Of a DNA stretch of 64,000 nt, positions 1 through 64,000 are shown in pieces. A program made the translations under genes and the position numbers. The notes under the pieces were generated by a model. It did not search any database, had not been told where the DNA came from, and saw only the letters and a program-made list of their open reading frames with translations. Source of the DNA: Haloarcula sp. CBA1127. Its GTDB lineage: Archaea; Halobacteriota; Halobacteria; Halobacteriales; Haloarculaceae. The number at the start of each line of letters is the position of its first letter. The first letter of the stretch is position 1. Where the stretch lies: NCBI RefSeq assembly GCF_001485575.1, contig NZ_BCNB01000006.1, positions 1,674,001-1,738,000 of the forward strand. The letters are read 5' to 3'.

Positions 1-80
1 TGATTCCCGGGCCGATAGTGTACCCCATGATCGGCTGCTACTACCTGTTTCGTCGCCACCGGGCTATCGGGACACTGTAA
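1..80 (+). CDS. C-terminal end of a protein cut by the window edge, probably membrane-associated
   Basis: The frame beginning at base 3 is open to a TAA at 78-80 and encodes about 25 residues. It has a hydrophobic stretch (IPGPIVYPMIGCYYLF) followed by a basic tail (RRHRAIGTL). That is the usual look of a last transmembrane helix with a positively charged cytoplasmic end. Nothing more can be said about function because the rest lies outside the window. Confidence 0.45.
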   Translation, partial: IPGPIVYPMIGCYYLFRRHRAIGTL

Positions 81-409
81 TCGGTGCCGTAGCCGTCCCT
101 GTTCCGGTCCGAGGTACGAACGTGGTGCGCACACGGATCGGGTACGTGCTGTGAATTGAGCTTGGTTTCAGTCGATCCGTAATCTTCGTCGCACAACAGT
201 AACAGCCGCTTCCGTGACGACACGCTCACCGGAACTGTCGATTCCAGCTGCAACCGCCAGCGCGGACTCGTCGGGCGATGCGCCGTCCGGAACGGCCGCA
301 GTCAGATTGCCGGTAACCGAATCAGCGACAGGGTTCCAGACTGGCTCGGGCGGGTAGGACTCTCGAACGGTGGTCGGGCAAAACAGTTCGCAAAAGGACA
401 GTTCGCGCG
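81..409. other. Gene-poor stretch with a possible decayed coding fragment
   Basis: No complete gene is convincing here. On the minus strand a frame ending in TGA at 168-170 stays open back into the aminotransferase 3' end and reads like haloarchaeal protein (GC-ending codons, acidic, e.g. PPEPVWNPVADSVTG), but it has no ATG or GTG start. It may be a gene remnant or a chance open frame in GC-rich DNA. Confidence 0.3.
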
Positions 410-1570
410 TTAGATCAGGTCGGCCTCGGCGAGGCGGTCGACGGCTTCCTGCAGGCGCTCCTTGCTGTTGGCGTAGGAGATGCGGGCATAGCCGGGCGTC
501 CCGAACGCGGTTCCGGGGACGGTGGCGACCTGTGCCTCGGAGATAGCCTGGTCACACCATTCGGTATCATCACCGTCCGGCGCGATTTCGGGCATCATGT
601 AGAACGCGCCCTGTGGCTCGGGGACGTGGACGCCGTGGTCCTCAAACAGGCCCATGAGGAATTCGCGGCGCTCGGCGAAGGCCTGGCGCATCTCCTCGAC
701 GGCGTCGTCGGTGTTCGTGATGGCCTCGACACCGGCGTGCTGGACGAAGTTCACGGCACACGAGACCGAGTGGGAGTGGACCTTGCCGGCCTGTGAGACG
801 AGTTCTTCCGGAGCCGCGAAGTACCCCAGCCGCCAGCCGGTCATCGAGTAGGCCTTCGAGAAGCCGTTCAGCGTGATGGTTCGGTCTTCCATGCCTTCGA
901 GTGTGCCAAGCGAAACGGCTTCGACGCCGTCGTAGGTAATCTCCTTGTAAATCTCGTCGGAGATAACCGTGATGTCGTGCTCGACAGCGAGGTCACGGAC
1001 GCCTTCCATCGCCTCGCGGGAGTACACCGCGCCGTGAGGGTTGCCCGGCGAGTTGACGACCAGCAGTTCCGTCTCGTCTGAGACAGCATCGGCGAGGTCG
1101 TCGAGCGCGCCTTCAAGCTGGAAGTCGTGGGCGGCGGTGTCGACACGGGTCAGCGTCCCGCCGGCGAGTTTCGCCATCGCCTCGTAGGACACCCATGCCG
1201 GGTCGAGCAGGGCAACCTCGTCGCCGTCGTCGATGATGGTCTGGAAGATCTCGTACAGCGCCTGCTTACCGCCCGGCGTGACGATGAGGTTGTCCGGACC
1301 GTACTGGGTGAGCCCGTCGTCGTGGAGCTTGTCGGCGATTGCCTCCTTCAGTTCGGGAATGCCGTTGGAGGACGTGTAGCCAGTGTGGCCGGCGTCGAGT
1401 GCGTCCTTGGCGGCGTCTTTGATGTTTTCCGGCGTGTCGAAGTCTGGTTCGCCGACGCTGAGGTCGACAACGTCCTTCCCCTCGGCTTCGAGTTCTGCGG
1501 CCTTGTTGCTGATCGCGAGGGTCGCGCTCGGTTCTACACGTTCGACGCGGGATGCGAAGTCCATAGTCAT
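410..1570 (-). CDS. Class I/II PLP-dependent aminotransferase (aspartate aminotransferase-like)
   Basis: A 386-residue fold-type I aminotransferase that transfers amino groups between amino acids and 2-oxo acids, in the cytoplasm. The N-terminal signature SVGEPDFDTPENI and the PLP-lysine region NGFSKAYSMTGWRLGY are clear; the Schiff-base lysine is about K239. The substrate-binding arginine region near the C-terminus (GYARISYANS) is also present. Substrate preference cannot be read from sequence; aspartate or aromatic amino acids are both possible. The start ATG at 1570 overlaps the stop of ribH by four bases, so the two are probably co-transcribed and translationally coupled. A second ATG two codons downstream (1564) is an alternative start. 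Confidence 0.93.
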   Translation of the reverse strand: MTMDFASRVERVEPSATLAISNKAAELEAEGKDVVDLSVGEPDFDTPENIKDAAKDALDAGHTGYTSSNGIPELKEAIADKLHDDGLTQYGPDNLIVTPGGKQALYEIFQTIIDDGDEVALLDPAWVSYEAMAKLAGGTLTRVDTAAHDFQLEGALDDLADAVSDETELLVVNSPGNPHGAVYSREAMEGVRDLAVEHDITVISDEIYKEITYDGVEAVSLGTLEGMEDRTITLNGFSKAYSMTGWRLGYFAAPEELVSQAGKVHSHSVSCAVNFVQHAGVEAITNTDDAVEEMRQAFAERREFLMGLFEDHGVHVPEPQGAFYMMPEIAPDGDDTEWCDQAISEAQVATVPGTAFGTPGYARISYANSKERLQEAVDRLAEADLI

Positions 1571-1980
1571 TGTTCGAGTTCAGTGGCGAGTTCGATTGCG
1601 CTCCGGACGGCTGAGGCCCCCTTGTCGGTTCGGGCCTCGGCCTCGTCTTGGCTCATGCCCGGGCCGATAATGCCCAGTGTGACGGGGGTATCGCGGTCGA
1701 GGGACACGTCGGTCAGCCCCTGCGCAGCGGCGTTGCCGATGATCTGATCATGGTCGGTGTCGCCGCTGATGATCGCACCGAGGACGGCCACGGCGTCGAT
1801 ATCCGACCGGCGCGCCAGCCGGTCGGCGGCCAGCGGCGTGTCGTAGGCTCCCGGGACATCGACTGACGCAGCAATCTCAACGTCATTGTCGGCAGCGGCC
1901 TCGTAAGCCCCGTGCTCCATCTCCTCGATAACGGCCCCGTGTTTGTCATACTGGGCGACAACCAGCCCAAGCTGCACCAT
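1567..1980 (-). CDS. ribH: 6,7-dimethyl-8-ribityllumazine synthase
   Basis: A 137-residue protein that condenses 5-amino-6-ribitylaminouracil with dihydroxybutanone phosphate, the penultimate step of riboflavin synthesis. Family hallmarks are visible: the substrate-binding stretch DVPGAYDTPLAA near residues 44-55 and AVLGAIISGDTDHDQI with the catalytic-loop histidine. The family usually assembles into pentamers or 60-mer shells. The start ATG at 1978-1980 was chosen because homology begins at MVQLGLVVAQYD; upstream codons in the same frame look like noise. It is the first gene of a two-gene unit with the aminotransferase. Confidence 0.93.
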   Translation of the reverse strand: MVQLGLVVAQYDKHGAVIEEMEHGAYEAAADNDVEIAASVDVPGAYDTPLAADRLARRSDIDAVAVLGAIISGDTDHDQIIGNAAAQGLTDVSLDRDTPVTLGIIGPGMSQDEAEARTDKGASAVRSAIELATELEQ

Positions 1981-2116
1981 ACCTGACACCCGGGCAGGGG
2001 CGACTAAAGAACTACCGTTCCGTCTCGCTCTCCGCAGCGTCCTCCACAGTCTGTCAGTCCGACAACATCTGTTGGAAACCAGAAGGATTCTAATGCCCCA
2101 TGTGCTTGAGCCAGGT

Positions 2117-4090
2117 ATGGCTGAGTCGTCTCTGCTGTCTACCCTCCACGATCTTCGGGACCGGAGCCGGTCCTGGTTCGCGGACGACCCCCGCGCCACC
2201 GTGAAGCTCGTCGTTGCCGTGACGCTTCTCGGACTCATCCTCAGAGTCGTAGCGCTTGGAAGCCGCGTCGCCCACTTCGACGAGGGCCGCGTGGCCTACT
2301 GGGCGCTGCACCTCCGCGATTCTGGGTCGTTCGCGTACCGCTACATCATTCACGGCCCGTTCATCCAGCACATCGACGCCTGGCTGTTCACCGTCGCCGC
2401 GCCGACCGATTTCACGATGCGGCTCCCGGTCGCGATTGTCGGCGGCCTGCTCCCGCTAACGGCGTTGCTCTTTCGCGAACACCTCCGGTCCGACGAGACA
2501 GTCCTCATGGCCGCCTTTCTCGCACTCAATCCGGTCCTGCTGTACTTCTCGCGGTTTATGCGCAGCGACGTATTGGTCGCAGCGTTCATGTTCACCGCCT
2601 TCGGCCTGCTCGTCCGGTTTGTCGACACCCGGAAGGCACGCTATCTCTACGGCGTCGCCGCGTTCATGGCGCTCGGGTTCGCCTCAAAGGAGAACGCCAT
2701 CGTCTACGTACTGACGTGGCTCGGAGCGACCGGCCTTCTGCTGGCAAAGGTGCTCGTCCTTCCGAACGGCTACCGCGACGCGTTTGGCTTCCTCCGAACC
2801 ATCCCGGGCATCGGTGCAATCTGGGGCCGAATCGCTGGTCGCGTCCGGGCGGACGTAGGGCTCGTTGTCAACATCGTTCGCTCGTTCCGCGACCGCCATG
2901 ACAGCGCTGCCTCCGTCCTCGCAGCGTACGCGAGCCACATTGTGCTCGCCGCGCTGGTGTTTGGTTTCGTCTCACTGTTCTTTTATGCCCCGCGGGGGGC
3001 CGGCGTCGCGGGCATCGAACACCCGCCCGCGCCAGCTGCGAGTGGCGACGTGAACTTCTGGTCCGGCGTGACGAACCCATCGCTGTTCCCGGAGCTCGTC
3101 CAGACCACCTGGGAACGCGTCGTCGACCAGTACAGCGAGTGGTTCTCGCCGGCCTCGGAGAAAGCCACGACGACAGAAACCGGTCTCGTCGACTCTATCG
3201 AGACGTTCTACGAGAGCGTCGACGGCCACTACGAGGTGCTGCTGAAAGCGCTGGGCTACACCGCGGCCCCGCTGCTTCTGTTCTCGGTGTTTGGGTACGC
3301 GCTGGACCGACTCGGCACTGTCGAGCCGCGCCACCTCATCCCGTTTGCGGCCTACGGCGGCTACGTCTCGATTCTGGGTTACCCCATCGGGACCGATATC
3401 GGTGCGCCGTGGCTCGCCGTCCACGTCGTCGTCCCGCTGTCGATTCCGGCCGCCGTGGGGCTCGCTGCTGTGATCCGGTGGGGGAACGAATCGCTGTCGA
3501 CTGACGACGTGACCGGCGCTGCCATCGCCGCCGCCATCGTTCTGCTCGTTACTGCACTCGTCGTCAACACGACCGCAACGCGGGTGTACACCAACGAGCA
3601 TCTGGAGGGGAACCCGCTGGTCCAGTACGCCCAGCCACAGGAGTCGCTCCGTGCAGATCTGGCGGAGATGGACCGAATCGCGACGGCCAACGGCAACGGC
3701 ACCGATGTCGTCATGTATCACGGAGAGCGCGGCGACGCCTACGACGCTGACGACGCGTACGTCAAAGAAGACCGCGGTCAGTGGAACGACTCGTGGTGGA
3801 ACACCAGACCGACCTGCCTACAGTGGCACAATTCGCTGCCGCTGCCGTGGTACTACGCGGCCGAGGACGTGAACGTCTCCTGTGAGAACCGGTCCGACAG
3901 GCTCGCCGAGCAGGCGCAGGCGGACCAGCCACCGATAGTCATTACACAGCAGATCGACAGCACCGTCCCCACCGAACAGCTCGAAGCCGCCGGGTACGAG
4001 CCCAGAACCCACCGAATGCGAACGAAGTACAGCTCGAACGACATGACAGTGTGGGTCCACGAGTCCCACGGCCGAGAACCGAACCGTTAA
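2117..4090 (+). CDS. Agl23-like / GT39-type multi-pass membrane protein
   Basis: A 657-residue membrane protein resembling the haloarchaeal family named flippase activity-associated protein Agl23, related to PMT/GT39 glycosyltransferases. It begins with a cytoplasmic stretch, then about ten or more hydrophobic segments. An extracellular-loop motif HFDEGRVAYWAL after the first helix matches the acidic DE motif of PMT-type enzymes, which use lipid-linked sugars. A large hydrophilic C-terminal domain follows (from about residue 480). The likely role is in protein N-glycosylation or lipid-linked sugar handling, plausible for an organism with S-layer glycoproteins, but this is family inference. 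The in-frame ATG at 2093 is an alternative start; 2117 is preferred because the conserved region starts after it. Confidence 0.75.
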   Translation: MAESSLLSTLHDLRDRSRSWFADDPRATVKLVVAVTLLGLILRVVALGSRVAHFDEGRVAYWALHLRDSGSFAYRYIIHGPFIQHIDAWLFTVAAPTDFTMRLPVAIVGGLLPLTALLFREHLRSDETVLMAAFLALNPVLLYFSRFMRSDVLVAAFMFTAFGLLVRFVDTRKARYLYGVAAFMALGFASKENAIVYVLTWLGATGLLLAKVLVLPNGYRDAFGFLRTIPGIGAIWGRIAGRVRADVGLVVNIVRSFRDRHDSAASVLAAYASHIVLAALVFGFVSLFFYAPRGAGVAGIEHPPAPAASGDVNFWSGVTNPSLFPELVQTTWERVVDQYSEWFSPASEKATTTETGLVDSIETFYESVDGHYEVLLKALGYTAAPLLLFSVFGYALDRLGTVEPRHLIPFAAYGGYVSILGYPIGTDIGAPWLAVHVVVPLSIPAAVGLAAVIRWGNESLSTDDVTGAAIAAAIVLLVTALVVNTTATRVYTNEHLEGNPLVQYAQPQESLRADLAEMDRIATANGNGTDVVMYHGERGDAYDADDAYVKEDRGQWNDSWWNTRPTCLQWHNSLPLPWYYAAEDVNVSCENRSDRLAEQAQADQPPIVITQQIDSTVPTEQLEAAGYEPRTHRMRTKYSSNDMTVWVHESHGREPNR

Positions 4091-4115
4091 CCCTGCTGCT
4101 GTGAAAGCGCGCGGT

Positions 4116-5261
4116 ATGACGCTCACGTCACCAGGGCCGACCGTCGGCGTGGTCGGCGGTGGCCAACTCGGCCGGATGCTTGGCGAGGCGGCTGCGCCGC
4201 TCGGCCTCGAACTGCTCGTGACAGACCCGACGCCGGACTGCCCGGCAACGCCGGTCGTCCGCGACCAGATCGTCGGGGACTTCGACGAAGAAGCGACCCT
4301 GCGGGAACTCGCCGAACGCGCCGACTACCTCACCTTCGAGATCGAACTGGCCGATCCGGATGTTCTCGAACGGGTCGCCGAGGAGACGGGGACACCGGTA
4401 CATCCCGCTCCCGAAACGCTCCGAACTATTCAGGACAAGCTCGTCCAGAAGCGCCGGCTCTCGGATGCTGGGGTTCCCGTCCCCGAGTTCCGCGCCGTCG
4501 ACACCGCTGACGACCTCCGGGAAGCCTGCGAGGAACTGGGCTACCCCGCGATGCTCAAGGCCCGGACCGGCGGCTACGACGGCCGCGGGAACATCCGCGT
4601 CGAGGGGTCGGACGATGTCGAGGACGCTGTCGACGAGATTGCCGGCCCAGCGATGGTTGAGGAAATGGTCGACTTCGAGCGGGAACTGGCCGTTATGGGT
4701 TGTCGCGGCGCGGACGAGCGGGACACGTTCCCGGTCACCGAGACGATTCACCGCGAGGAGATTCTGCGGGAATCCGTCGCGCCGGCCAGAGCGTCACGAG
4801 CCGTCCGCGAACGCGCCCGAGATGTCGCTCACGACGTGCTTGACGTGATGGACGGCCGCGGCATGTTCGGTATCGAACTCTTCGAGACGACCGACGGGGA
4901 GATCCTGCTCAACGAGATTGCGCCGCGCCCGCACAACTCCGGCCACTGGACTATTGAAGGGTGCCATACCTCGCAGTTCGAGCAACACCTCCGCGCTGTC
5001 ACTGGCAAGCCGCTGGGGTCGACCGACCAGCGGTTCCCCACCGTGTCGACCAACATCCTTGGAGACGTGACCGAGCGCCAGCCGGCGGAGCTACGGGGCG
5101 AGGACAGTGTGCTTGGGACGCCGCGGGCACACCTGCACTGGTACGGTAAGCGCGAAGTGTACGGCCTCCGGAAGATGGGGCACGTGACGCTGACCGACGA
5201 CGACCGCGACGGCCTACTCGCCGACGCCCGCGAACTCCGTGACGGGCTGACCTTCGAGTGA
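4116..5261 (+). CDS. purK: 5-(carboxyamino)imidazole ribonucleotide synthase
   Basis: A 381-residue ATP-grasp enzyme that carboxylates aminoimidazole ribonucleotide to N5-CAIR using ATP and bicarbonate in purine synthesis. The N-terminal nucleotide-binding start VGVVGGGQLGRMLGEAA, the central TFEIE segment, and the ATP-grasp stretch KARTGGYDGRGN are diagnostic. The C-terminal region has the conserved NEIAPRPHNSGHWTIEGC motif. Length fits the family. ATG 4116 is chosen; an upstream in-frame GTG at 4101 would add five residues. The partner mutase purE is not next to it: a halocyanin gene follows after about 90 nt. purL lies about 49 kb downstream. Confidence 0.95.
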   Translation: MTLTSPGPTVGVVGGGQLGRMLGEAAAPLGLELLVTDPTPDCPATPVVRDQIVGDFDEEATLRELAERADYLTFEIELADPDVLERVAEETGTPVHPAPETLRTIQDKLVQKRRLSDAGVPVPEFRAVDTADDLREACEELGYPAMLKARTGGYDGRGNIRVEGSDDVEDAVDEIAGPAMVEEMVDFERELAVMGCRGADERDTFPVTETIHREEILRESVAPARASRAVRERARDVAHDVLDVMDGRGMFGIELFETTDGEILLNEIAPRPHNSGHWTIEGCHTSQFEQHLRAVTGKPLGSTDQRFPTVSTNILGDVTERQPAELRGEDSVLGTPRAHLHWYGKREVYGLRKMGHVTLTDDDRDGLLADARELRDGLTFE

Positions 5262-5350
5262 GCGACACGGACTGCGTCGTGAGTGGGATCTAGAGACTGA
5301 CCACGGTCCGGAACCGAGCGGTCTTTTGCTCTGCAGTCCCGAGTCAGCCT

Positions 5351-5794
5351 ATGGACCGACGGCAGTTTCTCCGTGCGGCCGGCCCGGCGGCAGTCGCAGG
5401 CCTCGCCGGTTGTCTCGGCGGTGGGAGCGCTGACACCGACTACGACGTGGGGATGTCGGCGGCGGCGTTTCGCCCGGTACAGATTACTGTCGAACCGGGG
5501 ACAACCGTGCGGTGGCTCAACACGAGCAAGCAGGGCCACTCGGTCACAGCCTACGAGGACGATATCCCCGACGACGCCGACTACTTCGCCTCCGGTGGCT
5601 TCGACACCGAGCAGGCAGCCCGCGACAACTGGGGGAACTCCTCTGGCGGGACGATGTTCGAGGGTGACGATTTCACCCACACTTTCGAGACACTCGGCGA
5701 GTATGCCTACTTCTGCATCCCACACGAACGAGCCGGGATGGTCGGGACTGTCGTCGTAACCGAAAACCCCGAAACGGCGACAAGCGGCGAGTAG
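5351..5794 (+). CDS. Halocyanin-type blue copper protein, Tat lipoprotein
   Basis: A 147-residue secreted electron carrier. The N-terminus has a twin-arginine signal (RRQFLRAAG) and a lipobox LAGC with C21, so the mature protein is expected to be lipid-anchored outside the membrane. The plastocyanin/cupredoxin domain has all four type-1 copper ligands: H63 (KQGHSV), C122, H125 (FCIPHE) and M130 (AGM). It probably shuttles electrons among membrane respiratory complexes; the partner is unknown. Members usually have about 120-160 residues, so this is a single-domain form. A T-run follows the stop codon. Confidence 0.9.
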   Translation: MDRRQFLRAAGPAAVAGLAGCLGGGSADTDYDVGMSAAAFRPVQITVEPGTTVRWLNTSKQGHSVTAYEDDIPDDADYFASGGFDTEQAARDNWGNSSGGTMFEGDDFTHTFETLGEYAYFCIPHERAGMVGTVVVTENPETATSGE

Positions 5795-5806
5795 CCACGT
5801 CATCAC

Positions 5807-5812
5807 TTTTTT
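5807..5812 (+). terminator. Poly-T terminator after the halocyanin gene
   Basis: Six consecutive T bases lie 12 nt after the halocyanin stop, in the usual form of an archaeal intrinsic terminator, with no clear hairpin. Confidence 0.5.
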
Positions 5813-5989
5813 CGCAGCATCCTCGTCCGCGCTGAGCGAGCCGTTCACACGCCGCTGTGCGTTCTCGGTCGCTAGCTTAGGCCGTCGTGTGACAGTATCC
5901 GTCATAGCAGAGACTCACGTCTGCCGCGTCGCTGTTAGATGGTGGTCTCTCACTGCGGCGGAAAAATCGAACGTCGGTGCTGGAACGTG

Positions 5990-6631
5990 TTAGGCTTCGA
6001 CGTCGACGTCTTCTTCGTCCACGTCGACTGCCGTCTCCTCTTCGGCGGCGACTTCTTCGGGCCGCGCTTCGAGCGTGGTCTTCTTGATCTCGACGCGTCG
6101 GAGCGGGTAGATGTCCTTGGCCTCGCCGTAGATGGCCGAGGAGAGGCGCCCTTCGACGACGCTGTCGATGAGCTGTTCGAAGGTGTGGTCTTCGGCCGTC
6201 TCGCGAACGAGGTCGATCATCGTTCGGCGGATGGCCTTCTCCTGAGAGGCATCGGCCTTCTTGGTCGTCACGGCGACCGGCTGAATCTGAACGCGGTAAT
6301 CGTCCGTGGTCAGCACGGTGATGTAGGCCTCGACCTTCGAGGAGCCCCGGCGGACGAGCGAGCGGAGGTAGTCCCGCGTGAGTTCGTGGCGGATGAACTC
6401 CGTGTACGCTGAGTCCGAGGCGACCTCGTTGATCTTGAAGGTCAGCTTCGTGTTGTTCTCGCTGGCGTCGTTGGTCAGTTCGCCGAGCGTTGTTTCGATG
6501 GTGCGTCCGAGCACCTTGTCCGGTTCCTCTGCCGGTGTCTTACCGAGAACCTCCCGGTCGAACTGCTCGGGAGCCTGCACGGTGTACCACCGTTTCTGTT
6601 CTGTGCGCTTTGAAACGCTTCGTTCACTCAT
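5990..6631 (-). CDS. rps3ae: 30S ribosomal protein S3Ae (eS1)
   Basis: A 213-residue small-subunit ribosomal protein of the archaeal/eukaryotic eS1 family. The N-terminus is SKRTEQKRWYTVQAPEQFD and the core contains LTRDYLRSLVRRGSSKVEAY and the RRVEIKKTTLEARPEE end, followed by a very acidic haloarchaeal tail. The start ATG at 6629-6631 is chosen because conserved sequence begins there. Its start region overlaps the end of pcc1 by 8 nt. It is the last gene of the rps15, RecJ-like, pcc1, rps3ae unit, an arrangement common in haloarchaea. Confidence 0.95.
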   Translation of the reverse strand: MSERSVSKRTEQKRWYTVQAPEQFDREVLGKTPAEEPDKVLGRTIETTLGELTNDASENNTKLTFKINEVASDSAYTEFIRHELTRDYLRSLVRRGSSKVEAYITVLTTDDYRVQIQPVAVTTKKADASQEKAIRRTMIDLVRETAEDHTFEQLIDSVVEGRLSSAIYGEAKDIYPLRRVEIKKTTLEARPEEVAAEEETAVDVDEEDVDVEA

Positions 6632-6854
6632 GGTTGGATTGTGTGTGTTGGTCTGCGAGCTGTGCTGCAACCCGGATGTTGACGACGTAGTCGTCGACGG
6701 TCGCCTGCAGGCCGCCGGTCGAATCGCGCTCGACAGTCGTGACCACGGCATCACCCTCGACACGCGTGGTCATCTCGTCGGTGTTGTCCGGCCGCACCGC
6801 GCGTGCGACGCGTTCGGGCGAGTCGTGTGTCGTGCGAATCTCGGCCCGTCTCAT
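6624..6854 (-). CDS. pcc1: KEOPS complex subunit Pcc1
   Basis: A 76-residue protein of the Pcc1 family, the dimerising subunit of the KEOPS complex that makes threonylcarbamoyl-adenosine at position 37 of ANN-decoding tRNAs. It shows the short alpha/beta fold pattern with VARAVRPDNTDEM near the N-terminus and TVDDYVVNIRVAAQLAD at the C-terminus. It overlaps rps3ae downstream by 8 nt and the RecJ-like gene upstream by 4 nt, so translation is likely coupled across the operon. Catalytic partners (Kae1, Bud32, Cgi121) are not in this window. Confidence 0.85.
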   Translation of the reverse strand: MRRAEIRTTHDSPERVARAVRPDNTDEMTTRVEGDAVVTTVERDSTGGLQATVDDYVVNIRVAAQLADQHTQSNHE

Positions 6855-7960
6855 ACTGCCTCCCGGAACGCTTCGATGAAGTCGGCCGTCGACACGTCGA
6901 ACCGGACGCGTGCCCGGTCGCCCGTTCCAACGGCGTCGCCGCCAACCGTCTTGGCGGCTGCGTGCATCGTTTCGGCCACGTCCCGGCCGTCCGTAGCGCG
7001 GGCCGCGGCCTGATCGTCGGTGACGACGAGCGTCACCGGTTCCGGCGCGCGGTAGTCCGCGAAGAGGCGGGCGACGGTGCCGGTCGGCATCGCGTCGCCG
7101 CGAGCGACGAACAGGCCGTCGTACCGGCCGGTGGTCGCCTTGGACACTGCTTCGTGGGCGCGCGTGGCGTGAGTTTGCCAGGCGGCCAGGGCGTCATCGC
7201 GGACGGCCTCGTGGCCGAGCGCGAGTGCGACGGCGGTGCCCGGCTGTTCGCGAGCGACGGCGTCGAGTACGTCGGCGTAGCCGCCGACTGTCTCGAAGGG
7301 GCCGCCTGTTGTCGGACGAAGCGCGCACTGGACCGCGTCAGCGGCCCGTGGCGGCGCGTCCGCAGTGACAGTCAGCGCGACCAGCGACGCGAGGCGTCGG
7401 TGGTCGTCGGCCGACGGAGGTCCGTCGAGCGAGATGTCGAGCTCCGCTAGCGTGGCCCGCGCTGCATCGGCGTTGCCCGAGAAGGGCGCGACGAACAGCG
7501 TCGAGTGGGCCAGCCCGTCCGCGAGGTCTGCTGTCGGTACAGCGACACCGGGCCGCTGGTCAAGCCCCGCCTGCTCGGCGGCTTCGGCGACAGTCCCGTC
7601 AACGTCCCCGGCAGCAATCGTGCCGGCCAGGGCGAGCGCGGGGTCGGCCGTACCGAGTTCGCGTGCGGTCTCGAAGGCAGTCGCGGCGGCGCGGTCGGTC
7701 AACGTTACGTCGGCGGTCGGCTGCGTGCGACCGATTGCGATGGTGATGTCGGTCTCCGTGGTCCGGTCAGGGTCCTCGAACGGGCGGACGACGCTCGCCT
7801 GGAACGGCGTGTCGTCTAGTGCCCGCGCCAGCAGGCCAGTCGCAGCCAGTGCCTCGCCGGTCGCGTCGCTGACGAGGCGCACAAAGGTGGCCTCCCGTAG
7901 CGACCCGGCAAGGTCATCAGGGGACGTGGCTGGCGTCGATTCCCGACCGGTCGCCGACAT
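6851..7960 (-). CDS. RecJ-like DHH-superfamily protein with degenerate catalytic motifs
   Basis: A 369-residue protein in the operon slot (between rps15 and pcc1) that haloarchaea use for a RecJ/Cdc45-related protein. The C-terminal segment GGDAVGTGDRARVRFDVSTADF resembles a DHHA1 domain, which binds single-stranded nucleic acid in RecJ-type nucleases. The N-terminal half lacks visible DHH and aspartate clusters needed for two-metal catalysis, so it may be a non-catalytic binding protein. It is very Ala/Asp/Thr-rich. The ATG at 7960 directly abuts the stop of rps15 and its end overlaps pcc1 by 4 nt. Assignment rests largely on gene order plus the weak C-terminal similarity. Confidence 0.6.
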   Translation of the reverse strand: MSATGRESTPATSPDDLAGSLREATFVRLVSDATGEALAATGLLARALDDTPFQASVVRPFEDPDRTTETDITIAIGRTQPTADVTLTDRAAATAFETARELGTADPALALAGTIAAGDVDGTVAEAAEQAGLDQRPGVAVPTADLADGLAHSTLFVAPFSGNADAARATLAELDISLDGPPSADDHRRLASLVALTVTADAPPRAADAVQCALRPTTGGPFETVGGYADVLDAVAREQPGTAVALALGHEAVRDDALAAWQTHATRAHEAVSKATTGRYDGLFVARGDAMPTGTVARLFADYRAPEPVTLVVTDDQAAARATDGRDVAETMHAAAKTVGGDAVGTGDRARVRFDVSTADFIEAFREAV

Positions 7961-8431
7961 TTATTCGAGACCCAGCGCTTCGACGGCGTTGTCGTAGCTG
8001 TAGGTGAAGTCCTCGTCGACCTCGTCACCGCGGTAGTAGTCGATGAGGCGCCGGATCTTCGACTGCGTGTTCTGGAGCGCACGCTTGTTCTGGTAGTCAC
8101 CGGGGTTCTCGTCCATGTGGTCGCGAAGGCGGACGGCCCGCTCGAGCAGGTTTCGAAGGTCTTCCGGCAGGTCCGGCTCGGCTTCGTTCTCCTCGAGAAT
8201 CTCGGTGACTTTCTTGCCGGTCGCGAGCGAGACGTCAGGGATCGGCGTCCCCTGAACGCCCTCGTCGCGCATCTTCAGGCCGATCTCGCTGGGCGAGTGG
8301 CCCTGTTCGGCCAGTTCGACGACGCGCTCTTCGATGGCGTCCTCGTCGACGTCACTCCACTCCGGGGGTTCGTCTGCCGCCGGTTTGTCCGAGTCGGACG
8401 AACCGCGACGGCGTGTATGCATTCGTGCCAT
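7961..8431 (-). CDS. rps15: 30S ribosomal protein S15 (uS15)
   Basis: A 156-residue archaeal-type S15, longer than bacterial S15 because of its N-terminal extension. Conserved features are MARMHTRRRG at the start, EWSDVDEDAIEERVVELA in the extension, the segment GQGHSPSEIG-like EQGHSPSEIGLKMRDEGVQG, and the RNA-binding core ending LIDYYRG. It binds the central domain of 16S rRNA early in small-subunit assembly. It leads the four-gene operon. A hairpin and an 18-nt palindrome lie upstream (see separate entries). Confidence 0.96.
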   Translation of the reverse strand: MARMHTRRRGSSDSDKPAADEPPEWSDVDEDAIEERVVELAEQGHSPSEIGLKMRDEGVQGTPIPDVSLATGKKVTEILEENEAEPDLPEDLRNLLERAVRLRDHMDENPGDYQNKRALQNTQSKIRRLIDYYRGDEVDEDFTYSYDNAVEALGLE

Positions 8432-8479
8432 TGTAATCTGGTTGGAACCGCACGAACCGCTCTCGTTACGAGGCGTATT

Positions 8480-8495
8480 GGCACTGGATAGTGCC
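8480..8495 (-). promoter_or_regulatory. Hairpin at the expected 5' end of the rps15 leader
   Basis: On the transcript strand, GGCACU pairs perfectly with AGUGCC around an AUCC loop. It ends about 49 nt before the rps15 ATG. If the AT-rich palindrome at 8516-8533 contains the TATA element, transcription would start almost exactly at this stem. Confidence 0.4.
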
Positions 8496-8515
8496 GAACA
8501 CGGCCGCAATCCCGA

Positions 8516-8533
8516 GCTGTGAAAATTCACAGC
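8516..8533. promoter_or_regulatory. 18-nt perfect palindrome in the rps15 / pilin-like divergent region
   Basis: Arms GCTGTGAA and TTCACAGC flank a two-base AA centre. The AT-rich middle (AATTTT on the minus strand) could be the TATA region of rps15, in which case the palindrome could be an operator overlapping it. This placement is inference. Confidence 0.35.
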
Positions 8534-8690
8534 GAGTCAGATTTGCGGTCGTGCTGTTCCCATCTCCCTGTCTGAGAGGGCGCGACTAAACCGTTCCGCT
8601 TCACGCCCAGTCTCTGACCAGTGATACCGTCAACGAATTCGCACCGCAAGGAGACTCCTTCACGGTATTACAATTGATAACTTGCCCGTC

Positions 8691-8700
8691 TTGTTTAAAT
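8691..8700 (+). promoter_or_regulatory. TATA-box region for the first pilin-like surface gene
   Basis: TTGTTTAAAT ends 17 nt before the ATG at 8718 and 26 nt before a second in-frame ATG at 8727. That spacing fits a leaderless or near-leaderless transcript. Confidence 0.5.
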
Positions 8701-8717
8701 CAGTTGCTGGGGTACAT

Positions 8718-10493
8718 ATGCCTAGTATGGGTAGCGCTGGCTGGAGCCTCGGAAACCGTGGGCAAAGTGCTCCGCTCGGGCTAGCGCTGGTTTTCGCGGT
8801 GATGATTATATCGACGACGGCGGTCGTCGCACTGGGGGCCGACGCGATTACGAGCACGCAAACGCAACTCGACGTGGAACGAACTGAGAAGTCGTTGACG
8901 GAACTCAATTCCAAAACCGCGCTCGTTGCGCTGGGACAGACGGACGTGCAACAGGTCTCACTTCCCGCGAGCAGTTCGAGCACCTATCGTATCGACGAGG
9001 ACGCCGGGTGGATGAACGTCTCCTATCAGAATACGACGTCCGGGAGTCGGACGACCGTCTTCAACGAATCGATGGGAGAAGTGGCGTATCACGGCAGCGG
9101 CGAGACGCGACTCGCGTATCAGGGAGGCGGCGTCTGGCGGTCCAACGGTGACGGAACATCGGTGATGGTGTCCCCACCCGAGTTCCACTACCGGGATGCG
9201 ACGCTAACGCTGCCGCTCGTAACGGTGAGTGGGTCCGGAGCAATCAGAGACAGCGCGTCGATCTCCCACAACCGAACAACGTCGCACTTTCCGAACAGCA
9301 CGCGCAACGCGAATTTCACGAACCCGCTTGAAGACGGGAAAGTCAATGTTACCGTCCAGAGCGAGTACTACCGCGCATGGGGAGGGTACTTCGAGGAGCG
9401 AACGGACGGTGACGTGACGTACCACCCCGATAGGAATCGTGTTTCGATTATTCTCAAGGTCCCTGCAGGGCCGCGAAAGGTCCGGAATGCCGTCGCCGCG
9501 ACGAGTGATTCCGGTTCGATCAAACTGAGCGGGAACGACGCATTTACCGACAGCTACACCTCGGCAGACGGGGACGGGTACGACGCCTCTGAGGCCGGTG
9601 ATGGCGGCAATCTCACAACGGCAGGTGATGTCACTGTCACCGGGAGTGCGGAACTGAACGGGAACATCACCTCGGGCGGTCGCGTCGAATTCAGTAGTAA
9701 CTCGATGACGTTCAACGGCGACCGAGTAGAATGGGCAGACGCGTTCGACGACAAACACGGCGCGTGTACAGGGTCCTGTTCCGACGAACAGATCAGTTCG
9801 TTCGGCGAGACTACCAACATCAACTCTCACGTCGACACACAGGTCGACGACCTATCGTCGGCGAACGATAACGCGGGAACGATAGCCGACGACGGAGTTA
9901 TCGACGGGACGGAGGGGACGACGACGCTGTCTGCGGGCAGCTATCACGTCGACAGAATCGACCTGAGCGACGATGTCGAGTTCGACACAACTGGCGGAGA
10001 CGTAATCATTGGCGTCAAGAATTACGTGAGCCTCAATACCGGGAACGATATCACGGTGTCCGGCCCGAATCAGGTGAAGATATACATAAAAGGCGAATCG
10101 CCTGCGTCGGGCGGGAGTGCTGACGGCTATCACTTCTTCACACGGGCGAGCGAGATCAGGACAACCGGTGCCGTCAGTGAGCGGTCAACACAGGTGTGGA
10201 TCTACGGGAAAGATAACCTTCAGGCTCGGATGGAGAAGAAAGGATCAGATAAGTCCAGAGTCACTGGTGTCATCTACGCGCCGGGTGGAGAGAGTGGAAC
10301 GAGCAGGTTCGAGATATGGAAGAGCGAACTCTACGGCGGTGCGGTCACCAGCCAAGTCGAACTGGAAAAGGGTGGCAGAGTCCACTTTGACCGGGCACTC
10401 AAACAAGAGCGCACAATTCCCAAAGACACGAGCGTGGTTGCGATCACCTACCTCCACATCTCGACGAACGACGTCAATATCACGTCCAACTGA
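8718..10493 (+). CDS. Large pilin-like surface protein (DUF7289-type), paralogue 1
   Basis: A 591-residue predicted surface protein of a haloarchaeal family I associate with DUF7289; no function is established. Residues about 13-40 form a type IV pilin/archaellin-like N-terminus: RGQSAPLG, then one hydrophobic helix (LALVFAVMIISTTAVVALG), so PilD/PibD-type processing after RG is plausible. A shared module with YQGGGVWR and SPPEF follows near residue 140, then EYYRAWGGYFEERTDGD. The C-terminal half has repeated polar turns and many N-glycosylation sequons, ending in a YLHIS segment. The next gene is a clear paralogue. Start 8718 fits the TATA box; an upstream TTG (8682) is unlikely. Confidence 0.7.
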   Translation: MPSMGSAGWSLGNRGQSAPLGLALVFAVMIISTTAVVALGADAITSTQTQLDVERTEKSLTELNSKTALVALGQTDVQQVSLPASSSSTYRIDEDAGWMNVSYQNTTSGSRTTVFNESMGEVAYHGSGETRLAYQGGGVWRSNGDGTSVMVSPPEFHYRDATLTLPLVTVSGSGAIRDSASISHNRTTSHFPNSTRNANFTNPLEDGKVNVTVQSEYYRAWGGYFEERTDGDVTYHPDRNRVSIILKVPAGPRKVRNAVAATSDSGSIKLSGNDAFTDSYTSADGDGYDASEAGDGGNLTTAGDVTVTGSAELNGNITSGGRVEFSSNSMTFNGDRVEWADAFDDKHGACTGSCSDEQISSFGETTNINSHVDTQVDDLSSANDNAGTIADDGVIDGTEGTTTLSAGSYHVDRIDLSDDVEFDTTGGDVIIGVKNYVSLNTGNDITVSGPNQVKIYIKGESPASGGSADGYHFFTRASEIRTTGAVSERSTQVWIYGKDNLQARMEKKGSDKSRVTGVIYAPGGESGTSRFEIWKSELYGGAVTSQVELEKGGRVHFDRALKQERTIPKDTSVVAITYLHISTNDVNITSN

Positions 10494-10640
10494 CAGCCAA
10501 CACACTCACTCCAGCACTATCAGAAGTAGTAGCGCTTGCCGCCAGTCTGTTTTCGCTGTGTCCGCCATAGACCGCCGCTGGTGACGACTATCGACGGGGC
10601 GGCCAGCAGCCTTATCAGGTGTGATAGCTACTGTCGGATA

Positions 10641-12377
10641 ATGCGATTCCCCTGGGGTCAGGGTCGGGGTCAGCAGCGGGCACAATCAGCCCCGCTCGGG
10701 CTGTTACTAGTTCTGAGTCTCGTCATCGTTGGATCCGGTGTCGTTGTCAGCCTGGGAGCGACGGCGCTGGTCGATACTGAGGCCGGGCTCGATGTCTCCC
10801 GGGCGGAGACTGGGATGACCCAGCTGGATTCTCAGGCGGCGCTGGTGGCGCTTGGGAACGCCGACAGCCAGCGGGTATCACTCGTCGGGACGGACAAATC
10901 GACGTACCGAATCGACGACACCGCGGGTCGGATGACCGTCAACATCACCAACCACTCGGCCTCGCCCTCGACGACAACCACATTGATGGATGAGCGCCTC
11001 GGCGCGGTTGTCTACGAAAACGGGAACCAGGAAGTCGCCTATCAGGGCGGCGGGGTGTGGCGGCGCTCCGGCAGCGGCAGTGTCATGGTTTCACCGCCGG
11101 AGTTCTACTACCGCGACGCAACGCTAACGCTCCCACTCATCACCGTCCGCGGTGACCGCTCGCTTGGACCACGGGCAAGTATTTCGAAGGGCAACACGAC
11201 GCAGGTGTATCCCGACCAGGCGGCTGGGAACATCAATCCGCTGGATACGGGAACGGTCAACATCACCGTCCAGAGCGAGTACTACCGGTCATGGGGGCGC
11301 TACTTCGAAGAGCGGACTGACGGCGACGCGTACTACGACCACGAAAACGACAGCGTGACCACCACGCTGGTCGTGCCGACGGGGCCGCGAGAAGTGACAA
11401 GTGCCGTCGCGGCCACGTCCGCCGGTGGACAGATTACACTCTCCGGCAGTGGTACCGACCCCGCTCGAACGGATAGCTACAATTCGTCTCTCGGCGACTA
11501 CTCAGCCTCACGAGGGGCGTTCGGCACGATCACCACAGCCGGTGACGTGTACGTCAAAGGGAACAGTGAGGTGGACGGCGCTGTTCGGTCCGGTAACCGG
11601 GTCGAGGTGAAGGGGAGCGGTGTCGTCACCCGTGACGTGGAATACTCGACCACGAAGCACATCAAAGGTACTGTCAACGGCGATGTCAGACAGATTTCAG
11701 GTGTCGAAGGAGCCGGCGCCATCGACGGCCTGGTGAACCGGCGAGTCGCCAACGCAAGCGACACCAATGACAACGGCGCGACCGGGAGTATTTCGGGGAA
11801 TCAGCTCGACAGCGGCGACCAGACGCTCGACGCAGGCACGTACTACTTCGAAGACCTGACGCTGAACGGCGAGACATTGACGATTAACACAGGTGGTGAC
11901 GACGTGACTATCGCTGTCCGGGACTACGTCTACATCGAGAACAGCGGACGGATCAAAGTCAACGGTGACGGGAAAGTCCGTCTCTACGTCAAAGGCGAGG
12001 CCACGTCTGCCAGCGGCCACCACTTCCACATCTATCGTACCGGGGACGTCAACATCGACAACGCCAACAACTCCAGGCAGTTCTGGGTGTACGGCCAGTC
12101 GGACTTCGACGCCGTCATCGAGGGGGATACCGATACTCCGCAGTTCGAGGGCGTGATTTACGCACCCGCCGGCGGCGTCGGTGCCAGCAGCGTCTCACTC
12201 AAGAAGGCGGAGCTGTACGGCGGCCTCGTCGCCGGGTCAGTTACGGTGGACAACGGCGGGCTGGTCCATTACGACCGGGCGCTCAGAAACGAACGGGCCG
12301 TTCCGAAGAACACGAACATCATCCGGCTGACGTACCTCCACGTCTCGAAGAACCGAATCAACGTGACCAGCGGGTAG
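10641..12377 (+). CDS. Large pilin-like surface protein (DUF7289-type), paralogue 2
   Basis: A 578-residue tandem paralogue of the preceding gene. The N-terminus RAQSAPLGLLLVLSLV carries the same pilin-like cleavage region and helix. Shared blocks include VAYQGGGVWRR, SPPEFYYRDATLTLPL, TVQSEYYRSWGRYFEERTDGD, GVIYAPAGG, and the end RLTYLHVSKNRINVTSG. Middle segments diverge, which suggests an old duplication with a conserved scaffold and variable exposed parts. It is likely anchored by its N-terminal helix or assembled in a pilus-like structure; this is inference. The ATG at 10641 starts the conserved region; the longer upstream frame has no family similarity. Confidence 0.7.
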   Translation: MRFPWGQGRGQQRAQSAPLGLLLVLSLVIVGSGVVVSLGATALVDTEAGLDVSRAETGMTQLDSQAALVALGNADSQRVSLVGTDKSTYRIDDTAGRMTVNITNHSASPSTTTTLMDERLGAVVYENGNQEVAYQGGGVWRRSGSGSVMVSPPEFYYRDATLTLPLITVRGDRSLGPRASISKGNTTQVYPDQAAGNINPLDTGTVNITVQSEYYRSWGRYFEERTDGDAYYDHENDSVTTTLVVPTGPREVTSAVAATSAGGQITLSGSGTDPARTDSYNSSLGDYSASRGAFGTITTAGDVYVKGNSEVDGAVRSGNRVEVKGSGVVTRDVEYSTTKHIKGTVNGDVRQISGVEGAGAIDGLVNRRVANASDTNDNGATGSISGNQLDSGDQTLDAGTYYFEDLTLNGETLTINTGGDDVTIAVRDYVYIENSGRIKVNGDGKVRLYVKGEATSASGHHFHIYRTGDVNIDNANNSRQFWVYGQSDFDAVIEGDTDTPQFEGVIYAPAGGVGASSVSLKKAELYGGLVAGSVTVDNGGLVHYDRALRNERAVPKNTNIIRLTYLHVSKNRINVTSG

Positions 12378-12385
12378 TCGACCGG

Positions 12386-13129
12386 CTACTGGTCGATGTC
12401 GACTGCGATGTCGTGATAGACCACGTACGTCCGCTGGATATCGCCGGAGGACGACGTGAAATTACACCAGCCGTTGGCCGCGCACGTGAACCCTTCGCTC
12501 TCGAAGTAGGACTGCCAGAGCGCCTCACGCTGTGGGGCCGAGTCGACACTGACGTTGACGTGTTCGATGTTCCCACCGGTATCGGCGAACGAGACGTTGC
12601 TGCTTCGGTGGTTTGTCCGGACAAGTACCGTCGACCCGCCCAGGCTCTGCTGGTCACTGGCGGTTGTGCCGACCACGGTGATGAGTACGCGGTCATCTGA
12701 GACGAGTATCGGCGGCGTCCGTTTCTGCACGCCACCGTCCCGGTTCGTCCGATACACTCCCCCGGCCTCGTATACGAGCTCGCGCTCCTGATTGCCGGCG
12801 TAGATAATCGGTCGTATCTCCCAGGTCCCGACGTCTTTGGGGGCAGTCCCATCGTGGACCTGTACCGATATCGTCGTGTTTTCGCCCGTCCTGAGCGATG
12901 CCTCGCCGAGGCTGACTTCGGTCGCGCGACTGGGTGCCCCCTGTTTGTGGAGGTCCGCGATGTTGTCCGAGAGCACATCGAATGCCCGCTCAGCGTTCTC
13001 CATCTGCTCTGCGTCCCGAGCGTTCTGTAACGCCCCCAGGCCGCTTACTGAGACGAGTATTATCGACGCCACGATGAGACTGAACACCAGGGCAAAGCTC
13101 AGTACTTCACTTACGGCGCGGTCAGCCAT
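12386..13129 (-). CDS. Pilin-like protein, last gene of a five-gene operon
   Basis: A 247-residue predicted minor-pilin-like protein. The N-terminus ADRAVSEVLSFALVFSLIVAS matches the haloarchaeal pilin pattern: small residue, then V-S-E, then a single hydrophobic helix. A diverged copy of the shared module is present (LVYEAGGVYRTNRDGG followed by TPP). Two cysteines in GFTCAANGWCNF could form a disulfide outside the cell. The start codon lies 8 nt inside the end of the upstream gene. It converges with paralogue 2, with only 8 nt between the two stop codons. No enzymatic motif is visible. Confidence 0.65.
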   Translation of the reverse strand: MADRAVSEVLSFALVFSLIVASIILVSVSGLGALQNARDAEQMENAERAFDVLSDNIADLHKQGAPSRATEVSLGEASLRTGENTTISVQVHDGTAPKDVGTWEIRPIIYAGNQERELVYEAGGVYRTNRDGGVQKRTPPILVSDDRVLITVVGTTASDQQSLGGSTVLVRTNHRSSNVSFADTGGNIEHVNVSVDSAPQREALWQSYFESEGFTCAANGWCNFTSSSGDIQRTYVVYHDIAVDIDQ

Positions 13130-13565
13130 CTTGGACCTCCAGTTGGTCGTTCGATTCGTCGTAGAACACAGTTATCACACCGCCGCCAGCGCTGGAGTCT
13201 CCCAAAGCTGTCCGGGTTGTGAGTGACACAGTAACCGACACCTCCGGGGCGGTCGATTTGAGTGTGAGTTCATCGGCGGTGGAGTCAATCGAGACCCGGT
13301 AGCCGGTTCCACTCACCCGCGCCGGGAACGTGTGATTCAGCCGCGCAGTCGGGTCGTTGTCGGCAGCGACCACCAGCCGGTCGATACGCGTGATGTCGGC
13401 GGCGACCTGCTGTCCGACGACTTCGAGTTCGTCCCTGATGACCTGCTCCTGCCGGCTTTCGACGAAGTTGCCCCCAGCAATGAGGAGGCCGGACACCAGA
13501 ATCGAGGCGATAGCCAGACTCAGCGTGTAGCTCAGCGTCGTCGAGACGGCGCGGTTACGACGCAT
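13122..13565 (-). CDS. Small pilin-like protein (DUF7266-type)
   Basis: A 147-residue protein starting MRRNRAVSTTLSYTLSLAIAS, again a basic N-terminus followed by V-S and one hydrophobic helix, as in type IV pilin-like subunits. The remainder is beta-rich (alternating Val/Thr, e.g. VSVTVSLTTRTALG) and ends DQLEVQDG. It overlaps the gene before by 11 nt and the gene after by 8 nt, so all five genes are likely translated from one mRNA. I associate it with a haloarchaeal domain of unknown function; the number is from memory. The ATG at 13565 was chosen over longer frames without family features. Confidence 0.6.
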   Translation of the reverse strand: MRRNRAVSTTLSYTLSLAIASILVSGLLIAGGNFVESRQEQVIRDELEVVGQQVAADITRIDRLVVAADNDPTARLNHTFPARVSGTGYRVSIDSTADELTLKSTAPEVSVTVSLTTRTALGDSSAGGGVITVFYDESNDQLEVQDG

Positions 13566-14535
13566 CTGGCTCACCCGGGGCCACCCGTATCTTTGCATCG
13601 TACCGTAAGTTCGACGTGTCGTAGCGATAGCGGACGGTCGTGTTGTAGATGGCGGTTGTGCTGAACGGTGACGCCGGCGCTGTATCGAGCGTGTTGGCTG
13701 GCGTACTATCGCGGATGACCATCGAGTAGTTCCCCTTGATCTGGTCGCCCCGCTTGTAGGTGATGTTGTACTCGTCGCCGACGCCGTGGGCGAACCGCCC
13801 GTCGAAGCTTCCCCCCTGGAGCGCAAGACACGGCTCGCTCTGGACTGTTCCGCCGGTCACGTCGATGTTGGCGTGCGGCTCCTCGATAGGGACAGCACAG
13901 GTCTGCGTGCCGCTCGGCGTGTCGACTTCCACGTTGACCGTGCCGCTGGGGCCGACGGCGCCCCAGACTCGCATCGTCCATTTCGGGTTGCCGCTGGTAC
14001 CGTTCGCCACGACGACGAACTCGCTTCCCGAACTGGGGAGCGCTGTCGCGTTGATGACGAACCGTCTGGTCGCGTTTGTTCCGTCACCCGGGCGCGTGAC
14101 CCGCTCTCTGACCATCCAATCGGCGCTCGGTGTCGCCTCGCCGGATTCGAACAGTGACGTGTTGGTCTGGACGATCCGCGTGCCGTAGGTCGGCGAGCCG
14201 GCGAGTGTGACGTTCACCAGCGTCCCACTCGTGACCCGCTGGCGTTCCGTCTGTGTACTGACGGTCCGGATACTCTCACGCACACCGGTTTCGAGCGCCG
14301 TCTGGGTCGAGTAGTTGTACCTATTAGCCGCGGTGATGCCGTGCCCAACGTTCGTCTCCACCATCGCCCGCATCTCCAGCGCGTCGTTGCTCCCGGCAAC
14401 CTCGCCCCGGCTCGCGAGGTTCTGCGTGTAAATCGCGGAGTTGACGACCAGCGCAAGGCCAATGAACGTCACCGCAAGCGCTAGCGCGGCGATGAGGATT
14501 ATCTGTCCGCCTTCGTCGTCGTTCAGATGCGCCAC
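13555..14535 (-). CDS. Pilin/TadG-like surface protein (DUF7261-type)
   Basis: A 326-residue protein with N-terminal EGGQIILIAALALAVTFIG, a single helix pattern like TadG/pseudopilin proteins that are anchored in the membrane with the bulk outside. The body holds several glycosylation sequons and two cysteine-containing stretches (TQTCAVPIEE, SEPCLALQGG). The start is a GTG at 14535 inside the end of the upstream gene (13 nt overlap), which supports coupled translation. Among the five operon members it is the largest, comparable to the large pseudopilin (GspK-like) in bacterial minor pilin sets; that analogy is only structural speculation. Confidence 0.6.
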   Translation of the reverse strand: MAHLNDDEGGQIILIAALALAVTFIGLALVVNSAIYTQNLASRGEVAGSNDALEMRAMVETNVGHGITAANRYNYSTQTALETGVRESIRTVSTQTERQRVTSGTLVNVTLAGSPTYGTRIVQTNTSLFESGEATPSADWMVRERVTRPGDGTNATRRFVINATALPSSGSEFVVVANGTSGNPKWTMRVWGAVGPSGTVNVEVDTPSGTQTCAVPIEEPHANIDVTGGTVQSEPCLALQGGSFDGRFAHGVGDEYNITYKRGDQIKGNYSMVIRDSTPANTLDTAPASPFSTTAIYNTTVRYRYDTSNLRYDAKIRVAPGEPDAS

Positions 14536-15110
14536 GCGACCACCTCCACGCTGACCGTGTTGTAGACGTTCTTTCCGGTATCTGAAACCGTATAATCGGT
14601 CGTCGGGTCACCGATCCGTGTGCTGTTGCGCGTCCCGTCCGCGTCACGGAGGTGGTCGTCGTCCATGAGCGTGATGGTGTGGCCCGCACGCACCGCGTTG
14701 TCACTCGGTTCACCGCTGTAGACGTAGCGGGTCGTGACGGTTCGCTCCTGCGTGTTCTGGAATCTGAAATAGACGTTGTAGGCGATTCCCCGTTGGTCAA
14801 ACGCACGCTCTAGTAACTCCCCGAACCGATTGTCCGGCGGCCCGTTCGTGTAGTACTCCCGACCACCGGCCGTGTTGTGGAACTGCGCCGTGCTGTTGTC
14901 CCAGTAGAGCACAGCCGGTTTCAGTGCGCCTTCTGCCGCCGCGGAGGCGAGGACCCCGTGCCCGATTGCCTGCTGCTGGTTCTCGATGTGCTGACTTGAT
15001 GTGCTCGCGGACAGCGGCGTCACTGCTGTCATCTGTAGCGCGAACACCAGACTTGCCAGTAACAGCATTCCGCTGACGATAGCTTCGAGCGTGTGCGCCT
15101 GCGCACGCAT
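14523..15110 (-). CDS. Pilin-like protein (DUF7288-type)
   Basis: A 195-residue protein starting MRAQAHTLEAIVSGMLLLASLVF. The glutamate five residues into the expected mature N-terminus (AHTLE) is the classic type IV pilin feature. The rest contains YYTNGPPDNRFGELLERAFDQRG and ends with EVVAWRI. It follows the first operon gene after one base and overlaps the next by 13 nt. No catalytic motif is visible; a minor-pilin or pseudopilin role is inferred from the N-terminus and the operon. Confidence 0.62.
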   Translation of the reverse strand: MRAQAHTLEAIVSGMLLLASLVFALQMTAVTPLSASTSSQHIENQQQAIGHGVLASAAAEGALKPAVLYWDNSTAQFHNTAGGREYYTNGPPDNRFGELLERAFDQRGIAYNVYFRFQNTQERTVTTRYVYSGEPSDNAVRAGHTITLMDDDHLRDADGTRNSTRIGDPTTDYTVSDTGKNVYNTVSVEVVAWRI

Positions 15111-15111
15111 A

Positions 15112-15717
15112 CTACCACATCACCACGCGAACTGTGACATCCTGTCCGTGCAGCGAGACCACCCGCAACGCAGTGACCGACGCGTCGTTGTTTGCCGGCG
15201 GGTTCCCGCCGGTCGTGAGTATCGTTCCACAGCCGGTCCCGGCTTCGACGAGTTCCTCGCTTGCTCCATCCCAACACAGAATTTCGTCGGCGGCTGGTGT
15301 CCCCGTCGCGTTCCCCCGGATTGTGACGTTCACGTTCTCCCGGGCCGGGTCGAGCCCGACCCGTTCCTCCGTCCTCCCACCGGAATCGTAGCCACATCCT
15401 GACGGCGGTGCGTTCCCAGCGAAAAACTCCCGTGTACAGTGTTCGTCCAGAACGTACGGCTGCTGTGGCGAACCGAGCATCCCCATTGTGAGCCCATCGG
15501 CGACTCTGTCGGTCGTGACCGTCTCCTCCTGAACCCCTGCAGAAAACGGCGACAACAGCCCCGGAATGAACAGGAAAATGAATATCAGGACGCTCAGAAA
15601 CAGGCTCATACCGATCGCGAAATCCAGCGTCGTCTGCCCGCGCCGGCGCTCTTCGATCCAGCGTGACCGGCCGACATGCCGGTCGTTAGACTGCGTCTCG
15701 TTTCTCCTACGGTTCAT
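15112..15717 (-). CDS. Pilin-like protein (DUF7287-type), first gene of the operon
   Basis: A 201-residue protein with a basic N-terminus (IEERRRGQTTLDFAIGMSLF) leading into a strong hydrophobic helix, LFLSVLIFIFLFIPGLL. RRRG-QTTLD looks like a prepilin cleavage site with Asp in place of the usual Glu. Four cysteines (EHCTREF, PSGCGYD, ILCWDG, GTGCGT) may make disulfides outside the cell. The ATG at 15717 is preferred; an upstream in-frame ATG at 15774 is possible. It is the promoter-proximal gene of five overlapping genes. The assembly ATPase and membrane platform that such pilins need are not in this window. Confidence 0.6.
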   Translation of the reverse strand: MNRRRNETQSNDRHVGRSRWIEERRRGQTTLDFAIGMSLFLSVLIFIFLFIPGLLSPFSAGVQEETVTTDRVADGLTMGMLGSPQQPYVLDEHCTREFFAGNAPPSGCGYDSGGRTEERVGLDPARENVNVTIRGNATGTPAADEILCWDGASEELVEAGTGCGTILTTGGNPPANNDASVTALRVVSLHGQDVTVRVVMW

Positions 15718-15927
15718 GAGCCTGATCCACTGAACTGAGATTACTGTAGGGATGGCCTCGGTCGTTATAGCCATTATGGCCGTACTGTAACTCCAATTAC
15801 CAGATCTCTGCGTACCCTGCGGGGTCGATGCAACACTGGTCTAACCGAAATCGTGGGGCCGGTTCTCTATGTCCCGGTGCTTCGATGGGTTTAAGCAATC
15901 CCATCGGAAAGCAGACAATGCACGCAA

Positions 15928-15999
15928 GGGCTCGTAGATCAGGGGTAGATCACTCCCTTGGCATGGGAGAGGCCCCGGGTTCAAATCCCGGCGAGTCCA
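15928..15999 (+). tRNA. tRNA-Ala (anticodon GGC)
   Basis: A full cloverleaf can be drawn. Acceptor GGGCTCG pairs with CGAGTCC with one G-U pair; the anticodon stem CTCCC/GGGAG encloses TTGGCAT, giving anticodon GGC; the T arm is CCGGG-TTCAAAT-CCCGG; discriminator A is at 15999. No intron, and CCA is not encoded. Confidence 0.95.
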
Positions 16000-16305
16000 T
16001 CCTCATTTTACCGTCGTAAATCGGAGACGCGAATCCAAATAGCAGCGCTGATTTTCCCATCTGGAGCGGAAATTCCGTGCTGTGTCGGTTCTGGCTTGGT
16101 CATCGAATTCGGGATTCAGTTTTTACCATGGGAGTCACCACCGTCCCACATACAAAACATAGTCCGGGATGTCAGCCACTGTCACTGAGTGAAATGGTGC
16201 TTATAGCTGAGCACCTATAATCCAAGTTCACCAACCTATGTCGCTGTTTTGTCGAAACAGTGTGAAACAGTACACTTATGTGCAATAGTTGGTATGTAAT
16301 TGAGT
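16000..16305. other. Intergenic region upstream of the 1267-residue surface protein
   Basis: No gene was recognised in these roughly 300 bases, which are more AT-rich than their surroundings. Near 16196-16222 there is a GGTGC / GCACC inverted repeat with two TATA-like stretches, and near 16252-16270 the string GAAACAGT occurs twice. These may belong to the promoter of the gene at 16306. Confidence 0.35.
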
Positions 16306-19300
16306 ATGTTCGAGTGGGGCAGCCGGGGGGCTGGAGATCGGGGTGTATCGCACGTTCTGGGTGTGGTGTTGTTGGCGAGTGCAGTCATCATTGGTGCCGT
16401 ACTGATCGTTCAAGTGGGGCAACAGACGATCGGAGACGTCAACGACGACGCGAACGTCGAACTCGCTGAGGAGGTTCTGCTGTCGGTTGATCAGAGCTTC
16501 CAGCGGTCAGACACCAGTGAATCAGTTGAAGTCCCAGATCGGGTTCGGTCTGATGTCGCTGTTACAGACGATGCGACATACGATCTGACGTTGAACAGTA
16601 ACTCGACCTGTTCGACGGGGAACCGGTCGTTGCAGACGCTTCAGTATCAGAAAAACGGCCAAGAAGTCGGCTATGAGGGCGGCGGTGTATGGCGGATGAC
16701 CGACTCGGGTGCCACGATGTCGTCGCCCCCGGCTGTGAACTATGATAAAGGGGCGCTGTCAGTCTCGTTCGCGAATATCTCCGGGCAGCAGATCGGGGGA
16801 AGTTCGGTTGCGATTCAGTCGAACACGACGGCGAACCGATCACACGAAGCAGCACTTCAGACGGCGCTGTTCACTGAGGCTACATACGAAGGCGTACGGA
16901 ACGGCTCGTGGGACTCTTCTTCGCCGAGCACCACCTGCGCTCCGTCACAGGTCACCAACGCTACGTTGACAATCGAGAACAGCAGTTACGCTCGCGCGTG
17001 GGCGGACTGGGCACAGAGCGCACACGACGACAAGTACGTCAAGGTGACCCCGAGTTCAGTGGAGCCTGGTGAGACAATCGACATCAGGTTTGCGCTCGGT
17101 AACGTGAGCGACCCGGCGTTCGAAATACGGAATATGTCGGTGAAAGAAGATCCAACAGACAATACAAAGGCACGAGTGAGTGCCACGATACGGAACACTG
17201 GGGGCCTGCAAGACAACCAAACGGTCAAACTGAATCGGTCCGGGGCGTCAAATAATAAGACAACCCAGGTCACGCTTACTGGTGGAGATTCAGCCCGGGT
17301 CAGCAAGTCGATAGATGCCGACAGTGGCGTACACAACTTCACTGTGGCATCTGAGCAGGACAAGGCCTACAAACTAGTCAACTACACGGCTGTGCCCGGG
17401 TCACCGTCGCTAAACATAACTGGTGCCTCAATCCCTTCGACAGCACGGCTGAACCAGGTCCCAGAAGCGAATGTCACAGTCAAAAACAACGGCAGTATGA
17501 CGGCCGAACAGAACGTCACGCTTCTGGTTAATGGTTCTGTGAACGCCACGCAGCACGTGACAGTCCATCCGGGTAACACTCGGAAAGTTGACTTTGGTTC
17601 GGCGATGCCGACCGACGAGAACGGGACCTACGATATCGAAGTCGCGACGAACGACGACACGTATTCGCAGTACAGTGACGACGGCCACTACTTCGTTGTC
17701 GGTGATGTCGGTGTCTTCGAGGTGACGTCGGTTTCGCCACCGGGAGGGGTAAAAAGCGGTGATACGGTCACAATCAAGGCGACAGTCGAAAACACTGGCA
17801 ACATTCGCAAATCCGATACCGTCAAAATACGAATAAAGAACGAGTCAAATACAAAGGTTGCATCGAAGGCGAAAACCCTCACACTCAACGGAACCAACAG
17901 CGGTTCAGAGAAAGAGGCAGTAACTCTCACTGGCGGTCCGCTCACCGCTCCGTCATACAGTAACTACACCTACATTGTCGAGACACCAGACGATCGTAGC
18001 TACGGGACCTTCACTGTCGGCGCGTCGGCCCCACCAGTGTTTGATATTACCGGCCTCAGCGTGGATAATCCGGTCAGGCCGGAGAACAAGACTGAAGTCA
18101 GCTTCAATGTCACGAATACCGGTGGAACGGCAGGTTCCCAGACGCTTCGCATCGGAAGAGACTGGGGAGACGACAAGTCAAGGGACGAGCAGCTTGATCC
18201 GGGAGAGCGTACGACGGTCTCACAGACCGTCACAGCGCCGTCCGAAGACGGACTCTATCGACTGAACTTCACCACTGGAAACCAGACTGCTTGGCGAATC
18301 TTGAACGTGCGGTCGAACACTGCGGTCGAGCGTGACGGAAAGGGTATAACCGCCAATGAAAGGGTCAACGCGACAATCGAACTCAAAGGGGCTGAACTTG
18401 AGGGCAGTAACAGCTATCAGATTACGCACGCGAAAGTAGATATGTCTCTGGTCGTGGAAAACCAGTCCGGAAACCACGAGATTCCACTGTGGCGTGATGT
18501 AGGCTACAACTTCGAAGACGGCGATGTGAACGGCCCCTATGCTGAACGGCGGCTGATTAACGACGACTATCCGGACCCATATGAGTTCACCAAGACTTTC
18601 GAGAAGAATTCGAACTTCTCCGTCACCGCTACGTCGTACCGTTGCTATGAGACGACGAACACGGACATTCGATTCAAGATAGACGGCACGAACTACTACA
18701 CTGAGAGATGCAGCTACCCAGGTGGGGTCCGGATTTCGACCGATGAAAACAGCACGAACGCAGACATATTGGCCGATGGGGAGGTAATCCCTGGCTACGG
18801 TCAGGCCGGGAAGGCACAGCGCAACCTCCGGGATATGCTTGGCGAGCAACGGCTCACTGAACTCGAAAACGGTTCAGCGAGGCTTAATCTTGCCGACGGT
18901 GAATTCGTGTACCTCTATGAACTCTCAGAAAATAACGCTAACCCTGACAATGCATACGGGTACGGCGACCCTGACTACAACGACGCGGTAGTTATCTTCA
19001 GAACCAATTCCATCGAGAATGAGGTTGCGGAGCCGAGATTCAGATTCGTTGATGTTGATGTCCCCGCTCGTACCCCGAAGACAGACGACACGGAGGCAAC
19101 GGTGACGGTCAAAAACGTTGGTACTGCCGCCGGTACCGCAGAGCTTACGCCTACCTTCGATGGAAGCACAGCCGAGACGCAAGGTACGGAGATCGGGGTG
19201 AACGAAACGGCGCAGTTCGACATTGAGCTCGCGACTGCAAGTAAGGCACCGGGTCAATCGTACCAGTACAGATTCAATCTTACGAACCCTAACCGCTCCG

Positions 19301-20109
19301 AATCCGCTACTGGTAAGCAATGGGGTGGAAACATCTACGTCGGCGACATCGACGACCAGTTCATGCAAGTCGAGTCTGTGCGTGCTACGAGCACAATCGA
19401 CAACGATGAGTCTGCAAACGCTACGGTCGACATCACGAACGTCGGTGGAGAAGGCGGAACCGCCGAGATTGAGCTCTATGCAAAGAACACTGACAACGTG
19501 GGTTCGACATTTACAGTGTCTGACTCCACGACAACTTCCCTTCTCACGAGCAAGGAGACGAAGCAGGTAAACCTCAGTCTCCCATCTGACCGTGGCAACC
19601 ACACGTACTACGTGCAGACACGGAACAGCACCTCAGCAAAGCAGTCGTTCTTCGTCGGCCGGTCGAATGTCGTGGTAAACGACACACAGGGAATCAATAT
19701 TGGCTCACAGACATACAATACTTCGACGCTCATCGAACGGAACGGAGGAGCAGAACGGCTCACCGTCGAGGTGCTTAATGACGGTACAGTCGGTGACGAG
19801 CGCGAGGTGACCCTCACTATTAAAAACAAGAGCGACGGGTCAACCGTGTTCACAGGCTCTACGAACGCCACAGTCGGTAGCGGTGACCTGCGCGGTGTCG
19901 ATACGTATCCGGCGTGGGCTGGCTACGACACTGACCTTGACCCCGGGTACTACACGTACGAGGTCACAGTGCACAACGACACAGCCAGCGGGTCACCTGA
20001 CGATACTGCGACGGGTGAAATATATCTTAAGGAAATTGACGAGAGCGGCGCAACCACTAACGACTCACCCATCTCGATTGACTCAGATACGATTACAATC
20101 GGAAGTTAA
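16306..20109 (+). CDS. Giant pilin-like surface protein with Ig-like (CARDB-type) repeats
   Basis: A 1267-residue predicted surface protein. The N-terminus FEWGSRGAGDRGVSHVLG followed by VVLLASAVIIGAVLIVQVG is a pilin-like anchor. Residues about 60-220 carry the module shared with the other proteins of the region (VGYEGGGVWRM, then SPPAV). From about residue 270 onward come several repeats of about 110-130 residues with the CARDB/Ig-like pattern: VTVKNNG or VTNTGGTAG, a basic/polar strand, then a short F-x-V-G closing strand. A distinct region with cysteines lies around residues 780-830. There are dozens of N-x-S/T sequons. It looks like a long stalked adhesin or pilus tip; this is inference. 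Start ATG 16306; the upstream TTG at 16300 is less likely. Confidence 0.7.
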   Translation: MFEWGSRGAGDRGVSHVLGVVLLASAVIIGAVLIVQVGQQTIGDVNDDANVELAEEVLLSVDQSFQRSDTSESVEVPDRVRSDVAVTDDATYDLTLNSNSTCSTGNRSLQTLQYQKNGQEVGYEGGGVWRMTDSGATMSSPPAVNYDKGALSVSFANISGQQIGGSSVAIQSNTTANRSHEAALQTALFTEATYEGVRNGSWDSSSPSTTCAPSQVTNATLTIENSSYARAWADWAQSAHDDKYVKVTPSSVEPGETIDIRFALGNVSDPAFEIRNMSVKEDPTDNTKARVSATIRNTGGLQDNQTVKLNRSGASNNKTTQVTLTGGDSARVSKSIDADSGVHNFTVASEQDKAYKLVNYTAVPGSPSLNITGASIPSTARLNQVPEANVTVKNNGSMTAEQNVTLLVNGSVNATQHVTVHPGNTRKVDFGSAMPTDENGTYDIEVATNDDTYSQYSDDGHYFVVGDVGVFEVTSVSPPGGVKSGDTVTIKATVENTGNIRKSDTVKIRIKNESNTKVASKAKTLTLNGTNSGSEKEAVTLTGGPLTAPSYSNYTYIVETPDDRSYGTFTVGASAPPVFDITGLSVDNPVRPENKTEVSFNVTNTGGTAGSQTLRIGRDWGDDKSRDEQLDPGERTTVSQTVTAPSEDGLYRLNFTTGNQTAWRILNVRSNTAVERDGKGITANERVNATIELKGAELEGSNSYQITHAKVDMSLVVENQSGNHEIPLWRDVGYNFEDGDVNGPYAERRLINDDYPDPYEFTKTFEKNSNFSVTATSYRCYETTNTDIRFKIDGTNYYTERCSYPGGVRISTDENSTNADILADGEVIPGYGQAGKAQRNLRDMLGEQRLTELENGSARLNLADGEFVYLYELSENNANPDNAYGYGDPDYNDAVVIFRTNSIENEVAEPRFRFVDVDVPARTPKTDDTEATVTVKNVGTAAGTAELTPTFDGSTAETQGTEIGVNETAQFDIELATASKAPGQSYQYRFNLTNPNRSESATGKQWGGNIYVGDIDDQFMQVESVRATSTIDNDESANATVDITNVGGEGGTAEIELYAKNTDNVGSTFTVSDSTTTSLLTSKETKQVNLSLPSDRGNHTYYVQTRNSTSAKQSFFVGRSNVVVNDTQGINIGSQTYNTSTLIERNGGAERLTVEVLNDGTVGDEREVTLTIKNKSDGSTVFTGSTNATVGSGDLRGVDTYPAWAGYDTDLDPGYYTYEVTVHNDTASGSPDDTATGEIYLKEIDESGATTNDSPISIDSDTITIGS

Positions 20110-20267
20110 GCCCGCAGCAGATCTGTTTTTTGCGATGTCGCTATGCTCGTGTATCAGGCGGTACACACTGCATTACTGACTCGGGCGTAGCTTGTCCAAT
20201 CGGATACTAAACACACGGCTATCGGCAGTGCCAGTGTATCGACTTCGCTCACCGGTCGAGCGTACGC

Positions 20268-20280
20268 AAAGAAAAGCTGA
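20268..20280 (-). terminator. T-rich terminator after rpl12
   Basis: On the minus strand a pyrimidine run (CTTTTCTTTGC) lies about 20 nt after the rpl12 stop, as expected for the end of the rpl1-rpl10-rpl12 transcript. Confidence 0.4.
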
Positions 20281-20296
20281 GCTGTGTTGAACCGAA

Positions 20297-20644
20297 TTAG
20301 CCGAAGAGTTCGCCGAGGCCTTCACCGCTTGCCTCGTCGTCTTCATCGTCATCGTCGTCGCCGCCGTCGTCGGCAGCCTCTTCTTCGGCTTCCTCGTCGG
20401 CCTCGTCGGCCTCGTCGGCGTCACCCTCTGCGGGTGCGGCCGCGCCACCGCTTGCCGGCACCGGTGCCGCAGCGGCCTGGTCGACGGCCTCCTCGATGTC
20501 GACATCTTCGAGGGCGGCGACGAGGGCCTTGACACGGGACTCCTCGACGTCGACGCCCGCGGCGTCGAGCACGTCGGTGAGGTTGTCTTCGTTGATTTCT
20601 TCGCCCGATTCGTTCAGGATGAGTGCAGCGTATACGTATTCCAT
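20297..20644 (-). CDS. rpl12: 50S ribosomal protein P1 (L12)
   Basis: A 115-residue stalk protein. The N-terminal dimerisation domain is [21 protein letters not shown], an Ala/acid-rich hinge follows, and the C-terminus (GEGLGELFG) is the factor-binding tail that recruits translation GTPases and is shared with the L10 end. The long run of Asp/Glu is typical of haloarchaea. It lies 17 nt after rpl10, in the conserved L1-L10-L12 order. Confidence 0.96.
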
Positions 20645-20661
20645 TGTTGTAGTCTGTGTTG

Positions 20662-21708
20662 TTAGAACATCTCTCCGAGCGCGTCGCCGGCGTCGCCATC
20701 ATCGTCGTCGTCTTCGTCGGCCTCTTCGGCCGCGTCGTCGGCGTCCGCGTCGTCCTCGGATGCGGTGTCCTCGTCTTGGTCGTCAGTCGGTTCCTCTGTC
20801 GCCACGTCGGCCTCAACGCCCTGAAGCTCCTCTGGGAGTGCCTCTTCGTCGTCAATTTGCGAGGCGAGCGCACGGACCTGTGCGTCAGCCTTGCTCACGA
20901 GGTCAGGCACGACCTCGGGGTCTTCGATGGCAGCCTGGAGCGCGAGGCTCTTGGCGTTGCCACGAGCGGACTGGAGCATCGTCGGGGCCGTCGTCGCGGT
21001 CGGGTAGTCGGCGTTGACCGAGAGATTGAACGCTCGGCCGGCAGCCGCCTGGATGTCGCTCCGGTACTCGTCGACGTCGAGTTCCAGTTCCTCGGGTTCG
21101 AACAGCACGCCGTCGGCGAAGACGGCGCGAAGGTCGAGACCGACCTCCTTCGGTTCGATACCGAGTTCGTTCAGAACGTTTGCGAGTTCCTGAGAGACTT
21201 CCTCGCCGGTGTCAAGCACCGTCGAGTCAGAAAGGACCTGAATGGAGCCTTCCTGAATGCGTGCGTCGGCACCCACGCTCTGGAGTTCGCCGACGAACGG
21301 ACCGGGGTCGACGCCCGTGTCGCCTTCCGGAATCACGATGTCGTTCGGGGCCACCTCGCCGGCACCGATGGGTGCAGGCGTCTTGGAGGCCTCGAGTTCC
21401 TGAAACAGCGAGAACGGGTTATCGTCGGTCCCGATGAGTCCGACCTGCCCGGTGATGCAGCTGTTGAGGTCTTCGAGTCCGTCATCGACATCGTCGAGCG
21501 CACGCTCGAGCAGCGTGTTCCGGGAGACGCGGAGTTCGGCGGTCCCGTGCAGGTCACGTCGCATGTCCTGCAGCTGCCGGGACGGAATCCCGGCGATGTT
21601 GACGACGCCGACGCTCTCGTAGGACTCGATCATCTCCACGATGGCGTCGACCTCTTCCTGCTTCCACTCGGGGATGGTTTCGGTCTTGCGTTCGGATTCG
21701 GCGCTCAT
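20662..21708 (-). CDS. rpl10: 50S ribosomal protein L10 (P0)
   Basis: A 348-residue archaeal P0 protein, the base of the ribosomal stalk that binds 23S rRNA and L12 dimers. Conserved parts include the N-terminal rRNA-binding domain ([31 protein letters not shown]), the archaeal insertion, the helical L12-binding spine around [17 protein letters not shown], and the acidic tail ending ALGEMF. ATG 21708 starts at MSAESERK and is one base from the rpl1 stop, indicating coupling. Confidence 0.96.
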
Positions 21709-21709
21709 A

Positions 21710-22348
21710 TCAGGCAACCTCCATCGCAGGCCCCATCGTCGTCTTCACGTAGACAGTGTCGATGTTGAGCGGGCCCTTCTCGAGGTCCGCGTGCAGACGG
21801 CGGAGGATAACGTCAATGTTGTCCGAGATATCCTCGGCGGACATGTCCTCCGCGCCGACCCGCGTGTGGAACGTTCGCCGTTCCCCGCTGCGGAGCTGCA
21901 CGGTGTTTTTCATGCGTTCGATGACCTCGACGACGTCGTCGTCGGGGTCGAGCGGTTCCGGCATCTTCCCACGCGGGCCGAGGACGGTCCCGAGGTAGCG
22001 ACCGATGTCCTGCATCAGTCCCTTCTCCGCAATGAAGAAGTCAGTGTCATCGGCAAGGTCCTTGGCGGCGTCGTCGTCGCCACCGAGTTCCTCGAGTTCG
22101 TCCTCGTCGAGTACGTCGTCTGCAACTTCCTCGGCACGAAGGGCGGTTTCGCCCTCGGCGAAGACCACAATAGTGGTCTCCTGGCCGGTGCCAGCAGGAA
22201 GCACGACGGACTCGTCGACGCGGTTCGACGGGTCGTTAAGATCTAAGTCGCGCAGGTTCACAGCGAGGTCGACCGTTTCGCGGAAATTCCGCTCAGGTGC
22301 GTCCTCGAGTGCGCGCGAGACTGCGTTCTCTATTTCCTGATCTGCCAT
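21710..22348 (-). CDS. rpl1: 50S ribosomal protein L1
   Basis: A 212-residue L1, the protein of the mobile L1 stalk near the E site and, in archaea, a known autogenous repressor of its own mRNA. Signature stretches are [25 protein letters not shown] and the C-terminal [23 protein letters not shown] strong ribosome-binding sequence GGAGGTGA (minus strand, 22352-22359) precedes the ATG, unusual among haloarchaeal genes, many of which are leaderless. It is the first gene of rpl1-rpl10-rpl12. Confidence 0.96.
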
Positions 22349-22442
22349 TGTTCACCTCCGTAGTACGCCAATCGGCTTCTACGGGTCAGTGAAACAGGCG
22401 GATGCCTGTCTCGTGCGGGTAGACGCCAATGCGACACTTAAA
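22349..22442 (-). promoter_or_regulatory. rpl1: rpl1 promoter and leader with 5' hairpin and strong ribosome-binding site
   Basis: On the minus strand a TATA element TTTAAG lies at 22437-22442, so transcription should start near 22413, giving a leader of about 65 nt. At its start a perfect stem ACAGGC/GCCUGU with an AUCC loop occupies 22394-22409. A GGAGGTGA site at 22352-22359 precedes the ATG. In Halobacterium the L1 mRNA leader is known to carry an L1-binding element; whether this stem is part of it here is inference. Confidence 0.55.
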
Positions 22443-22591
22443 CCCGTCGAACCAGCCCAAGGACCGCTGACAGGCGTGTTTCCGGTTCGCAGGGACCAGT
22501 CAATAATGGGGGTCCCATCGACTGTGCAGTGGCTCAGAAGCGTCAAAAACAAGGGAAAACACACGCAGTCGCACAGCAACGCCAGTCCGAC

Positions 22592-23080
22592 TTACGCTTG
22601 TGCTTCGGCCGCGAACACGTCGTCGTACTCGCCTGCGTCGATGCGCTCCTTGAATTCGCGTGGGTTCTCGCCTTCGATAGTGACACCGAGGGAGGTGCAC
22701 GTCCCAACGACTTCCTTTGCGGCGTTCGTGAGGTCGTAGGACAGCAGGTCAGGGTGCTTCTGTTCGGCGATCTGTTTGACCTGATCAACGGAAAGGTCAG
22801 CGACGAAGTCCTCTTGGGGCTCGCCGCTGCCGGTCTCGAAGCCGGCCTCGTCCTTGATGAGTTCAGCTGTCGGTGGGACACCGACTTCGATCTCGAAGGA
22901 GCCGTCGTCGTCGTACTCGACGGTGACGGGGACTTCGGTACCGTCGAACGCTGCGGTCTGGTCGTTGATCTCCTGTACGACTGCCTGCACGTCCACCGGT
23001 GTCGGGCCGAGTTCCGGACCGAGTGGCGGGCCAGGGTTGGCCTCCCCACCGGGAACGAGGACTTCGATAGTTCCAGCCAT
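22592..23080 (-). CDS. rpl11: 50S ribosomal protein L11
   Basis: A 162-residue L11, which binds the GTPase-associated region of 23S rRNA. The N-terminal motif VPGGEANPGPPLGPELGPTPVDVQ and the C-terminal RNA-binding domain (QVKQIAEQKHPDLLSYDLTNAAKEVVGTCTSLG) are diagnostic. A TATA-like TTTAAA on the minus strand at 23104-23109 lies 24-29 nt before the ATG, so the mRNA is likely leaderless. It is transcribed separately from rpl1; a run of T (minus strand, about 22545-22550) follows it. Confidence 0.96.
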   Translation of the reverse strand: MAGTIEVLVPGGEANPGPPLGPELGPTPVDVQAVVQEINDQTAAFDGTEVPVTVEYDDDGSFEIEVGVPPTAELIKDEAGFETGSGEPQEDFVADLSVDQVKQIAEQKHPDLLSYDLTNAAKEVVGTCTSLGVTIEGENPREFKERIDAGEYDDVFAAEAQA

Positions 23081-23215
23081 ACATAGTGGAATCCTCGCGG
23101 CAGTTTAAAGGATTGCGTTTCACGGATACCTGCGTGAGGCTCCCACACGCACGAACACTCACCGTTGACTCATCATCGGACGGTCAGCACGACAAAGAAT
23201 AGAACCCTCGTTAGT

Positions 23216-23425
23216 TCAGGCGAACGTCACACCGTTCCGAGCAAGGAAATCGCTCGCGTCTTTGATTTCGACCGGGGAGCCAATTATCCGGATCTGCTCG
23301 CCTTCCTGATGAACGCTCACAGTGAACCGCTGTTCCAACTCCTCGCGAATGCCGTCGAGCGCACCGACTGGCAGCAGTATCTGCGTGCTGTCGCGAAACC
23401 GACTCGCCGCTCCCATTATCGACAT
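23216..23425 (-). CDS. Small conserved haloarchaeal protein (VNG_1110C-type)
   Basis: A 69-residue protein found in the same place, between rpl11 and the GTPase gene, in Halobacterium (where I recall the neighbour being VNG_1110C). It has an alpha/beta pattern with TQILLPVGALDGIREELEQRF and a C-terminal IKDASDFLARNGVTF. No catalytic motif is evident and the function is unknown. The ATG at 23425 is used; an internal ATG at 23416 is possible. The conserved position suggests a link to translation, but that is only context. Confidence 0.7.
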   Translation of the reverse strand: MSIMGAASRFRDSTQILLPVGALDGIREELEQRFTVSVHQEGEQIRIIGSPVEIKDASDFLARNGVTFA

Positions 23426-23574
23426 ATGACGGAGGGCAGCCTATAGGTGTGTCGAATTACATGAGGGGAGTTTGACCATTCTGAACGGTAAGGAGGCTCC
23501 ATGACGCGTGCCACTATGGTAGCGTCGGCGAGGGAGGAAAGCCTTATTCGGTGCGAGGGGCCGACATACATCTA

Positions 23575-24684
23575 ATGGGGCTCGAAGAGGAGATTCAGGA
23601 ACTCGAAGACGAAATCGCCAGCACTCCCTACAACAAGTCTACAGAGGCCCATATCGGTCGGCTGAAGTCCAAGCTCGCGGAGAAAAAGGAGAAGCTCGAA
23701 CAACAGGCCTCTTCGGGCGGCGGCGGTGGCTACGGTGTTGAGAAACACGGCGATGCGACCGTCGCGCTCGTCGGGTTCCCCAGCGTCGGGAAGTCGACGC
23801 TGCTGAACGCCCTCACTAACGCCGAGTCTGAAACCGGTGCCTACGAGTTTACCACACTCGATGTCTATCCGGGAATGCTCAAGCACAAGGGCGCGAACAT
23901 CCAGATTCTCGACGTTCCCGGACTTATCGAGGGGGCTGCTGGCGGCCGCGGTGGTGGGAAAGAAGTGTTGTCCGTCGTCCGGACCGCGGACCTCATCGTC
24001 TTCCTCATCTCCGTCTTCGAGATTGACCAATACGACCGACTCAGCGAAGAGTTGTACAAGAACAAAATCCGGCTCGATCAGGACCGACCGTGGGTCAACG
24101 TCCGCAAAAAGGGCAAAGACGGGATTTCGGTTAACACGGCCACCGGTGTCGAACTCGACGACGAGACGGTCAAAGCCGTCCTGCGCGAACACGGCTACGT
24201 CAACGCCGACGTGACCATCGGCGAGCAGCTCGATATCGACCAGCTCATCGACGGCGTGATGGACAATCGCGTCTACCTGCCGTCTCTCGTCGCCGTCAAC
24301 AAGGCGGACCTCATCGAACCCGATTACCTTCCGAAGGTCGAAGACGAACTCCAAGAGCGGGACATTGACCCCGAGGAGGCAATCTTCATCAGCGCCGAGG
24401 AAGAGAAAGGGCTGGAGAGCCTCACCGAACGCATCTGGGAGGAACTCGGCCTGATCCGGATCTACATGGACAAGCCGGGCCGCGGTGTCGACCGCGAGGA
24501 ACCGCTGATACTCCGTGAAGGCGACACCGTCGACGACGCCTGCGAGAAACTCGGCGGCAGCTTCGATGAGCGCTTCCGATTCGCTCGTGTGACCGGTCCA
24601 AGCGCCAAGCACGACGAACAGCAGGTCGGGCGCGACCACGAACTCGCGGACGAAGATATCCTGCGAATCGTCGCCAATCGCTAG
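23575..24684 (+). CDS. DRG-family (OBG superfamily) GTP-binding protein
   Basis: A 369-residue GTPase of the archaeal/eukaryotic developmentally regulated GTP-binding (DRG) family. An N-terminal coiled coil (EEEIQELEDEIAS to KKEKLEQQ) is followed by the P-loop GFPSVGKST, switch I region EFTTLDVYPG, DVPGLIEGAAGG, the NKAD specificity motif, and a C-terminal TGS domain that ends near DILRIVANR. DRG proteins act with ribosomes, probably in translation under stress. ATG 23575 is preferred; the frame extends upstream without similarity. It is the last gene of this ribosomal neighbourhood. Confidence 0.93.
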   Translation: MGLEEEIQELEDEIASTPYNKSTEAHIGRLKSKLAEKKEKLEQQASSGGGGGYGVEKHGDATVALVGFPSVGKSTLLNALTNAESETGAYEFTTLDVYPGMLKHKGANIQILDVPGLIEGAAGGRGGGKEVLSVVRTADLIVFLISVFEIDQYDRLSEELYKNKIRLDQDRPWVNVRKKGKDGISVNTATGVELDDETVKAVLREHGYVNADVTIGEQLDIDQLIDGVMDNRVYLPSLVAVNKADLIEPDYLPKVEDELQERDIDPEEAIFISAEEEKGLESLTERIWEELGLIRIYMDKPGRGVDREEPLILREGDTVDDACEKLGGSFDERFRFARVTGPSAKHDEQQVGRDHELADEDILRIVANR

Positions 24685-24771
24685 GTGTCGCGCGCTGGCT
24701 CACGCGCGCACGTGACTTGCAGAATCCGCTGGAGTAGATGCGTTCATGGGTGTGGAACCCTGCAACCAACT

Positions 24772-25209
24772 ATGGACCGCGGTCCCAGACGCCGCCTTAT
24801 CGCTGTCGTTGTTGCTGGCCTCGTCCCCTGGACAGTGGTGCTAATTGGAGAGGAACTGACGCTTGTCTTCTCGTTTGGACTGTTCAACACGAACCCACCG
24901 GAGCTGCTCTCGGTCTACAGCTACTTCATCCGCTTTACCAGCGCACTCCCCCAGTTTATCGAATCGTGGGGTTCGGGCGTCCTATTGTATGCCTTTGCTC
25001 TAGCCAGCGCCGTTGCCGGTGTCGTCTGGCGTGAAGACGTTCGGATGACCGCCCTCGCACTCGCAGGTGCGGGCCTGACGCAGTTTCCCGTGTTTCTGGG
25101 ATTCAACAGGCGGCTCAACTACGTGGCTGTTCCGGTCGGCTCCCTTGTCCTTCTTATCGTGGTCTGGTGGTACTATCTACCGGCCATCCGGGGCGACACA
25201 TCGACGTAG
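24772..25209 (+). CDS. Small haloarchaeal membrane protein of unknown function
   Basis: A 145-residue protein with about four hydrophobic helices: near residues 8-30, 50-70, 74-95 and 115-135. The N-terminus MDRGPRRRLIAVVVAGL is basic, so it likely faces the cytoplasm. I vaguely associate it with a TIGR-numbered haloarchaeal membrane family, without functional data. It stands alone between the GTPase gene and the VOC gene. Confidence 0.65.
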   Translation: MDRGPRRRLIAVVVAGLVPWTVVLIGEELTLVFSFGLFNTNPPELLSVYSYFIRFTSALPQFIESWGSGVLLYAFALASAVAGVVWREDVRMTALALAGAGLTQFPVFLGFNRRLNYVAVPVGSLVLLIVVWWYYLPAIRGDTST

Positions 25210-25274
25210 TGACCGCGGTATCGAATCCGGACGGAACCGCCTCTGGCGGTAGCCTTTTCGCTCGCTCGGACCAC

Positions 25275-26036
25275 ATGCCGCGTATGTGGTCACTCGATCA
25301 TACGATGATGCGCGTCGAGGATCTGGACGCCTCGCTGGACTGGTACACGACACATCTCGATTACGAGGAGAAGGGCCGCTGGGAGGCGGACACGTTCACG
25401 AACGTCTTCCTCGGTCCGGAGGATGTCCACGAGGAGGGCGCATTGCTCGAACTGACGTACAACCACGACGGGCGCTCGTACACGATGGGCGACGCGTGGG
25501 GACACATCGCCGTCCGCTGTGACGACGTGTACGACGCCTACGACGAGCTGATGAACGCTGGCGTTGCGGACTACCGCGACCCGGACTCCTGTGGTGGCTC
25601 CTATGCCTTCGTCACAGACCCTGATGGCCACGAAATCGAGATCGTCGAGCGAGACCACGGCGCGAAGTGGTCGCTCGACCACACAATGATCCGTGTCGAA
25701 GACGCTGAACAGGCTATCGGCTGGTACGTCCGGAAGCTCGACTACGAACTGTTCCGCCGCGAAGAGTTCGATGACTTCGCGCTGTACTTCCTCAAACCAG
25801 AGGACGCCCCCGACGAAGCGATGTCGGTCGAACTTACCTACAACTACGACGGTCGGTCCTACGAACTCGGCGATGCGTGGGGGCATCTCGCGGTCCAGAC
25901 TGATGACCTCCACGACGCGTGGGAGACGCTGATGGGGCGCCACGCTGAGGACTACCGCGACCCCGAGAGCTGTGACGACCGCTATGCGTTCACCAAAGAC
26001 CCCGACGGCCGCGAAATCGAAATCGTGACGAACTGA
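25275..26036 (+). CDS. Tandem VOC-domain (glyoxalase-type) metalloprotein
   Basis: A 253-residue protein made of two similar vicinal-oxygen-chelate domains joined head to tail. Each starts WSLDHTM(M/I)RVED and ends with DPDG-(H/R)-EIEIV. Each half supplies a His in LDHTM, a second His in WGH(I/L)AV and a Glu in the final EIEIV, the usual metal ligands, so two metal sites are possible. Lactoylglutathione-lyase-like or dioxygenase-like activity is possible, but haloarchaea mostly lack glutathione, so the substrate is open. The ATG at 25275 and one at 25284 are both plausible starts. A hairpin terminator follows. Confidence 0.8.
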   Translation: MPRMWSLDHTMMRVEDLDASLDWYTTHLDYEEKGRWEADTFTNVFLGPEDVHEEGALLELTYNHDGRSYTMGDAWGHIAVRCDDVYDAYDELMNAGVADYRDPDSCGGSYAFVTDPDGHEIEIVERDHGAKWSLDHTMIRVEDAEQAIGWYVRKLDYELFRREEFDDFALYFLKPEDAPDEAMSVELTYNYDGRSYELGDAWGHLAVQTDDLHDAWETLMGRHAEDYRDPESCDDRYAFTKDPDGREIEIVTN

Positions 26037-26090
26037 CGGTACTGGTCGGCAGTAACCGTCTGTCCTAAGCTATTCTCACGCGGTAGCTGT

Positions 26091-26121
26091 CAGGAGACGA
26101 GCCTCCTGCAGAGTCGTTTTT
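26091..26121 (+). terminator. Hairpin plus T-run terminator after the VOC gene
   Basis: CAGGAG (26091-26096) and CTCCTG (26103-26108) form a perfect stem with a six-base loop, followed by five T at 26117-26121. Confidence 0.6.
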
Positions 26122-26151
26122 GAGCCAGCAGTCAGGGTCTGTGAAGCCCTG

Positions 26152-26232
26152 GGTCTCAGGACAGGAGACCATCTCCGATATGTAGATCTGGGGCGTCAGA
26201 CACCCGAATGACGGTCCTGTTCTAGATCTACA
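26152..26232. repeat. Two inverted repeats upstream of the first S-layer gene
   Basis: GGTCTC/GAGACC (26152-26157, 26165-26170) makes a short hairpin. A perfect nine-base pair of arms TGTAGATCT (26181-26189) and AGATCTACA (26224-26232) encloses 34 bases. No gene is seen between 26122 and 26308. The repeats may be regulatory or remnants of a mobile element; neither is shown. Confidence 0.45.
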
Positions 26233-26308
26233 GGCTTCTTATGTCACATCTAATCGACATAGACAGTGCTTCTCTAACCTGACCATTCATGACAATCAGA
26301 TATTCTTA

Positions 26309-26323
26309 CCACAAAACATTTAC
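26309..26323 (+). promoter_or_regulatory. Promoter of S-layer gene 1
   Basis: CCACAAAACATTTAC is nearly identical to a block upstream of the second S-layer gene (30051-30065) and lies at the same distance (50 versus 48 nt) from the conserved leader ATG. It reads as BRE plus TATA, giving a start near 26345-26350 and a leader of about 115 nt. Confidence 0.6.
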
Positions 26324-26358
26324 AACAGACACCTATCGTATAGACTGTACCCCTACCC

Positions 26359-26451
26359 ATGGCGCCAGAAGTGAGTACACCGGTCCGGTCTACACGCGAT
26401 CGCGCTGATTGCGTTCCGACCACGTGGAAAACTGCTGGGGTCGCCCGATAG
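26359..26451 (+). other. 30-codon upstream reading frame in the S-layer gene 1 leader
   Basis: An ATG at 26359 opens a 30-codon frame ending in TAG at 26449-26451, 12 nt before the S-layer ATG. The peptide would begin MAPEVSTPVRS and end VPTTWKTAGVAR. The second S-layer gene has an equal-length frame at the same place. Whether it is translated is unknown; RNA structure could equally explain the conservation. Confidence 0.4.
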
Positions 26452-26463
26452 CAAACACAAACT

Positions 26464-29208
26464 ATGACAGGAAATTCAGATAAGATTCGCAGCCTGTTTC
26501 TGACGGCGCTGATGGTCTTCTCGGTATTCGCCGGGACCGTCGCGTTCTCCGGTGGCGCAGCTGCCGCCGCGAACGTCTCCGTCGACCAGGCAGTCGAATA
26601 TAACAGCGGAACAGTTGAATTGGCATTTGATGGCGGCGTTGGAAGCGTCGCTTCCGGTGACGTCACAGTCTTCGTTGACGGCAACTCAAACCCGAGCAAC
26701 TTCGTCAGCGGCAACCCGTCCCTTTCGGACAATGATGGCGACGGCCGCCTTCAAATCGATCTTGACGACGACGTTCAGCCGAACCGCAACCTGACCATCA
26801 AGGTCACCGGTCTGACTGGTGGCGATGGCACGGTCGTTGCCGAGGACATCGATGTCACGTCGACAACGATTGATTCCTTCGGCAGTGACTCGGCTCGATC
26901 GTACAACGTCAACGTCTACCGTGGCGAAACAGTTGCCGTGGTGAACGACACCAACGGTGGCAATGTCTTCGTCGAAGAAGACCAAGGTAGCATTGTCTCC
27001 GACGACACGTACGAGACCAACAGTCAGGTCTACACCATTGATACCGAAAACCTCGACAGCGGTGAGCGCTACAACGTCTCGGTCAAACCACAGGACGACT
27101 CTGCTGGTGAAGCTGGCTTCAAGCTCAGCGACCTCGATCTGAACGTCGAAGCTGACGACAATGACATCACTGACGAGGACGAGGTCATCGCTAACGTCAC
27201 CATCACCCGTGGTGGCCAGCCGGCCAACGCGACTCTGTTCGCCGATGACGGCGACAAAGTCGACACGATTGTCAAGGACCGTCTCTCCGGTAACGATGAG
27301 ACGGACTTCATCTTCGACAACATCAGCAGCTACGACGGCTTCGACGCTGATGATGGTCCGTACACGATCAACGTGACGGACAACCAGACTGGCGTCACAG
27401 CCAGCACCGACCAGATCAACGTCTCCGAAGCTGGCGACGGTGATGCCAGCTTCGAGAGCAGTGTTGTCAACGACGATCGTGGTGATGTGGTCAACATCAC
27501 CTACCAGCTCGATAACGAAGATGAGGCTGTTGTCTTCGTCGGCGACGACGAGGACGACAACTACGCAATCTCCGGAACTATCGAGGACGACGACGGTGAC
27601 GGCGAAGTCACTGTCTCGTTCAACAGCTACCTCGCCGGCACGAGCGGTATCAGTGGCATCTCCGCCAGCGATATCCTCTACGTTGAGGGTGACGACGAGA
27701 TCACTGGTGTCGAAGAGGGTGGCTCCTTCAGTCGCAGCAACCTAGACGACGAGACGATTGAAGCCTCCAGCTACAACCTGAACGTCACTGCAGGCACGTC
27801 TCAGGAAGACAGCGCTGACTCCGTCGGAACGCTCCGACTGAGCGAGCGCTCCACTGAAAACATCCGTACCTGGGTGGCCCCACAGGATGCTGATCTCGAC
27901 GATGACGATATCGACATTCGTGATCGTATCGACCAGAACCTGACCCAGTCGAACGACATCGCTGACGGTGACCTCGTTGTCCACCAGATCGTTGCTTCTG
28001 GTGTCGAAGGCCCGCTCGCCTACGAAGAGGAAGTCAACAGCTCCTCCAGCACGACCCAAGCGTTCCTCCGGTCGACTGCTGGCGGCGCTAATAACAACGA
28101 CGTATTCAACCTCACCGTCAACCGTAGCGATGTCGGTGCAAACGCAGATCAGGACCCGCTCGTCCTCAACAGCTCCAACGTTGTTGTTGTCGACGACCCT
28201 GACAACAACACGTACTTCGTCGCTGTGGAGACCCAGAACGCAGAATTCGAGAGCGGCACGGCGATCCGCGAGGATGACGAAGATGACGAGCTCACGGCCA
28301 ACTTCACCGTGTCGCAGGACACTGGCCTGAGCGACGACAACGACAGCGCTGATGTGGAGTACAGCATCGTTGACCGCGACGCAACCATCGACACGACCAA
28401 CGGTCTCGTGCTGGTGCAGGCTGCCGCTGACCAGCAGATTACTGGAACGACCACGGTCGCGCCTGGCTCCGAATTTGAGGTCCAGATCGAATCCGAGAGT
28501 GAGTCCAACCCGTTCCTCGACCGACCTGAAGCGACTGTCGACGCGGACGGTACGTTCACTGCCACGGCCGACTTCAGTGACTACTCGGCAGGAACGAACT
28601 TCACCACTCAGACGCTCGATGTCGACGGTGACGAGCTCGGTGACGAAGAAGACGGACAGATCACCGATGCAGACACGGCCACTGTGAGCATCAGTGACCA
28701 GGAATCCGACGGTAGCGAAGTCGTCGTCGACAGCGCGCAGCTGTCCGCCGGTGGCTTCATCGCTGTCCATGCCGGTAACGCATCCGGCGACGTCGTCGGG
28801 AACTCCGAATACCTCGAGGCAGGCAGCCACGAGGACATCACGATCACGCTCGACGAACCGATGGACGAGGACTTCACGGCGGTCGCAATGCCGCACCTCG
28901 ACACCAACGGTAACGAAGCGTACGACTTCCCGGACGCTGACGGTCCGTACACCGCCAACGGCTCCGCCGTTACGGACAGTGCGAACGTGACCATCGCCAC
29001 CGAGGACACGCCTACGGACACGGAAGAGCCGACGGAAACCGAAACGGAACCGCCGGCAACCGACGAGGAAACTGACGCACCGGCAACCGATGAGCCGGCA
29101 ACCGAGGAAACCGAGACCACGGAAGCGTCCGGTCCCGGCTTCACGGCAGCCATCGCGCTCATCGCGCTCGTCGCTGCTGCACTCCTCGCCGTCCGACGCG
29201 ACAACTAA
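26464..29208 (+). CDS. S-layer glycoprotein 1
   Basis: A 914-residue major cell-surface glycoprotein. A Sec-type signal peptide (LFLTALMVFSVFAGTVAFSGGAAAA) is followed by haloarchaeal S-layer repeats rich in Asp and Gly, many N-x-S/T sites, a conserved BGTF-like surface domain near residues 740-830, a Thr/Glu/Pro-rich, probably O-glycosylated spacer (EEPTETETEPPATD), and a PGF-CTERM tail: PGF, a hydrophobic helix, and RRDN. ArtA is expected to cut near PGF and attach a lipid. The gene has a long conserved leader and a hairpin terminator and is nearly identical in large blocks to the second copy at 30203. Commonly named csg in this group. Confidence 0.93.
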   Translation: MTGNSDKIRSLFLTALMVFSVFAGTVAFSGGAAAAANVSVDQAVEYNSGTVELAFDGGVGSVASGDVTVFVDGNSNPSNFVSGNPSLSDNDGDGRLQIDLDDDVQPNRNLTIKVTGLTGGDGTVVAEDIDVTSTTIDSFGSDSARSYNVNVYRGETVAVVNDTNGGNVFVEEDQGSIVSDDTYETNSQVYTIDTENLDSGERYNVSVKPQDDSAGEAGFKLSDLDLNVEADDNDITDEDEVIANVTITRGGQPANATLFADDGDKVDTIVKDRLSGNDETDFIFDNISSYDGFDADDGPYTINVTDNQTGVTASTDQINVSEAGDGDASFESSVVNDDRGDVVNITYQLDNEDEAVVFVGDDEDDNYAISGTIEDDDGDGEVTVSFNSYLAGTSGISGISASDILYVEGDDEITGVEEGGSFSRSNLDDETIEASSYNLNVTAGTSQEDSADSVGTLRLSERSTENIRTWVAPQDADLDDDDIDIRDRIDQNLTQSNDIADGDLVVHQIVASGVEGPLAYEEEVNSSSSTTQAFLRSTAGGANNNDVFNLTVNRSDVGANADQDPLVLNSSNVVVVDDPDNNTYFVAVETQNAEFESGTAIREDDEDDELTANFTVSQDTGLSDDNDSADVEYSIVDRDATIDTTNGLVLVQAAADQQITGTTTVAPGSEFEVQIESESESNPFLDRPEATVDADGTFTATADFSDYSAGTNFTTQTLDVDGDELGDEEDGQITDADTATVSISDQESDGSEVVVDSAQLSAGGFIAVHAGNASGDVVGNSEYLEAGSHEDITITLDEPMDEDFTAVAMPHLDTNGNEAYDFPDADGPYTANGSAVTDSANVTIATEDTPTDTEEPTETETEPPATDEETDAPATDEPATEETETTEASGPGFTAAIALIALVAAALLAVRRDN

Positions 29209-29246
29209 CCGGAACTACTCCGGTCCCTGAACATCGGTTTTTCTTT
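29208..29246 (+). terminator. Hairpin terminator of S-layer gene 1
   Basis: ACCGGA (29208-29213, using the last base of the stop codon) pairs with TCCGGT (29219-29224) around a five-base loop; a T-rich run follows at 29238-29246. The second S-layer gene has the same structure with a compensatory change. Confidence 0.8.
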
Positions 29247-30050
29247 CGCGCGTGCGCAAGCAGTGCCAACAGACTACAAAACGGCCCATACTTGTTGTAG
29301 CCAGAGTGTTATCCGGGTCGCTTCTGAACGGCTAATTGCTGGTCCGCAGTCGTGATTGGGTCACTGTGAGGGTAGCTTCGGCAATCGACCTTGTGTTCGT
29401 AGATCGCATAGGACGGCGTTCTCAGCGGGACAGCGCTACCCGTGGCGCTCATCATGTACTGCCGGTCGACCTACGTTTTGTTGCGGTTGCAGTTGATAAT
29501 CGCTGCACCCGGTCTCCGTGTCTTTACGACACTGGCCGGGAACTTCGTGATGTCCCCGGCCGCTTGCAGCGTTGAGAACCAAGTCGTATGGCTCTTGTGA
29601 GAGGCTCGTTTGGAGGACGCTTCGAGCATCAAAGTCAACCTATCCGGGCGTTCAGAATTCACATCCGCGACCGTCTCTGTTGGTGTCCGATCTTCTCCGA
29701 ACAATACACGCCGGTCTGTGGCGTTCCTTGTGCTCCTCATATAGTTGCGCCAGCTCTTGGCTATCTGTTTTCATTTCAGCTGTATTACTCCCCACCAATC
29801 ACTGATAGCCGATTCCGGTTTTCATGATACCGAGATATCGCTTGCAGGCCACAGCAACATCGGACCTCGCGTTCATCGCCAGGCAGTGGAACGAACGTCG
29901 CTCGAATCAGGAGACAGAGGCGTATCTCAACCGGGGTGTTTTTCTATCCAATTTTTGAACAAGTCAGATAGACTTCCATATCAGGCCTAAATGTATGTCC
30001 AAAAACATTATTGAATAACTATTACTTGTAGTATACTTACCAACATTATT
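29247..30050. other. About 800 bp without a recognisable gene between the S-layer genes
   Basis: Several frames of 60-90 codons exist (for example minus strand 29471-29740), but their codon use is unlike neighbouring genes, none is recognised, and overlapping frames on both strands are similar in length. Around 29980-30050 the DNA is AT-rich, leading into the second S-layer promoter. It may contain decayed gene or mobile-element remnants; I see no inverted-repeat ends or transposase motif. Confidence 0.4.
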
Positions 30051-30065
30051 CCACAAAGCATTTAC
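30051..30065 (+). promoter_or_regulatory. Promoter of S-layer gene 2
   Basis: CCACAAAGCATTTAC matches the block at 26309-26323 with one change and stands 48 nt before the leader ATG. It is the likely BRE/TATA for a leader of about 115 nt. Confidence 0.6.
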
Positions 30066-30098
30066 CACACTTCGGGCAATGTACCGATACCCCTACCC

Positions 30099-30191
30099 AT
30101 GACGCCAGAAGTGAGTACGCCGGTCCGGTCTATGCGTGGCCTCGGTGGTCACGTTCCGACCACGTGGAAAACTGCTGGGGTCGCCCGATAG
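30099..30191 (+). other. 30-codon upstream reading frame in the S-layer gene 2 leader
   Basis: The frame from ATG 30099 to TAG 30189-30191 has 30 codons, the same as in copy 1, and ends 11 nt before the S-layer ATG. It begins MTPEVSTPVRS and ends VPTTWKTAGVAR; the six or seven middle residues differ completely from copy 1 without any change in length. Confidence 0.4.
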
Positions 30192-30202
30192 CAAACACAA
30201 AC

Positions 30203-32962
30203 ATGACAGATACAAGCGAAAAAATCCGCAGCCTGTTTCTGACGGCGCTGATGGTCTTCTCGGTATTTGCCGGGACCATCGCGTTCTCCGGTGGCGCAGC
30301 CGCCGCCGCGAACGTCAGCGTTCAGCAGGCAGTCGAATATAACGACGGTACAGTTGAATTGGCATTTGATGGCGGCACTGGGAGTGTCGCTCCCGGCGAC
30401 GTCACAGTCTTCGTTGACGGCAACTCAAACCCGAGCAACTTCGTCAGCGGCAACCCGTCCCTTTCGGACAATGATGGCGACGGACGTCTTCAGATCGATC
30501 TTGACGACGACGTTCAGCCGAACCGCAACCTGACCATCAAGGTCAGCAATCTCGGCGGTGACTCGGTCGTTGCCGAAGACATCGACGTCACGTCGACGTC
30601 GATCACGTCCTTCGGCAGTGACTCGGCTCGATCGTACAACATCAACGTCTACCGTGGCGAAACAGTTGCCGTGGTGAACGACACCAACGGTGGCAATGTC
30701 TTCGTCGAAGAAGACCAGGGTAGCATTGTCTCCGACGACACGTACGAGGCCAACAGTCAGGTCTACACTGTCGACACGGAAAACCTCGACACTGGTCAGC
30801 GCTACAACGTCTCGGTCTCGCCGCAGAACGACTCTGTCGGTGAAGCCGGCTTCAAGGTCAGCGATCTCGACCTGAACGTCGAAGCTGACGACAATGACAT
30901 CACCGACGAGGACGATGTCATCGCCAACGTCACCATCACTCGCGGTGGCCAGCCGGCCAACGCGACTCTGTTCGCCGATGACGGCGACAAAGTCGACACG
31001 ATTGTCAAGAAACGTCTCTCCGGTAACGATGAGACGGACTTCATCTTCGGCAACATCAGCAGCTACGACGGCTTCGACGCTGATGATGGTCCGTACACGA
31101 TCAACGTGACGGACAACCAGACTGGCGTCACAGCCAGCACCAGCCAGATCAACGTCTCCGAAGCTGAAGACGGCGACGCCAGCTTCGAGAGCAGCGTTGT
31201 GACGGACGAGCGTGGTGACGTGGCGAACATCACCTACCAGCTCGATAACGAAGACGAAGCTGTTGTCTTCGTCGGCGACGACGAGGACGACAACTACGCA
31301 ATCTCCGGAACTATCGAGGACGACGACGGTGACGGCGAAGTCACTGTCTCGTTCAACAGCTACCTCGCCGGTGGTAGCAGCGATGTCGGAGCTGGCTTCA
31401 GTAGTGCCAGTGTTTCCGCTAGCGATATCCTCTACGTTGAGGGTGACGACGAGATCACTGGTGTCGAAGAGCACGGCACCTTCGAACGCACCAACCTTAG
31501 CGAAGAGACAATTGAAGCCTCCAGCTACAACCTGAACGTCACTGCAGGCACGTCTCAGGACAGTAGCGCTGACTCCGTCGGAACGCTCCGACTGAGCGAG
31601 CGTTCCACTGAGAGCATGCGTAGCTGGGTGGCCCCACAGGACGCTGAGCTCGACGATGACGATATCGACATTCGTGATCGTATCGGCCAGAACCTGACTC
31701 AATCGAACAACATCGCTGACGGTGACCTCGTTGTCCACCAGATCGTTGCTTCTGGTGTCGAAGGCCCGCTCGCCTACGAAGAGGAAGTCAACAGCTCCTC
31801 CAGCACGACCCAGGCGTTCCTCCGGTCGACTGCTGGTGGCCCTGGTAACAACGACGCGTTCAACCTCACCGTCAACCGCACTGATGTCGGTGCAAACGCA
31901 GATGAGGATCCGCTTGACCTCAACAGCACCAACGTCGTTGTTGTCGACGACCCTGACAACAACACGTACTTCGTCGCTGTGAAGACGGAGCAAGCGAACT
32001 TCTCCAGCGGCGTTCCGATCCGCGACGACGACGAAGATGACGTCCTTACGGCCAACTTCACCGTGTCGCAGGACACTGGTCTGGCCGAAGACAACGACGG
32101 CATCGAAGACAGTTACAGCATCGTTGACCGCGATGCAACTCTCGACACGGCTAACGGCCTCGTGCAGGCTCAGGCTGCCGCTGACCAGCAGGTTACCGGA
32201 ACGACCACGGTCGCGCCTGGCTCCGAGCTTGAGGTTGAAGTCGAGTCCGAGAGTGACTCCAACCCGTTCCTTGACCGACCTGAAGCGACTGTCGGCCAGA
32301 ACGGTACGTACACCGCTACGGTTGACTTCAGCGCCTACTCGGCAGGAACGAACTTCACCGCTCAGACGCTCGACGTCGACGGTGACAACCTCGGTGACGA
32401 GGAAGACGGACAGCTCACCGATTCGGACACGGCCACTGTGAGTATCAGTGACCAGGAATCCGACGGTAGCGAAGTCGTCGTCGACAGCGCACAGCTGTCC
32501 GCCGGTGGCTTCATCGCAGTCCACGCCGGTAACGCATCCGGCGACGTCGTCGGGAACTCCGAGTACCTCGAGGCAGGCAGCCACGAGGACATCACGATCA
32601 CGCTCGACGAGCCGATGGACGAGGACTTCACTGCGGTCGCAATGCCGCACCTCGACACCAACGGCAACGAAGCGTACGACTTCCCTGGCGCTGACGGTCC
32701 GTACACCGCTAACGGCTCCGCCGTTACGGACAGTGCGAACGTGACTGTTGGCACCGAGGAAGAGCCGACGGCCACGGAAGAGCCGACGGAAACCGAAACG
32801 GAACCGCCGGCAACCGAGGAGCAGACTGAGGAGACCACCACCATGGACTCCGGAACCGACGAAGCTGAGACCACGGAAGCGTCCGGTCCCGGCTTCACGG
32901 CAGCCATCGCGCTCATCGCGCTCGTCGCTGCTGCACTCCTCGCTGTCCGACGCGACAACTAA
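30203..32962 (+). CDS. S-layer glycoprotein 2
   Basis: A 919-residue tandem paralogue of the S-layer protein at 26464. Signal peptide, Asp-rich repeats, the acidic BGTF-like domain and PGF-CTERM tail (SGPGFTAAIALIALVAAALL, then RRDN) are shared. Differences cluster in short blocks: after residue about 390 (GGSSDVGAGFSSASV versus a shorter form), around residue 620-670, and in the Thr-rich spacer (EEQTEETTTMDSGTDEAE). Other blocks are identical at the DNA level over dozens of bases. ATG 30203 is chosen; an in-frame GTG at 30164 lies in the leader and is out of frame in copy 1, so it is not a conserved start. Confidence 0.93.
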   Translation: MTDTSEKIRSLFLTALMVFSVFAGTIAFSGGAAAAANVSVQQAVEYNDGTVELAFDGGTGSVAPGDVTVFVDGNSNPSNFVSGNPSLSDNDGDGRLQIDLDDDVQPNRNLTIKVSNLGGDSVVAEDIDVTSTSITSFGSDSARSYNINVYRGETVAVVNDTNGGNVFVEEDQGSIVSDDTYEANSQVYTVDTENLDTGQRYNVSVSPQNDSVGEAGFKVSDLDLNVEADDNDITDEDDVIANVTITRGGQPANATLFADDGDKVDTIVKKRLSGNDETDFIFGNISSYDGFDADDGPYTINVTDNQTGVTASTSQINVSEAEDGDASFESSVVTDERGDVANITYQLDNEDEAVVFVGDDEDDNYAISGTIEDDDGDGEVTVSFNSYLAGGSSDVGAGFSSASVSASDILYVEGDDEITGVEEHGTFERTNLSEETIEASSYNLNVTAGTSQDSSADSVGTLRLSERSTESMRSWVAPQDAELDDDDIDIRDRIGQNLTQSNNIADGDLVVHQIVASGVEGPLAYEEEVNSSSSTTQAFLRSTAGGPGNNDAFNLTVNRTDVGANADEDPLDLNSTNVVVVDDPDNNTYFVAVKTEQANFSSGVPIRDDDEDDVLTANFTVSQDTGLAEDNDGIEDSYSIVDRDATLDTANGLVQAQAAADQQVTGTTTVAPGSELEVEVESESDSNPFLDRPEATVGQNGTYTATVDFSAYSAGTNFTAQTLDVDGDNLGDEEDGQLTDSDTATVSISDQESDGSEVVVDSAQLSAGGFIAVHAGNASGDVVGNSEYLEAGSHEDITITLDEPMDEDFTAVAMPHLDTNGNEAYDFPGADGPYTANGSAVTDSANVTVGTEEEPTATEEPTETETEPPATEEQTEETTTMDSGTDEAETTEASGPGFTAAIALIALVAAALLAVRRDN

Positions 32963-33001
32963 CTGGAATCGCTCCAGTCCCTGAACACCGTTCTTTCTTT
33001 T
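32962..33001 (+). terminator. Hairpin terminator of S-layer gene 2
   Basis: ACTGGA (32962-32967) pairs with TCCAGT (32973-32978) around a five-base loop, followed by a T-rich run at 32991-33001. It sits exactly where the first copy has its terminator. Confidence 0.8.
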
Positions 33002-33109
33002 GCGCGCTACGCCGGTAGCGGCGGCGCTGCCGTTGACTCGTTCTGACGACGACACCGCACAGTAGCGCAACGACAAAACATATACGCCGGTTTGGCTAAC
33101 GTACGAGCA

Positions 33110-34111
33110 ATGAGTGAGACAGTCCTGCAGACGGGCGTCGACATCGCTGGACTGTCGTTCGACCCGGTCACGGTCTCGGAACCGCTGATGTGGCTTGTTC
33201 TTGTGGCGTTTCTGGGAAGCGTAGCCATTGCCCAGTACGACGAGGGACTTGCTCGCCCAGTTGGAACGGGCGGCTGGGTTCTGTTCGCAGCGTACTGGCT
33301 CGTTCTGGCACCACACTTCATCTTGATACAGAAAAGCGTCGTCGAGGGGCTGGGAAGCGTCATCGCCGTTCCACTGTCGCTGTACACCGGCTACTTACTC
33401 TGGAACGGCCGGGAGTCGCTGCTGGTGTTGACCCGTGCCATCGGCATCATGGGCGTCATCTACGTGCCCTTCCTCACTATTGGACCACTCCGCCAGACAA
33501 TCATCGAAATCGTCACCGATCAGGTCGTCTTCCTGATGACGCTCATCGGGTACGACCCAATGGTGGTTGACGGGCTCTCGCACAACGGCATCGATATCGC
33601 GTCGAAACAGTACCCCTACGAGAACACGTTCTGGTTCGACGGGAACGAGCGGCCGATAACGTACACTATCATTCTGGCCTGTACGGGTATCGGCAGCATC
33701 TCCATCTTCGCCGGCGGAATACTGGCAGTCAAGGCACCGTGGCGGCGGAAGCTTCGCGTGCTGGTCGTGGCCGTCGGCATCATCTACGTACTGAATCTCA
33801 TTCGGAACCTCGGCATCGCGCTGGCATTTGGCCTCCAGAAAGCGCAGTTCTTCCCGGGAACGGTCATGGCGCTGTTCGGCCTCAGCGACGCACAGCTGGT
33901 GTCCTACTACATCGTCGACCGGATGCTGGCGCAGTTCGGCTCAGTCATCGTCCTCGTTGGGCTGACGTGGGTGCTGATGCGGGAGCTACCGGAGCTCACT
34001 GTTATCATCGAGGACCTCCTGTTTCTGGTGACCGGAACCGAGTACGACCTTGGAACGACATTCGAAAAGGACCAGTCGGAGTCGGGTCCTGCGACGCCCG
34101 GTGACGACTGA
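33110..34111 (+). CDS. artA: Archaeosortase A
   Basis: A 333-residue multi-pass membrane transpeptidase-like enzyme that recognises PGF-CTERM proteins, removes the C-terminal helix and enables lipid attachment at the cell surface. About eight helices are visible. The catalytic set is present: Cys191 in ILACTGIGSISIFAGG, Arg232 in LIRNLGIA and Arg271 in VDRMLAQFG; the 41- and 39-residue spacings match the Cys173, Arg214 and Arg253 I recall for Haloferax ArtA. The ATG at 33110 starts MSETVLQTG; an earlier frame start adds six residues. It lies about 150 nt after an S-layer gene that encodes a predicted substrate. Confidence 0.93.
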   Translation: MSETVLQTGVDIAGLSFDPVTVSEPLMWLVLVAFLGSVAIAQYDEGLARPVGTGGWVLFAAYWLVLAPHFILIQKSVVEGLGSVIAVPLSLYTGYLLWNGRESLLVLTRAIGIMGVIYVPFLTIGPLRQTIIEIVTDQVVFLMTLIGYDPMVVDGLSHNGIDIASKQYPYENTFWFDGNERPITYTIILACTGIGSISIFAGGILAVKAPWRRKLRVLVVAVGIIYVLNLIRNLGIALAFGLQKAQFFPGTVMALFGLSDAQLVSYYIVDRMLAQFGSVIVLVGLTWVLMRELPELTVIIEDLLFLVTGTEYDLGTTFEKDQSESGPATPGDD

Positions 34112-34135
34112 ACTGCGTTGCAGAACCGACGCTCG

Positions 34136-34915
34136 CTATTCTAACGCTGCGCCAGCAAGTGACTCCAGTGTATCCGCCTCAAGTGGGTGGAGCGAACCGG
34201 GAATGACAAGCAAATGGAGTGGGTCGCCGAACGTCTGCGTAGCGAGTTCGTCGAGCGTGTCAGCGACCACTAATGGGTCTGGACTGCCAGCTCTGGCCAC
34301 GACAACCCCGAGCGTGTCCGGAAACGGCTCCGACAGCATAGCGGCGGCCTGGCTGGCGGTCATGTACGTGTCGTCGCTCTCGTCCCAGTGGGGGTCGTCG
34401 ACCTTGATGTCGAGGTAGACCAGCGTGTGCAGGTCCCGGTCCCGATTGTCCTTGATGGTAGCGACGACGCTGTCCGGTACGCCGTCACCGCCGTGTGCGT
34501 CCTCGAACGGAAGGGTCGTAGCCTTCCCGAAGCGGTAGTTCTGCAGGCCGGTCAGCGAGCCGGCAGCAGTCTGGGCGGTTGTCCCGTGAACGATTCGGGT
34601 TTCGATACCACGGTCCGCGGCCCGAAGCCGGAGGTCAGTGTGTGTCGTCGAGACCATTGTATCCCCGGCGGTACAGAAGACGACGTTTTCGCTCTCGGCG
34701 GCTTCGAGAATCGGCTCAGGGTCCTGTTCGATGCCGGCTCGGTCCCTGACTTCGATACTCGTCTCCAGTGTGTCCGCCAGCGTTTCGATATCAGTACCGA
34801 TCAGCCGGCTTGTGTAAAATTCAGCGAACACCCGGTCAGCGTCCCGGATGGCGTCGCGGCCCGCGACCGTGACCGAGCGCTCATCATAGAGGCCCAGCCC
34901 GACGAATGTGAGCAT
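34136..34915 (-). CDS. dph5: Diphthine synthase
   Basis: A 259-residue SAM-dependent methyltransferase that methylates the modified histidine of elongation factor 2 on the way to diphthamide. The start MLTFVGLGLYDERSVTVAG is typical, and VFCTAGDTMVSTTH and NYRFGKATTLPF are conserved tetrapyrrole-methylase-fold motifs, with a VIPGSLHPLEADTL end. Length fits archaeal Dph5. It is divergent from trm5, with 75 nt between the starts, and convergent with artA. Confidence 0.95.
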   Translation of the reverse strand: MLTFVGLGLYDERSVTVAGRDAIRDADRVFAEFYTSRLIGTDIETLADTLETSIEVRDRAGIEQDPEPILEAAESENVVFCTAGDTMVSTTHTDLRLRAADRGIETRIVHGTTAQTAAGSLTGLQNYRFGKATTLPFEDAHGGDGVPDSVVATIKDNRDRDLHTLVYLDIKVDDPHWDESDDTYMTASQAAAMLSEPFPDTLGVVVARAGSPDPLVVADTLDELATQTFGDPLHLLVIPGSLHPLEADTLESLAGAALE

Positions 34916-34990
34916 ATCCGAAGTGGGTCGTCGCCGGGGATAAAGGGCGCGAAGCGTCAGGCTTACCGCCCGTGGTCGGGGAGGGGGAGT

Positions 34991-35971
34991 ATGGGCGTTC
35001 CCTGCGTTCGCGTTCCCCGCGAGGCCGGCGAAGAGACGCGCCAGCGCCTCGCCAAGGCAAACCTCGTTGACGACGGCTATGACATCACGGTCGTCGACGG
35101 GCAGCTGTACGTTCCTGTCACTGACCCCACAGCGGTGCCGTCGGACCTCACCGTTGTCGAGGCAGACCCGCCGGTCCGCGAGGGCCAGACGATGCCGGCG
35201 GACGCCCTCGAATTCGACCCGAGCTACGAGCGCATCGGTGATGTCGCGATTGTCGATGAAGACGATGACGAACGAGCCCGAATGATCGCCGATGCCATCA
35301 TGGATTCGGACCTGCCTGTGCGGGCGGTGTTGAACCGCGCATCGAAGATCAAAGGCGAACAGCGGGTCCGGGACTGGGACGTACTCGCTGGCGACGGAAC
35401 AGAAGTCACCCACCGGGAGTACGGCTGTACGTTCGACCTTGACCTCGCCGAAGTGTACTTCTCGCCGCGGCTGGCGACGGAACGCCACCGCGTCACCGAG
35501 CAGGTCAGCGAGGGCGAGCAGGCCTTCGATATGTTTGCCGGTGTCGGCCCGTTCGCGATTCCGTTCGCCAAACGCGGGGCGACCTGCGTCGGAACGGACA
35601 TCAACGAGACGGCGATTGAGTACCTCCGAGCAAATGCGGAGCAAAACGGCGTCTCCAACCGCGTGACCGGCATCTGCGGCGATGTACGCGAGGTCGCCGG
35701 CGAGTACGAGGGCTGGGCTGACCGCGTCGTCATGAACCTGCCCCACAGCGCCGACGAGTTTCTGGAGACCGCCGTCCGCCTGGCGGCCGACGAGTGCGTG
35801 CTGCATTACTACGACATTCAGCACGAGAATGACCTGTTCGGGCCCGGCGAGCGAGCGATCCGGGCGGCTGCGGAGCAGGCCTACGACGTGACGGTCGAAA
35901 CGCGCCACACCGTTCGATCCTATGCCCCGAAGGAACACAACGTCGTTCTCGACGTTCGACTGACGCGCTGA
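34991..35971 (+). CDS. tRNA (guanine37-N1)-methyltransferase, Trm5 family
   Basis: A 326-residue class I SAM methyltransferase that methylates G37 of tRNA in archaea. After an N-terminal domain (VPREAGEETRQRLAKANL) comes VYFSPRLATERHRV, the SAM motif DMFAGVGPFAIPFAKRGA, GTDINETAIEYLRANAEQN and the catalytic MNLPHSADEFL. This order is characteristic of Trm5/aTrm5. Shared-promoter region with dph5; both act on translation-component modification. Subtype (Trm5a or b) is not resolved. Confidence 0.92.
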   Translation: MGVPCVRVPREAGEETRQRLAKANLVDDGYDITVVDGQLYVPVTDPTAVPSDLTVVEADPPVREGQTMPADALEFDPSYERIGDVAIVDEDDDERARMIADAIMDSDLPVRAVLNRASKIKGEQRVRDWDVLAGDGTEVTHREYGCTFDLDLAEVYFSPRLATERHRVTEQVSEGEQAFDMFAGVGPFAIPFAKRGATCVGTDINETAIEYLRANAEQNGVSNRVTGICGDVREVAGEYEGWADRVVMNLPHSADEFLETAVRLAADECVLHYYDIQHENDLFGPGERAIRAAAEQAYDVTVETRHTVRSYAPKEHNVVLDVRLTR

Positions 35972-36017
35972 AACGAACAATTATGTCCATTCGTCTGATG
36001 GTGGGGAATAGTAGCAG

Positions 36018-36269
36018 ATGGAGGTGAGCGAGGATGACGACATCGACATCCACAATATCTCGCCGACAGCGTGGCGTCTTCTCCGCGTTGCGGCGGGGTT
36101 CGGCCAGCGGGAGGTCGAGGTGGAAATCGACGATATCATGCAGGCTCACATCTCAATGCTAGAGAACAACAACCGGAGTCTCTCGGAGCAACGGCTTGAA
36201 GTGTTGTTCGAACTGTACCAGTCGGAACTGACCACCGAACAGGTTCGCGTGCTGGTTTCGAAGTTCTAA
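36018..36269 (+). CDS. Small XRE-like helix-turn-helix protein
   Basis: An 83-residue protein whose centre reads as an XRE/Cro-like HTH: ISPTAWRLLRVAAGFGQREVEVE followed by ISMLENNNRSLSEQRLEVLFELY. It is probably a DNA-binding regulator. The next gene (SLC13 carrier) starts 61 nt downstream, so it may regulate or be cotranscribed with it. Start ATG 36018. Confidence 0.7.
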   Translation: MEVSEDDDIDIHNISPTAWRLLRVAAGFGQREVEVEIDDIMQAHISMLENNNRSLSEQRLEVLFELYQSELTTEQVRVLVSKF

Positions 36270-36330
36270 CCATGACCGAACGGACATTCCACGGATGCCA
36301 AGACGCGGCGGCTAACCGGCGGTGCCGGCC

Positions 36331-37878
36331 ATGACCTGGTCGGGTCGAACGCAACCGCGGCGGACGGCAGCGGCGATTACCGTCGCCCTCGTCTCAACGG
36401 CCGCGATAGCCGCAGCCCCGACGCCGGCTGGCCTTGACATCGCCGCACAGTACGCACTGGCGACGATGGCCTTTGCGGCGATTCTCTGGGTGACGGACGC
36501 CCTGCCGCTCCCGGTGACGGCGTTGCTGATACCGGTGTTGCTGACGGTGTTCGGTATCTACACCGAGATGGAAGCCGCGCTCTCGGGCTTTGCCGACCCG
36601 CTCATCTACCTGTTCGTAGCGGGGTTCATGCTCGCGAAGGCGCTCCAGACCCACAACATCGACCGCCGCATCGCCCTGCGCCTCATTAGTTGGATGGGGC
36701 GTTCACCGCGACTGCTCATTCTGGCAATCATGGTCGCGACGGCGTTTCTCTCGATGTGGGTGTCGAACACGGCAACGACGGCGATGATGACGCCCGTCGC
36801 GCTGGGTGTGCTTGCCGAGGTCGTTGGTCGAGATGTTCCCGATGACGAGGCATCGAACATGCGAATCGCGACCTTGCTCGGAACGGCCTACGCGGCAAGC
36901 GTCGGCGGGGTTGGAACCCTCATCGGGACGCCGCCAAACGTCGTCGCCGTGGCGTTTCTCGACAGGCTCATCGGCGTCGAGATATCGTTCGTGCAGTGGC
37001 TGGCAATCGGGCTACCCATCGTCGTACTGACCTTGCCGCTGACGTGGTACGTCCTGACGTTCTGGCTGTACCCCCCGGAGGTCGAGGACGTAAGCGGGGC
37101 GAAAACACAGGCGAAAGCGTACCTTGAGGAAGAAGGGCCACTATCCGAAAGCGGTCGGCGCGCGGCGTATATCTTTGCGGCCACCGCGGGACTGTGGATT
37201 CTCGGTGGACTCGGATTCCTGTTCGAAGGAATCCTTCCCGAACCGGTGTTTGTGACGCTGTTCGGCGGCACAGGCGAAACTGTGTTTGGGCTGATGGGCC
37301 ATCACGGCGTTCTGTACCTCGTGGTGGTCGGACTGCTCGCGATCCCAGCACTCGTCCTATCGGGGGCTGACGACTGGGAGAATCTGGTCGACATCGACTG
37401 GGGGACCATTATCCTGTTCGGTGGCGGCATCTCTCTGGCGGACGCGCTGGCTGAAACTGAGGCGACGACGTGGCTGGCACGGACCGTCTTCGACACACTG
37501 GTCGGCGCACCGTTGGCCCTCGTCGTGCTCGCTGTCGTCATCTTCACCGTGCTGGTGACGGAACTGTCCTCGAACACGGCGACGACGACGATACTCGCAC
37601 CGATCCTCATCGGCCTCGGAAGTGTGCTTGCTGGAACGCTCGGCGTCGAACCGATACAGGCCGCTATCACGCTGACGGTTACCGGGGCTATCGCGGCGAG
37701 TTTCGCGTTCGCACTCCCAGTCGCGACTCCGCCGAACGCCATCGTCTTCGGGAGCGGCCACCTAGAGCAACGAGATATGATACGGGCCGGTGTCGTGCTG
37801 AACATCCTGATGACGCTCGTGTTGACAGGGCTCGTTCTCGTTTCCTTCGCAGTCTTCTGGCCGCACATACTCTGGTAG
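36331..37878 (+). CDS. SLC13/DASS-family anion transporter
   Basis: A 515-residue secondary transporter of the divalent anion-sodium symporter family (dicarboxylates, sulfate or related anions). Both family SNT motifs are present: SMWVSNTATTAMMTPVAL in the first half and ELSSNTATTTILAPIL in the second, each in a re-entrant hairpin of the inverted-repeat fold, plus TLIGTPPN. About eleven helices are visible and no regulatory TrkA-C domain is fused. Cation and substrate cannot be told. ATG 36331 is used; GTG at 36322 is an alternative. Confidence 0.87.
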   Translation: MTWSGRTQPRRTAAAITVALVSTAAIAAAPTPAGLDIAAQYALATMAFAAILWVTDALPLPVTALLIPVLLTVFGIYTEMEAALSGFADPLIYLFVAGFMLAKALQTHNIDRRIALRLISWMGRSPRLLILAIMVATAFLSMWVSNTATTAMMTPVALGVLAEVVGRDVPDDEASNMRIATLLGTAYAASVGGVGTLIGTPPNVVAVAFLDRLIGVEISFVQWLAIGLPIVVLTLPLTWYVLTFWLYPPEVEDVSGAKTQAKAYLEEEGPLSESGRRAAYIFAATAGLWILGGLGFLFEGILPEPVFVTLFGGTGETVFGLMGHHGVLYLVVVGLLAIPALVLSGADDWENLVDIDWGTIILFGGGISLADALAETEATTWLARTVFDTLVGAPLALVVLAVVIFTVLVTELSSNTATTTILAPILIGLGSVLAGTLGVEPIQAAITLTVTGAIAASFAFALPVATPPNAIVFGSGHLEQRDMIRAGVVLNILMTLVLTGLVLVSFAVFWPHILW

Positions 37879-37950
37879 GCCGCTTTTCGGTGTGGCTCGT
37901 TCCGACGGAGTAGTTGTACGGACACGTCTCTCCGCCACAGTATCCTTAAC

Positions 37951-38005
37951 ATTTAATAGGGTATGTCACAACGGGACGTACAGGCCGTGTATCATTGATA
38001 CACGG
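37951..38005 (+). promoter_or_regulatory. Promoter and palindromic operator of the ABC-importer operon
   Basis: An AT-rich TATA element (ATTTAATAGG, 37951-37960) is followed by a perfect 9-base inverted repeat, arms CCGTGTATC (37985-37993) and GATACACGG (37997-38005) around ATT. The palindrome falls where transcription should begin, 15 nt before the ATG, a position suited to a repressor. Confidence 0.55.
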
Positions 38006-38019
38006 GCGTAAAACGACCT

Positions 38020-39318
38020 ATGACTGGAAAACAAGACCGACGCGCGTTTCTGAAGGTGGCAGGAAGCACAGGTGTTCTCGGACTGACGGGGCTCGCTGGC
38101 TGTTCCGGTGACGGTGGCGACGGGGGCGATGGAGGTAGTGGCGATGACGGCGGCTCTACCGGGGAAAGCGGTAGTGGAACGAGCGTCATCACCCTTGGCG
38201 GGTCGATGAGTCTCACGGGAGACAACGCCGACCTCGGGCAGTTGTACAAGGACGCCTACGAACTGACCATCCAGCGCATCAACGAGTCCGGTGGCATCGA
38301 GGCTGGCGACGGCAACACGTACGAACTGGATATGGTGCTCCGTGACGACGGGACCGACGCTTCCCAGTCGAAGTCTATCTATCAGGAACTCATCGACCGC
38401 GAGGGGATCGACTACCTGCTCGGGCCGTACTCTAGTACGGTCACCCTGCCCGCGAGCGCCGTGGCCGCACAGAACCAGAAACCGATGGTCGAGGGCGGTG
38501 GTGCGAGCCCGGAGATTTTCGCACAGGGTAACGAGTGGATTTTCGGCCTCCTGCCGACGGCGAACAAGTACGCCAAGAGCTACATCGATATGTGCCTCGC
38601 GCAGGACTCAGCACCCGAGTCTATCGCGATTCTTGCCGAGGACGGCACGTTCAGCCAGTCGACTGCGGAGGGTGCACGTAACAAAATCAGCAACACAGAT
38701 CTGGAACTGGTTGTCGACCAGACGTTCCCGTCCGATACGTCTGATCTCTCGACGAACCTCGGCAGGGTCCGGGACAGTGGCGCAGATATCCTCCTGTTGT
38801 GTGCCCACCAGAAGCACAACATCATCCTGGCTAACCAGATGGAGAGTCAGGACGTCAACGTCGATGCGGCGATGGGAACCGTCGGGAGCCTCAACGACTC
38901 GTTCAAGGATGAGGCCGGCGCGAACGGCGACTACATGTACGGGCCATCCTCGTGGGCAGTCAACGCGGACTTCGACGACCCGGTGTTCGGCAAAACCGGC
39001 GACTTCGTCTCCGGCATCGAGGAGAACTACGACTACACGCCGGACTACCACAGTGCGGCTGGCGAGGCGGTCATCCTCACCTTCATGAACGCCTTCCAGA
39101 ACGTCGACGAACTCAACCCGACGGCGGTCCGGGACCACATCCACCAGACCGAGTTCTCGACAGTGTACGGCACCGTCACCTTCGATGACAGCGGCGTCAT
39201 CGACAAGAACATGCTGGTCTACCAGTGGCAGCCTGAGTCCGACCTTCAGATAGTGTACCCGGACAACGTGGCGCAGTCTGCTCCGGTGTACCCGATGCCT
39301 GACTGGAGCGAGCGCTGA
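38020..39318 (+). CDS. Branched-chain-type ABC importer, substrate-binding lipoprotein
   Basis: A 432-residue periplasmic-binding-protein-fold lipoprotein of the LivJ/LivK (type I) group. It has a Tat signal (RRAFLKVAG) and lipobox LAGC with C28, then a Gly/Asp-rich linker. The binding domain begins at VITLGGSMSLTGDNADLGQ, has the two-lobe pattern with LLGPYSSTVTLPASAVAA, and ends DNVAQSAPVYPMPDW. Ligands for this family include branched-chain amino acids, amides and urea; the sequence does not decide. It is the first gene of an operon of five importer genes and a UspA gene; an inverted repeat lies in the promoter. Confidence 0.9.
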   Translation: MTGKQDRRAFLKVAGSTGVLGLTGLAGCSGDGGDGGDGGSGDDGGSTGESGSGTSVITLGGSMSLTGDNADLGQLYKDAYELTIQRINESGGIEAGDGNTYELDMVLRDDGTDASQSKSIYQELIDREGIDYLLGPYSSTVTLPASAVAAQNQKPMVEGGGASPEIFAQGNEWIFGLLPTANKYAKSYIDMCLAQDSAPESIAILAEDGTFSQSTAEGARNKISNTDLELVVDQTFPSDTSDLSTNLGRVRDSGADILLLCAHQKHNIILANQMESQDVNVDAAMGTVGSLNDSFKDEAGANGDYMYGPSSWAVNADFDDPVFGKTGDFVSGIEENYDYTPDYHSAAGEAVILTFMNAFQNVDELNPTAVRDHIHQTEFSTVYGTVTFDDSGVIDKNMLVYQWQPESDLQIVYPDNVAQSAPVYPMPDWSER

Positions 39319-39323
39319 GAGCG

Positions 39324-40211
39324 ATGGCTGCCACCCAATTCGTCGTCAACGGCCTGCTGGTCGGTGCGCTGTTCGCAGGCGTGGCGGTCGGATTCGCGCT
39401 CATCTGGGGGGTCGTCGACATCATCAACCTCGCCCATGGCGAAATGGTGATGCTCGGTGGCTACACCTCTTACTGGGTGCTGACGCTGGTCACCGGGAAC
39501 GCGGAGGGGTCGCCGCTCCTGTTCCTGGCGACCATCCCGGTTGCCATCGCCGTGCTGTTCGGCATCGGGTACGCGCTCCAGCGGACACTGGTTTCACGAG
39601 TCATCGGGACTGACATCTTCCTCACGCTGCTGGTGACCTTCGGCGCGAGCATCGCCATCCAGCAGCTGGCGATACAGGCGTGGTCGGCGAACCCACGGTC
39701 GATTCAGGTGAGCTTTGCGGACCCGTCGATGAACCTCGCTGGCATTGTCGTCCCGAAGATGAAACTCGTTGCCTTCGCCGGCGCACTCGTCCTCACTGCA
39801 CTCCTGTACGTGTTCCTCCAGAAGACACGGACCGGACGAGCGATACGGGCTGTCTCACAGAATCCCGAGGCCGCGGCCCTGGTCGGCATCGACGTCGAAC
39901 ACACCCGTGCGGTGACTTTCGGCGTCTCCTCGGCTATCGCCGGCGGTATCGGCGCGTTCATCGCCGTCATCTTGAACATCCAGCCACAGATGGGACTCAT
40001 CTACACGCTCAAGAGCTTCGTCATCGTCGTCTTCGGCGGTGTCGGAAGTATCCCCGGCGCGCTCATCGGCGGGCTCTTGCTGGGTTCCGTTGAGGAACTG
40101 GTCGCAGGGTTCATCTCCTCGCAGTGGACACTCGCCGTGACGTTCACTGCGCTCATCGTGTTGCTCGTCGTCAAACCCAATGGTCTGTTCGGACAGGGGG
40201 CTGAACAATGA
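39324..40211 (+). CDS. ABC importer permease, LivH-type
   Basis: A 295-residue inner-membrane permease, with about eight helices, of the HAAT (LivH) group. Features include the AQFVVNGLLVGALFAGVAVGF start, the family motif VVDIINLAHGEMVMLGGY, RAVSQNPEAAALVGIDV (the coupling-helix region) and FGGVGSIPGALIGGLLLG. Together with the LivM-like permease it forms the membrane channel. It starts 5 nt after the previous stop and overlaps the next gene by 4 nt. Confidence 0.93.
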   Translation: MAATQFVVNGLLVGALFAGVAVGFALIWGVVDIINLAHGEMVMLGGYTSYWVLTLVTGNAEGSPLLFLATIPVAIAVLFGIGYALQRTLVSRVIGTDIFLTLLVTFGASIAIQQLAIQAWSANPRSIQVSFADPSMNLAGIVVPKMKLVAFAGALVLTALLYVFLQKTRTGRAIRAVSQNPEAAALVGIDVEHTRAVTFGVSSAIAGGIGAFIAVILNIQPQMGLIYTLKSFVIVVFGGVGSIPGALIGGLLLGSVEELVAGFISSQWTLAVTFTALIVLLVVKPNGLFGQGAEQ

Positions 40212-41272
40212 GCACGAGCGATGAGGAGTCTCGGGGCGTCCTCCGGTCGGTCCTTCCGCCCGAACAGGTCGACCGGTTCCTCAGTACGTGTGACGCCTAC
40301 GGCTGGCAACTGCTGGCCGTCAGCACGCTCGCCGCGGCCGCGTTGCCGCTACTGGGGCTGGAGGCTGGCTATCGGATGACCGTCTTCACCGAGATGTTCT
40401 TATTTGCCATCTTGGCGCTGTCCTGGGACCTCGTCGGCGGACAGACCGGCTATCCGAGCTTTGGGAACATGGCGTTTTTCGGTATCGGGGCGTACGCGAC
40501 GGCAATTCTAACAAAAGACTTCGCGCTCTCGTTCCCGGTCGCGTTCCTCTTAGCCGGCCTGCTGGCGGTGACCTTCGCGGCCGTCATCGGCGTCATCGTC
40601 CTCAGGCTCCGCGGCCACTACTTCGCTATCGCTACGCTCGGCGTCTTGCTGGCCGCGCAGCAGATCTCCCGGAACCTCGATATCACCGGCGGGGCCAGCG
40701 GAAAAATCCTGCTCCAGACGCCGTCGGGCGAGACCTTCTACTACCTCTTCCTGGGGGTTCTCGTCGTCGAGATGGCGCTCGTGTACTACCTCTCGGGGAC
40801 GCGCTTTGGCTTCGTCCTGAACGCAATCCGCGACGACGAGGAGAAGGCCACGGCGATGGGGTTCAATACCACCTACTACAAGACGGCCGCGTGGATGCTG
40901 GCCGGCCTGTTCACAGGCTTTGCCGGCGCCGCGTACAGCCTGTTCAACACGTTCATCGACCCCCAGACGGCCTACAACGGCGCGTGGAACGTGGAACTCA
41001 TCGCGATGGCGCTGCTGGGCGGGTCCGGCACTGTCGCCGGCCCCGTTCTCGGTGCCTTCGGTCTCCACACCATCATCGAACTCGTGGAGACGTACGCAGT
41101 TGGGTGGCAACTCGTCCTGCTCGGTGGAGCTGTCATCATCACGGTCATTGGCTTCCCCAATGGTGTCGTCGGAACGCTCAGCGAATACGCGAGCCAGATG
41201 GACTACTACAAACACGGCGGCATGGCCGCCACAGACACTGACGACGGATCGGAGGTGAGTGCCGATGAGTAA
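40208..41272 (+). CDS. ABC importer permease, LivM-type
   Basis: A 354-residue LivM-type permease with a longer N-terminal cytoplasmic stretch than LivH. The core starts LFAILALSWDLVGGQTGYPSFGNMAFFGIGAYATA; NAIRDDEEKATAMGFNT is the EAA-like coupling segment; LLGGSGTVAGPVLGAFGLH is also family-typical. It overlaps the previous gene by 4 nt and the next by 8 nt, so translation is coupled. Confidence 0.93.
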   Translation: MSTSDEESRGVLRSVLPPEQVDRFLSTCDAYGWQLLAVSTLAAAALPLLGLEAGYRMTVFTEMFLFAILALSWDLVGGQTGYPSFGNMAFFGIGAYATAILTKDFALSFPVAFLLAGLLAVTFAAVIGVIVLRLRGHYFAIATLGVLLAAQQISRNLDITGGASGKILLQTPSGETFYYLFLGVLVVEMALVYYLSGTRFGFVLNAIRDDEEKATAMGFNTTYYKTAAWMLAGLFTGFAGAAYSLFNTFIDPQTAYNGAWNVELIAMALLGGSGTVAGPVLGAFGLHTIIELVETYAVGWQLVLLGGAVIITVIGFPNGVVGTLSEYASQMDYYKHGGMAATDTDDGSEVSADE

Positions 41273-42050
41273 GGCAACGAGCGGCCCGGCACTCGACACG
41301 GACAGCGACCGTGCGGTGCTGCGGACGGACGGCGTCACAAAGCGCTTCGGCGGCTTGACCGCCGTTGACGACGTGGACCTCGAAATCCACAGCGGTGAAA
41401 TCGTCGGCCTCATCGGGCCGAACGGTGCCGGCAAGTCCACGCTGTTCAACTGTATCACCGGGGCGCTGACGCCCGACGAGGGCCGGGTCTACCTTCAGGG
41501 CGAGGATGTGACGGACTGGCCCGAACACAAGATCGCACGGGCGGGCTTGGGCCGGATGTTCCAAGAGACCCGTATCTTCGGAGACATGACTGTCCGGAAA
41601 AACTTGCTGCTTGCGGCCCAAGAGGGCGGCGCTGACGTGTCCAGTCTCATGCGTCGCCCCGACAGTTCGCTGCTCGCCCGCACAGACGAACTGTTGGACT
41701 ATGTCGACCTGGGCGGGCTTGCGGAGACCCGCGCCGGCCGAATGAGTTTCGGCCAGCAGAAGCTGCTTGAGTTCGCGATGGAACTGATGTCGGAACCCGA
41801 AATTCTGCTGATGGACGAACCCGCCGGCGGCATCAATCCCTCCATGCTGGGGAATCTCATCGACTACATCCGCAACGCCAACGAGGAGCAGGAGTCGACC
41901 ATCTTCCTCATTGAACACAACATGGACTTCGTCATGGATATCGCCGACCGCATCTACGTTCTGGCCCACGGCGAACGCATCGCCGAGGGAACGCCAGAAG
42001 AGATACAGAATGACCAGCGCGTGCTCGACGCGTACCTCGGGAGGGAGTGA
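41265..42050 (+). CDS. ABC importer ATPase, LivG-type
   Basis: A 261-residue ATP-binding subunit. Walker A GPNGAGKST, signature MSFGQQKLLE, Walker B ILLMDEPAGGINP and the H-loop EHNMDFVMD are all present, so it is expected to be active. GERIAEGTPEEIQND at the end is the typical LivG C-terminus. ATG 41265 is chosen; it starts within the end of the LivM gene. A GTG at 41259 is possible but less likely. Confidence 0.94.
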   Translation: MSKATSGPALDTDSDRAVLRTDGVTKRFGGLTAVDDVDLEIHSGEIVGLIGPNGAGKSTLFNCITGALTPDEGRVYLQGEDVTDWPEHKIARAGLGRMFQETRIFGDMTVRKNLLLAAQEGGADVSSLMRRPDSSLLARTDELLDYVDLGGLAETRAGRMSFGQQKLLEFAMELMSEPEILLMDEPAGGINPSMLGNLIDYIRNANEEQESTIFLIEHNMDFVMDIADRIYVLAHGERIAEGTPEEIQNDQRVLDAYLGRE

Positions 42051-42052
42051 AT

Positions 42053-42802
42053 ATGGCATCCACACCAGACGCCACGAACGAACCGACCGGGGACCCGGTG
42101 CTTCGAATGGAGAACGTCACAGCAGGGTACGGCAACACCACCGTGTTGCACGACGTGAGTATCGCTGTCGAGGACGAACAGGTCGCCTGTCTTATCGGCC
42201 CGAACGGCTCCGGGAAGTCCACACTGATGAAGAGCATTTACGGCTTCGCGGATGTCCAGACCGGGACGGTGTCGTTTCGAAGTGATGACATTACTGGCCG
42301 GTCGCCCCAGCAGAACCTCGCTAACGGGATGAGTTACGTCCTGCAGGACGCCAGCGTCTTCCCTGGGATGAGTGTTCACGAGAATATGCTGATGGGCGGC
42401 TACGTGTTCAACGACGACGACCGCGCCGCCGCCCGCGCCGAGGAACTGTACGAGGAGTTCCCGGTACTGGCCGACCTCCGGAGCCAGTCGGCTGGCACCC
42501 TCTCGGGTGGCCAGCGTCGCCTGCTGGAACTGGCCCGCGCGCTGATGGTCGAACCGGACGTGATGATGCTTGACGAGCCGTCGATCGGACTCGAACCGAG
42601 GTTTATCGACGACGTGTTCGAGCGCATCGAACAACTCAACGACCTCGGAACCACTATGTTGCTTGTCGAACAGAACGCTGAAAAAGGGCTCTCTATTGCC
42701 GACCGCGGCTTCGTGCTCGCAAGCGGCGAAATCAAGTTCACCGGCACGGGGACCGAACTGCTTAACGACGAGGAAGTCGGACGCTTGTATCTAGGAGGGT
42801 AA
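42053..42802 (+). CDS. ABC importer ATPase, LivF-type
   Basis: A 249-residue ATPase of the LivF type, the second ATP-binding subunit of the importer. Walker A GPNGSGKST, signature LSGGQRRLLELARAL, Walker B VMMLDEPSIGLEP and H-loop-equivalent region VEQNAEKGL are seen; the H-loop histidine is replaced by Gln as is usual in LivF. GTELLNDEEVGRLYLGG is the family C-terminus. Start 42053 is 2 nt after the livG stop. Confidence 0.94.
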   Translation: MASTPDATNEPTGDPVLRMENVTAGYGNTTVLHDVSIAVEDEQVACLIGPNGSGKSTLMKSIYGFADVQTGTVSFRSDDITGRSPQQNLANGMSYVLQDASVFPGMSVHENMLMGGYVFNDDDRAAARAEELYEEFPVLADLRSQSAGTLSGGQRRLLELARALMVEPDVMMLDEPSIGLEPRFIDDVFERIEQLNDLGTTMLLVEQNAEKGLSIADRGFVLASGEIKFTGTGTELLNDEEVGRLYLGG

Positions 42803-42805
42803 AAC

Positions 42806-43219
42806 ATGTACACAATACTTGTTCCAGTCGATGCCGATGAGGACCGCGCCCGTGGCCAGGCCGCATTCGTCGCGGAGCTACCGTCTGCTGAGACCGAGAT
42901 CGAGGCCGTGATCACGCACGCCCTGACCAAAGAAGAGGCGGAAGCGCCCGAGGAGATACGCAACGTCGAGCGGATCTCGACGGTCAGGCTCGTGCGCGAT
43001 TACCTTGAAGACCAGGACGTCGACGTCCAACTGGCAGAGGGGCAGCAGCCGCCGGCCGACGGCATCATCGAGCTGGCTGACGAGTTCGATGCCGACCAGA
43101 TCGTCATGGGGTCGCGAAAGCGGTCGCCGACCGGCAAGGCCGTGTTCGGGAGCGTTTCCCAGCAGGTCCTGCTTGAGGCAGACGACCCGGTCACCGTCGT
43201 CGGGTCCCGAGAGGAGTGA
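42806..43219 (+). CDS. Universal stress protein (UspA) family
   Basis: A 137-residue UspA-fold protein. MYTILVPVDADEDRARGQ is the N-terminal strand with the family aspartate, and the C-terminal loop MGSRKRSPTGKAVFGSVSQQVLLEADDPVTVV matches the ATP-binding G-x2-G-x9-G-(S/T) pattern roughly. It starts three bases after the importer ATPase stop and therefore belongs to the operon. Such genes are often placed after transporters in haloarchaea; the partner role is unknown. Confidence 0.88.
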   Translation: MYTILVPVDADEDRARGQAAFVAELPSAETEIEAVITHALTKEEAEAPEEIRNVERISTVRLVRDYLEDQDVDVQLAEGQQPPADGIIELADEFDADQIVMGSRKRSPTGKAVFGSVSQQVLLEADDPVTVVGSREE

Positions 43220-43297
43220 GAACGTTCCTCTCGGTGGCCCCGATTCGCAATCCTTATTGCGGTTATGCGTCCAACAACTGATGTACGCGAGCGACGC

Positions 43298-43371
43298 GCC
43301 GGTGTAGCTCAGACTGGCAGAGCGAATCCTTCGTAAGGATTAGGCCGAGGGTTCAAATCCCTCCACCGGCT
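43298..43371 (+). tRNA. tRNA-Thr (anticodon CGT)
   Basis: Acceptor GCCGGTG pairs with CACCGGC; D arm GCTC...GAGC; anticodon stem AATCC/GGATT encloses TTCGTAA with anticodon CGT; T arm GAGGG-TTCAAAT-CCCTC. The discriminator base is T at 43371. No intron and no encoded CCA. Confidence 0.95.
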
Positions 43372-43737
43372 TTCTGCAAGGAACGAACGCGACGAGCGAA
43401 GGCTATCGAGGGATTTGAGCTGGGCAAGAGCTTTGCTCCGACCGTGGTTCACAGTCCTCCACCGGCGTCCTCTTTCCAATGCCGTTTTGACAAGTATCTC
43501 TCATACCCATGACACTCTGCCAGCAACCGTCGGTCCTCTGTTGCTGGCATAGCGATGTCCCACGAGCTGTATAAAAACGACCCTCGTCAGTGATGCAATA
43601 CGGCGACGGACTGCTGGACAAAACGTCCAGTTGTAAACGATGGTCACACAGTACGGACTACCGAGGGGTACTGCGGTGTGTTCACGAGACTGGCACGACG
43701 GACATACGTGTGGGCAGTCAGAAGGAGTGTGGTTCTA
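43372..43737. other. Region after tRNA-Thr with degenerate tRNA-like copies
   Basis: No gene is seen in these roughly 370 bases. At 43446-43466 there is an 18-of-21 direct match to the T arm and acceptor end of tRNA-Thr (GGTTCA...CCTCCACCGGC), and at 43408-43418 an inverted copy of the T-arm strand (GAGGGATTTGA). Between them GAGCTGGGCAAGAGC resembles a D arm. It may be a decayed tRNA copy or an old attachment-site duplication. Confidence 0.45.
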
Positions 43738-44043
43738 ATGGGTTTCAGAAACGCCTGGCACCGCGACACCGACGAAGAGGTCTGTTGCATCGCCTGCGGC
43801 GACACGGTTGCCCGGTCGAATGCCCGCGAATACGACAAGTACGGCGACCGCTGGAACCGCGACGGCAAGTCCTTCGAGTACCTGTGTAAGCCCTGCTACC
43901 GGGAGCACTGTCACTTTGGCCGAACCGGGCTGGAAGACCGACTCGAAGCGGCCGGTGCTGGGACCGTGCGCCGAGACGTGTTTCTCAGACGTTATCACGT
44001 TCTGGCTGACGAAACAGAACAGACCCACGCCGACGGGCGGTAA
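43738..44043 (+). CDS. Small zinc-ribbon-like haloarchaeal protein
   Basis: A 101-residue protein with paired cysteines (EVCCIACGDTVARS and YLCKPCYREHC) that can bind one zinc ion. Basic residues such as RNAREYDKYGDRWNRDGKSFEY lie between the cysteine pairs. The function is unknown; nucleic-acid or protein binding is plausible. It stands alone, with no close co-directional neighbour. Confidence 0.65.
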   Translation: MGFRNAWHRDTDEEVCCIACGDTVARSNAREYDKYGDRWNRDGKSFEYLCKPCYREHCHFGRTGLEDRLEAAGAGTVRRDVFLRRYHVLADETEQTHADGR

Positions 44044-44114
44044 TCCGAAAGGCGAGTGCCCTATTCAGCGATACGGCACCGCAACACAGGCAGTTCAAGA
44101 AGCGAACGGGCGGT

Positions 44115-45155
44115 TCAGGGTGTGATGACTGCTCGGCCCTCAATCTCCCGGTCTTCCAGCATCTGTGCGACGGTGTTCACCTCGCCAAGGTCGTACTGGG
44201 TCGTGTGCAGGTCGACCGCGCCGCGGTCGACGAGTGCGACCAGTTCCTGCAGTTCGGTGTACTGGCCGACGATGTTGCCCTGATAGGCAAATTCGCCGTT
44301 GACGAGCGCCTGTGCGGGTTCGTGGATGTGGCCGCCGTAGCCGATGATATGGTGGTCGCCGCCGGCGGCACAGATGTCAGGCGCGAGCGCTGTCGTCTCG
44401 TCCGCGCCGACGAAGTCAAGCACTTGTGCGGCGCCGACACCGTCGCTGATGGCTTCGACCTCGCGAGCGACGTCCTCGCTTTCGGGGTCGATGGTGTAGT
44501 GTGCGCCGAGGTCGTCGGCGAGGTCGCGGGCGGACTGCTTGATGTCGACGGCGACGAGGTCAGCGGCACACATCGCGTCGAGGCACTGGAGGCCGATGTG
44601 GCCGAGGCCGCCAATGCCGATGACGACAGCGGTGTCGCCAGGGTTGAGCCCATCGACCGCCTTCTTCGCCGCGTGGTAGGCCGTGATGCCGGCGTCGGCG
44701 TGCGGGGCGATGTCGGCCGGGTCGACGCCCTCGGGCAGGGGAATGACCGACCGGTCGCTGGTCAGGAGCTGGTCGGCGAAGCCGCCGTCGGTCGTCAGAC
44801 CATTGAACGCGTCGTTCTCGCAGTACATTGTCTCGCCCTGTCGGCACGGTCGGCAGGTGCCACAGGTCTGGACCGGGTGACAGATGACCTGGTCGCCTTC
44901 CGAGACTATGTCGACATCATCGCCGGTCTCGACGACTGTGCCGGCGTTCTCGTGGCCCAGTGTCATCGGGAGGTCCTGCGGGACGTACTGCTCCCACATC
45001 CCCTCGATGATGTGGTTGTCAGTCTGGCACCAGCCGGCCCCCTCGACTTCGACGATGACATCATCTCCGGATGCGACCTGTGGCGCATCTACGTCATCTA
45101 TCGAGAGCCCGTTCGACATGTCGTGCGTGTACTCGTGGAGTCTGGCTGCGCGCAT
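44115..45155 (-). CDS. Zinc-dependent alcohol dehydrogenase (MDR family)
   Basis: A 346-residue medium-chain dehydrogenase/reductase that oxidises alcohols or reduces aldehydes with NAD(P). The catalytic zinc ligands are in GWCQTDNH and GHENAG, the structural zinc is held by the four cysteines of TCGTCRPCRQGETMYC, and the Rossmann motif is GIGGLGHIGLQC. AVDIKQS after the second strand (acidic end) favours NAD over NADP. Substrate unknown. ATG 45155 was chosen because of the TATTA-type box and start of similarity (MRAARLHEY); longer frames begin in promoter DNA. Confidence 0.92.
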   Translation of the reverse strand: MRAARLHEYTHDMSNGLSIDDVDAPQVASGDDVIVEVEGAGWCQTDNHIIEGMWEQYVPQDLPMTLGHENAGTVVETGDDVDIVSEGDQVICHPVQTCGTCRPCRQGETMYCENDAFNGLTTDGGFADQLLTSDRSVIPLPEGVDPADIAPHADAGITAYHAAKKAVDGLNPGDTAVVIGIGGLGHIGLQCLDAMCAADLVAVDIKQSARDLADDLGAHYTIDPESEDVAREVEAISDGVGAAQVLDFVGADETTALAPDICAAGGDHHIIGYGGHIHEPAQALVNGEFAYQGNIVGQYTELQELVALVDRGAVDLHTTQYDLGEVNTVAQMLEDREIEGRAVITP

Positions 45156-45178
45156 CGTTCTGTGTCCGGACGAAACGG

Positions 45179-45185
45179 CAATAAA
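45179..45185 (-). promoter_or_regulatory. TATA box of the alcohol dehydrogenase gene
   Basis: TTTATTG on the minus strand lies 24-30 nt before the ATG at 45155, the expected spacing for a leaderless haloarchaeal mRNA. Confidence 0.5.
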
Positions 45186-45320
45186 CACACATTATAAAAT
45201 ATTAGAGATATTGGCGGTATCGCCCGCTCCACTGTCTGAGAGGAGTATCAGCCACTCGGCCAGCGGCTGTAGACTTCGAATCCGGGTACAAAGAGTGCGT
45301 GCGGTGACGCTTGCAGCTAC

Positions 45321-45956
45321 TCAGTCCCGACTGGCCAGCAGTGCGGCCCCGAGCAGTGCCACGACGGCGACGGGAATTCCCATTCCGGGGCCGAAGGCCG
45401 ACGACGGTGCAGGGCTGGTCGCGCGGATCGGTTCCTCGACCGGTTCGTCAGCCGCGTACTCCCAGACAGCGGTCTCGTTTTGAACGATATCAGCGTTCGA
45501 GGACGAGACGTCGGCGGGCATCGTCAGCTGGTACTCGACTGCGACGCCATCGCCGAAGGCCACGTCAGTATCCTCGTTTGCAGTGACGAACGTCCGGTCT
45601 TCGTACGTGACGTTACCCTCGCTGGAGTTGACTGACACGTCGCTTTCCGGGCCGGGGTTCCAGTCCGTGAACGTCATCGAGAGCGTGACGTTCTCACCCT
45701 CCAGCTCTTGCTCGTACGTGTGGTTCGACATCCGACTGGTGTTCACGTCGGCCAGGAGGTACCCTTCGACCGAGTCATAGCCCTCCTGCTGGGCCTGGCT
45801 CTGAAGGCCGTCGTACACCGACGGGGACATTTCGAGAGTCAGGTCGTACTCCGAAACTGTGCCGTCGGCGGTCACTGTTGAGTCAACCGTCGCCGTCACA
45901 CAGCCAGAGAGGACGACGAGGGCAGCGAGACCGATCGCAGGGACAATCCGATTCAT
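45321..45956 (-). CDS. Surface lipoprotein with an additional C-terminal helix
   Basis: A 211-residue protein with an N-terminal lipobox (ALVVLSGC, C19) and no RR motif, so Sec export is likely. The body is beta-rich with several glycosylation sequons (NTSRMSNHTYEQ, ENVTLS). The C-terminus, SAFGPGMGIPVAVVALLGAALLASRD, resembles a PGF-CTERM tail: a PG-x pair, a hydrophobic helix and a short basic end. It would therefore be anchored at both ends unless the tail is processed. Function is unknown. The ATG at 45956 is used. Confidence 0.72.
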   Translation of the reverse strand: MNRIVPAIGLAALVVLSGCVTATVDSTVTADGTVSEYDLTLEMSPSVYDGLQSQAQQEGYDSVEGYLLADVNTSRMSNHTYEQELEGENVTLSMTFTDWNPGPESDVSVNSSEGNVTYEDRTFVTANEDTDVAFGDGVAVEYQLTMPADVSSSNADIVQNETAVWEYAADEPVEEPIRATSPAPSSAFGPGMGIPVAVVALLGAALLASRD

Positions 45957-46010
45957 ACCTCACCGAATCGGGTCAGGTGGGATAAGCCTTGTTACCGGAG
46001 CAGATACGGC

Positions 46011-46253
46011 TCAATGTGTCAGGACCAGTAGCTGGTCATCAGTCCGAACCAGACAGAAGGGCGATCCGGGGTCTCCGAAGGTGTTTGTCGGCTTTTCGCT
46101 GATAAAGAGCGTCTCGAACTCGTTGCCACAGGCCGGACAGGCGAACCCCTTCCGGTTCGACAGCGTCATCGTCCCGCGGTCGTCTTTCAGCAGCTTGAGC
46201 CCGTGTCGGTACTCGTGTACGTCGAAGCTCCCGCTGACGTCTAGCTGGTCCAT
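46011..46253 (-). CDS. Small zinc-finger-like haloarchaeal protein
   Basis: An 80-residue protein with a CPACGNEF pair and a later cysteine (SPFCLVRTDDQLLVLTH) that may form a partial zinc site. I recall homologues labelled flagella cluster protein or a DUF in the 7300s, but no function is established. It lies between a lipoprotein and coxC genes, all on the minus strand but spaced widely enough that an operon is uncertain. The ATG at 46253 starts the conserved stretch. Confidence 0.62.
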   Translation of the reverse strand: MDQLDVSGSFDVHEYRHGLKLLKDDRGTMTLSNRKGFACPACGNEFETLFISEKPTNTFGDPGSPFCLVRTDDQLLVLTH

Positions 46254-46295
46254 GCGTGTGAAACGAGCGGCGGCTGTCTAAAACTCGTCGGCGAC

Positions 46296-47159
46296 CTACA
46301 CCAGGTTCGCGCCCATGTAGAGCACGACGACGAGGAAGATCCAGACGATGTCGACGAAGTGCCAGTACATCGACGCCGTCGAGACAGAGGTGTGTCGTTC
46401 AGCCGAGTACTGACCGTAGTACCCGCGGGCGAAGACGATACCGAGGAGCACAGCGCCCATCGTGACGTGCAGGCCGTGGAGCCCCGTCAGACCGTAGAAC
46501 GCGGAGCTGTAGATACCGCCACCGACGGTGAAGCCTTTGTGAACGATGAACTCGTAGTACTCGTACACCTGTCCGCCGATGAAGATGACGCCCAGCAGCA
46601 GCGTCGTGCCCAGCAGCTTCAGGAACCGGCTCCGGTTCCCGTTACGAAGTGCGACGTGACTGTAGTGCAGCGTCACCGAACTGGCGATCAGAATCAGCGT
46701 GTTGACAATGACCAGTGAGCCGAATACCTCGGGCACTGCCGCCTGCGCCCAGACTTCGCCGCCGCGCACGATGAAGTAGTACACGAAGCCAGCGCCGAAG
46801 GTGGCGATTTCGCTCCCGAGGAACAGGAGCATGGCGAACTTCAGCGTCTTGTCCGAGTGGTAGTCCGTCCCGCGTTCCCAGAAGTCGGAGACGAAGGCGT
46901 GATACAGCCAGCCGTAGATGCCGACGAGGAAGAGGCCGACGCTCCCGGCCATCGCTCCCGCCCCGACCGTCTGGCTGACAAGTGCGTTCTCGCCAATCGA
47001 GAGCACGAGGAGGGCCGCGCTGACGTAGATGCCCGAACCACCGATTGCCGTCACAAAGGGCCACCAGCTGGCCTCACCGAACCCGTGGGGCCAGTCCTCC
47101 GTCGCCGGGAGGTGATGCTCCCCGTGCCCGTCGTCCGCGTGTTCATCGGAGACACTCAT
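46296..47159 (-). CDS. coxC: Cytochrome c oxidase subunit III
   Basis: A 287-residue subunit III of a heme-copper terminal oxidase, seven helices, lipid-filled fold beside subunit I. Conserved family points include SWWPFVTAIGGSG, a long helix-2 loop with FWERGTDYHSDKTLKF, FLGSEIATFGAGF (with the conserved Glu) and the end SMYWHFVDIVWIFLVVVLY. Subunits I and II are not adjacent here. The promoter region is shared with the divergent membrane protein gene at 47286. Confidence 0.92.
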   Translation of the reverse strand: MSVSDEHADDGHGEHHLPATEDWPHGFGEASWWPFVTAIGGSGIYVSAALLVLSIGENALVSQTVGAGAMAGSVGLFLVGIYGWLYHAFVSDFWERGTDYHSDKTLKFAMLLFLGSEIATFGAGFVYYFIVRGGEVWAQAAVPEVFGSLVIVNTLILIASSVTLHYSHVALRNGNRSRFLKLLGTTLLLGVIFIGGQVYEYYEFIVHKGFTVGGGIYSSAFYGLTGLHGLHVTMGAVLLGIVFARGYYGQYSAERHTSVSTASMYWHFVDIVWIFLVVVLYMGANLV

Positions 47160-47285
47160 ACTAGAGCCCTTGCGAACGGAATACTAAAAGCCCATCCAAT
47201 TCACTGCGGATTGGCCCGGTTCCGTCTCTGCATGGCCCGCCGGCGTCCCGGAAGCTACACGGGGGCGAAGACCCAACTGCCGACG

Positions 47286-48665
47286 ATGACATCTGGGAGG
47301 CGTCGTACGGTCGCGCTGGTGGTGTGTGGGCTGGGCTGGCTGGCCGCGATGGGGACAGCGAGCGCACACGGCGGCAGTCTCGCCGGTGGCGGCCGCGAGT
47401 CGCTGACGATACCGACGTGGCTCTTTCTGAGTACCGGTGGTGCGGCCGTCGGCGCGTCGTTCCTGCTGGCGTCGTTCGTCACCGACCGGACGTTCGTGGA
47501 GCGCATCCACAACTGGGGCCGTCCGCTGTCGGGTGGTTTCGAAGGCGTCCTGCGGCTCGCTGGACAACTCGTCGGGCTCGGCGGACTCGCCGCGGTGTTC
47601 GTCGTTGGCTTCCTCGGACCGACGAACGCCCGAACGAACCTCGCGATACTGCTCGTCTGGGTCGGCTGGTGGGCCGGGCTGGCGATGACGACATACCTCG
47701 TGGGTAACAGCTGGGCAACGCTCAATCCGTTCAAGACGCTCGCCAGGCTCCTCCCGACGCTCGACCGCAGTTACCCGGCCCGCGTCGGGTCGTGGCCCGC
47801 CGTCGGTGGGTTGCTCGTGTTGGTGTGGGTAGAGGTCGTCAGCCCGCTCGCCGACCAGCCGCGCCTGCTCGCGTCGGTTGTCGCCGGATACACCGTGGTG
47901 ACACTTGTAGGCGCACTCGTGTTCGGACCCGACGACTGGTTCGCCCACGCTGACCCGGTGGAGCGGGTGTTCCGCTACTACGGTCGCTTTGCGCCCATCG
48001 GCCGCGGCGAGGACGGCCTTCGACTTCGGCTCCCCGGCATGGACCTCTCGACGCCGCGGCTGGTCGACGGCCCGGACGAAGTCGCCTTTGTGGTCGCCCT
48101 GCTGTGGGTCACGACCTACGACGGGCTGGTCACGACGCCGGCCTGGCGCGACCTGACGACGCCGCTCGTCGACGCCGGCGTTCCGCCGCATCTCCTGTAT
48201 CCGGTCGCACTCGCCGTCGGCTTCGCCGGCTTCCTCGGCGTGTATCGACTTGCGGTCCGACTTTCTCGGGATATGTCGGAGACGTATCTGGCCCCGACGG
48301 TTCTTGCACAGCGGTTCGCGCCACCCCTCGTCGCTATCGCCGTCGGCTATCACTTCGCGCACTACCTTGGGTACTTCCTCGTACTCGCCCCCTCGCTGGC
48401 CGTCGCGCTCACATCGCCGTTCGCGGACCCGGCAGTAGTGCCGACCATCGACCTGCCGGCGTGGTTCGGTGCGGTCGCGCTCGCGTCGGTCATCATTGGC
48501 CACCTGGTCGCCATCTGGGTGGCCCACGCCGCCGCGTACGACCTGTTTCCCGCACGACTGCAGGCGATTCGGTCGCAGTACCCCTTCATCGCGGTCATGG
48601 TGTTTTACACGATGACGAGCCTCTGGGTCGTCTCCCAACCGGAGGTGGCACTCCCGCATCTATGA
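47286..48665 (+). CDS. Multi-pass membrane protein of unknown function, divergent from coxC
   Basis: A 459-residue protein with a possible signal sequence (ALVVCGLGWLAAMGTASAHGG) and about ten to twelve hydrophobic helices. Histidines in helical contexts (GYHFAHYLGYFLVLAPS, IIGHLVAIWVAHAAAYDLF) could ligate heme, copper or other cofactors. No family is recognised with certainty. The divergent arrangement with coxC suggests a role in oxidase assembly or in a respiratory membrane complex, as inference only. ATG 47286 was chosen. Its stop overlaps the start of the zinc-finger gene at 48662. Confidence 0.65.
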   Translation: MTSGRRRTVALVVCGLGWLAAMGTASAHGGSLAGGGRESLTIPTWLFLSTGGAAVGASFLLASFVTDRTFVERIHNWGRPLSGGFEGVLRLAGQLVGLGGLAAVFVVGFLGPTNARTNLAILLVWVGWWAGLAMTTYLVGNSWATLNPFKTLARLLPTLDRSYPARVGSWPAVGGLLVLVWVEVVSPLADQPRLLASVVAGYTVVTLVGALVFGPDDWFAHADPVERVFRYYGRFAPIGRGEDGLRLRLPGMDLSTPRLVDGPDEVAFVVALLWVTTYDGLVTTPAWRDLTTPLVDAGVPPHLLYPVALAVGFAGFLGVYRLAVRLSRDMSETYLAPTVLAQRFAPPLVAIAVGYHFAHYLGYFLVLAPSLAVALTSPFADPAVVPTIDLPAWFGAVALASVIIGHLVAIWVAHAAAYDLFPARLQAIRSQYPFIAVMVFYTMTSLWVVSQPEVALPHL

Positions 48666-48973
48666 CTGACACAGCAACCCAACCAGCGGTCGATACGGCA
48701 GCGGCAGGTACCGACGACGAAGCAGTCTACGATGTCCCGGCCGACGCCACGGCCTACCGGTGTTCGTATTGCGGTCGGCCGTTCGCCCGCGAATCATGGC
48801 TCGCGCTCCACCGCGGCCTGGCCCACCCCAACGAACTCGACGACGAGGAAATCGAGGCCTTCCGGGCGGCCCACGACGAGGAGGAAGAGTCGCTTTCGAC
48901 CTTCCGACTCCAAGCACTGGGCGCGCTCGTACTCATCTACTTCGGCTTCCTGATGGTGTATGCACTCGTGTAG
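48662..48973 (+). CDS. Small C2H2 zinc-finger protein with a C-terminal membrane helix
   Basis: A 103-residue protein. YRCSYCGRPFARESWLALHRGLAH is a good C2H2 finger (C-x2-C-x12-H-x4-H), and ALGALVLIYFGFLMVYALV at the end is one membrane helix. It is therefore membrane-anchored with the finger probably in the cytoplasm. The ATGA overlap with the previous gene means the two are likely coupled. A role in assembly or regulation with the upstream membrane protein is possible. Confidence 0.7.
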   Translation: MTDTATQPAVDTAAAGTDDEAVYDVPADATAYRCSYCGRPFARESWLALHRGLAHPNELDDEEIEAFRAAHDEEEESLSTFRLQALGALVLIYFGFLMVYALV

Positions 48974-49052
48974 TTCCCGGGTTTCACCGCGTCACCGACA
49001 CAGCGGACGGGAAGCGAAGCGTTGATGGGTCGCAGGTGACCAAAGGATTGGT

Positions 49053-49337
49053 ATGGACCTTCGCGTTATCGACAAATCCGACACGGAACTCTCTATCGAG
49101 ATCGCCGGTGAGGACCACACGTTCATGAACGTCATCAAGGGGGCACTGCTGGAGACAGAGGGCGTCACGGCGGCGACCTACGACGTGAACCCGGAGCAGT
49201 CCGGTGGCCAGACGGACCCGGTACTGACCATCAAAACCGAGGAGGGCGTCGACGCGCTCGAAGCCCTCGAAGACGGGACTGACGCTGTTATCGAGAAGGC
49301 GGATAACTTTACTGACGCGTTCGAAGCCGCCGCGTAA
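49053..49337 (+). CDS. rpo11: DNA-directed RNA polymerase subunit L (Rpo11)
   Basis: A 94-residue small subunit, the archaeal homologue of part of bacterial alpha and eukaryotic Rpb11, which pairs with Rpo3 in the assembly platform. [34 protein letters not shown] has the conserved family order; a haloarchaeal acidic end follows. ATG 49053 is used. It converges with the zinc-ribbon gene, two bases between stops. Confidence 0.93.
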
Positions 49338-49339
49338 TT

Positions 49340-50188
49340 CTAACAGAGTACGTACGTGACGAACACGCGTTCGTCCGGACCGACGTGGATATCGAGGCCA
49401 ACCAGTCCGGTGTCTGCTCGCTGGATTCTGTTGCCCCGCTCGAGGTAGCTGTCGACGAGTGCGGTCGCCAGCGCCGTCTCATTCTCGAACTGGTCGAGTG
49501 ACTGGGGCGTTCGGTCGTAGGCCACTTGATAGCTGACCACGACTGGGCGCTCACAGGAGAGGTCGAATCGGGACACGCCCTCCCGCGTGGGCCGCTCTGC
49601 GTTGTCGTATCTCGCATCGACACGACCCTTGTTGTAGTAGGCTGCAGCGTCGTCGATGGTTGCGTTCCGCGAGACGGTTCCGCCGCCGACGCCTGACCGC
49701 CGGACGTTGTACACATCGACGTAGGTGTCCTCAACCTCGGCGAGCGAGAGCGAGTCGACGGTGTCGCCGCTTCCGGCAGGGGACGCGATCGACGGTGGGC
49801 CGGTGGGGGTTTCGGCGGCGAAGCCCGGCAGCGTGATACCGCCCACAGCAGCGAGCACGATGAGGCCGAGTAGCAGTGCCACGGCGGCGTAGCCGATGAC
49901 GTACTTCGTCTCAAGCACGTCCAGCCAGCCGGTCTGTATGTCATCGAGCGGATCGTCTTCCGGTGGCCCCATCCGCCGCTCGAAGTTACTCCCACCACAG
50001 CGTTTGCAGGGTGGGGAGTTCTTCTGGTGCTGGCGACCACAGTCCAGACAGACCCATCTGGGCCCGCCCTCGACGACCTCTTCGTTGACCTGCGTCACGG
50101 CCTCCTCGAAGGAACCGTGGCCGCAGTTGTCACACGGCGGGTCGTCCTCCTCGTGGGGTTTGCCACACCATTCACACCGCCATTTCAT
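49340..50188 (-). CDS. Membrane protein with double zinc ribbon and degenerate CAP-like domain
   Basis: A 282-residue protein. Two zinc ribbons lie at the N-terminus (WRCEWCGKPHEEDDPPCDNC and CLDCGRQHQKNSPPCKRC), then a membrane helix near residues 90-112 (VIGYAAVALLLGLIVLAAVGG), then an exported domain. The latter has CAP/SCP-like features: VDVYNVRRSGVGGGTVSRNA, AYYNKGRVDARYD, a diverged LVDSYLERGNRIQ segment and GLDIHVGPDERVFVTYVLC, which I read as a degenerate CAP fold lacking its histidine sites. The function is unknown. ATG 50188 starts MKWRCEWC. Confidence 0.62.
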   Translation of the reverse strand: MKWRCEWCGKPHEEDDPPCDNCGHGSFEEAVTQVNEEVVEGGPRWVCLDCGRQHQKNSPPCKRCGGSNFERRMGPPEDDPLDDIQTGWLDVLETKYVIGYAAVALLLGLIVLAAVGGITLPGFAAETPTGPPSIASPAGSGDTVDSLSLAEVEDTYVDVYNVRRSGVGGGTVSRNATIDDAAAYYNKGRVDARYDNAERPTREGVSRFDLSCERPVVVSYQVAYDRTPQSLDQFENETALATALVDSYLERGNRIQRADTGLVGLDIHVGPDERVFVTYVLC

Positions 50189-50486
50189 TGTTGAGTCTCC
50201 GTGTTGGGCGAATAAAACCTGCCCGGTACCGAGCCGCAGTGCTGTGGTTCCGGAGGGACGGTCCCCCACGGTCGCTCAGTCACAGGCTGATTCATCGAGG
50301 TCGTTCGACCCCGTTGACAACTGCTGCTAGTGGCTGGGATAGGTGTGACCGCCGACAGCGAGAACCGATACCGAACGCCGAGACGCGGGGAAAACCGAGG
50401 CAGCCGAACCGACAGAAGAACTGCGTCATACAGAGATAATGATAGGTATGGGTATTTAATATTGCTACCCTAAGCCGGAGATAGCG

Positions 50487-51302
50487 TTACAGTCGGACCG
50501 GAATTCCCTTGCTGTCGAGGTATTCCTTGGTCTCGGCGATGGAGTACTCGCCGAAGTGGAAGATGGAGGCAGCGAGGCCGGCGTCCGCGCCGGCATCGAC
50601 GAACACTTCCTCCATGTCCTCCGGGCCGCCACAGCCCGAAGAGGCGATAACCGGCGTCGAGACGGTGTCACAGACGGCCTGCATCAGCGGGATGTCGTAG
50701 CCGTCTTTCGTCCCGTCGGCGTCGATGGAGTTGACGAACAGTTCGCCGGCGCCGCGCTCTTCGGCCTCGGTCGCCCACTCGATGACATCCAGTCCGGTTC
50801 CTTCGCGGCCCCCCTTGACAGTGCATTCGAACCAGCAGGACTCGCCGTCGACCTCGGTGTAGTACTCGCCCTCCTCGTCGAAGCGACGGCGGGCATCGAC
50901 GGAGATGACGATACACTGGCTCCCAAAGGCTGCCGCGCCCTCGTTGATGAGGTCAGGTTCGGCGATAGCCCCGGAGTTGATGGATACCTTGTCCGCACCG
51001 GCCCGGAGCGTTTCTTTGATATCGGCACGGGTGCGGATGCCGCCGCCGACGGTGAGCGGAATGAACACCTCGTCGGCCACGGCCGACACTGTATCGAGCA
51101 TCGTCTCGCGGCCCTCGGCGGAGGCGGTGATGTCCAGAAAGACGAACTCGTCGGCGCCGGACTCGTTGTAGGCCTTGGCCATCTCTACCGGGTCGCCGGT
51201 GTACTCCAGATCCTCGAAGTTGACTCCCGTGTACACCGCCGCGTCCCCGTTCTCGTCCACGTCCACGTCGATACAGGGGATGATCCGTTTCGTAAGCGTC
51301 AT
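50487..51302 (-). CDS. hisF: Imidazole glycerol phosphate synthase, cyclase subunit
   Basis: A 271-residue TIM-barrel enzyme that, with HisH, makes imidazole glycerol phosphate and AICAR in histidine synthesis. The N-terminal [14 protein letters not shown] holds the catalytic aspartate, and [21 protein letters not shown] (second catalytic Asp) and [15 protein letters not shown] are phosphate-binding or catalytic barrel motifs. Length is normal. Start 51302. No other his genes are adjacent. Confidence 0.95.
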
Positions 51303-51419
51303 TCGATACCTGTGGGTTCGACGCAACGCCGTTTGACCGTTTCGACTGGTGCAAGTGTCTGGCCGAGTACGCAGTGACAATCCGACAGCTACACGTACGA
51401 CGCTCCAGAAGCACCGCCT

Positions 51420-51611
51420 ATGGCAGACGACCACCACGAGGAGGACCGGCCGGATTACGACCCCGAACACGTCGAACTGCCCGCGCGAGAACCGCCGCTT
51501 CGCTCGACGGCCCCACAGAGCTCGTTCACGATGTCTCAGGTCGGCACGGGGCTTGGCGTCCTGCTGGTCGGACTGGTGCTTACCTTCGGCATCGCGCTGG
51601 CGCTTGCCTGA
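51420..51611 (+). CDS. Small single-helix membrane protein
   Basis: A 63-residue protein with a charged N-terminal half (HHEEDRPDYDPEHVE) and one C-terminal helix (MSQVGTGLGVLLVGLVLTFGIALALA). Similar small proteins are common in haloarchaea; the function is unknown. It begins 117 nt from the divergent hisF start. Confidence 0.6.
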   Translation: MADDHHEEDRPDYDPEHVELPAREPPLRSTAPQSSFTMSQVGTGLGVLLVGLVLTFGIALALA

Positions 51612-51704
51612 TCAGGTTGGTATGACCACGGCGGCCAGCATGAATATCAGATCTGATACTTCTGGGGAGAGTATATAGGTTTCCACGCCAACAACTGTTG
51701 TACT

Positions 51705-52916
51705 ATGCCGTCCCAGTCGGACGCGAGTACGGTGGTCGCAACAGGAACGTCAGTGGCGACCACTGGTCGGCGCGCTGGCCGAGAGGCGACCAGCACTGCG
51801 CGCGACCGACTGGATGCCGAGCGAGTGGATTTTTGTCAGGTATTTGCCAGCACTGGGTTCGATGCTGAAGCCGTTCTGGCGGGCGTAACTGCGCTTGTCG
51901 ACGAGGAGACAGCCGTTGTCGGCTGTACGGCCGGCGGTACGTTCACCGAAGAGCGAGCGATGGACGCCGGCGTGGCAGTCACACTCGTTACCAGTGACTC
52001 GTTCCGGTTCGATACGGACCTCGCCACCGGTCTCAGCGAGAACACCCGCGGGGCTGTCAGAGACGCCGTCCGGTCGCTGCCGGAAAACATCGAGGAGCCA
52101 TATCAGTCAGCGCTCGTCCTCCACGACGGGCTCGCAGGCGTCGGTGAACAGTTGTCGCTGTCGGTCCAGCGACGGCTTGGCCCATACGTCGAATTTGCAG
52201 GTGGGGCGGCGTCTGACGGTCTCCGAATGGAGTCGACGCCAGTGTTTTGCGATGAGTCGGTTGTCGAGGACGCAGTCGTTCTCGTGCTCATCTCCGGGGA
52301 AAAGCGTCCGGTCATTACCGTCAATCACGGTCACACCCCCATCTCAGAGCCGTGGGAGGTAACCGACGTCTCCGGAAATGAGGTTCACGAACTCAACGGT
52401 GAACCAGCGTTCGAAGTGTGGAAAGACGCTGTTCGAGACCACGTTGCGGAGAGAACAGGAATAGCGGTCGATGATGTCCCAGTCGGTTCAGCGGAGCTCA
52501 GGAAGCTCATGGTCGCATACCTGTTCGGTATCGACCAGGGCGAGACCTACAAGATCCGCTGGCCCCGGACTGCGATTGAAGAGACTGGCGCACTGCAGTT
52601 CGCCGTCGATATTCCGGAGGGGACTGTCCTCCGTATAATGCATGGCAACAGAGCGGACCAGATCGCGTCCGCCGAGCAGGCTGCTGCAGACGCTGTTTCG
52701 CTGTGTGACGGTGATATCGCTGGCGCGTTCGTCTACGACTGTGCGTGCCGTCAGATTCTTTTCGACGACGCGTTTTCATCAGCTGTCGATGGGATCACAT
52801 CGACCCTGTCGGCCCCAGTCGCTGGATTCGAGACGTACGGGGAGCTGTGTATGCAGGCTGGACAACTCAGCGGCTTTCACAACACGACAACAGTGCTCTT
52901 TGCACTGCCGGAGTAA
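51705..52916 (+). CDS. FIST-domain sensory protein
   Basis: A 403-residue cytoplasmic protein with FIST N and C domains, thought to bind small molecules such as amino acids and signal to partners. TAVVGCTAGGTFTEERAMDAGVAVTL and FAGGAASDGLRM are FIST-N landmarks; the C part holds CDGDIAGAFVYDCACRQILF, including the conserved cysteine pattern. A TATA-like GTATATAGG lies near 51671-51679. The histidine kinase gene starts three nt after this stop, so the two probably form one signalling system. Confidence 0.87.
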   Translation: MPSQSDASTVVATGTSVATTGRRAGREATSTARDRLDAERVDFCQVFASTGFDAEAVLAGVTALVDEETAVVGCTAGGTFTEERAMDAGVAVTLVTSDSFRFDTDLATGLSENTRGAVRDAVRSLPENIEEPYQSALVLHDGLAGVGEQLSLSVQRRLGPYVEFAGGAASDGLRMESTPVFCDESVVEDAVVLVLISGEKRPVITVNHGHTPISEPWEVTDVSGNEVHELNGEPAFEVWKDAVRDHVAERTGIAVDDVPVGSAELRKLMVAYLFGIDQGETYKIRWPRTAIEETGALQFAVDIPEGTVLRIMHGNRADQIASAEQAAADAVSLCDGDIAGAFVYDCACRQILFDDAFSSAVDGITSTLSAPVAGFETYGELCMQAGQLSGFHNTTTVLFALPE

Positions 52917-52919
52917 CAG

Positions 52920-54137
52920 ATGAATCGAACAGGGCTCGTTTCAAAGTTCGCAGAAACGGTTGGTATGGAAAAGGCGTCGGCTATCGTTGACGACGCAATG
53001 GCTGACCTCGGTATTAGTGGCGAAACGGAGATAGACGGCACGGATGCACAGGACATCTGTGATATAATTCAACACGACAACGAGGGATATATCGCGCTCG
53101 TCGCGAGTGAACTCCGTGTACAGCTGGCGGCACAAGAACGGTTTGACGCGCTTCTTGGGAACATCCCTAACCCGGCTGTCGTCGTCGAGTTTAAACAACG
53201 AGAACCATACGTCAAGTCGATCAACGAAGCGTTCGCGGACTCGTTCGGCTACGACCGGACGGATGCAGTCGGAACGGAGCTTCGGGCACTCCTCGCGCCG
53301 CCCGGAGCCGACGCCGAGGTTATCAGGGCAGACTGGTGGGAACAGACCGGCCAGTCAGAGCAAGAAGTCAGACGGATGACTGCATCAGGGGAGGTCCGGA
53401 CCTACCTGTTCCGGAGCACTATTGTCACGCATGACAGCAGCCAGCTGGAAGGGTACGGGATATACACCGATATCACTGAACGAAAGCGCCGCGAACAACA
53501 GCTAAAACACCAGAACGAGCGCCTCGACGAGTTTGTCAGTATCGTCAGCCACGATCTTCGGAACCCGTTGAACGTCGCATCCGGCCGCACCCACCTCTTG
53601 CTCGATGACATCGAGGATGCAGCTGTTCGGGAGGGGCTACAGGAGGTCGCTGCGGCACACGAGCGGATGACACGGATCCTCGATGACACGCTGACGCTCG
53701 CTCGGCAGGGACGCGTCGTCGGAGAAACCGCAAGCGTCCCCATCGAAACCGTCGCAGCCGACGCATGGCAACAGGTCGAAACTGAGGACGCAACGCTCAC
53801 GGTCGAAACCGAATCGGTCATCGAGGCGGACTCAGAGCGCCTCCAGCAGCTATTCGAGAATCTTTACCGGAATGCCATCGAGAACGCCGGCGCGGAATGC
53901 ACCGTTGTCGTTTCCGCGCCCGAGGCACACGAGCAGAACGGGTTCTCTATCGCGGACGACGGCCCTGGCATTCCACCAGACGACCGTGCGCTAGTGTTCG
54001 AACACGGCTACTCAACGAACTCGGATGGGACAGGGTTCGGCCTGTCAATCGTTCAGAGCATCGCTGAAGCGCACGGCTGGTCGGTCGAAGTCGCAGAGAG
54101 CGAGATGGGCGGTGCGCGGTTCGACGTCCGCTGGTGA
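52920..54137 (+). CDS. PAS-domain histidine kinase
   Basis: A 405-residue sensor kinase without membrane helices. After an N-terminal helical part of unknown fold (residues 1-80) there is a PAS domain (about 82-190, with the PAS C-terminal YGIYTDITERKRREQQ), a HisKA domain with phosphoacceptor H211 (IVSHDLRNPL), and HATPase: N-box NLYRNAIENA, G1 DDGPGIP, G2 GTGFGLSIVQ. No receiver domain or response regulator is near. The FIST gene three nt upstream probably feeds it a signal. It converges with purL, whose stop abuts its own. Confidence 0.9.
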   Translation: MNRTGLVSKFAETVGMEKASAIVDDAMADLGISGETEIDGTDAQDICDIIQHDNEGYIALVASELRVQLAAQERFDALLGNIPNPAVVVEFKQREPYVKSINEAFADSFGYDRTDAVGTELRALLAPPGADAEVIRADWWEQTGQSEQEVRRMTASGEVRTYLFRSTIVTHDSSQLEGYGIYTDITERKRREQQLKHQNERLDEFVSIVSHDLRNPLNVASGRTHLLLDDIEDAAVREGLQEVAAAHERMTRILDDTLTLARQGRVVGETASVPIETVAADAWQQVETEDATLTVETESVIEADSERLQQLFENLYRNAIENAGAECTVVVSAPEAHEQNGFSIADDGPGIPPDDRALVFEHGYSTNSDGTGFGLSIVQSIAEAHGWSVEVAESEMGGARFDVRW

Positions 54138-56303
54138 TTAGGCCAGCTCGTCGTCGATGACCGACCGCAGGTCGGCGATGTCTGCAGCGTCGTACTCCAG
54201 CGTCTCGTCGTTGACCGTGATATCGAGCCGGTTCGAGCCGTTGGCTTCGCCCAGTTCCGTCACCGGGGCGACGCCGTCGAAGGCCTCCCGGACCGCCGCC
54301 GGGTCGGTCGTCTCGAACACGACCCGGCCGGGCCGCTCGTTGAACAGGAGTCGAGCCGGGGTGCCGTGCTCGGTGGTCCCGATTTCGACCGACGCACCGG
54401 CGTCCTCGTGGACCATTTCGGCCAGCGCCACCGCGAGGCCACCATGGCTCACGTCGTGGCTCGCCAGCACGTGGTCGGCGTCGGCGACCTCGGAAATCGT
54501 CTCGATTGCCTCCGTCGAGTCCGCGGGGAGAGCGGGGAAGCGGTCGGTGCCGCCGAACTGCGCGGTGTACTCGGAGCCGCCGAGCCGCGGGTCGGTCTCA
54601 CCCTCCAGTGCGGTGTCGCCGACGACGACGAGCGTTCCCTCGCCGGACAGCGACAGCGGCGGGGCGTCGTAGCCTTCCTTGACGCCGACCAGCGCGAGCG
54701 TCGGTGTGGGGGGAATCGGTCCCTCCTGGGAGTCGTTGTACAGCGAGACGTTGCCGCCAACGACTGGCACGTCAAGGTCGCTGCACATGTCTGCAAGGCC
54801 GTCGACAATGCCTTTGAAGCCGCCGTACACGTCGGGCTTCTCGGGGTTGCCGCCGTTCAGACAGTCCACAGCCGCATGGGGCGTCGCGCCCTTCGCGGCG
54901 ACGTTCGTGGCGTTTTCCAGCGCGACGGCGCGTGCGCCTTCGTACGGCGCGGCGTCGGTCCAGTTGGGGTCCGCGCCGGCAGAGAACGCCAGTCCGGTCC
55001 CGGCCTCACGGATGGCGAGCAGTGCGGCGTCGTCGCCGGGCAGGACGCTCGTGCGGACCAGCACCTCGTGGTCGTACTGGCGGTACACCCACCGTTTCGA
55101 GGCGCAGTTCGGGCTACTGACGATTTCCTCGAAGGCTTCCTCCAGCGCGACCGTTGGCAGGTCACGCTCCTGTCTCGGCGGCGCGTCGCTGGGCAGGTCA
55201 TTCATCGGCGCGCCGTCACCGAGGAACGCCGCGTCCACGTCGACGACCGTCTCGTCTTCAAACGTGCAGACGTAGTTCGTGCCCGGCTCGGTGAGTTCGC
55301 CGATGACCGAACAGCCGAGGTCGAACCGCTCGGCGAGTTCGGCCACGCGGTCGACGTTTTCGGGCGCAACCTCGTACACCATCCGCTCCTGGCTCTCGGC
55401 GAGCAGGTACTCCATGGCGTTCATGTTGGGCTCGCGCTCGTGGACGCGGTCGAGTTCGATACGTGCACCGAGGCCGCCCTTGGCGACCAGTTCGGACGAC
55501 GCGCCGCCGAGGCCAGCGGCCCCAAGGTCGCGGGCCGACTCGACGAGTTCCGCGTCCAGCAGCGCCTCGTTGCACTCGACGAGGAGCTTCTCCGAGTACG
55601 GGTCGCCGACCTGCACGGCCGGCCGGTCCTCCGTTTCAGCGTCCTCCGCGAGGTCCTCGCTGGCGAAAGACGCGCCGCCGAGACCGTCCCGGCCCGTCGC
55701 GTTGCCGACGAGGACCAGCTTGTTGCCCGGCTCCTGGGCTTCGGCAGTAATGGTCCGCTCGGGCTCCAGCAGGCCGATACAGGACACGTTCACGAGTGGG
55801 TTCCCCTCGTAGTCGTCGTGGAAGGCGACGCTCCCGGTGACAGTCGGGACGCCGATGCAGTTCCCGTAGTGAGAGATACCCTCGACGACCCCCTCGAAGA
55901 GATAGCGGGAGTGCTCCCGGTCGAAGTCACCGAAGTACAGACAGTCGGCCAGCGCGATGGGGTAGGCCCCCATCGACAGTGTATCGCGGACGATACCGCC
56001 CACGCCGGTCGCTGCCCCGTCGAACGGGTCGACGTAGGACGGGTGGTTGTGGGACTCGACACCCATCGTGATGTACATCTCCTCGCCGTCGCCGTGGGAC
56101 GGCAGGGAGACGACAGCCGCGTCGTCGCCGGGGCCGATGACGACCTGATCGCCTTCGGAGTCGAACGCCGACAGCAGGGGGCGAGAGGAGCGATACGCGC
56201 AGTGTTCGCTCCAGAGGTTCTCGAAGAGAGCGGCCTCCGCCCGTGTCGGCTCCCGACCGATCTCCTCGACCACGAGTTCGTGGTCCGCGTCGGACAGGCT
56301 CAT
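54138..56303 (-). CDS. purL: Phosphoribosylformylglycinamidine synthase subunit II
   Basis: A 721-residue small-type PurL that converts FGAR to FGAM with ammonia from PurQ in purine synthesis. Conserved are the catalytic H region ([17 protein letters not shown]), [24 protein letters not shown], the nucleotide-binding [10 protein letters not shown], and [14 protein letters not shown] in the second half. A GGAGG-type ribosome-binding site directly precedes the ATG at 56303. purS and purQ are not adjacent in this window. Confidence 0.95.
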
Positions 56304-56633
56304 TACCTCCTCGTGGCCGCCCACAAGATAAGTCCCTTTCCATGCACCCGCGCTGGCAGGACGCGAACGTCCACCAGCACGCAACTCGCACCTGTCGAGG
56401 CGAGCGCCTGTACAACGACTCGACATACCGCCCAGAGCTGAGGCTCATATCTGAATGCGAGCGGTCACTGGCATCGGCTATGCGTTTTCAGGAGCTACGG
56501 TATTGGGATTTGGAACTGTCATACCGCGTATTTCACCTCAAAATCTCTGGAGATACCATATCCCCCTCCCCTTTTCAAATCAGATAACTGGCCCTCGCAG
56601 TATATATGGCCGCTAGCCATACCAGAATGCAGT
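56304..56633. other. Divergent promoter region of purL and the gene at 56634
   Basis: No gene is seen in these 330 bases. Near the right end TATATATGG (about 56601-56609) fits a TATA box 25-30 nt upstream of 56634. Near the left the purL ribosome-binding site is present. Confidence 0.4.
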
Positions 56634-56999
56634 ATGGGTGCTGCCGATGGTGACTGGCTGACACTGGAGGGGAGTTCCTTCTCCGGCCGGTCTTTTTCCA
56701 GCGTGTGGGCGGTAGCGCTGGCGACGTACGGTGTCGGCGACGTGGTTACCACTATCGCCATCGTCTATTTCGTCCCGACGTTCACCGAGGCGAATCCAGC
56801 GATTCGGTGGGCGATCCAGTCGTTCGGCGGCGGCGGCTTCCTCGGACTCAAACTCCTCGTTATTTACTGCTGTCTCGGCCTGAGCATCTGGGGCGGCGTG
56901 CTGGAGGAGGACCCGCTGCTCTACTACGGCCCGCCGGCGCTCCTGACAGTGCTGGGGCTCGTCGTGACCGGGTTTAATCTCACGCTCCTGTTCTCCTGA
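56634..56999 (+). CDS. Small four-helix membrane protein of unknown function
   Basis: A 121-residue protein with about three to four helices. VGDVVTTIAIVYFVPTFTEANPAIRWAIQ between the first two helices resembles small membrane proteins of the DUF5658 type, including the conserved D and N residues. Function unknown. It has its own TATA box and stands alone. Confidence 0.65.
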   Translation: MGAADGDWLTLEGSSFSGRSFSSVWAVALATYGVGDVVTTIAIVYFVPTFTEANPAIRWAIQSFGGGGFLGLKLLVIYCCLGLSIWGGVLEEDPLLYYGPPALLTVLGLVVTGFNLTLLFS

Positions 57000-57064
57000 A
57001 AAGCCCCCACGAGCACGGTCTTTCGAAGCGGAGACGCAAGCAAGCAGTCTCAGTCGCTGCCGGA

Positions 57065-57397
57065 CTATTCAGCCGTCGTGTTGCTTGTAGTGTTTCCGTC
57101 CGACTGGGTAGGAGCCGATGTCGGGGTTTCGGTCAGGAGCGAACTCGGCGGCGGCGAGCCACTGCCGCCGCTTTCCGTTGGCGTTGAGTCAGTTCCGTCC
57201 GGTGTCTCTGTTGGTGTCGACTCTGTCGAGCTGGGCGTCATCTCGGTGGCGGGCTGGTCGGGTGCCGAGTCGCTGTTATCGGTGAGACCGAGGGTCCCAA
57301 CGCCAGCACCGATGACGGCGAGTAAAACGAGAAGGACCAGTCCAAGAAGCCGCTTGTTGTAGGTCCCGTCCGCATCTCGGAAGATACCGCTACTCAT
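57065..57397 (-). CDS. Small membrane-anchored protein with Ser/Thr-rich tail
   Basis: A 110-residue protein. After MSSGIFRDADGTYNKR, one helix (LLGLVLLVLLAVIGAGVGTLG) anchors it; the rest is low-complexity Thr/Ser/Pro/Glu (TPTETPDGTDSTPTESGGSG), probably outside the cell and possibly O-glycosylated. It ends in glycosylation sequons. No known function. ATG 57397 is used. Confidence 0.6.
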   Translation of the reverse strand: MSSGIFRDADGTYNKRLLGLVLLVLLAVIGAGVGTLGLTDNSDSAPDQPATEMTPSSTESTPTETPDGTDSTPTESGGSGSPPPSSLLTETPTSAPTQSDGNTTSNTTAE

Positions 57398-57589
57398 CTC
57401 CGCTCTGCCTCCGGCCCGCCACGACACCACGCTGGAAGTAACCCGATACCATCGTTTTTTGATACTTTATTGCTTTTGTCGTGGAGGAGACCTCCACTAT
57501 CCCACCAAGCCACCGATATCACACCCAGTTGGCCCAGTTTACGATATGTCGCCCAGCAAACCGTATAACGCTTTCCATGTACTCAGCCG

Positions 57590-58126
57590 TCAGAACGGCG
57601 CGCTCTCGTCGGACGATTCGTCTTTATCGTCTATCCGGAGTTCGCCGGTTTTCCGGTATCGCGTTTCGAGTTGCTGGAGTTTGTCGTTGATACTCGTACT
57701 CTGGTGGTGGCCCGGGCTCACGCGGACGCGGACGAGGTCGTACTCGTGACGGTCCGCCAGCCCGTTCCAGGCGCGGAACGCGCCGACGGTCAGCGTGTCG
57801 CTCTGGGGGCAGAACTCGGTCGTCGGCGTGAACTCCGCCCTGAGAACACGATTATCGTCCGTTTCACGGCCGTAGCGGAAGCCCGCGTTCGGGTGTCGAT
57901 GGTCAAGGTTCAGCCGTGCAAGGTTGTACCCGAACGTCATGTCGTACACGCCACGCTCGTCGAACAGGTCCATCGTGAGTCGGTGGAACGCGGCGTGGTC
58001 GGTGCCGGTCAGTACTGCTGTCTCAGACAGGAACGGGCCGGGGTCCGGGTTGTGTTCGGGAACGAACGTCCCGTAGCTATCGAACCCGACGTCTGAGCCG
58101 CCACGGAGGCCGGAGAGAAGGCTCAT
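57590..58126 (-). CDS. Haloarchaeal protein of unknown function in the DUF2249/cupin cluster
   Basis: A 178-residue cytoplasmic protein. The N-terminal half includes GTDHAAFHRLTMDLFDERGVYDMTFGYNLARLNLD. The C-terminal part has TPTTEFCPQSDTLTVGAFRAWNGL, which weakly resembles a MIP18/DUF59-type pattern with a conserved CP pair, and RVRVSPGHHQS. No function is assigned. It is transcribed divergently from the DUF2249 gene, with the palindrome at 58163-58178 centred between the starts. Confidence 0.55.
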   Translation of the reverse strand: MSLLSGLRGGSDVGFDSYGTFVPEHNPDPGPFLSETAVLTGTDHAAFHRLTMDLFDERGVYDMTFGYNLARLNLDHRHPNAGFRYGRETDDNRVLRAEFTPTTEFCPQSDTLTVGAFRAWNGLADRHEYDLVRVRVSPGHHQSTSINDKLQQLETRYRKTGELRIDDKDESSDESAPF

Positions 58127-58162
58127 ACTGGAACGAACGGGCGGCGTACATCAGGACTTACT

Positions 58163-58178
58163 CCCGAACGTGTTCGGG
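58163..58178. promoter_or_regulatory. Palindrome CCGAA-N4-TTCGG in a divergent promoter (site 1)
   Basis: CCCGAA and TTCGGG with CGTG between are a perfect palindrome. Its centre (58170.5) lies 44.5 bases from the start of the gene at 58126 and 45.5 from that at 58216. The same motif and geometry occur at 59436-59449. Confidence 0.65.
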
Positions 58179-58215
58179 GGAACCCCCTCCACGACGCCCG
58201 GCGAACGGTCAGGTG

Positions 58216-58449
58216 ATGCCAGCAACCACACTCGACCTGCGCGAGACGCCGCCGCCGGAGCGACACTCGAAGATACACGACTCCTTCGAGGCGCTGTCCT
58301 CAGGGGAGACGCTTCGGATTATCAACGACCACGAGCCAAAGCCGCTGTTCTACGAGATGCAAGCCGAGGTCGAGGCGTTCGACGCGGCGAATTACCAGTG
58401 CGAGCAGGATGGGCCACAGAAGTTCGTCGCCGACCTTCCGAAACAATGA
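58216..58449 (+). CDS. DUF2249-domain protein
   Basis: A 77-residue DUF2249 protein (TusA-like fold). TLDLRETPPPERHSKIHDSFEALSSGETLRIINDHEPKPLFYEM is the family sequence, with the conserved DHEPKPL turn. In haloarchaea and bacteria such proteins are common next to denitrification and anaerobic genes; function is unknown. Its TGA overlaps the cupin ATG, so they are likely coupled. ATG 58216; an upstream GTG at 58213 adds one residue. Confidence 0.85.
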   Translation: MPATTLDLRETPPPERHSKIHDSFEALSSGETLRIINDHEPKPLFYEMQAEVEAFDAANYQCEQDGPQKFVADLPKQ

Positions 58450-58763
58450 GCGAATCTACTGTCACAGAAACGGAGCAAGCAACGCTCGACGGCGACGGAG
58501 ACGGCCGGACGAGGTTGTTCGACGGGGAGCCAAAGACCATCCGGTTGACGCTCGATGCGGGTGAGTCGATTCCGGCACACAAGCATCCCGGCCGAGACAT
58601 CGTGTTCCTCCTCCGTTCGGGCGCTGTGGACCTGATGCTCGGCGACGAGACGGTGTCGCTCTCTCCCGGCGACGTCGTCCGGTTCGACGGTGATCAGGAC
58701 ATCTCGCCCGCCGCAACGGCGGACAGCGAGGCACTGCTCGTTCTGGCGTCGTCGTCGGAGTAG
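58446..58763 (+). CDS. Small cupin-domain protein
   Basis: A 105-residue single-domain cupin. ESIPAHKHPGRDIVFLLRSGAVDLMLGDE is cupin motif 1 with metal-binding His residues, followed by LSPGDVVRFDGDQDI, where the usual histidine of motif 2 is replaced. It therefore may bind a metal with fewer ligands. The family often senses redox or helps maturation; here the role is unknown. Start overlaps the DUF2249 stop by 4 nt. Confidence 0.82.
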   Translation: MSESTVTETEQATLDGDGDGRTRLFDGEPKTIRLTLDAGESIPAHKHPGRDIVFLLRSGAVDLMLGDETVSLSPGDVVRFDGDQDISPAATADSEALLVLASSSE

Positions 58764-58767
58764 GCTC

Positions 58768-58845
58768 ATACTGTTGGCTGTAACTTCATGACGATATTCG
58801 CTATCCCGATCGCAATATCCGTCACGGGAGTACAGCCGACAGTAT
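58768..58845. repeat. Large imperfect inverted repeat between convergent genes
   Basis: ATACTGTTGGCTGTA (58768-58782) and TACAGCCGACAGTAT (58831-58845) match in 14 of 15 positions as inverted arms; the pairing continues inward with TGACG-ATATT against AATATCCGTCA. The whole can fold as a long hairpin of about 78 nt between cupin and the minus-strand gene ending at 58845. It may be a bidirectional terminator or a remnant small mobile element. Confidence 0.6.
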
Positions 58846-59117
58846 CACTCGAACAGGGAGATCGCCGTTTCGATCCGCTCGTCGTCCGCACTCCTCGCCG
58901 CGTCCTGCAGACTTGCCCGGGGGACAGCGAGCAATCGGTCGACGAGCCGTTCGCTCAGTTCTTCAACTGCCAGTCGCTGATCAGCCGTCAGTTCGTCGTC
59001 CTGCTGTAGCTGTGACAGCGTCCGTTCGAGTTGCTCCCGCTGAATCTTCGCACCACGGCTGTCGATACGAGCAATCGCTTCTTCGACATCGACAGGCGGC
59101 TCCGTGTCCTGATTCAT
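58845..59117 (-). CDS. Stand-alone protein like the C-terminal domain of glutamyl-tRNA reductase
   Basis: A 90-residue all-helical protein. LTADQRLAVEELSERLVDRLLAVPRASLQDAARSADDERI resembles the dimerisation domain of HemA (the usual stretch ends in LLxxP-xxxLR). The catalytic and NADPH domains are missing, so it cannot make glutamate semialdehyde. It may bind HemA or a heme-synthesis partner; the resemblance is by eye. The ATG overlaps the stop of the upstream DUF2249 gene by 4 nt. Confidence 0.6.
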   Translation of the reverse strand: MNQDTEPPVDVEEAIARIDSRGAKIQREQLERTLSQLQQDDELTADQRLAVEELSERLVDRLLAVPRASLQDAARSADDERIETAISLFE

Positions 59118-59398
59118 CTGTGCCAGATGACCGTCACTGTCGCGTCCTCGGTCTCAACACTTTCGAAGTCGTAGCCTCTGTCTTCGAGCTTCGGGTAGAG
59201 GTGCTGTGGTGCACGGTCGTTGAACTGGACGAGGACGGTGTCGTCGTCCAAGTCCGCGAGCAACTCCAGCGTCTGTTTGAGCGGCTTTGGCGGCCCCAGC
59301 GACTGCACGTCGAGGCGTTTCACCGGTGCGTCATCGGGCGCACCAGTTTCCGAAATAAGGGCCGCGGTTTGCGCTGTTGGCTGGTGGTTCGACGTCAT
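59114..59398 (-). CDS. DUF2249-domain protein, second copy
   Basis: A 94-residue DUF2249 protein distantly related to the one at 58216. VKRLDVQSLGPPKPLKQTLELLADLDDDTVLVQFNDRAPQHLYPKLEDRG is the TusA-like fold region; the DRAPQHLYP turn corresponds to DHEPKPL. It heads a two-gene minus-strand unit with the HemA-like gene and is divergent from the oxidase-like gene at 59488. The palindrome at 59436-59449 is centred between them. Confidence 0.8.
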   Translation of the reverse strand: MTSNHQPTAQTAALISETGAPDDAPVKRLDVQSLGPPKPLKQTLELLADLDDDTVLVQFNDRAPQHLYPKLEDRGYDFESVETEDATVTVIWHR

Positions 59399-59435
59399 GT
59401 GTTCCCGTTCGGTTGTGAGCGGGCCGACCCTTTCC

Positions 59436-59449
59436 CCGAACATATTCGG
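59436..59449. promoter_or_regulatory. Palindrome CCGAA-N4-TTCGG in a divergent promoter (site 2)
   Basis: CCGAA and TTCGG around CATA; the centre (59442.5) is 44.5 bases from the start at 59398 and 45.5 from that at 59488, identical to site 1 at 58163-58178. Confidence 0.65.
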
Positions 59450-59487
59450 CCACAGTGCCAGCAGGGACAGGATCGTACTAGACAACA

Positions 59488-60801
59488 ATGAGCGGAATAC
59501 CTGCCGACGTGGACGCAGACGCCGCACCGCCGATGACGGTTCCACTGCGTCATTTCGTCGTCGCGCTGGCGTTTCTGGTCGCCGGTGTCACCGTCGGCGT
59601 CGTCGAGGGACGGGCCGGCCACCTCGCACAGGTCCACCTCCTGCTCGCGGGGTGGGTCTGTCTCACCATCATGGGCGCACTGACGCAGTTCGTCCCGGTC
59701 TGGTGTGGAATCGAACTCCACTCGCGTCGCCTCGCTGCTGCGCAGTTACCACTCGCTGCGGTCGGGTTCGCAGGTCTGGCGGCCGGCTTCCTGACAGCGA
59801 CTCCCGCATTGTTGCCGGTCGCCGGAGCGTTCGCGCTGATCGGCGTCTGGACTCTCTGTTACAACATCGGTCGGACGCTACTCGCTGCGGAGCCCGACGT
59901 CACGGCGATTCATTTCGGCTGGGCGCTGGTGTTTTTCGCCCTCGTGACGGCCGCCGGGATAGTGCTGGCGCTGGATCACGCCGCCAGCGTCCTCCCACTA
60001 CTGGGAGTCAGCCGGCAGGGACTCTTGCTTGCCCATGGAACACTCGCCGTGTTCGGTGCGGTGCTGACGACTGTCGCGGGCGCGCTGGCCCAGCTCGCCC
60101 CGATGTTTACACAGGCCGACACCGGCAGAATCGACGCGGCGGTTCAGCGGGCTGAAACGGCCGTCTATCCGTTCGGCGTTCTTGCGCTCGCCGGCGGTCG
60201 CCTGATTGGATCACCAGTTCTGGCCCGGTTCGGCGCGGTTATCGTCGCTGCTGGCCTTGGCGTGGTGGCGGTGCTCCTGGCGCGACAGCTCGTCGGGGCG
60301 CGAGTCGAGTGGTCCCCGATGCTGACCCGCTACAGCGTCACAGCGCTGTCGCTGTTTCTCTGGGCAGGGCTGACGGTGTTCGCATGGTGGAACGACCCGC
60401 TGGCGTACGCTGGGCTGCTCGGTCAGCCGTCGACGGTGCTGCTCGTCGGCGGCATCGGCTTCGTCGTCCTCGGGACGCTGTATCACGTCGTCCCGTTCAT
60501 CGTCTGGGTCCACCGGTACAGCGACCGCCTCGGCTTCGAGGACGTGCCGATGGTCGATGACCTGTACGACCACCGAATCGCAGCAATAGATGGCGTTGCA
60601 CTAACTATCGCGTACGGCCTCCTCGTGAGTAATCAGTGGCTTGAGACACCGGACGGCACGGCGTTGGTCGCCGGGGGGCTCGCGTTTCTCGGGACTGTCC
60701 TGTTCGCGGGCAACCTCGTTGCCGTCCTCGTCGAACACAGCCCGCAATCGCTGCCAACACTGCTGACCGGTCGTGAACACACGCCCGCCGAGGACTCGTA
60801 A
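59488..60801 (+). CDS. Multi-pass membrane protein resembling heme-copper oxidase subunit I / NnrS-type proteins
   Basis: A 437-residue protein with about twelve helices and histidines in helix positions: GHLAQVHLLLAGWVCLTIMG, LLLAHGTLAVFGAVL, GTLYHVVPFIVWVHRY. This pattern resembles cbb3-type oxidase subunit I or the NnrS-like family that accompanies nitric oxide metabolism, but the full ligand set of an oxidase is not evident. I recall similar proteins near denitrification genes. It starts divergently from DUF2249 copy 2 with a shared palindrome. The downstream minus-strand gene ends one base after its stop. Confidence 0.55.
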   Translation: MSGIPADVDADAAPPMTVPLRHFVVALAFLVAGVTVGVVEGRAGHLAQVHLLLAGWVCLTIMGALTQFVPVWCGIELHSRRLAAAQLPLAAVGFAGLAAGFLTATPALLPVAGAFALIGVWTLCYNIGRTLLAAEPDVTAIHFGWALVFFALVTAAGIVLALDHAASVLPLLGVSRQGLLLAHGTLAVFGAVLTTVAGALAQLAPMFTQADTGRIDAAVQRAETAVYPFGVLALAGGRLIGSPVLARFGAVIVAAGLGVVAVLLARQLVGARVEWSPMLTRYSVTALSLFLWAGLTVFAWWNDPLAYAGLLGQPSTVLLVGGIGFVVLGTLYHVVPFIVWVHRYSDRLGFEDVPMVDDLYDHRIAAIDGVALTIAYGLLVSNQWLETPDGTALVAGGLAFLGTVLFAGNLVAVLVEHSPQSLPTLLTGREHTPAEDS

Positions 60802-60802
60802 C

Positions 60803-61099
60803 TCAGTTCGTCGTAGTCGGCTGGTCAGTGTACAGCGAGTATGTCAGAATAAAGAACCCAACAGCGGTGAACAGTTCCTCGACAGTGACGCTCTGTGCGA
60901 CCGGCATGCCGACGAGCTGGTGGAGGCTGCCGCCGAGTATTGCGCCCAGTGTGACGAACCCGATACCGAGACAGAGCGCTCGCATCGCTGGTGCCCGAGT
61001 GCGGCGGTATGCGCGGTAGGTCAACGTCGTCAGTATCACACCGCAAAACAACGTGACTGTCTTCATCCCGATTAACAACACGGCGTTCGCTCCAAGCAT
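60803..61099 (-). CDS. Small three-helix membrane protein (copy A)
   Basis: A 98-residue protein with three helices; it contains ILTTLTYRAYRRTRAPAMRALCLGIGF and ends LTYSLYTDQ. It is a diverged paralogue of the protein at 61257, sharing the Y-x-AY-x-R-T-x-SP pattern. I recall the haloarchaeal family DUF7521 for this type. ATG 61099 is used; an upstream GTG at 61114 would add five residues. Function is unknown. Confidence 0.65.
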   Translation of the reverse strand: MLGANAVLLIGMKTVTLFCGVILTTLTYRAYRRTRAPAMRALCLGIGFVTLGAILGGSLHQLVGMPVAQSVTVEELFTAVGFFILTYSLYTDQPTTTN

Positions 61100-61256
61100 G
61101 GCTCTGATTGACACGTCCGCATAAATATACCGTCCGTAGCGTTTCCAGTCGGTGAGAATACCACTGTCACGACGCGATACGGACCGATTGCCCGCTCCGA
61201 CTAAAATCGAGACACAAGAGGCGACGAGATTGCTGTGCGGGTACGTCGCGTGGTCA

Positions 61257-61556
61257 CTACCGAACGTACAGCGAGTACAGGATGATACCCAGGCCGATGG
61301 CCGTCAGCGAACTCGACGTGAAGACGCCCACCGGAAGCAGGTCTTGACCGAGATACCTGCCGACGGCGATATCGAGGACGCCGCCGGCAAACGCACCGAG
61401 GGTCACTACCCCAAACCCGTACGTGAGCCACTTGTGCTGGGGGCTTTTCGTCCGGCTGTACGCCTGATACGAGTAGTACGTTATCAGTCCGCCGAGAATG
61501 AGGATCAGTGTCTTCGAGACGACGATGCCGACCTGTGAACTTGGGATGTGTACCAT
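61257..61556 (-). CDS. Small three-helix membrane protein (copy B)
   Basis: A 99-residue protein with three helices, TYYSYQAYSRTKSPQHKWLTYGFGVV and a YSLYVR end; paralogous to the gene at 60803. The next gene on this strand upstream is an HTH regulator with two bases between, so they form an operon. In haloarchaea this HTH plus small membrane protein pairing is common. Function is unknown. Confidence 0.66.
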   Translation of the reverse strand: MVHIPSSQVGIVVSKTLILILGGLITYYSYQAYSRTKSPQHKWLTYGFGVVTLGAFAGGVLDIAVGRYLGQDLLPVGVFTSSSLTAIGLGIILYSLYVR

Positions 61557-61558
61557 GG

Positions 61559-61936
61559 TTATGTCTCCTTTCGCACCTCGGACCAGAGGTTTTCGAGTCG
61601 TTGGTCCGGCGTCCGAGCGCGGTGTGAGATGTCGACGGTGAGCGACAGTTCCTCGTCGAGACTGATGACGACCTCCTCGAAGTCGATCGCGTATCGGCTG
61701 GCGTGTTGGCCGTCGGACCGGACCTCGACGCCCTCGTACAGCAACGAGGACTCCGTCAGCAATTCGAGTTTTCGGTAGGTCGTCGATAGCGGTACGCCGC
61801 TCCGATCGGATATCTCGCTCGCCGTCAACGGTTCCTCCAGTACGCTGACGATGGCGCGACAATCCTCGTCGTCGAGTGCGTCGAGGACCGTCTGTAACTC
61901 CGGCGTCTCCTCGTCAGCGAACGGGTCCCGGACCAT
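61559..61936 (-). CDS. ArsR-like winged helix-turn-helix regulator
   Basis: A 125-residue transcription regulator. ELQTVLDALDDEDCRAIVSVLEEPLTASEISDRSGVPLSTTYRKLELLTESSLLYEG is a winged HTH with the recognition helix in SGVPLSTTYRKLELL. No metal-binding cysteine motif is seen. It is divergent from the multicopper oxidase gene and may control it and its own operon. A TTAAAC box on the minus strand lies about 30 nt before the ATG at 61936. The longer frame upstream is promoter DNA. Confidence 0.82.
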   Translation of the reverse strand: MVRDPFADEETPELQTVLDALDDEDCRAIVSVLEEPLTASEISDRSGVPLSTTYRKLELLTESSLLYEGVEVRSDGQHASRYAIDFEEVVISLDEELSLTVDISHRARTPDQRLENLWSEVRKET

Positions 61937-62147
61937 CCTTGCCCGACACTGCCCGCCCAAGACGTTTAATGTAACCGACTTGGGAGCGCTTACCGCCCGA
62001 CACAGCCGACGTTTCCGCCACACAGCACGCAATATATGGGGGACTTATCTGTAACCGTGCCCTGGTTCCCAGTAACTGAGAACGGTTCTGCCGGCCTGAG
62101 AACTGGCTTTGGGGGTTTATACTGTGGTGTCTTACCCCCAGTTGCTT
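61937..62147. promoter_or_regulatory. Divergent promoter region of the HTH regulator and multicopper oxidase
   Basis: On the plus strand TTTATAC (62116-62122) is a TATA box 25-30 nt before the oxidase ATG at 62148, giving a leaderless transcript. It is flanked by TGGGGGT (62110-62116) and ACCCCCA (62134-62140), a 7-base inverted repeat spanning the TATA and start area, a possible operator. An AGAAC/GTTCT pair lies near 62079-62089. No CCGAA-N4-TTCGG site was found here. Confidence 0.5.
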
Positions 62148-63299
62148 ATGGAAGACCAGATCGGCGCACCCGGATCGGGCATCTCCCGTCGTGACTTCGT
62201 GAAAGCCTCCGGCCTCGGTGGCACGGTCGCGCTTGCGGGCTGTACCGCCCCGGGTGAGGTTCCAACCGAAGAGTCAGTCGACGCCAGTACGACCCCAGCA
62301 CAATCTGACGGGGACCTCCCGACCACGTCTCCCCCGGAAATCGTCAACGTCGACGAGCAGGGTGGCGAAGTGACGCTGTCCTCCGTTCCCGCCAAACACG
62401 AGGCCCATCCCGGCAAATCGATGGGCGGCCCCGTCGAACTCCCGAAGGTGTGGGCGTTCAAAGCCGACGACGGCGAACCGAGCGTCCCCGGTCCGATTCT
62501 CCGGACGACGGAGGGCGAGGACATGGAGGTCACCTTCGACAACACGGACGGCATGCGCCCGCACACGGTCCACTTCCACGCCGTCCAGAAGCAGTGGGAA
62601 GACGACGGTGTCCCGACGACGACGGGCATCCGCATCGACCCCGGCGAGAAGCACACCTACACGATCCCCGCGAATGTGACGGGCACGCATCTCTACCACT
62701 GCCACTACCAGACCCATCGTCACATCGACATGGGGATGTATGGTATCTTCCGCGTCGACCCGAAGGGGTACGAACCGGCCGACAAGGAGTACTTCATGAC
62801 GCTGAAGGAGTGGGACTCCCGGCTGAACCAGCAGATGGCTGGCATGGACGCCAACTACGACGTTCGCAACCGCCGCCCCGATACGTTCACCGTCAACGGC
62901 AAGTCGGCACCCCGGACGCTGCACCCCGAGGACGGCTCGCCGATCATCGTCGAGCAGGGCGACACGGTGCGTATCCACATGTGTAACAACGGGTACATGG
63001 ACCACCCGATGCACATCCACAACCACCGCTTCCAGGTGACCCACAAGGACGGCGGGAAGATTCCGGAAGCTGCCCGCCACGACCAGGACATCACCAGTAT
63101 CCCGCCCGCCGGACGGCACACGATCGAGTTCGAAGCCGACGCCGACCCCGGCATCTACCTCGCGCACTGTCACAAGGTCAGCCACGCGATGAACGGGACC
63201 GCGTACCCCGGTGGGATGATCACCGGTGTCGTCTACAAAGAGGCGATGGACACTGACATCTTCAAACAGCTGATGGACTACGCCGGCTACGAAGCGTAA
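62148..63299 (+). CDS. Two-domain multicopper oxidase, Tat-exported lipoprotein
   Basis: A 383-residue protein with Tat signal (SRRDFVKASG), lipobox ALAGC (C32), and two cupredoxin domains. Domain 1 has RPHTVHFHAV and YHCHYQTHRHIDMGM; domain 2 has DHPMHIHNHRF and AHCHKVSHAMNG...PGGM. Both domains thus show the HCH-x3-H-x4+-M pattern of multicopper oxidases, with HxHxH for the type 2/3 copper cluster. Copper nitrite reductase (NirK), a related family, usually has a different type 1 region in domain 1, so laccase-like oxidation is favoured here over nitrite reduction, although such genes may carry a nirK label. It has a leaderless-type promoter and is divergent from an HTH gene. Confidence 0.8.
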   Translation: MEDQIGAPGSGISRRDFVKASGLGGTVALAGCTAPGEVPTEESVDASTTPAQSDGDLPTTSPPEIVNVDEQGGEVTLSSVPAKHEAHPGKSMGGPVELPKVWAFKADDGEPSVPGPILRTTEGEDMEVTFDNTDGMRPHTVHFHAVQKQWEDDGVPTTTGIRIDPGEKHTYTIPANVTGTHLYHCHYQTHRHIDMGMYGIFRVDPKGYEPADKEYFMTLKEWDSRLNQQMAGMDANYDVRNRRPDTFTVNGKSAPRTLHPEDGSPIIVEQGDTVRIHMCNNGYMDHPMHIHNHRFQVTHKDGGKIPEAARHDQDITSIPPAGRHTIEFEADADPGIYLAHCHKVSHAMNGTAYPGGMITGVVYKEAMDTDIFKQLMDYAGYEA

Positions 63300-63558
63300 G
63301 ACGGCGACCCCGCGTGTCGATTCGCGTCGGAGCGGCTTTTAGTCGGCATCCAGTCCACAAGTGGAACTACGTTCCTGTCGAGGAGCAGAGGACAGTGCCG
63401 GTAGTAAACAAGATAGCGCTATATCAAAACCAGTATCCAGAGAAGACGAGAAACCCAGTGTCTCAAACAGCTGAGGGTTTCGGTGACATTCAATATCGGT
63501 ACGGTCCCGTTTCTCCGAGTGTGGGTTCGAAGATTTGGTGTGCTACCATGTACGCAGC

Positions 63559-64000
63559 TTATGTATCGTGACCCGACGACCGACCCTCAGTAGCAGACGG
63601 GTGGTGCCCACCATCGGTTGCGGCCACTGACTCAGTTGTCGCCTCGGGCGGCGTTCCGGCCCCTGTGCCGGTGTTGAAATTCGACACTTGGTCGTGCAGT
63701 TCGTCAGCGAGCGCGGACATTTGCTGGACGGTATCAGCGGTCTCTGACAGAGACGCTGTCTGTTCTTCGGTCGCGGCCGATACGTTGCTCGCCTCGGCCG
63801 CGGTCTGCTGACTGACACTGGAAACTTCATCGACCATCGAGACGACCTCTTCGGAAGAGGCCGCTTGGTCGTCGGTGGCAGCGCTGATCTCTTGGATGCC
63901 GCTTTCGGCCTCCTGAACGGCGTTGGCGATCTCGTCGAACATCTTGATGGCGTCCCCGATCGTGTTAGACCCGCGTTCGACGCGGTCGCTCATCTGTTGC
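63559..64000 (-). CDS. Methyl-accepting transducer, C-terminal part, cut by window edge
   Basis: The last about 147 residues of a haloarchaeal transducer (Htr-type). SSEEVVSMVDEVSSVSQQTAAEASNVSAATEEQTASLSETADTVQQMSALADELH is the coiled-coil end of the cytoplasmic signalling domain with adaptation-helix E/Q positions. A disordered tail (GTGAGTPPEATTESVAATDG) follows. The frame is still open at base 64000; sensory and membrane parts lie beyond the edge. Confidence 0.9.
   Translation of the reverse strand, partial: QQMSDRVERGSNTIGDAIKMFDEIANAVQEAESGIQEISAATDDQAASSEEVVSMVDEVSSVSQQTAAEASNVSAATEEQTASLSETADTVQQMSALADELHDQVSNFNTGTGAGTPPEATTESVAATDGGHHPSATEGRSSGHDT

Follow-up and report, generated by a model that had tools for sequence, protein, structure and literature searches.

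Haloarchaeal S-layer gene leaders pair a conserved RNA hairpin with a short upstream reading frame that may hand ribosomes to the S-layer start

Two tandem S-layer glycoprotein genes (26464-29208 and 30203-32962) lie in the 64,000-nt stretch of Haloarcula sp. CBA1127 analysed here and called the window (GCF_001485575.1, NZ_BCNB01000006.1:1674001-1738000), and each is preceded by a leader with an upstream open reading frame (uORF) of the same length. The question raised by this locus was whether the uORF encodes a leader peptide, serves the translation of the S-layer gene, or is only a by-product of an RNA structure. The features, in window coordinates, were as follows.

26319..26323, + strand: TATA-like box of gene 1, 29 nt ahead of the conserved 5' end
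26348..26358, + strand: near-invariant 5' block TACCCCTACCC of gene 1, putative mRNA 5' end, directly before the upstream ATG (uATG)
26359..26451, + strand: uORF 1, 30 codons plus TAG, translated as MAPEVSTPVRSTRDRADCVPTTWKTAGVAR and stop
26361..26372, + strand: basal helix P1, 5' strand, gene 1 (alignment A1 columns 14-25)
26378..26388, + strand: helix P2, 5' strand, gene 1
26394..26401, + strand: central hairpin P3, 5' strand, gene 1, ACGCGATC
26407..26414, + strand: central hairpin P3, 3' strand, gene 1, GATTGCGT
26416..26426, + strand: helix P2, 3' strand, gene 1
26431..26442, + strand: basal helix P1, 3' strand, gene 1
26452..26463, + strand: A-rich 12-nt spacer of gene 1, without a Shine-Dalgarno motif
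26464..29208, + strand: S-layer glycoprotein gene 1, 914 aa, with surface-glycoprotein signal peptide and PGF-CTERM
30088..30098, + strand: 5' block TACCCCTACCC of gene 2
30099..30191, + strand: uORF 2, 30 codons plus TAG, translated as MTPEVSTPVRSMRGLGGHVPTTWKTAGVAR and stop
30101..30112, + strand: P1, 5' strand, gene 2
30134..30141, + strand: central hairpin P3, 5' strand, gene 2, GCGTGGCC
30147..30154, + strand: central hairpin P3, 3' strand, gene 2, GGTCACGT
30171..30182, + strand: P1, 3' strand, gene 2
30192..30202, + strand: A-rich 11-nt spacer of gene 2
30203..32962, + strand: S-layer glycoprotein gene 2, 919 aa, with haloarchaeal surface-glycoprotein signal peptide and PGF-CTERM anchor

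The sequence-only reading had described two 30-codon ATG...TAG frames in leaders of about 115 nt, ending 12 and 11 nt before the S-layer ATGs (26464 and 30203), and the coordinates and translations agreed with this. The leaders extended over ~114-115 nt from the putative transcription start, predicted near 26349 for gene 1 and 30089 for gene 2 and placed by a TATA-like box 27-30 nt upstream. Both window genes had such a box 27-29 nt ahead of TACCCCTACCC, and the TTTA[TC]-to-TACCCC distance was 29 nt in 103 of 167 leaders. Gene 2 begins at GTG 30164 in the program-made ORF list, and ATG 30203 was used as its start here. The two uORFs differed at 12 of 93 sites with no indels, and 10 of these differences fell within uORF nt 34-56, which reproduced the earlier observation of identical ends around a strongly differing middle third. 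This segment is the central hairpin, and both window sequences formed all of its pairs (8/8) despite the differences; what varies in the middle third is therefore a hairpin under compensatory evolution. The two leaders were homologous, with 89% identity across 123 aligned bases, so that their identical uORF length is by itself no independent evidence and becomes evidence only through comparison with other leaders.

The leaders of the nearest genus members were 95-98% identical to those of the window, and the closest named relatives included Haloarcula argentinensis and Haloarcula japonica. The comparison of S-layer leaders across Haloarcula bore out the conservation of the frame: the homologous TAG was in frame in 40 of 40 leaders, with frames of 28, 29 or 30 codons, and the uATG was kept in 38 and lost in only 2. 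The spacer after the TAG ranged from 11 to 16 nt and occurred in all three phases. Several other leaders and paralogs were recorded. Three distant Haloarcula S-layer-like paralogs (L049, L050 and L121) had a diverged leader with a frame of ~24-25 codons ending >30 nt before the main start. Two further S-layer-like paralogs, L051 (G000:C6:3117100-3117700) and L052, had no such leader; close to their start they carried TTAGGCTAGCCTAA / TTAGGTATGCCTAA-type palindromes resembling operators of a DtxR-type metal-dependent repressor. In one assembly both S-layer leaders were duplicated around an N (L015 and L042, G001 contig 50), which is probably a scaffold join via the repeated leader and not biology.

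Folding-energy z-scores of the two single window leaders were unremarkable (-0.51 and -0.76), and the claim of a structure therefore rests on covariation, not on stability. Among 39 Haloarcula leaders, 98.8% of 965 cells were paired, and 46 cells were compensatory on both sides, versus 8.2 after shuffling and at most 12 when the partner was slid. Order-wide, P1 (GGUGACAG with CUGUCGCC), which starts 2 nt into the uATG, had 32 two-sided cells versus 9.3 after shuffling. The compensatory base pairs that mark a structured cis-regulatory leader RNA were thus present, and this comparison establishes the leader as a well-supported conserved RNA hairpin with compensatory changes. Between P1 and the variable but paired upper part, AGUA (5' side, genus profile) lay opposite a conserved GAAA (alignment A2). 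The A, G, U and A of the 5' side were each conserved at 88-91% by genus, and the AGUA/GAA internal loop resembles the sarcin-ricin (loop E) motif. A search of Rfam 15 gave no family matching the leaders, even at E up to 1.

The 11 nt of TACCCCTACCC, together with A and G in the ANG that comes next, were almost invariant in 45 genera and lay largely outside P1. Pairing of the invariant ACCCCUACCC with 16S rRNA was also considered; the best site was GGGTAGGAGT at 16S nt 625, and as ~9% of shuffles equalled it, this pairing was unsupported.

Within the family, a covariance model built from the Haloarcula leaders had matches in 86 of 146 genomes, covering 16 of 22 genera, and at the scale of the order it matched 146 of 392 genomes and 45 of the 95 genera sampled. 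Two other families, scanned with an order-wide model, had the element in 27 of 28 genomes and in 92 of 170. When the DNA pattern of the 5' part was scanned in ~85,000 species, only haloarchaea matched, and the pattern was absent from the viral contigs scanned. The genome of CBA1127 contained just two copies, both upstream of S-layer genes, and a search of it for further genes with the same leader gave none. Across genera the leader was ~70-150 nt long, usually 100-125 nt. One strongly shortened leader (L190, G255; 73 nt including the start codon) retained a 20-codon frame with a 4-nt overlap.

Since the uORF overlaps a hairpin ahead of a gene with high expression, it could act as a regulatory leader peptide, in which the nascent peptide or specific codons would stall the ribosome and switch the hairpin as in attenuators. 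However, the within-genus dN/dS-like ratio of the uORF was 0.63, versus 0.80 ± 0.36 for shuffled columns, and that of another open frame was 0.66. Amino-acid conservation beyond nucleotide conservation, as expected of a small protein or leader peptide, was not seen. In the 5' core the third codon positions were conserved and the second positions variable, the reverse of protein constraint, and across genera no conserved codon run or C-terminal motif was seen in the uORF. The comparison thus establishes that the amino-acid sequence is not constrained beyond chance; conservation of the peptide was rejected, the functional leader peptide considered in the sequence-only reading was unsupported, and regulation by a stalling peptide is extremely unlikely.

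The same observations would suit a pure RNA element, in which the leader would act solely as a hairpin that stabilises the 5' end or loads ribosomes, and the uORF would be there by accident, as a result of conserved nucleotides (ATGG at the base of P1). The strong covariation, the conserved third and variable second codon positions of the 5' core and the unconstrained peptide all agree with this explanation. By genus, the A and G of the uATG were conserved at 100% and the T at 83%, and the A was never replaced towards GTG or TTG, so that these nucleotides serve another role too. Several lineages had lost the uATG and kept the hairpin. These included three genomes, which we infer to be Haloferax, whose S-layer protein shared 73-83% identity with the H. 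volcanii protein across the first 188 residues and in which the hairpin was seen by eye, as well as some Halobacterium-type leaders and part of another family. The persistence of the hairpin in genomes with an H. volcanii-like S-layer protein fits a pure RNA element, and since lineages without the uORF retain it, the hairpin probably also serves a separate purpose, in stability or ribosome loading. It also follows that the usual model species may hide the uORF. One leader of this group (L255, whose S-layer protein has 83% identity with the H. volcanii protein across 188 residues) had no uATG at the usual site and contained an internal ATG that opened a 12-codon frame ending as ATGA at the main ATG; this frame was absent in the sister genomes L256 and L257.

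The position of the stop was then compared in other genera. In the first set of 113 uATG leaders outside Haloarcula, the length from the uATG to the main ATG was 2 mod 3 in 82, with 15 different lengths. Such lengths allow the uORF to stop at the TGA of ATGA and to overlap the S-layer start by 4 nt, and exactly this overlap was present in 58 of the 113. Counting also the held-out set described below (26/77), the stop was at -4 nt in 84 of 190 uATG leaders of related genera, and in those not at -4 it was mostly 0-16 nt upstream of the main start. Frameshifts or early stops in related leaders had been named beforehand as evidence against the frame, and such cases formed a minority: about 25 of the 190 uATG leaders outside Haloarcula stopped >16 nt upstream, and several lineages had lost the ATG.

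When the leaders were split at the end of P1, each half varied in phase, yet the two summed to 2 mod 3 in 79 of 110 leaders, versus 39.5 expected from the product of the table margins. P1 was placed by best complementarity in this comparison, so it may be misplaced in a few leaders, which leaves the total phase unaffected. With one random leader per genus the compensation was seen in 27 of 37 (13.3 expected), and with permutation inside families in 27 of 36 genera (14.1 expected, permuted maximum 26); phylogeny was controlled coarsely in these tests, by genus and family. The 13 first-set leaders without a uATG outside the genus gave a mixed picture as a negative control, perhaps because the second codon of many is an in-frame GTG.

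Because the phase pattern had first been noticed in this set, new leaders were collected as a held-out set. The same phase was found in 41 of 77 held-out uATG leaders (p=2.5e-4) and in 32 of 55 distinct genus-length combinations (p=1.4e-4); the signal was weaker than in the first set (53% vs 73%). For both sets combined, 70 of 114 unique genus-length combinations were in phase (p=8e-10, with phylogeny ignored). In the held-out uATG leaders, 27 stops lay 0-16 nt ahead of the main ATG (8.3 expected), 16 were early (30.7 expected), and in-frame fusions numbered 0 (7.4 expected). In contrast, the 22 held-out leaders without a uATG fitted the null: early stops 11 vs 12.2 expected, stops 0-16 nt upstream 1 vs 1.6, fusions 3 vs 1.7, and stops at -4 6 vs 5.2. 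By phase alone, uATG and non-uATG leaders did not differ significantly (Fisher p=0.15). The contrast between the two groups of held-out leaders is the strongest argument that ribosomes read the uORF and that the place of termination matters. The modulo-3 compensation and the held-out stops establish, by comparison, that the upstream frame and its stop are constrained to end at the downstream start.

These results weigh against the pure RNA element, which leaves unexplained the modulo-3 compensation between the leader halves, the surplus of stops lying 0-16 nt ahead of the main ATG with no held-out in-frame fusion, and the lack of exactly these features in leaders without a uATG. We regard it as rather unlikely. 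The sequence-only reading had offered a coupled translated leader and an RNA element as alternatives; the covariation favours the RNA element, and the frame and stop-position constraint in many genera and in the held-out set points to coupled translation at the same time, the peptide part alone falling away.

We therefore propose that the haloarchaeal S-layer 5' leader is a two-part control region, hairpin plus short uORF, in which selection would act on the frame and on where it terminates rather than on the peptide. Judged from sequence comparison, it is fairly probable that, within the structured leader, the uORF is translated and hands ribosomes to the S-layer start by termination-reinitiation. 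Ribosomes would initiate at the 5'-proximal uAUG, ~10 nt from the putative mRNA 5' end, and open the hairpin during translation of 20-50 throw-away codons. They would then terminate on the S-layer AUG or just ahead of it and, as this start lacks a Shine-Dalgarno sequence, reinitiate there. A Shine-Dalgarno-like motif was missing from 264 of 266 spacers, and the spacer before the S-layer ATG was A-rich (46% A). Termination-reinitiation at overlapping starts has been established experimentally in Haloferax volcanii (Huber et al. 2019, PMC6728339), where a gap of +13 nt lowers reinitiation by 60% and one of +22 nt abolishes it (2023 study, PMC10666635). In the many related genera with the ATGA overlap at -4, coupling would be tight. 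In Haloarcula, with the UAG 11-16 nt upstream, it would probably be partial; the +12 and +11 nt of the window, not an overlap or a gap of a few nt, are a weakly coupling distance in H. volcanii (PMC10666635), and this suboptimal spacing predicts only partial coupling. Besides this spacing, the less conserved T of the uATG, the loss of the uATG from lineages that kept the hairpin and the minority of early stops speak against the proposal.

In other systems, uORFs often reduce downstream translation. An inhibitory uORF, diverting ribosomes from the S-layer start and limiting S-layer synthesis, would accord with this and with the suboptimal Haloarcula spacing (PMC10666635). However, the commonest end is the 4-nt overlap that couples haloarchaeal genes, inhibition would not require the uORF to terminate on the main AUG or immediately ahead of it, and S-layer genes belong to the most strongly expressed ones, being within the top three transcripts in Haloquadratum (PMC5496347). 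Inhibition is therefore very unlikely. Termination-reinitiation could also be extended to an S-layer dosage device of the whole order: a hairpin with a content-free uORF whose sole job is ribosome loading by 4-nt-overlap reinitiation, output being set by ribosome supply or growth state, and lineages with the stop moved upstream or the uATG dropped being retuned. This extension is offered tentatively and is possible rather than probable.

S-layer proteins rank among the most abundant in these cells, and the comparative signal turns the translation of their leadered mRNAs without a Shine-Dalgarno sequence into a simple reporter question. If true, the proposal would carry termination-reinitiation beyond operons to the leader of a single gene, and Rfam would gain an order-wide RNA element that it lacks. 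In the literature searched, which did not cover the Haloarcula japonica csg paper (Wakai et al. 1997), neither a uORF nor a conserved RNA element was described for S-layer leaders. The main text of the H. volcanii 5'-UTR survey (Babski et al. 2016, PMC4983044) did not mention the S-layer gene under the names searched.

Compared with known systems, the S-layer leader shares with the uORFs of that survey short frames (15-31 aa) in haloarchaeal leaders; however, the survey covered only leaders of 150-250 nt, while the S-layer leader is usually 100-125 nt and is conserved across genera. Like the cis-regulatory leaders in Rfam, it has a conserved covarying hairpin, but it has no Rfam 15 match. Like bacterial attenuator leader peptides, its short uORF overlaps an RNA structure, but it has neither a conserved peptide nor regulatory codons. 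With the overlapping gene pairs of H. volcanii (PMC6728339, PMC10666635) it shares the dominant ATGA overlap and the dependence on short distance. Unlike those pairs, its first cistron is a frame of 20-50 codons without a conserved peptide, placed inside a conserved hairpin, and the spacing in the window is +11/+12, not -4.

Follow-up and report, generated by a model that had tools for sequence, protein, structure and literature searches.

The window, a 64,000-nt stretch of the Haloarcula sp. CBA1127 genome, contains two S-layer glycoprotein genes in tandem, each ending in a short hairpin that is followed by a T-rich tract. The products of both genes have a TIGR04207 signal, a BGTF surface domain, and PGF-CTERM, and both score as surface glycoproteins; the full-length S-layer model NF041335 matched both at E ~1e-84, which falls under that model's cut-off. 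S-layer mRNAs are among the most abundant mRNAs of archaea. The features of the two genes are as follows, with the matches given for covariance model R1, described below.

26464..29208, + strand: S-layer glycoprotein gene 1 (914 aa, PGF-CTERM), from domain matches
29208..29224, + strand: gene 1 3' hairpin ACCGGA-ACTAC-TCCGGT, with arms at 29208-29213 and 29219-29224; model R1 match G000:C6:1703206-1703249
29238..29246, + strand: gene 1 T-tract TTTTTCTTT, 13 nt 3' of the stem; presumed transcript 3'-end region
30203..32962, + strand: S-layer glycoprotein gene 2 (919 aa, PGF-CTERM), from domain matches
32962..32978, + strand: gene 2 3' hairpin ACTGGA-ATCGC-TCCAGT, with arms at 32962-32967 and 32973-32978; model R1 match G000:C6:1706960-1707003
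32991..33001, + strand: gene 2 T-tract TTCTTTCTTTT, 12 nt 3' of the stem; presumed transcript 3'-end region

An archaeosortase A gene (TIGR04125) lies downstream of both S-layer genes at 33110-34111. Between it and the gene 2 T-tract is a GC-rich inverted stretch at 33003-33031 (GCTACGCCGGTAGC onward), which recurs in many members of the genus.

Both genes end in TAA (29206-29208 and 32960-32962), and the final base of each stop codon is also the first base of the hairpin. The first-pass annotation had described two 6-bp stems overlapping the stop codons, with differing loops and T-rich runs behind them, and this description is correct to the letter; re-reading the sequence also confirmed that the third stem pair is C-G in gene 1 and T-A in gene 2, with pairing kept. 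When 44 nt of each gene end were folded as single sequences, the folds were moderately better than those of shuffled sequences (z of -1.33 for gene 1 and -2.01 for gene 2), so that either hairpin alone would not stand out. Of 731 crudely called genes across 864 kb of the same genome, four have a perfect stem of at least 6 pairs that begins with the final base of the stop codon, the two S-layer genes among them. A hairpin followed by a T-tract was found in 6 of 374 other non-operon genes of the Haloarcula genome. With both counts this low, a genome-wide hairpin terminator code is unlikely. No curated Rfam model overlapped the hairpins in a search of region 26000-34000 at E values up to 1.

Searching 32 Haloarcula genomes retrieved 50 PGF-CTERM gene ends, and 43 of them served as the S-layer tails analysed here. 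Of the seven excluded ends (L022, L062-L066, and L074), L074 does contain ACGGGCACGTCCCGT, and the others belong to a third paralogue in which the stem is mostly absent or bulged. For instance, L062 is a third S-layer-like gene located far from the tandem pair in the same genome, on the - strand (ORF 2450-5029 in reverse-complement coordinates), and has no 3' hairpin, and its relatives L063 and L064 have the hairpin in bulged form. The stem is present in all 43 S-layer tails, either flush with the TAA stop or 4 nt away, the latter only in L069, where it follows a doubled TAAC. Four stem types occur among these tails: CCGG in 16, CGGG in 12, CTGG in 10, and CCAG in 5.

Pairing was then counted in an alignment (A2) of the 33 rows with 5-nt loops, ten of the 43 tails being omitted (nine for shorter loops or a shifted position and one as a duplicate). 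Among its distinct rows, 99.4% of cells are paired across the six stem positions, and two-sided changes occupy 15 cells, against 3.4 in shuffles. When the partner arm is slid out of register in the same alignment, pairing drops to 8.6-46%. Pair 3 is C-G in 21 rows, U-A in nine, and G-C in three, pair 4 is G-C in 28 and A-U in five, and neither pair is half-changed in any of the 33 rows. Base-pair covariation in homologues, the hallmark of a conserved structured 3'-UTR element, is therefore present, and the check across further S-layer homologues proposed in the first-pass annotation came out in its favour: within the genus the stems are kept paired, and the loops vary in both sequence and length.

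How many independent changes underlie this pattern is a separate matter. Placed on a tree of the S-layer proteins, the stem types require a minimum of 16 changes, 11 of them at pair 3 and five at pair 4, although this was a quick tree that drew long-branch warnings. Six genes of five genomes share the 17-nt gene 2 hairpin (ACTGGAATCGCTCCAGT) without a single difference, and another hairpin (ACCAGAGCAGTTCTGGT) is identical in five genes on scattered branches. The five CCAG rows would demand five changes on the tree, yet they all share a single identical 17-nt hairpin. Identical hairpins on distant branches indicate that whole hairpin alleles move by recombination. The tandem S-layer genes (26464-32962) also evolve in concert: in 11 of 13 tandem pairs the two copies have the same 3' stem type, the pair in the window being one of only two discordant pairs, and hairpin alleles recur in distant species. 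As judged from these sequence patterns, recombined hairpin alleles together with conversion between tandem copies explain much of the 16-change count, and as few as three independent two-sided mutations may have occurred in the genus. The C-G/T-A difference within the window may likewise be an allele imported by recombination, rather than two local compensating mutations. The first-pass annotation had taken this difference as direct evidence for selection on the hairpin. With many homologues, selection is strongly supported, but the window pair by itself is no direct evidence, since hairpin alleles recur identically.

The same observations could be read as an inverted repeat under no selection at all, carried along by shared ancestry and by gene conversion between tandem paralogues; the stem types common to both copies and the identical alleles on distant branches fit such a history. 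Nevertheless, it is already contradicted by loops that diverge next to unbroken stems, and the same architecture is found across families despite different stem sequences (see below), so we regard it as extremely improbable.

A covariance model (R1) built on the 33 genus rows found the two S-layer sites in the Haloarcula sp. CBA1127 genome and nothing else. Across the genus it gave 47 matches, with all 32 genomes represented, and 46 of these are ends of surface-glycoprotein genes and one is not. In the family, 41 of 146 genomes had a match, and the ten additional matches comprise eight at surface genes and two elsewhere. An exact pattern scan of an 84,980-species genome collection picked out 16 sites in 13 stretches, every one of them haloarchaeal, with the qualification that the pattern contains the coding end and is thus biased toward S-layer-type genes.

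For the class Halobacteria, 157 of 242 genomes had an NF041335 match; 60 regions were selected from a longer list, and 59 of them had a recognisable gene end. The best hairpin reached -8 kcal/mol or lower in 46 of these 59 tails (4.8 in shuffles), an ACCG-type stem was present in 44 (1.8 in shuffles), and such a stem with a T-tract shortly after it in 39 (0.13 in shuffles). Among 729 other tails of the Haloarcula sp. CBA1127 genome, 21 have an ACCG stem and none has an ACCG stem with a T-tract. By family, the ACCG stem was found in 31/39 tails of f4, 7/10 of f2, 4/6 of f1, 1/1 of f3, 1/1 of f6, 0/1 of f7, and 0/1 of f8; some of the 15 tails lacking it as defined here have other stems. CTRACC occurs in 30 of the 59 tails against 1.8 in shuffles, and TTTCTTTCG in 21 against 0.13. 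Two further models were similarly specific. R2 gave 53 matches in 34 of the 242 genomes, and 29 of the 30 inspected are surface-gene ends; R3 gave ten matches in nine genomes, of which eight are at clear surface genes, one is at a probable one (contig edge), and one is not at such a gene. Comparison of these homologues shows that selection maintains the 3' hairpin and that the hairpin is linked to S-layer/PGF-CTERM surface genes.

The layout across the class is often a CURAC box, then a stem (mostly 5-8 bp and usually ACCG...CGGU), a short loop, a spacer, and a U-rich tract. The unpaired flank is conserved across families, as ACCACGACUGACCG in the R2 group and CUAACUAACCGG elsewhere, and one group retains a CGNNA loop. 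The spacer from stem to T-tract is about 10-27 nt, mostly 11-17. In five tails (L149, L156, L160, L161, and L168), a second stem, TCCGC-TTCAC-GCGGA, follows the main hairpin and precedes the T-tract. Outside Haloarcula, the distance from stop codon to hairpin is 7-65 nt, mostly 11-19, and in a Halomicrobium-like genus a TGA some 13 nt upstream serves as the stop, with the hairpin and its CTAAC flank retained. The hairpin is thus unlikely to act through the stop codon, given this range of distances against 0 in Haloarcula, and its retention in TGA-ending relatives argues against involvement in translation termination. By this comparison, the element predates Haloarcula, whose stop-abutting stem represents a local variant.

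Wobble pairs, a textbook sign of structured RNA, are few in the 3' hairpin. Core pairs 2-5 have no G-U in any of 116 genus cells. Among CCG-anchored stems from 47 class tails, pair 4 is G-C in 35 and C-G in 10, and pair 5 is G-C in 16, C-G in 14, and A-T in three, in a count that demanded Watson-Crick stems and so could not register internal G-U, and in which a few of the 47 are not the main stem. One tail (L260) changes from C-G to T-A at a further stem pair. At the outermost pair of the CCG-anchored stems, the unpaired variants are A.C in seven and G.U in one. With A.C commoner than G.U at this pair and no G-U in the core, this is not the classic RNA signature. A 6-bp stem may not tolerate G-U, and the conserved A of the outermost pair may be kept for a reason other than pairing. 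The missing G-U intermediates, and the appearance that both sides change at once, could also reflect a signal at the DNA level (a cruciform or a palindromic binding site) or templated repair that perfects a palindrome. We consider this very improbable: the element is invariably located after the stop codon and before the T-tract on the sense side, its loops differ in length and its arm sequence is free to change, and in the R2 group the outer pair is U-G in 3 of 11 rows. The free stem letters, variable loops, and fixed position favour action at the RNA level over DNA.

The 5' leaders of the same two genes (26359-26451 and 30099-30191) are conserved in the genus and form a single long hairpin, imperfectly paired, in which RNA covariation is strong. 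Across 31 distinct genus leaders, 770 of 775 cells are paired, including 72 G-U and no A-C; the leader thus shows the full wobble sign, which the 3' hairpin shows weakly. Elsewhere in the class, many leaders contain ACCCCTACCCA and have a stable fold. The leader also holds a 30-codon ORF that ends 11-12 nt before the S-layer start and is in frame in 35 pattern-matching genus leaders. Its variable columns fall 9/10/10 across codon positions, and since substitutions lack codon periodicity, we doubt that it is a coding uORF; it may reflect structure only.

With respect to transcription termination, passages of PMC8716108 credit archaeal termination to a U-tract with aCPSF1, a hairpin not being strictly needed. 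The S-layer ends resemble such aCPSF1/FttA-dependent U-tract terminators in having a U-rich tract downstream of the stop, at both window genes, as a probable 3'-end site, and differ from those in the same passages (PMC8716108) by the covarying hairpin 12-13 nt upstream of the tract. In Haloferax volcanii, according to excerpts of PMC7237163, T-stretches are the strong signal, and hairpins are found near 503 termination sites; in a reporter, a T-stretch gave 95% termination and a hairpin 59%. The S-layer hairpin is like these in lying within reach of the 3' end, whereas the H. volcanii hairpins, as excerpted, form heterogeneous clusters at many genes and the S-layer element belongs to one gene family, class-wide, with a fixed order of parts. 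The main text of PMC7237163 mentions neither the S-layer nor HVO_2072, our search of the open-licence literature returned no paper on an S-layer 3'-UTR hairpin, and we found no passage on S-layer mRNA stability in PMC10134880.

That reporter result, together with a GC-rich stem followed by a U-tract, as in bacterial Rho-independent terminators, raises the possibility that the hairpin itself dislodges the polymerase at an adjacent U-run. However, the stems of both window genes, at 6 bp, are shorter than the 7-8 bp or more of bacterial terminators, and the spacers of 13 and 12 nt (up to 27 nt in the class) replace the usual 0-2 nt. A standard scan returned neither hairpin; its alternative stem at 29220-29237, directly 5' of the gene 1 T-run, has no counterpart at gene 2 and was rejected. 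A further small stem, GAAC/GUUC, next to the T-tract is not supported by its pair count in the genus (78% paired, no two-sided change) and was likewise rejected. We therefore hold a bacterial-type intrinsic terminator to be improbable.

The reading we prefer, and think fairly probable, is that of a class-inherited S-layer 3'-UTR hairpin on an mRNA that ends in the U-tract. Transcription of the S-layer genes would end in this tract through the archaeal RNA polymerase with aCPSF1/FttA, which would leave the hairpin about 12-20 nt short of the newly formed 3' end. There it would block 3'-to-5' decay, and it probably also sharpens termination. Stabilising hairpins at the 3' ends of bacterial and chloroplast mRNAs are proposed to block 3'-to-5' exonucleases, and by analogy the S-layer hairpin may have the same role, although the archaeal decay machinery differs.

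The main rival to protection from decay is a specific binding partner, given the conserved CURAC flank. A putative dedicated RNA-binding protein or sRNA would read the CURAC box and hairpin for autoregulation or mRNA handling, and the U-tract alone would terminate transcription. The near confinement of the element to PGF-CTERM surface genes agrees with this, and the flank and certain loops (CGNNA) are strongly conserved, which may point to a binding partner rather than stability alone; within Haloarcula, however, stem sequence and loops are free to vary, and we judge a pure recognition site rather unlikely. We would tentatively suggest, as a possibility, a broader arrangement in which the CURAC box, covarying ACCG hairpin, spacer, and U-tract, along with the structured 5' leader, are read by a specific factor that would set, throughout the class, the stability and level of the most abundant surface protein of the cell.

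The S-layer gene ends amount to a natural series of compensatory mutations at a very abundant mRNA, and they bear on whether RNA hairpins matter in archaeal 3'-end formation or mRNA decay. Since haloarchaea of many genera have versions of the element, its role would be directly testable in the tractable H. volcanii.
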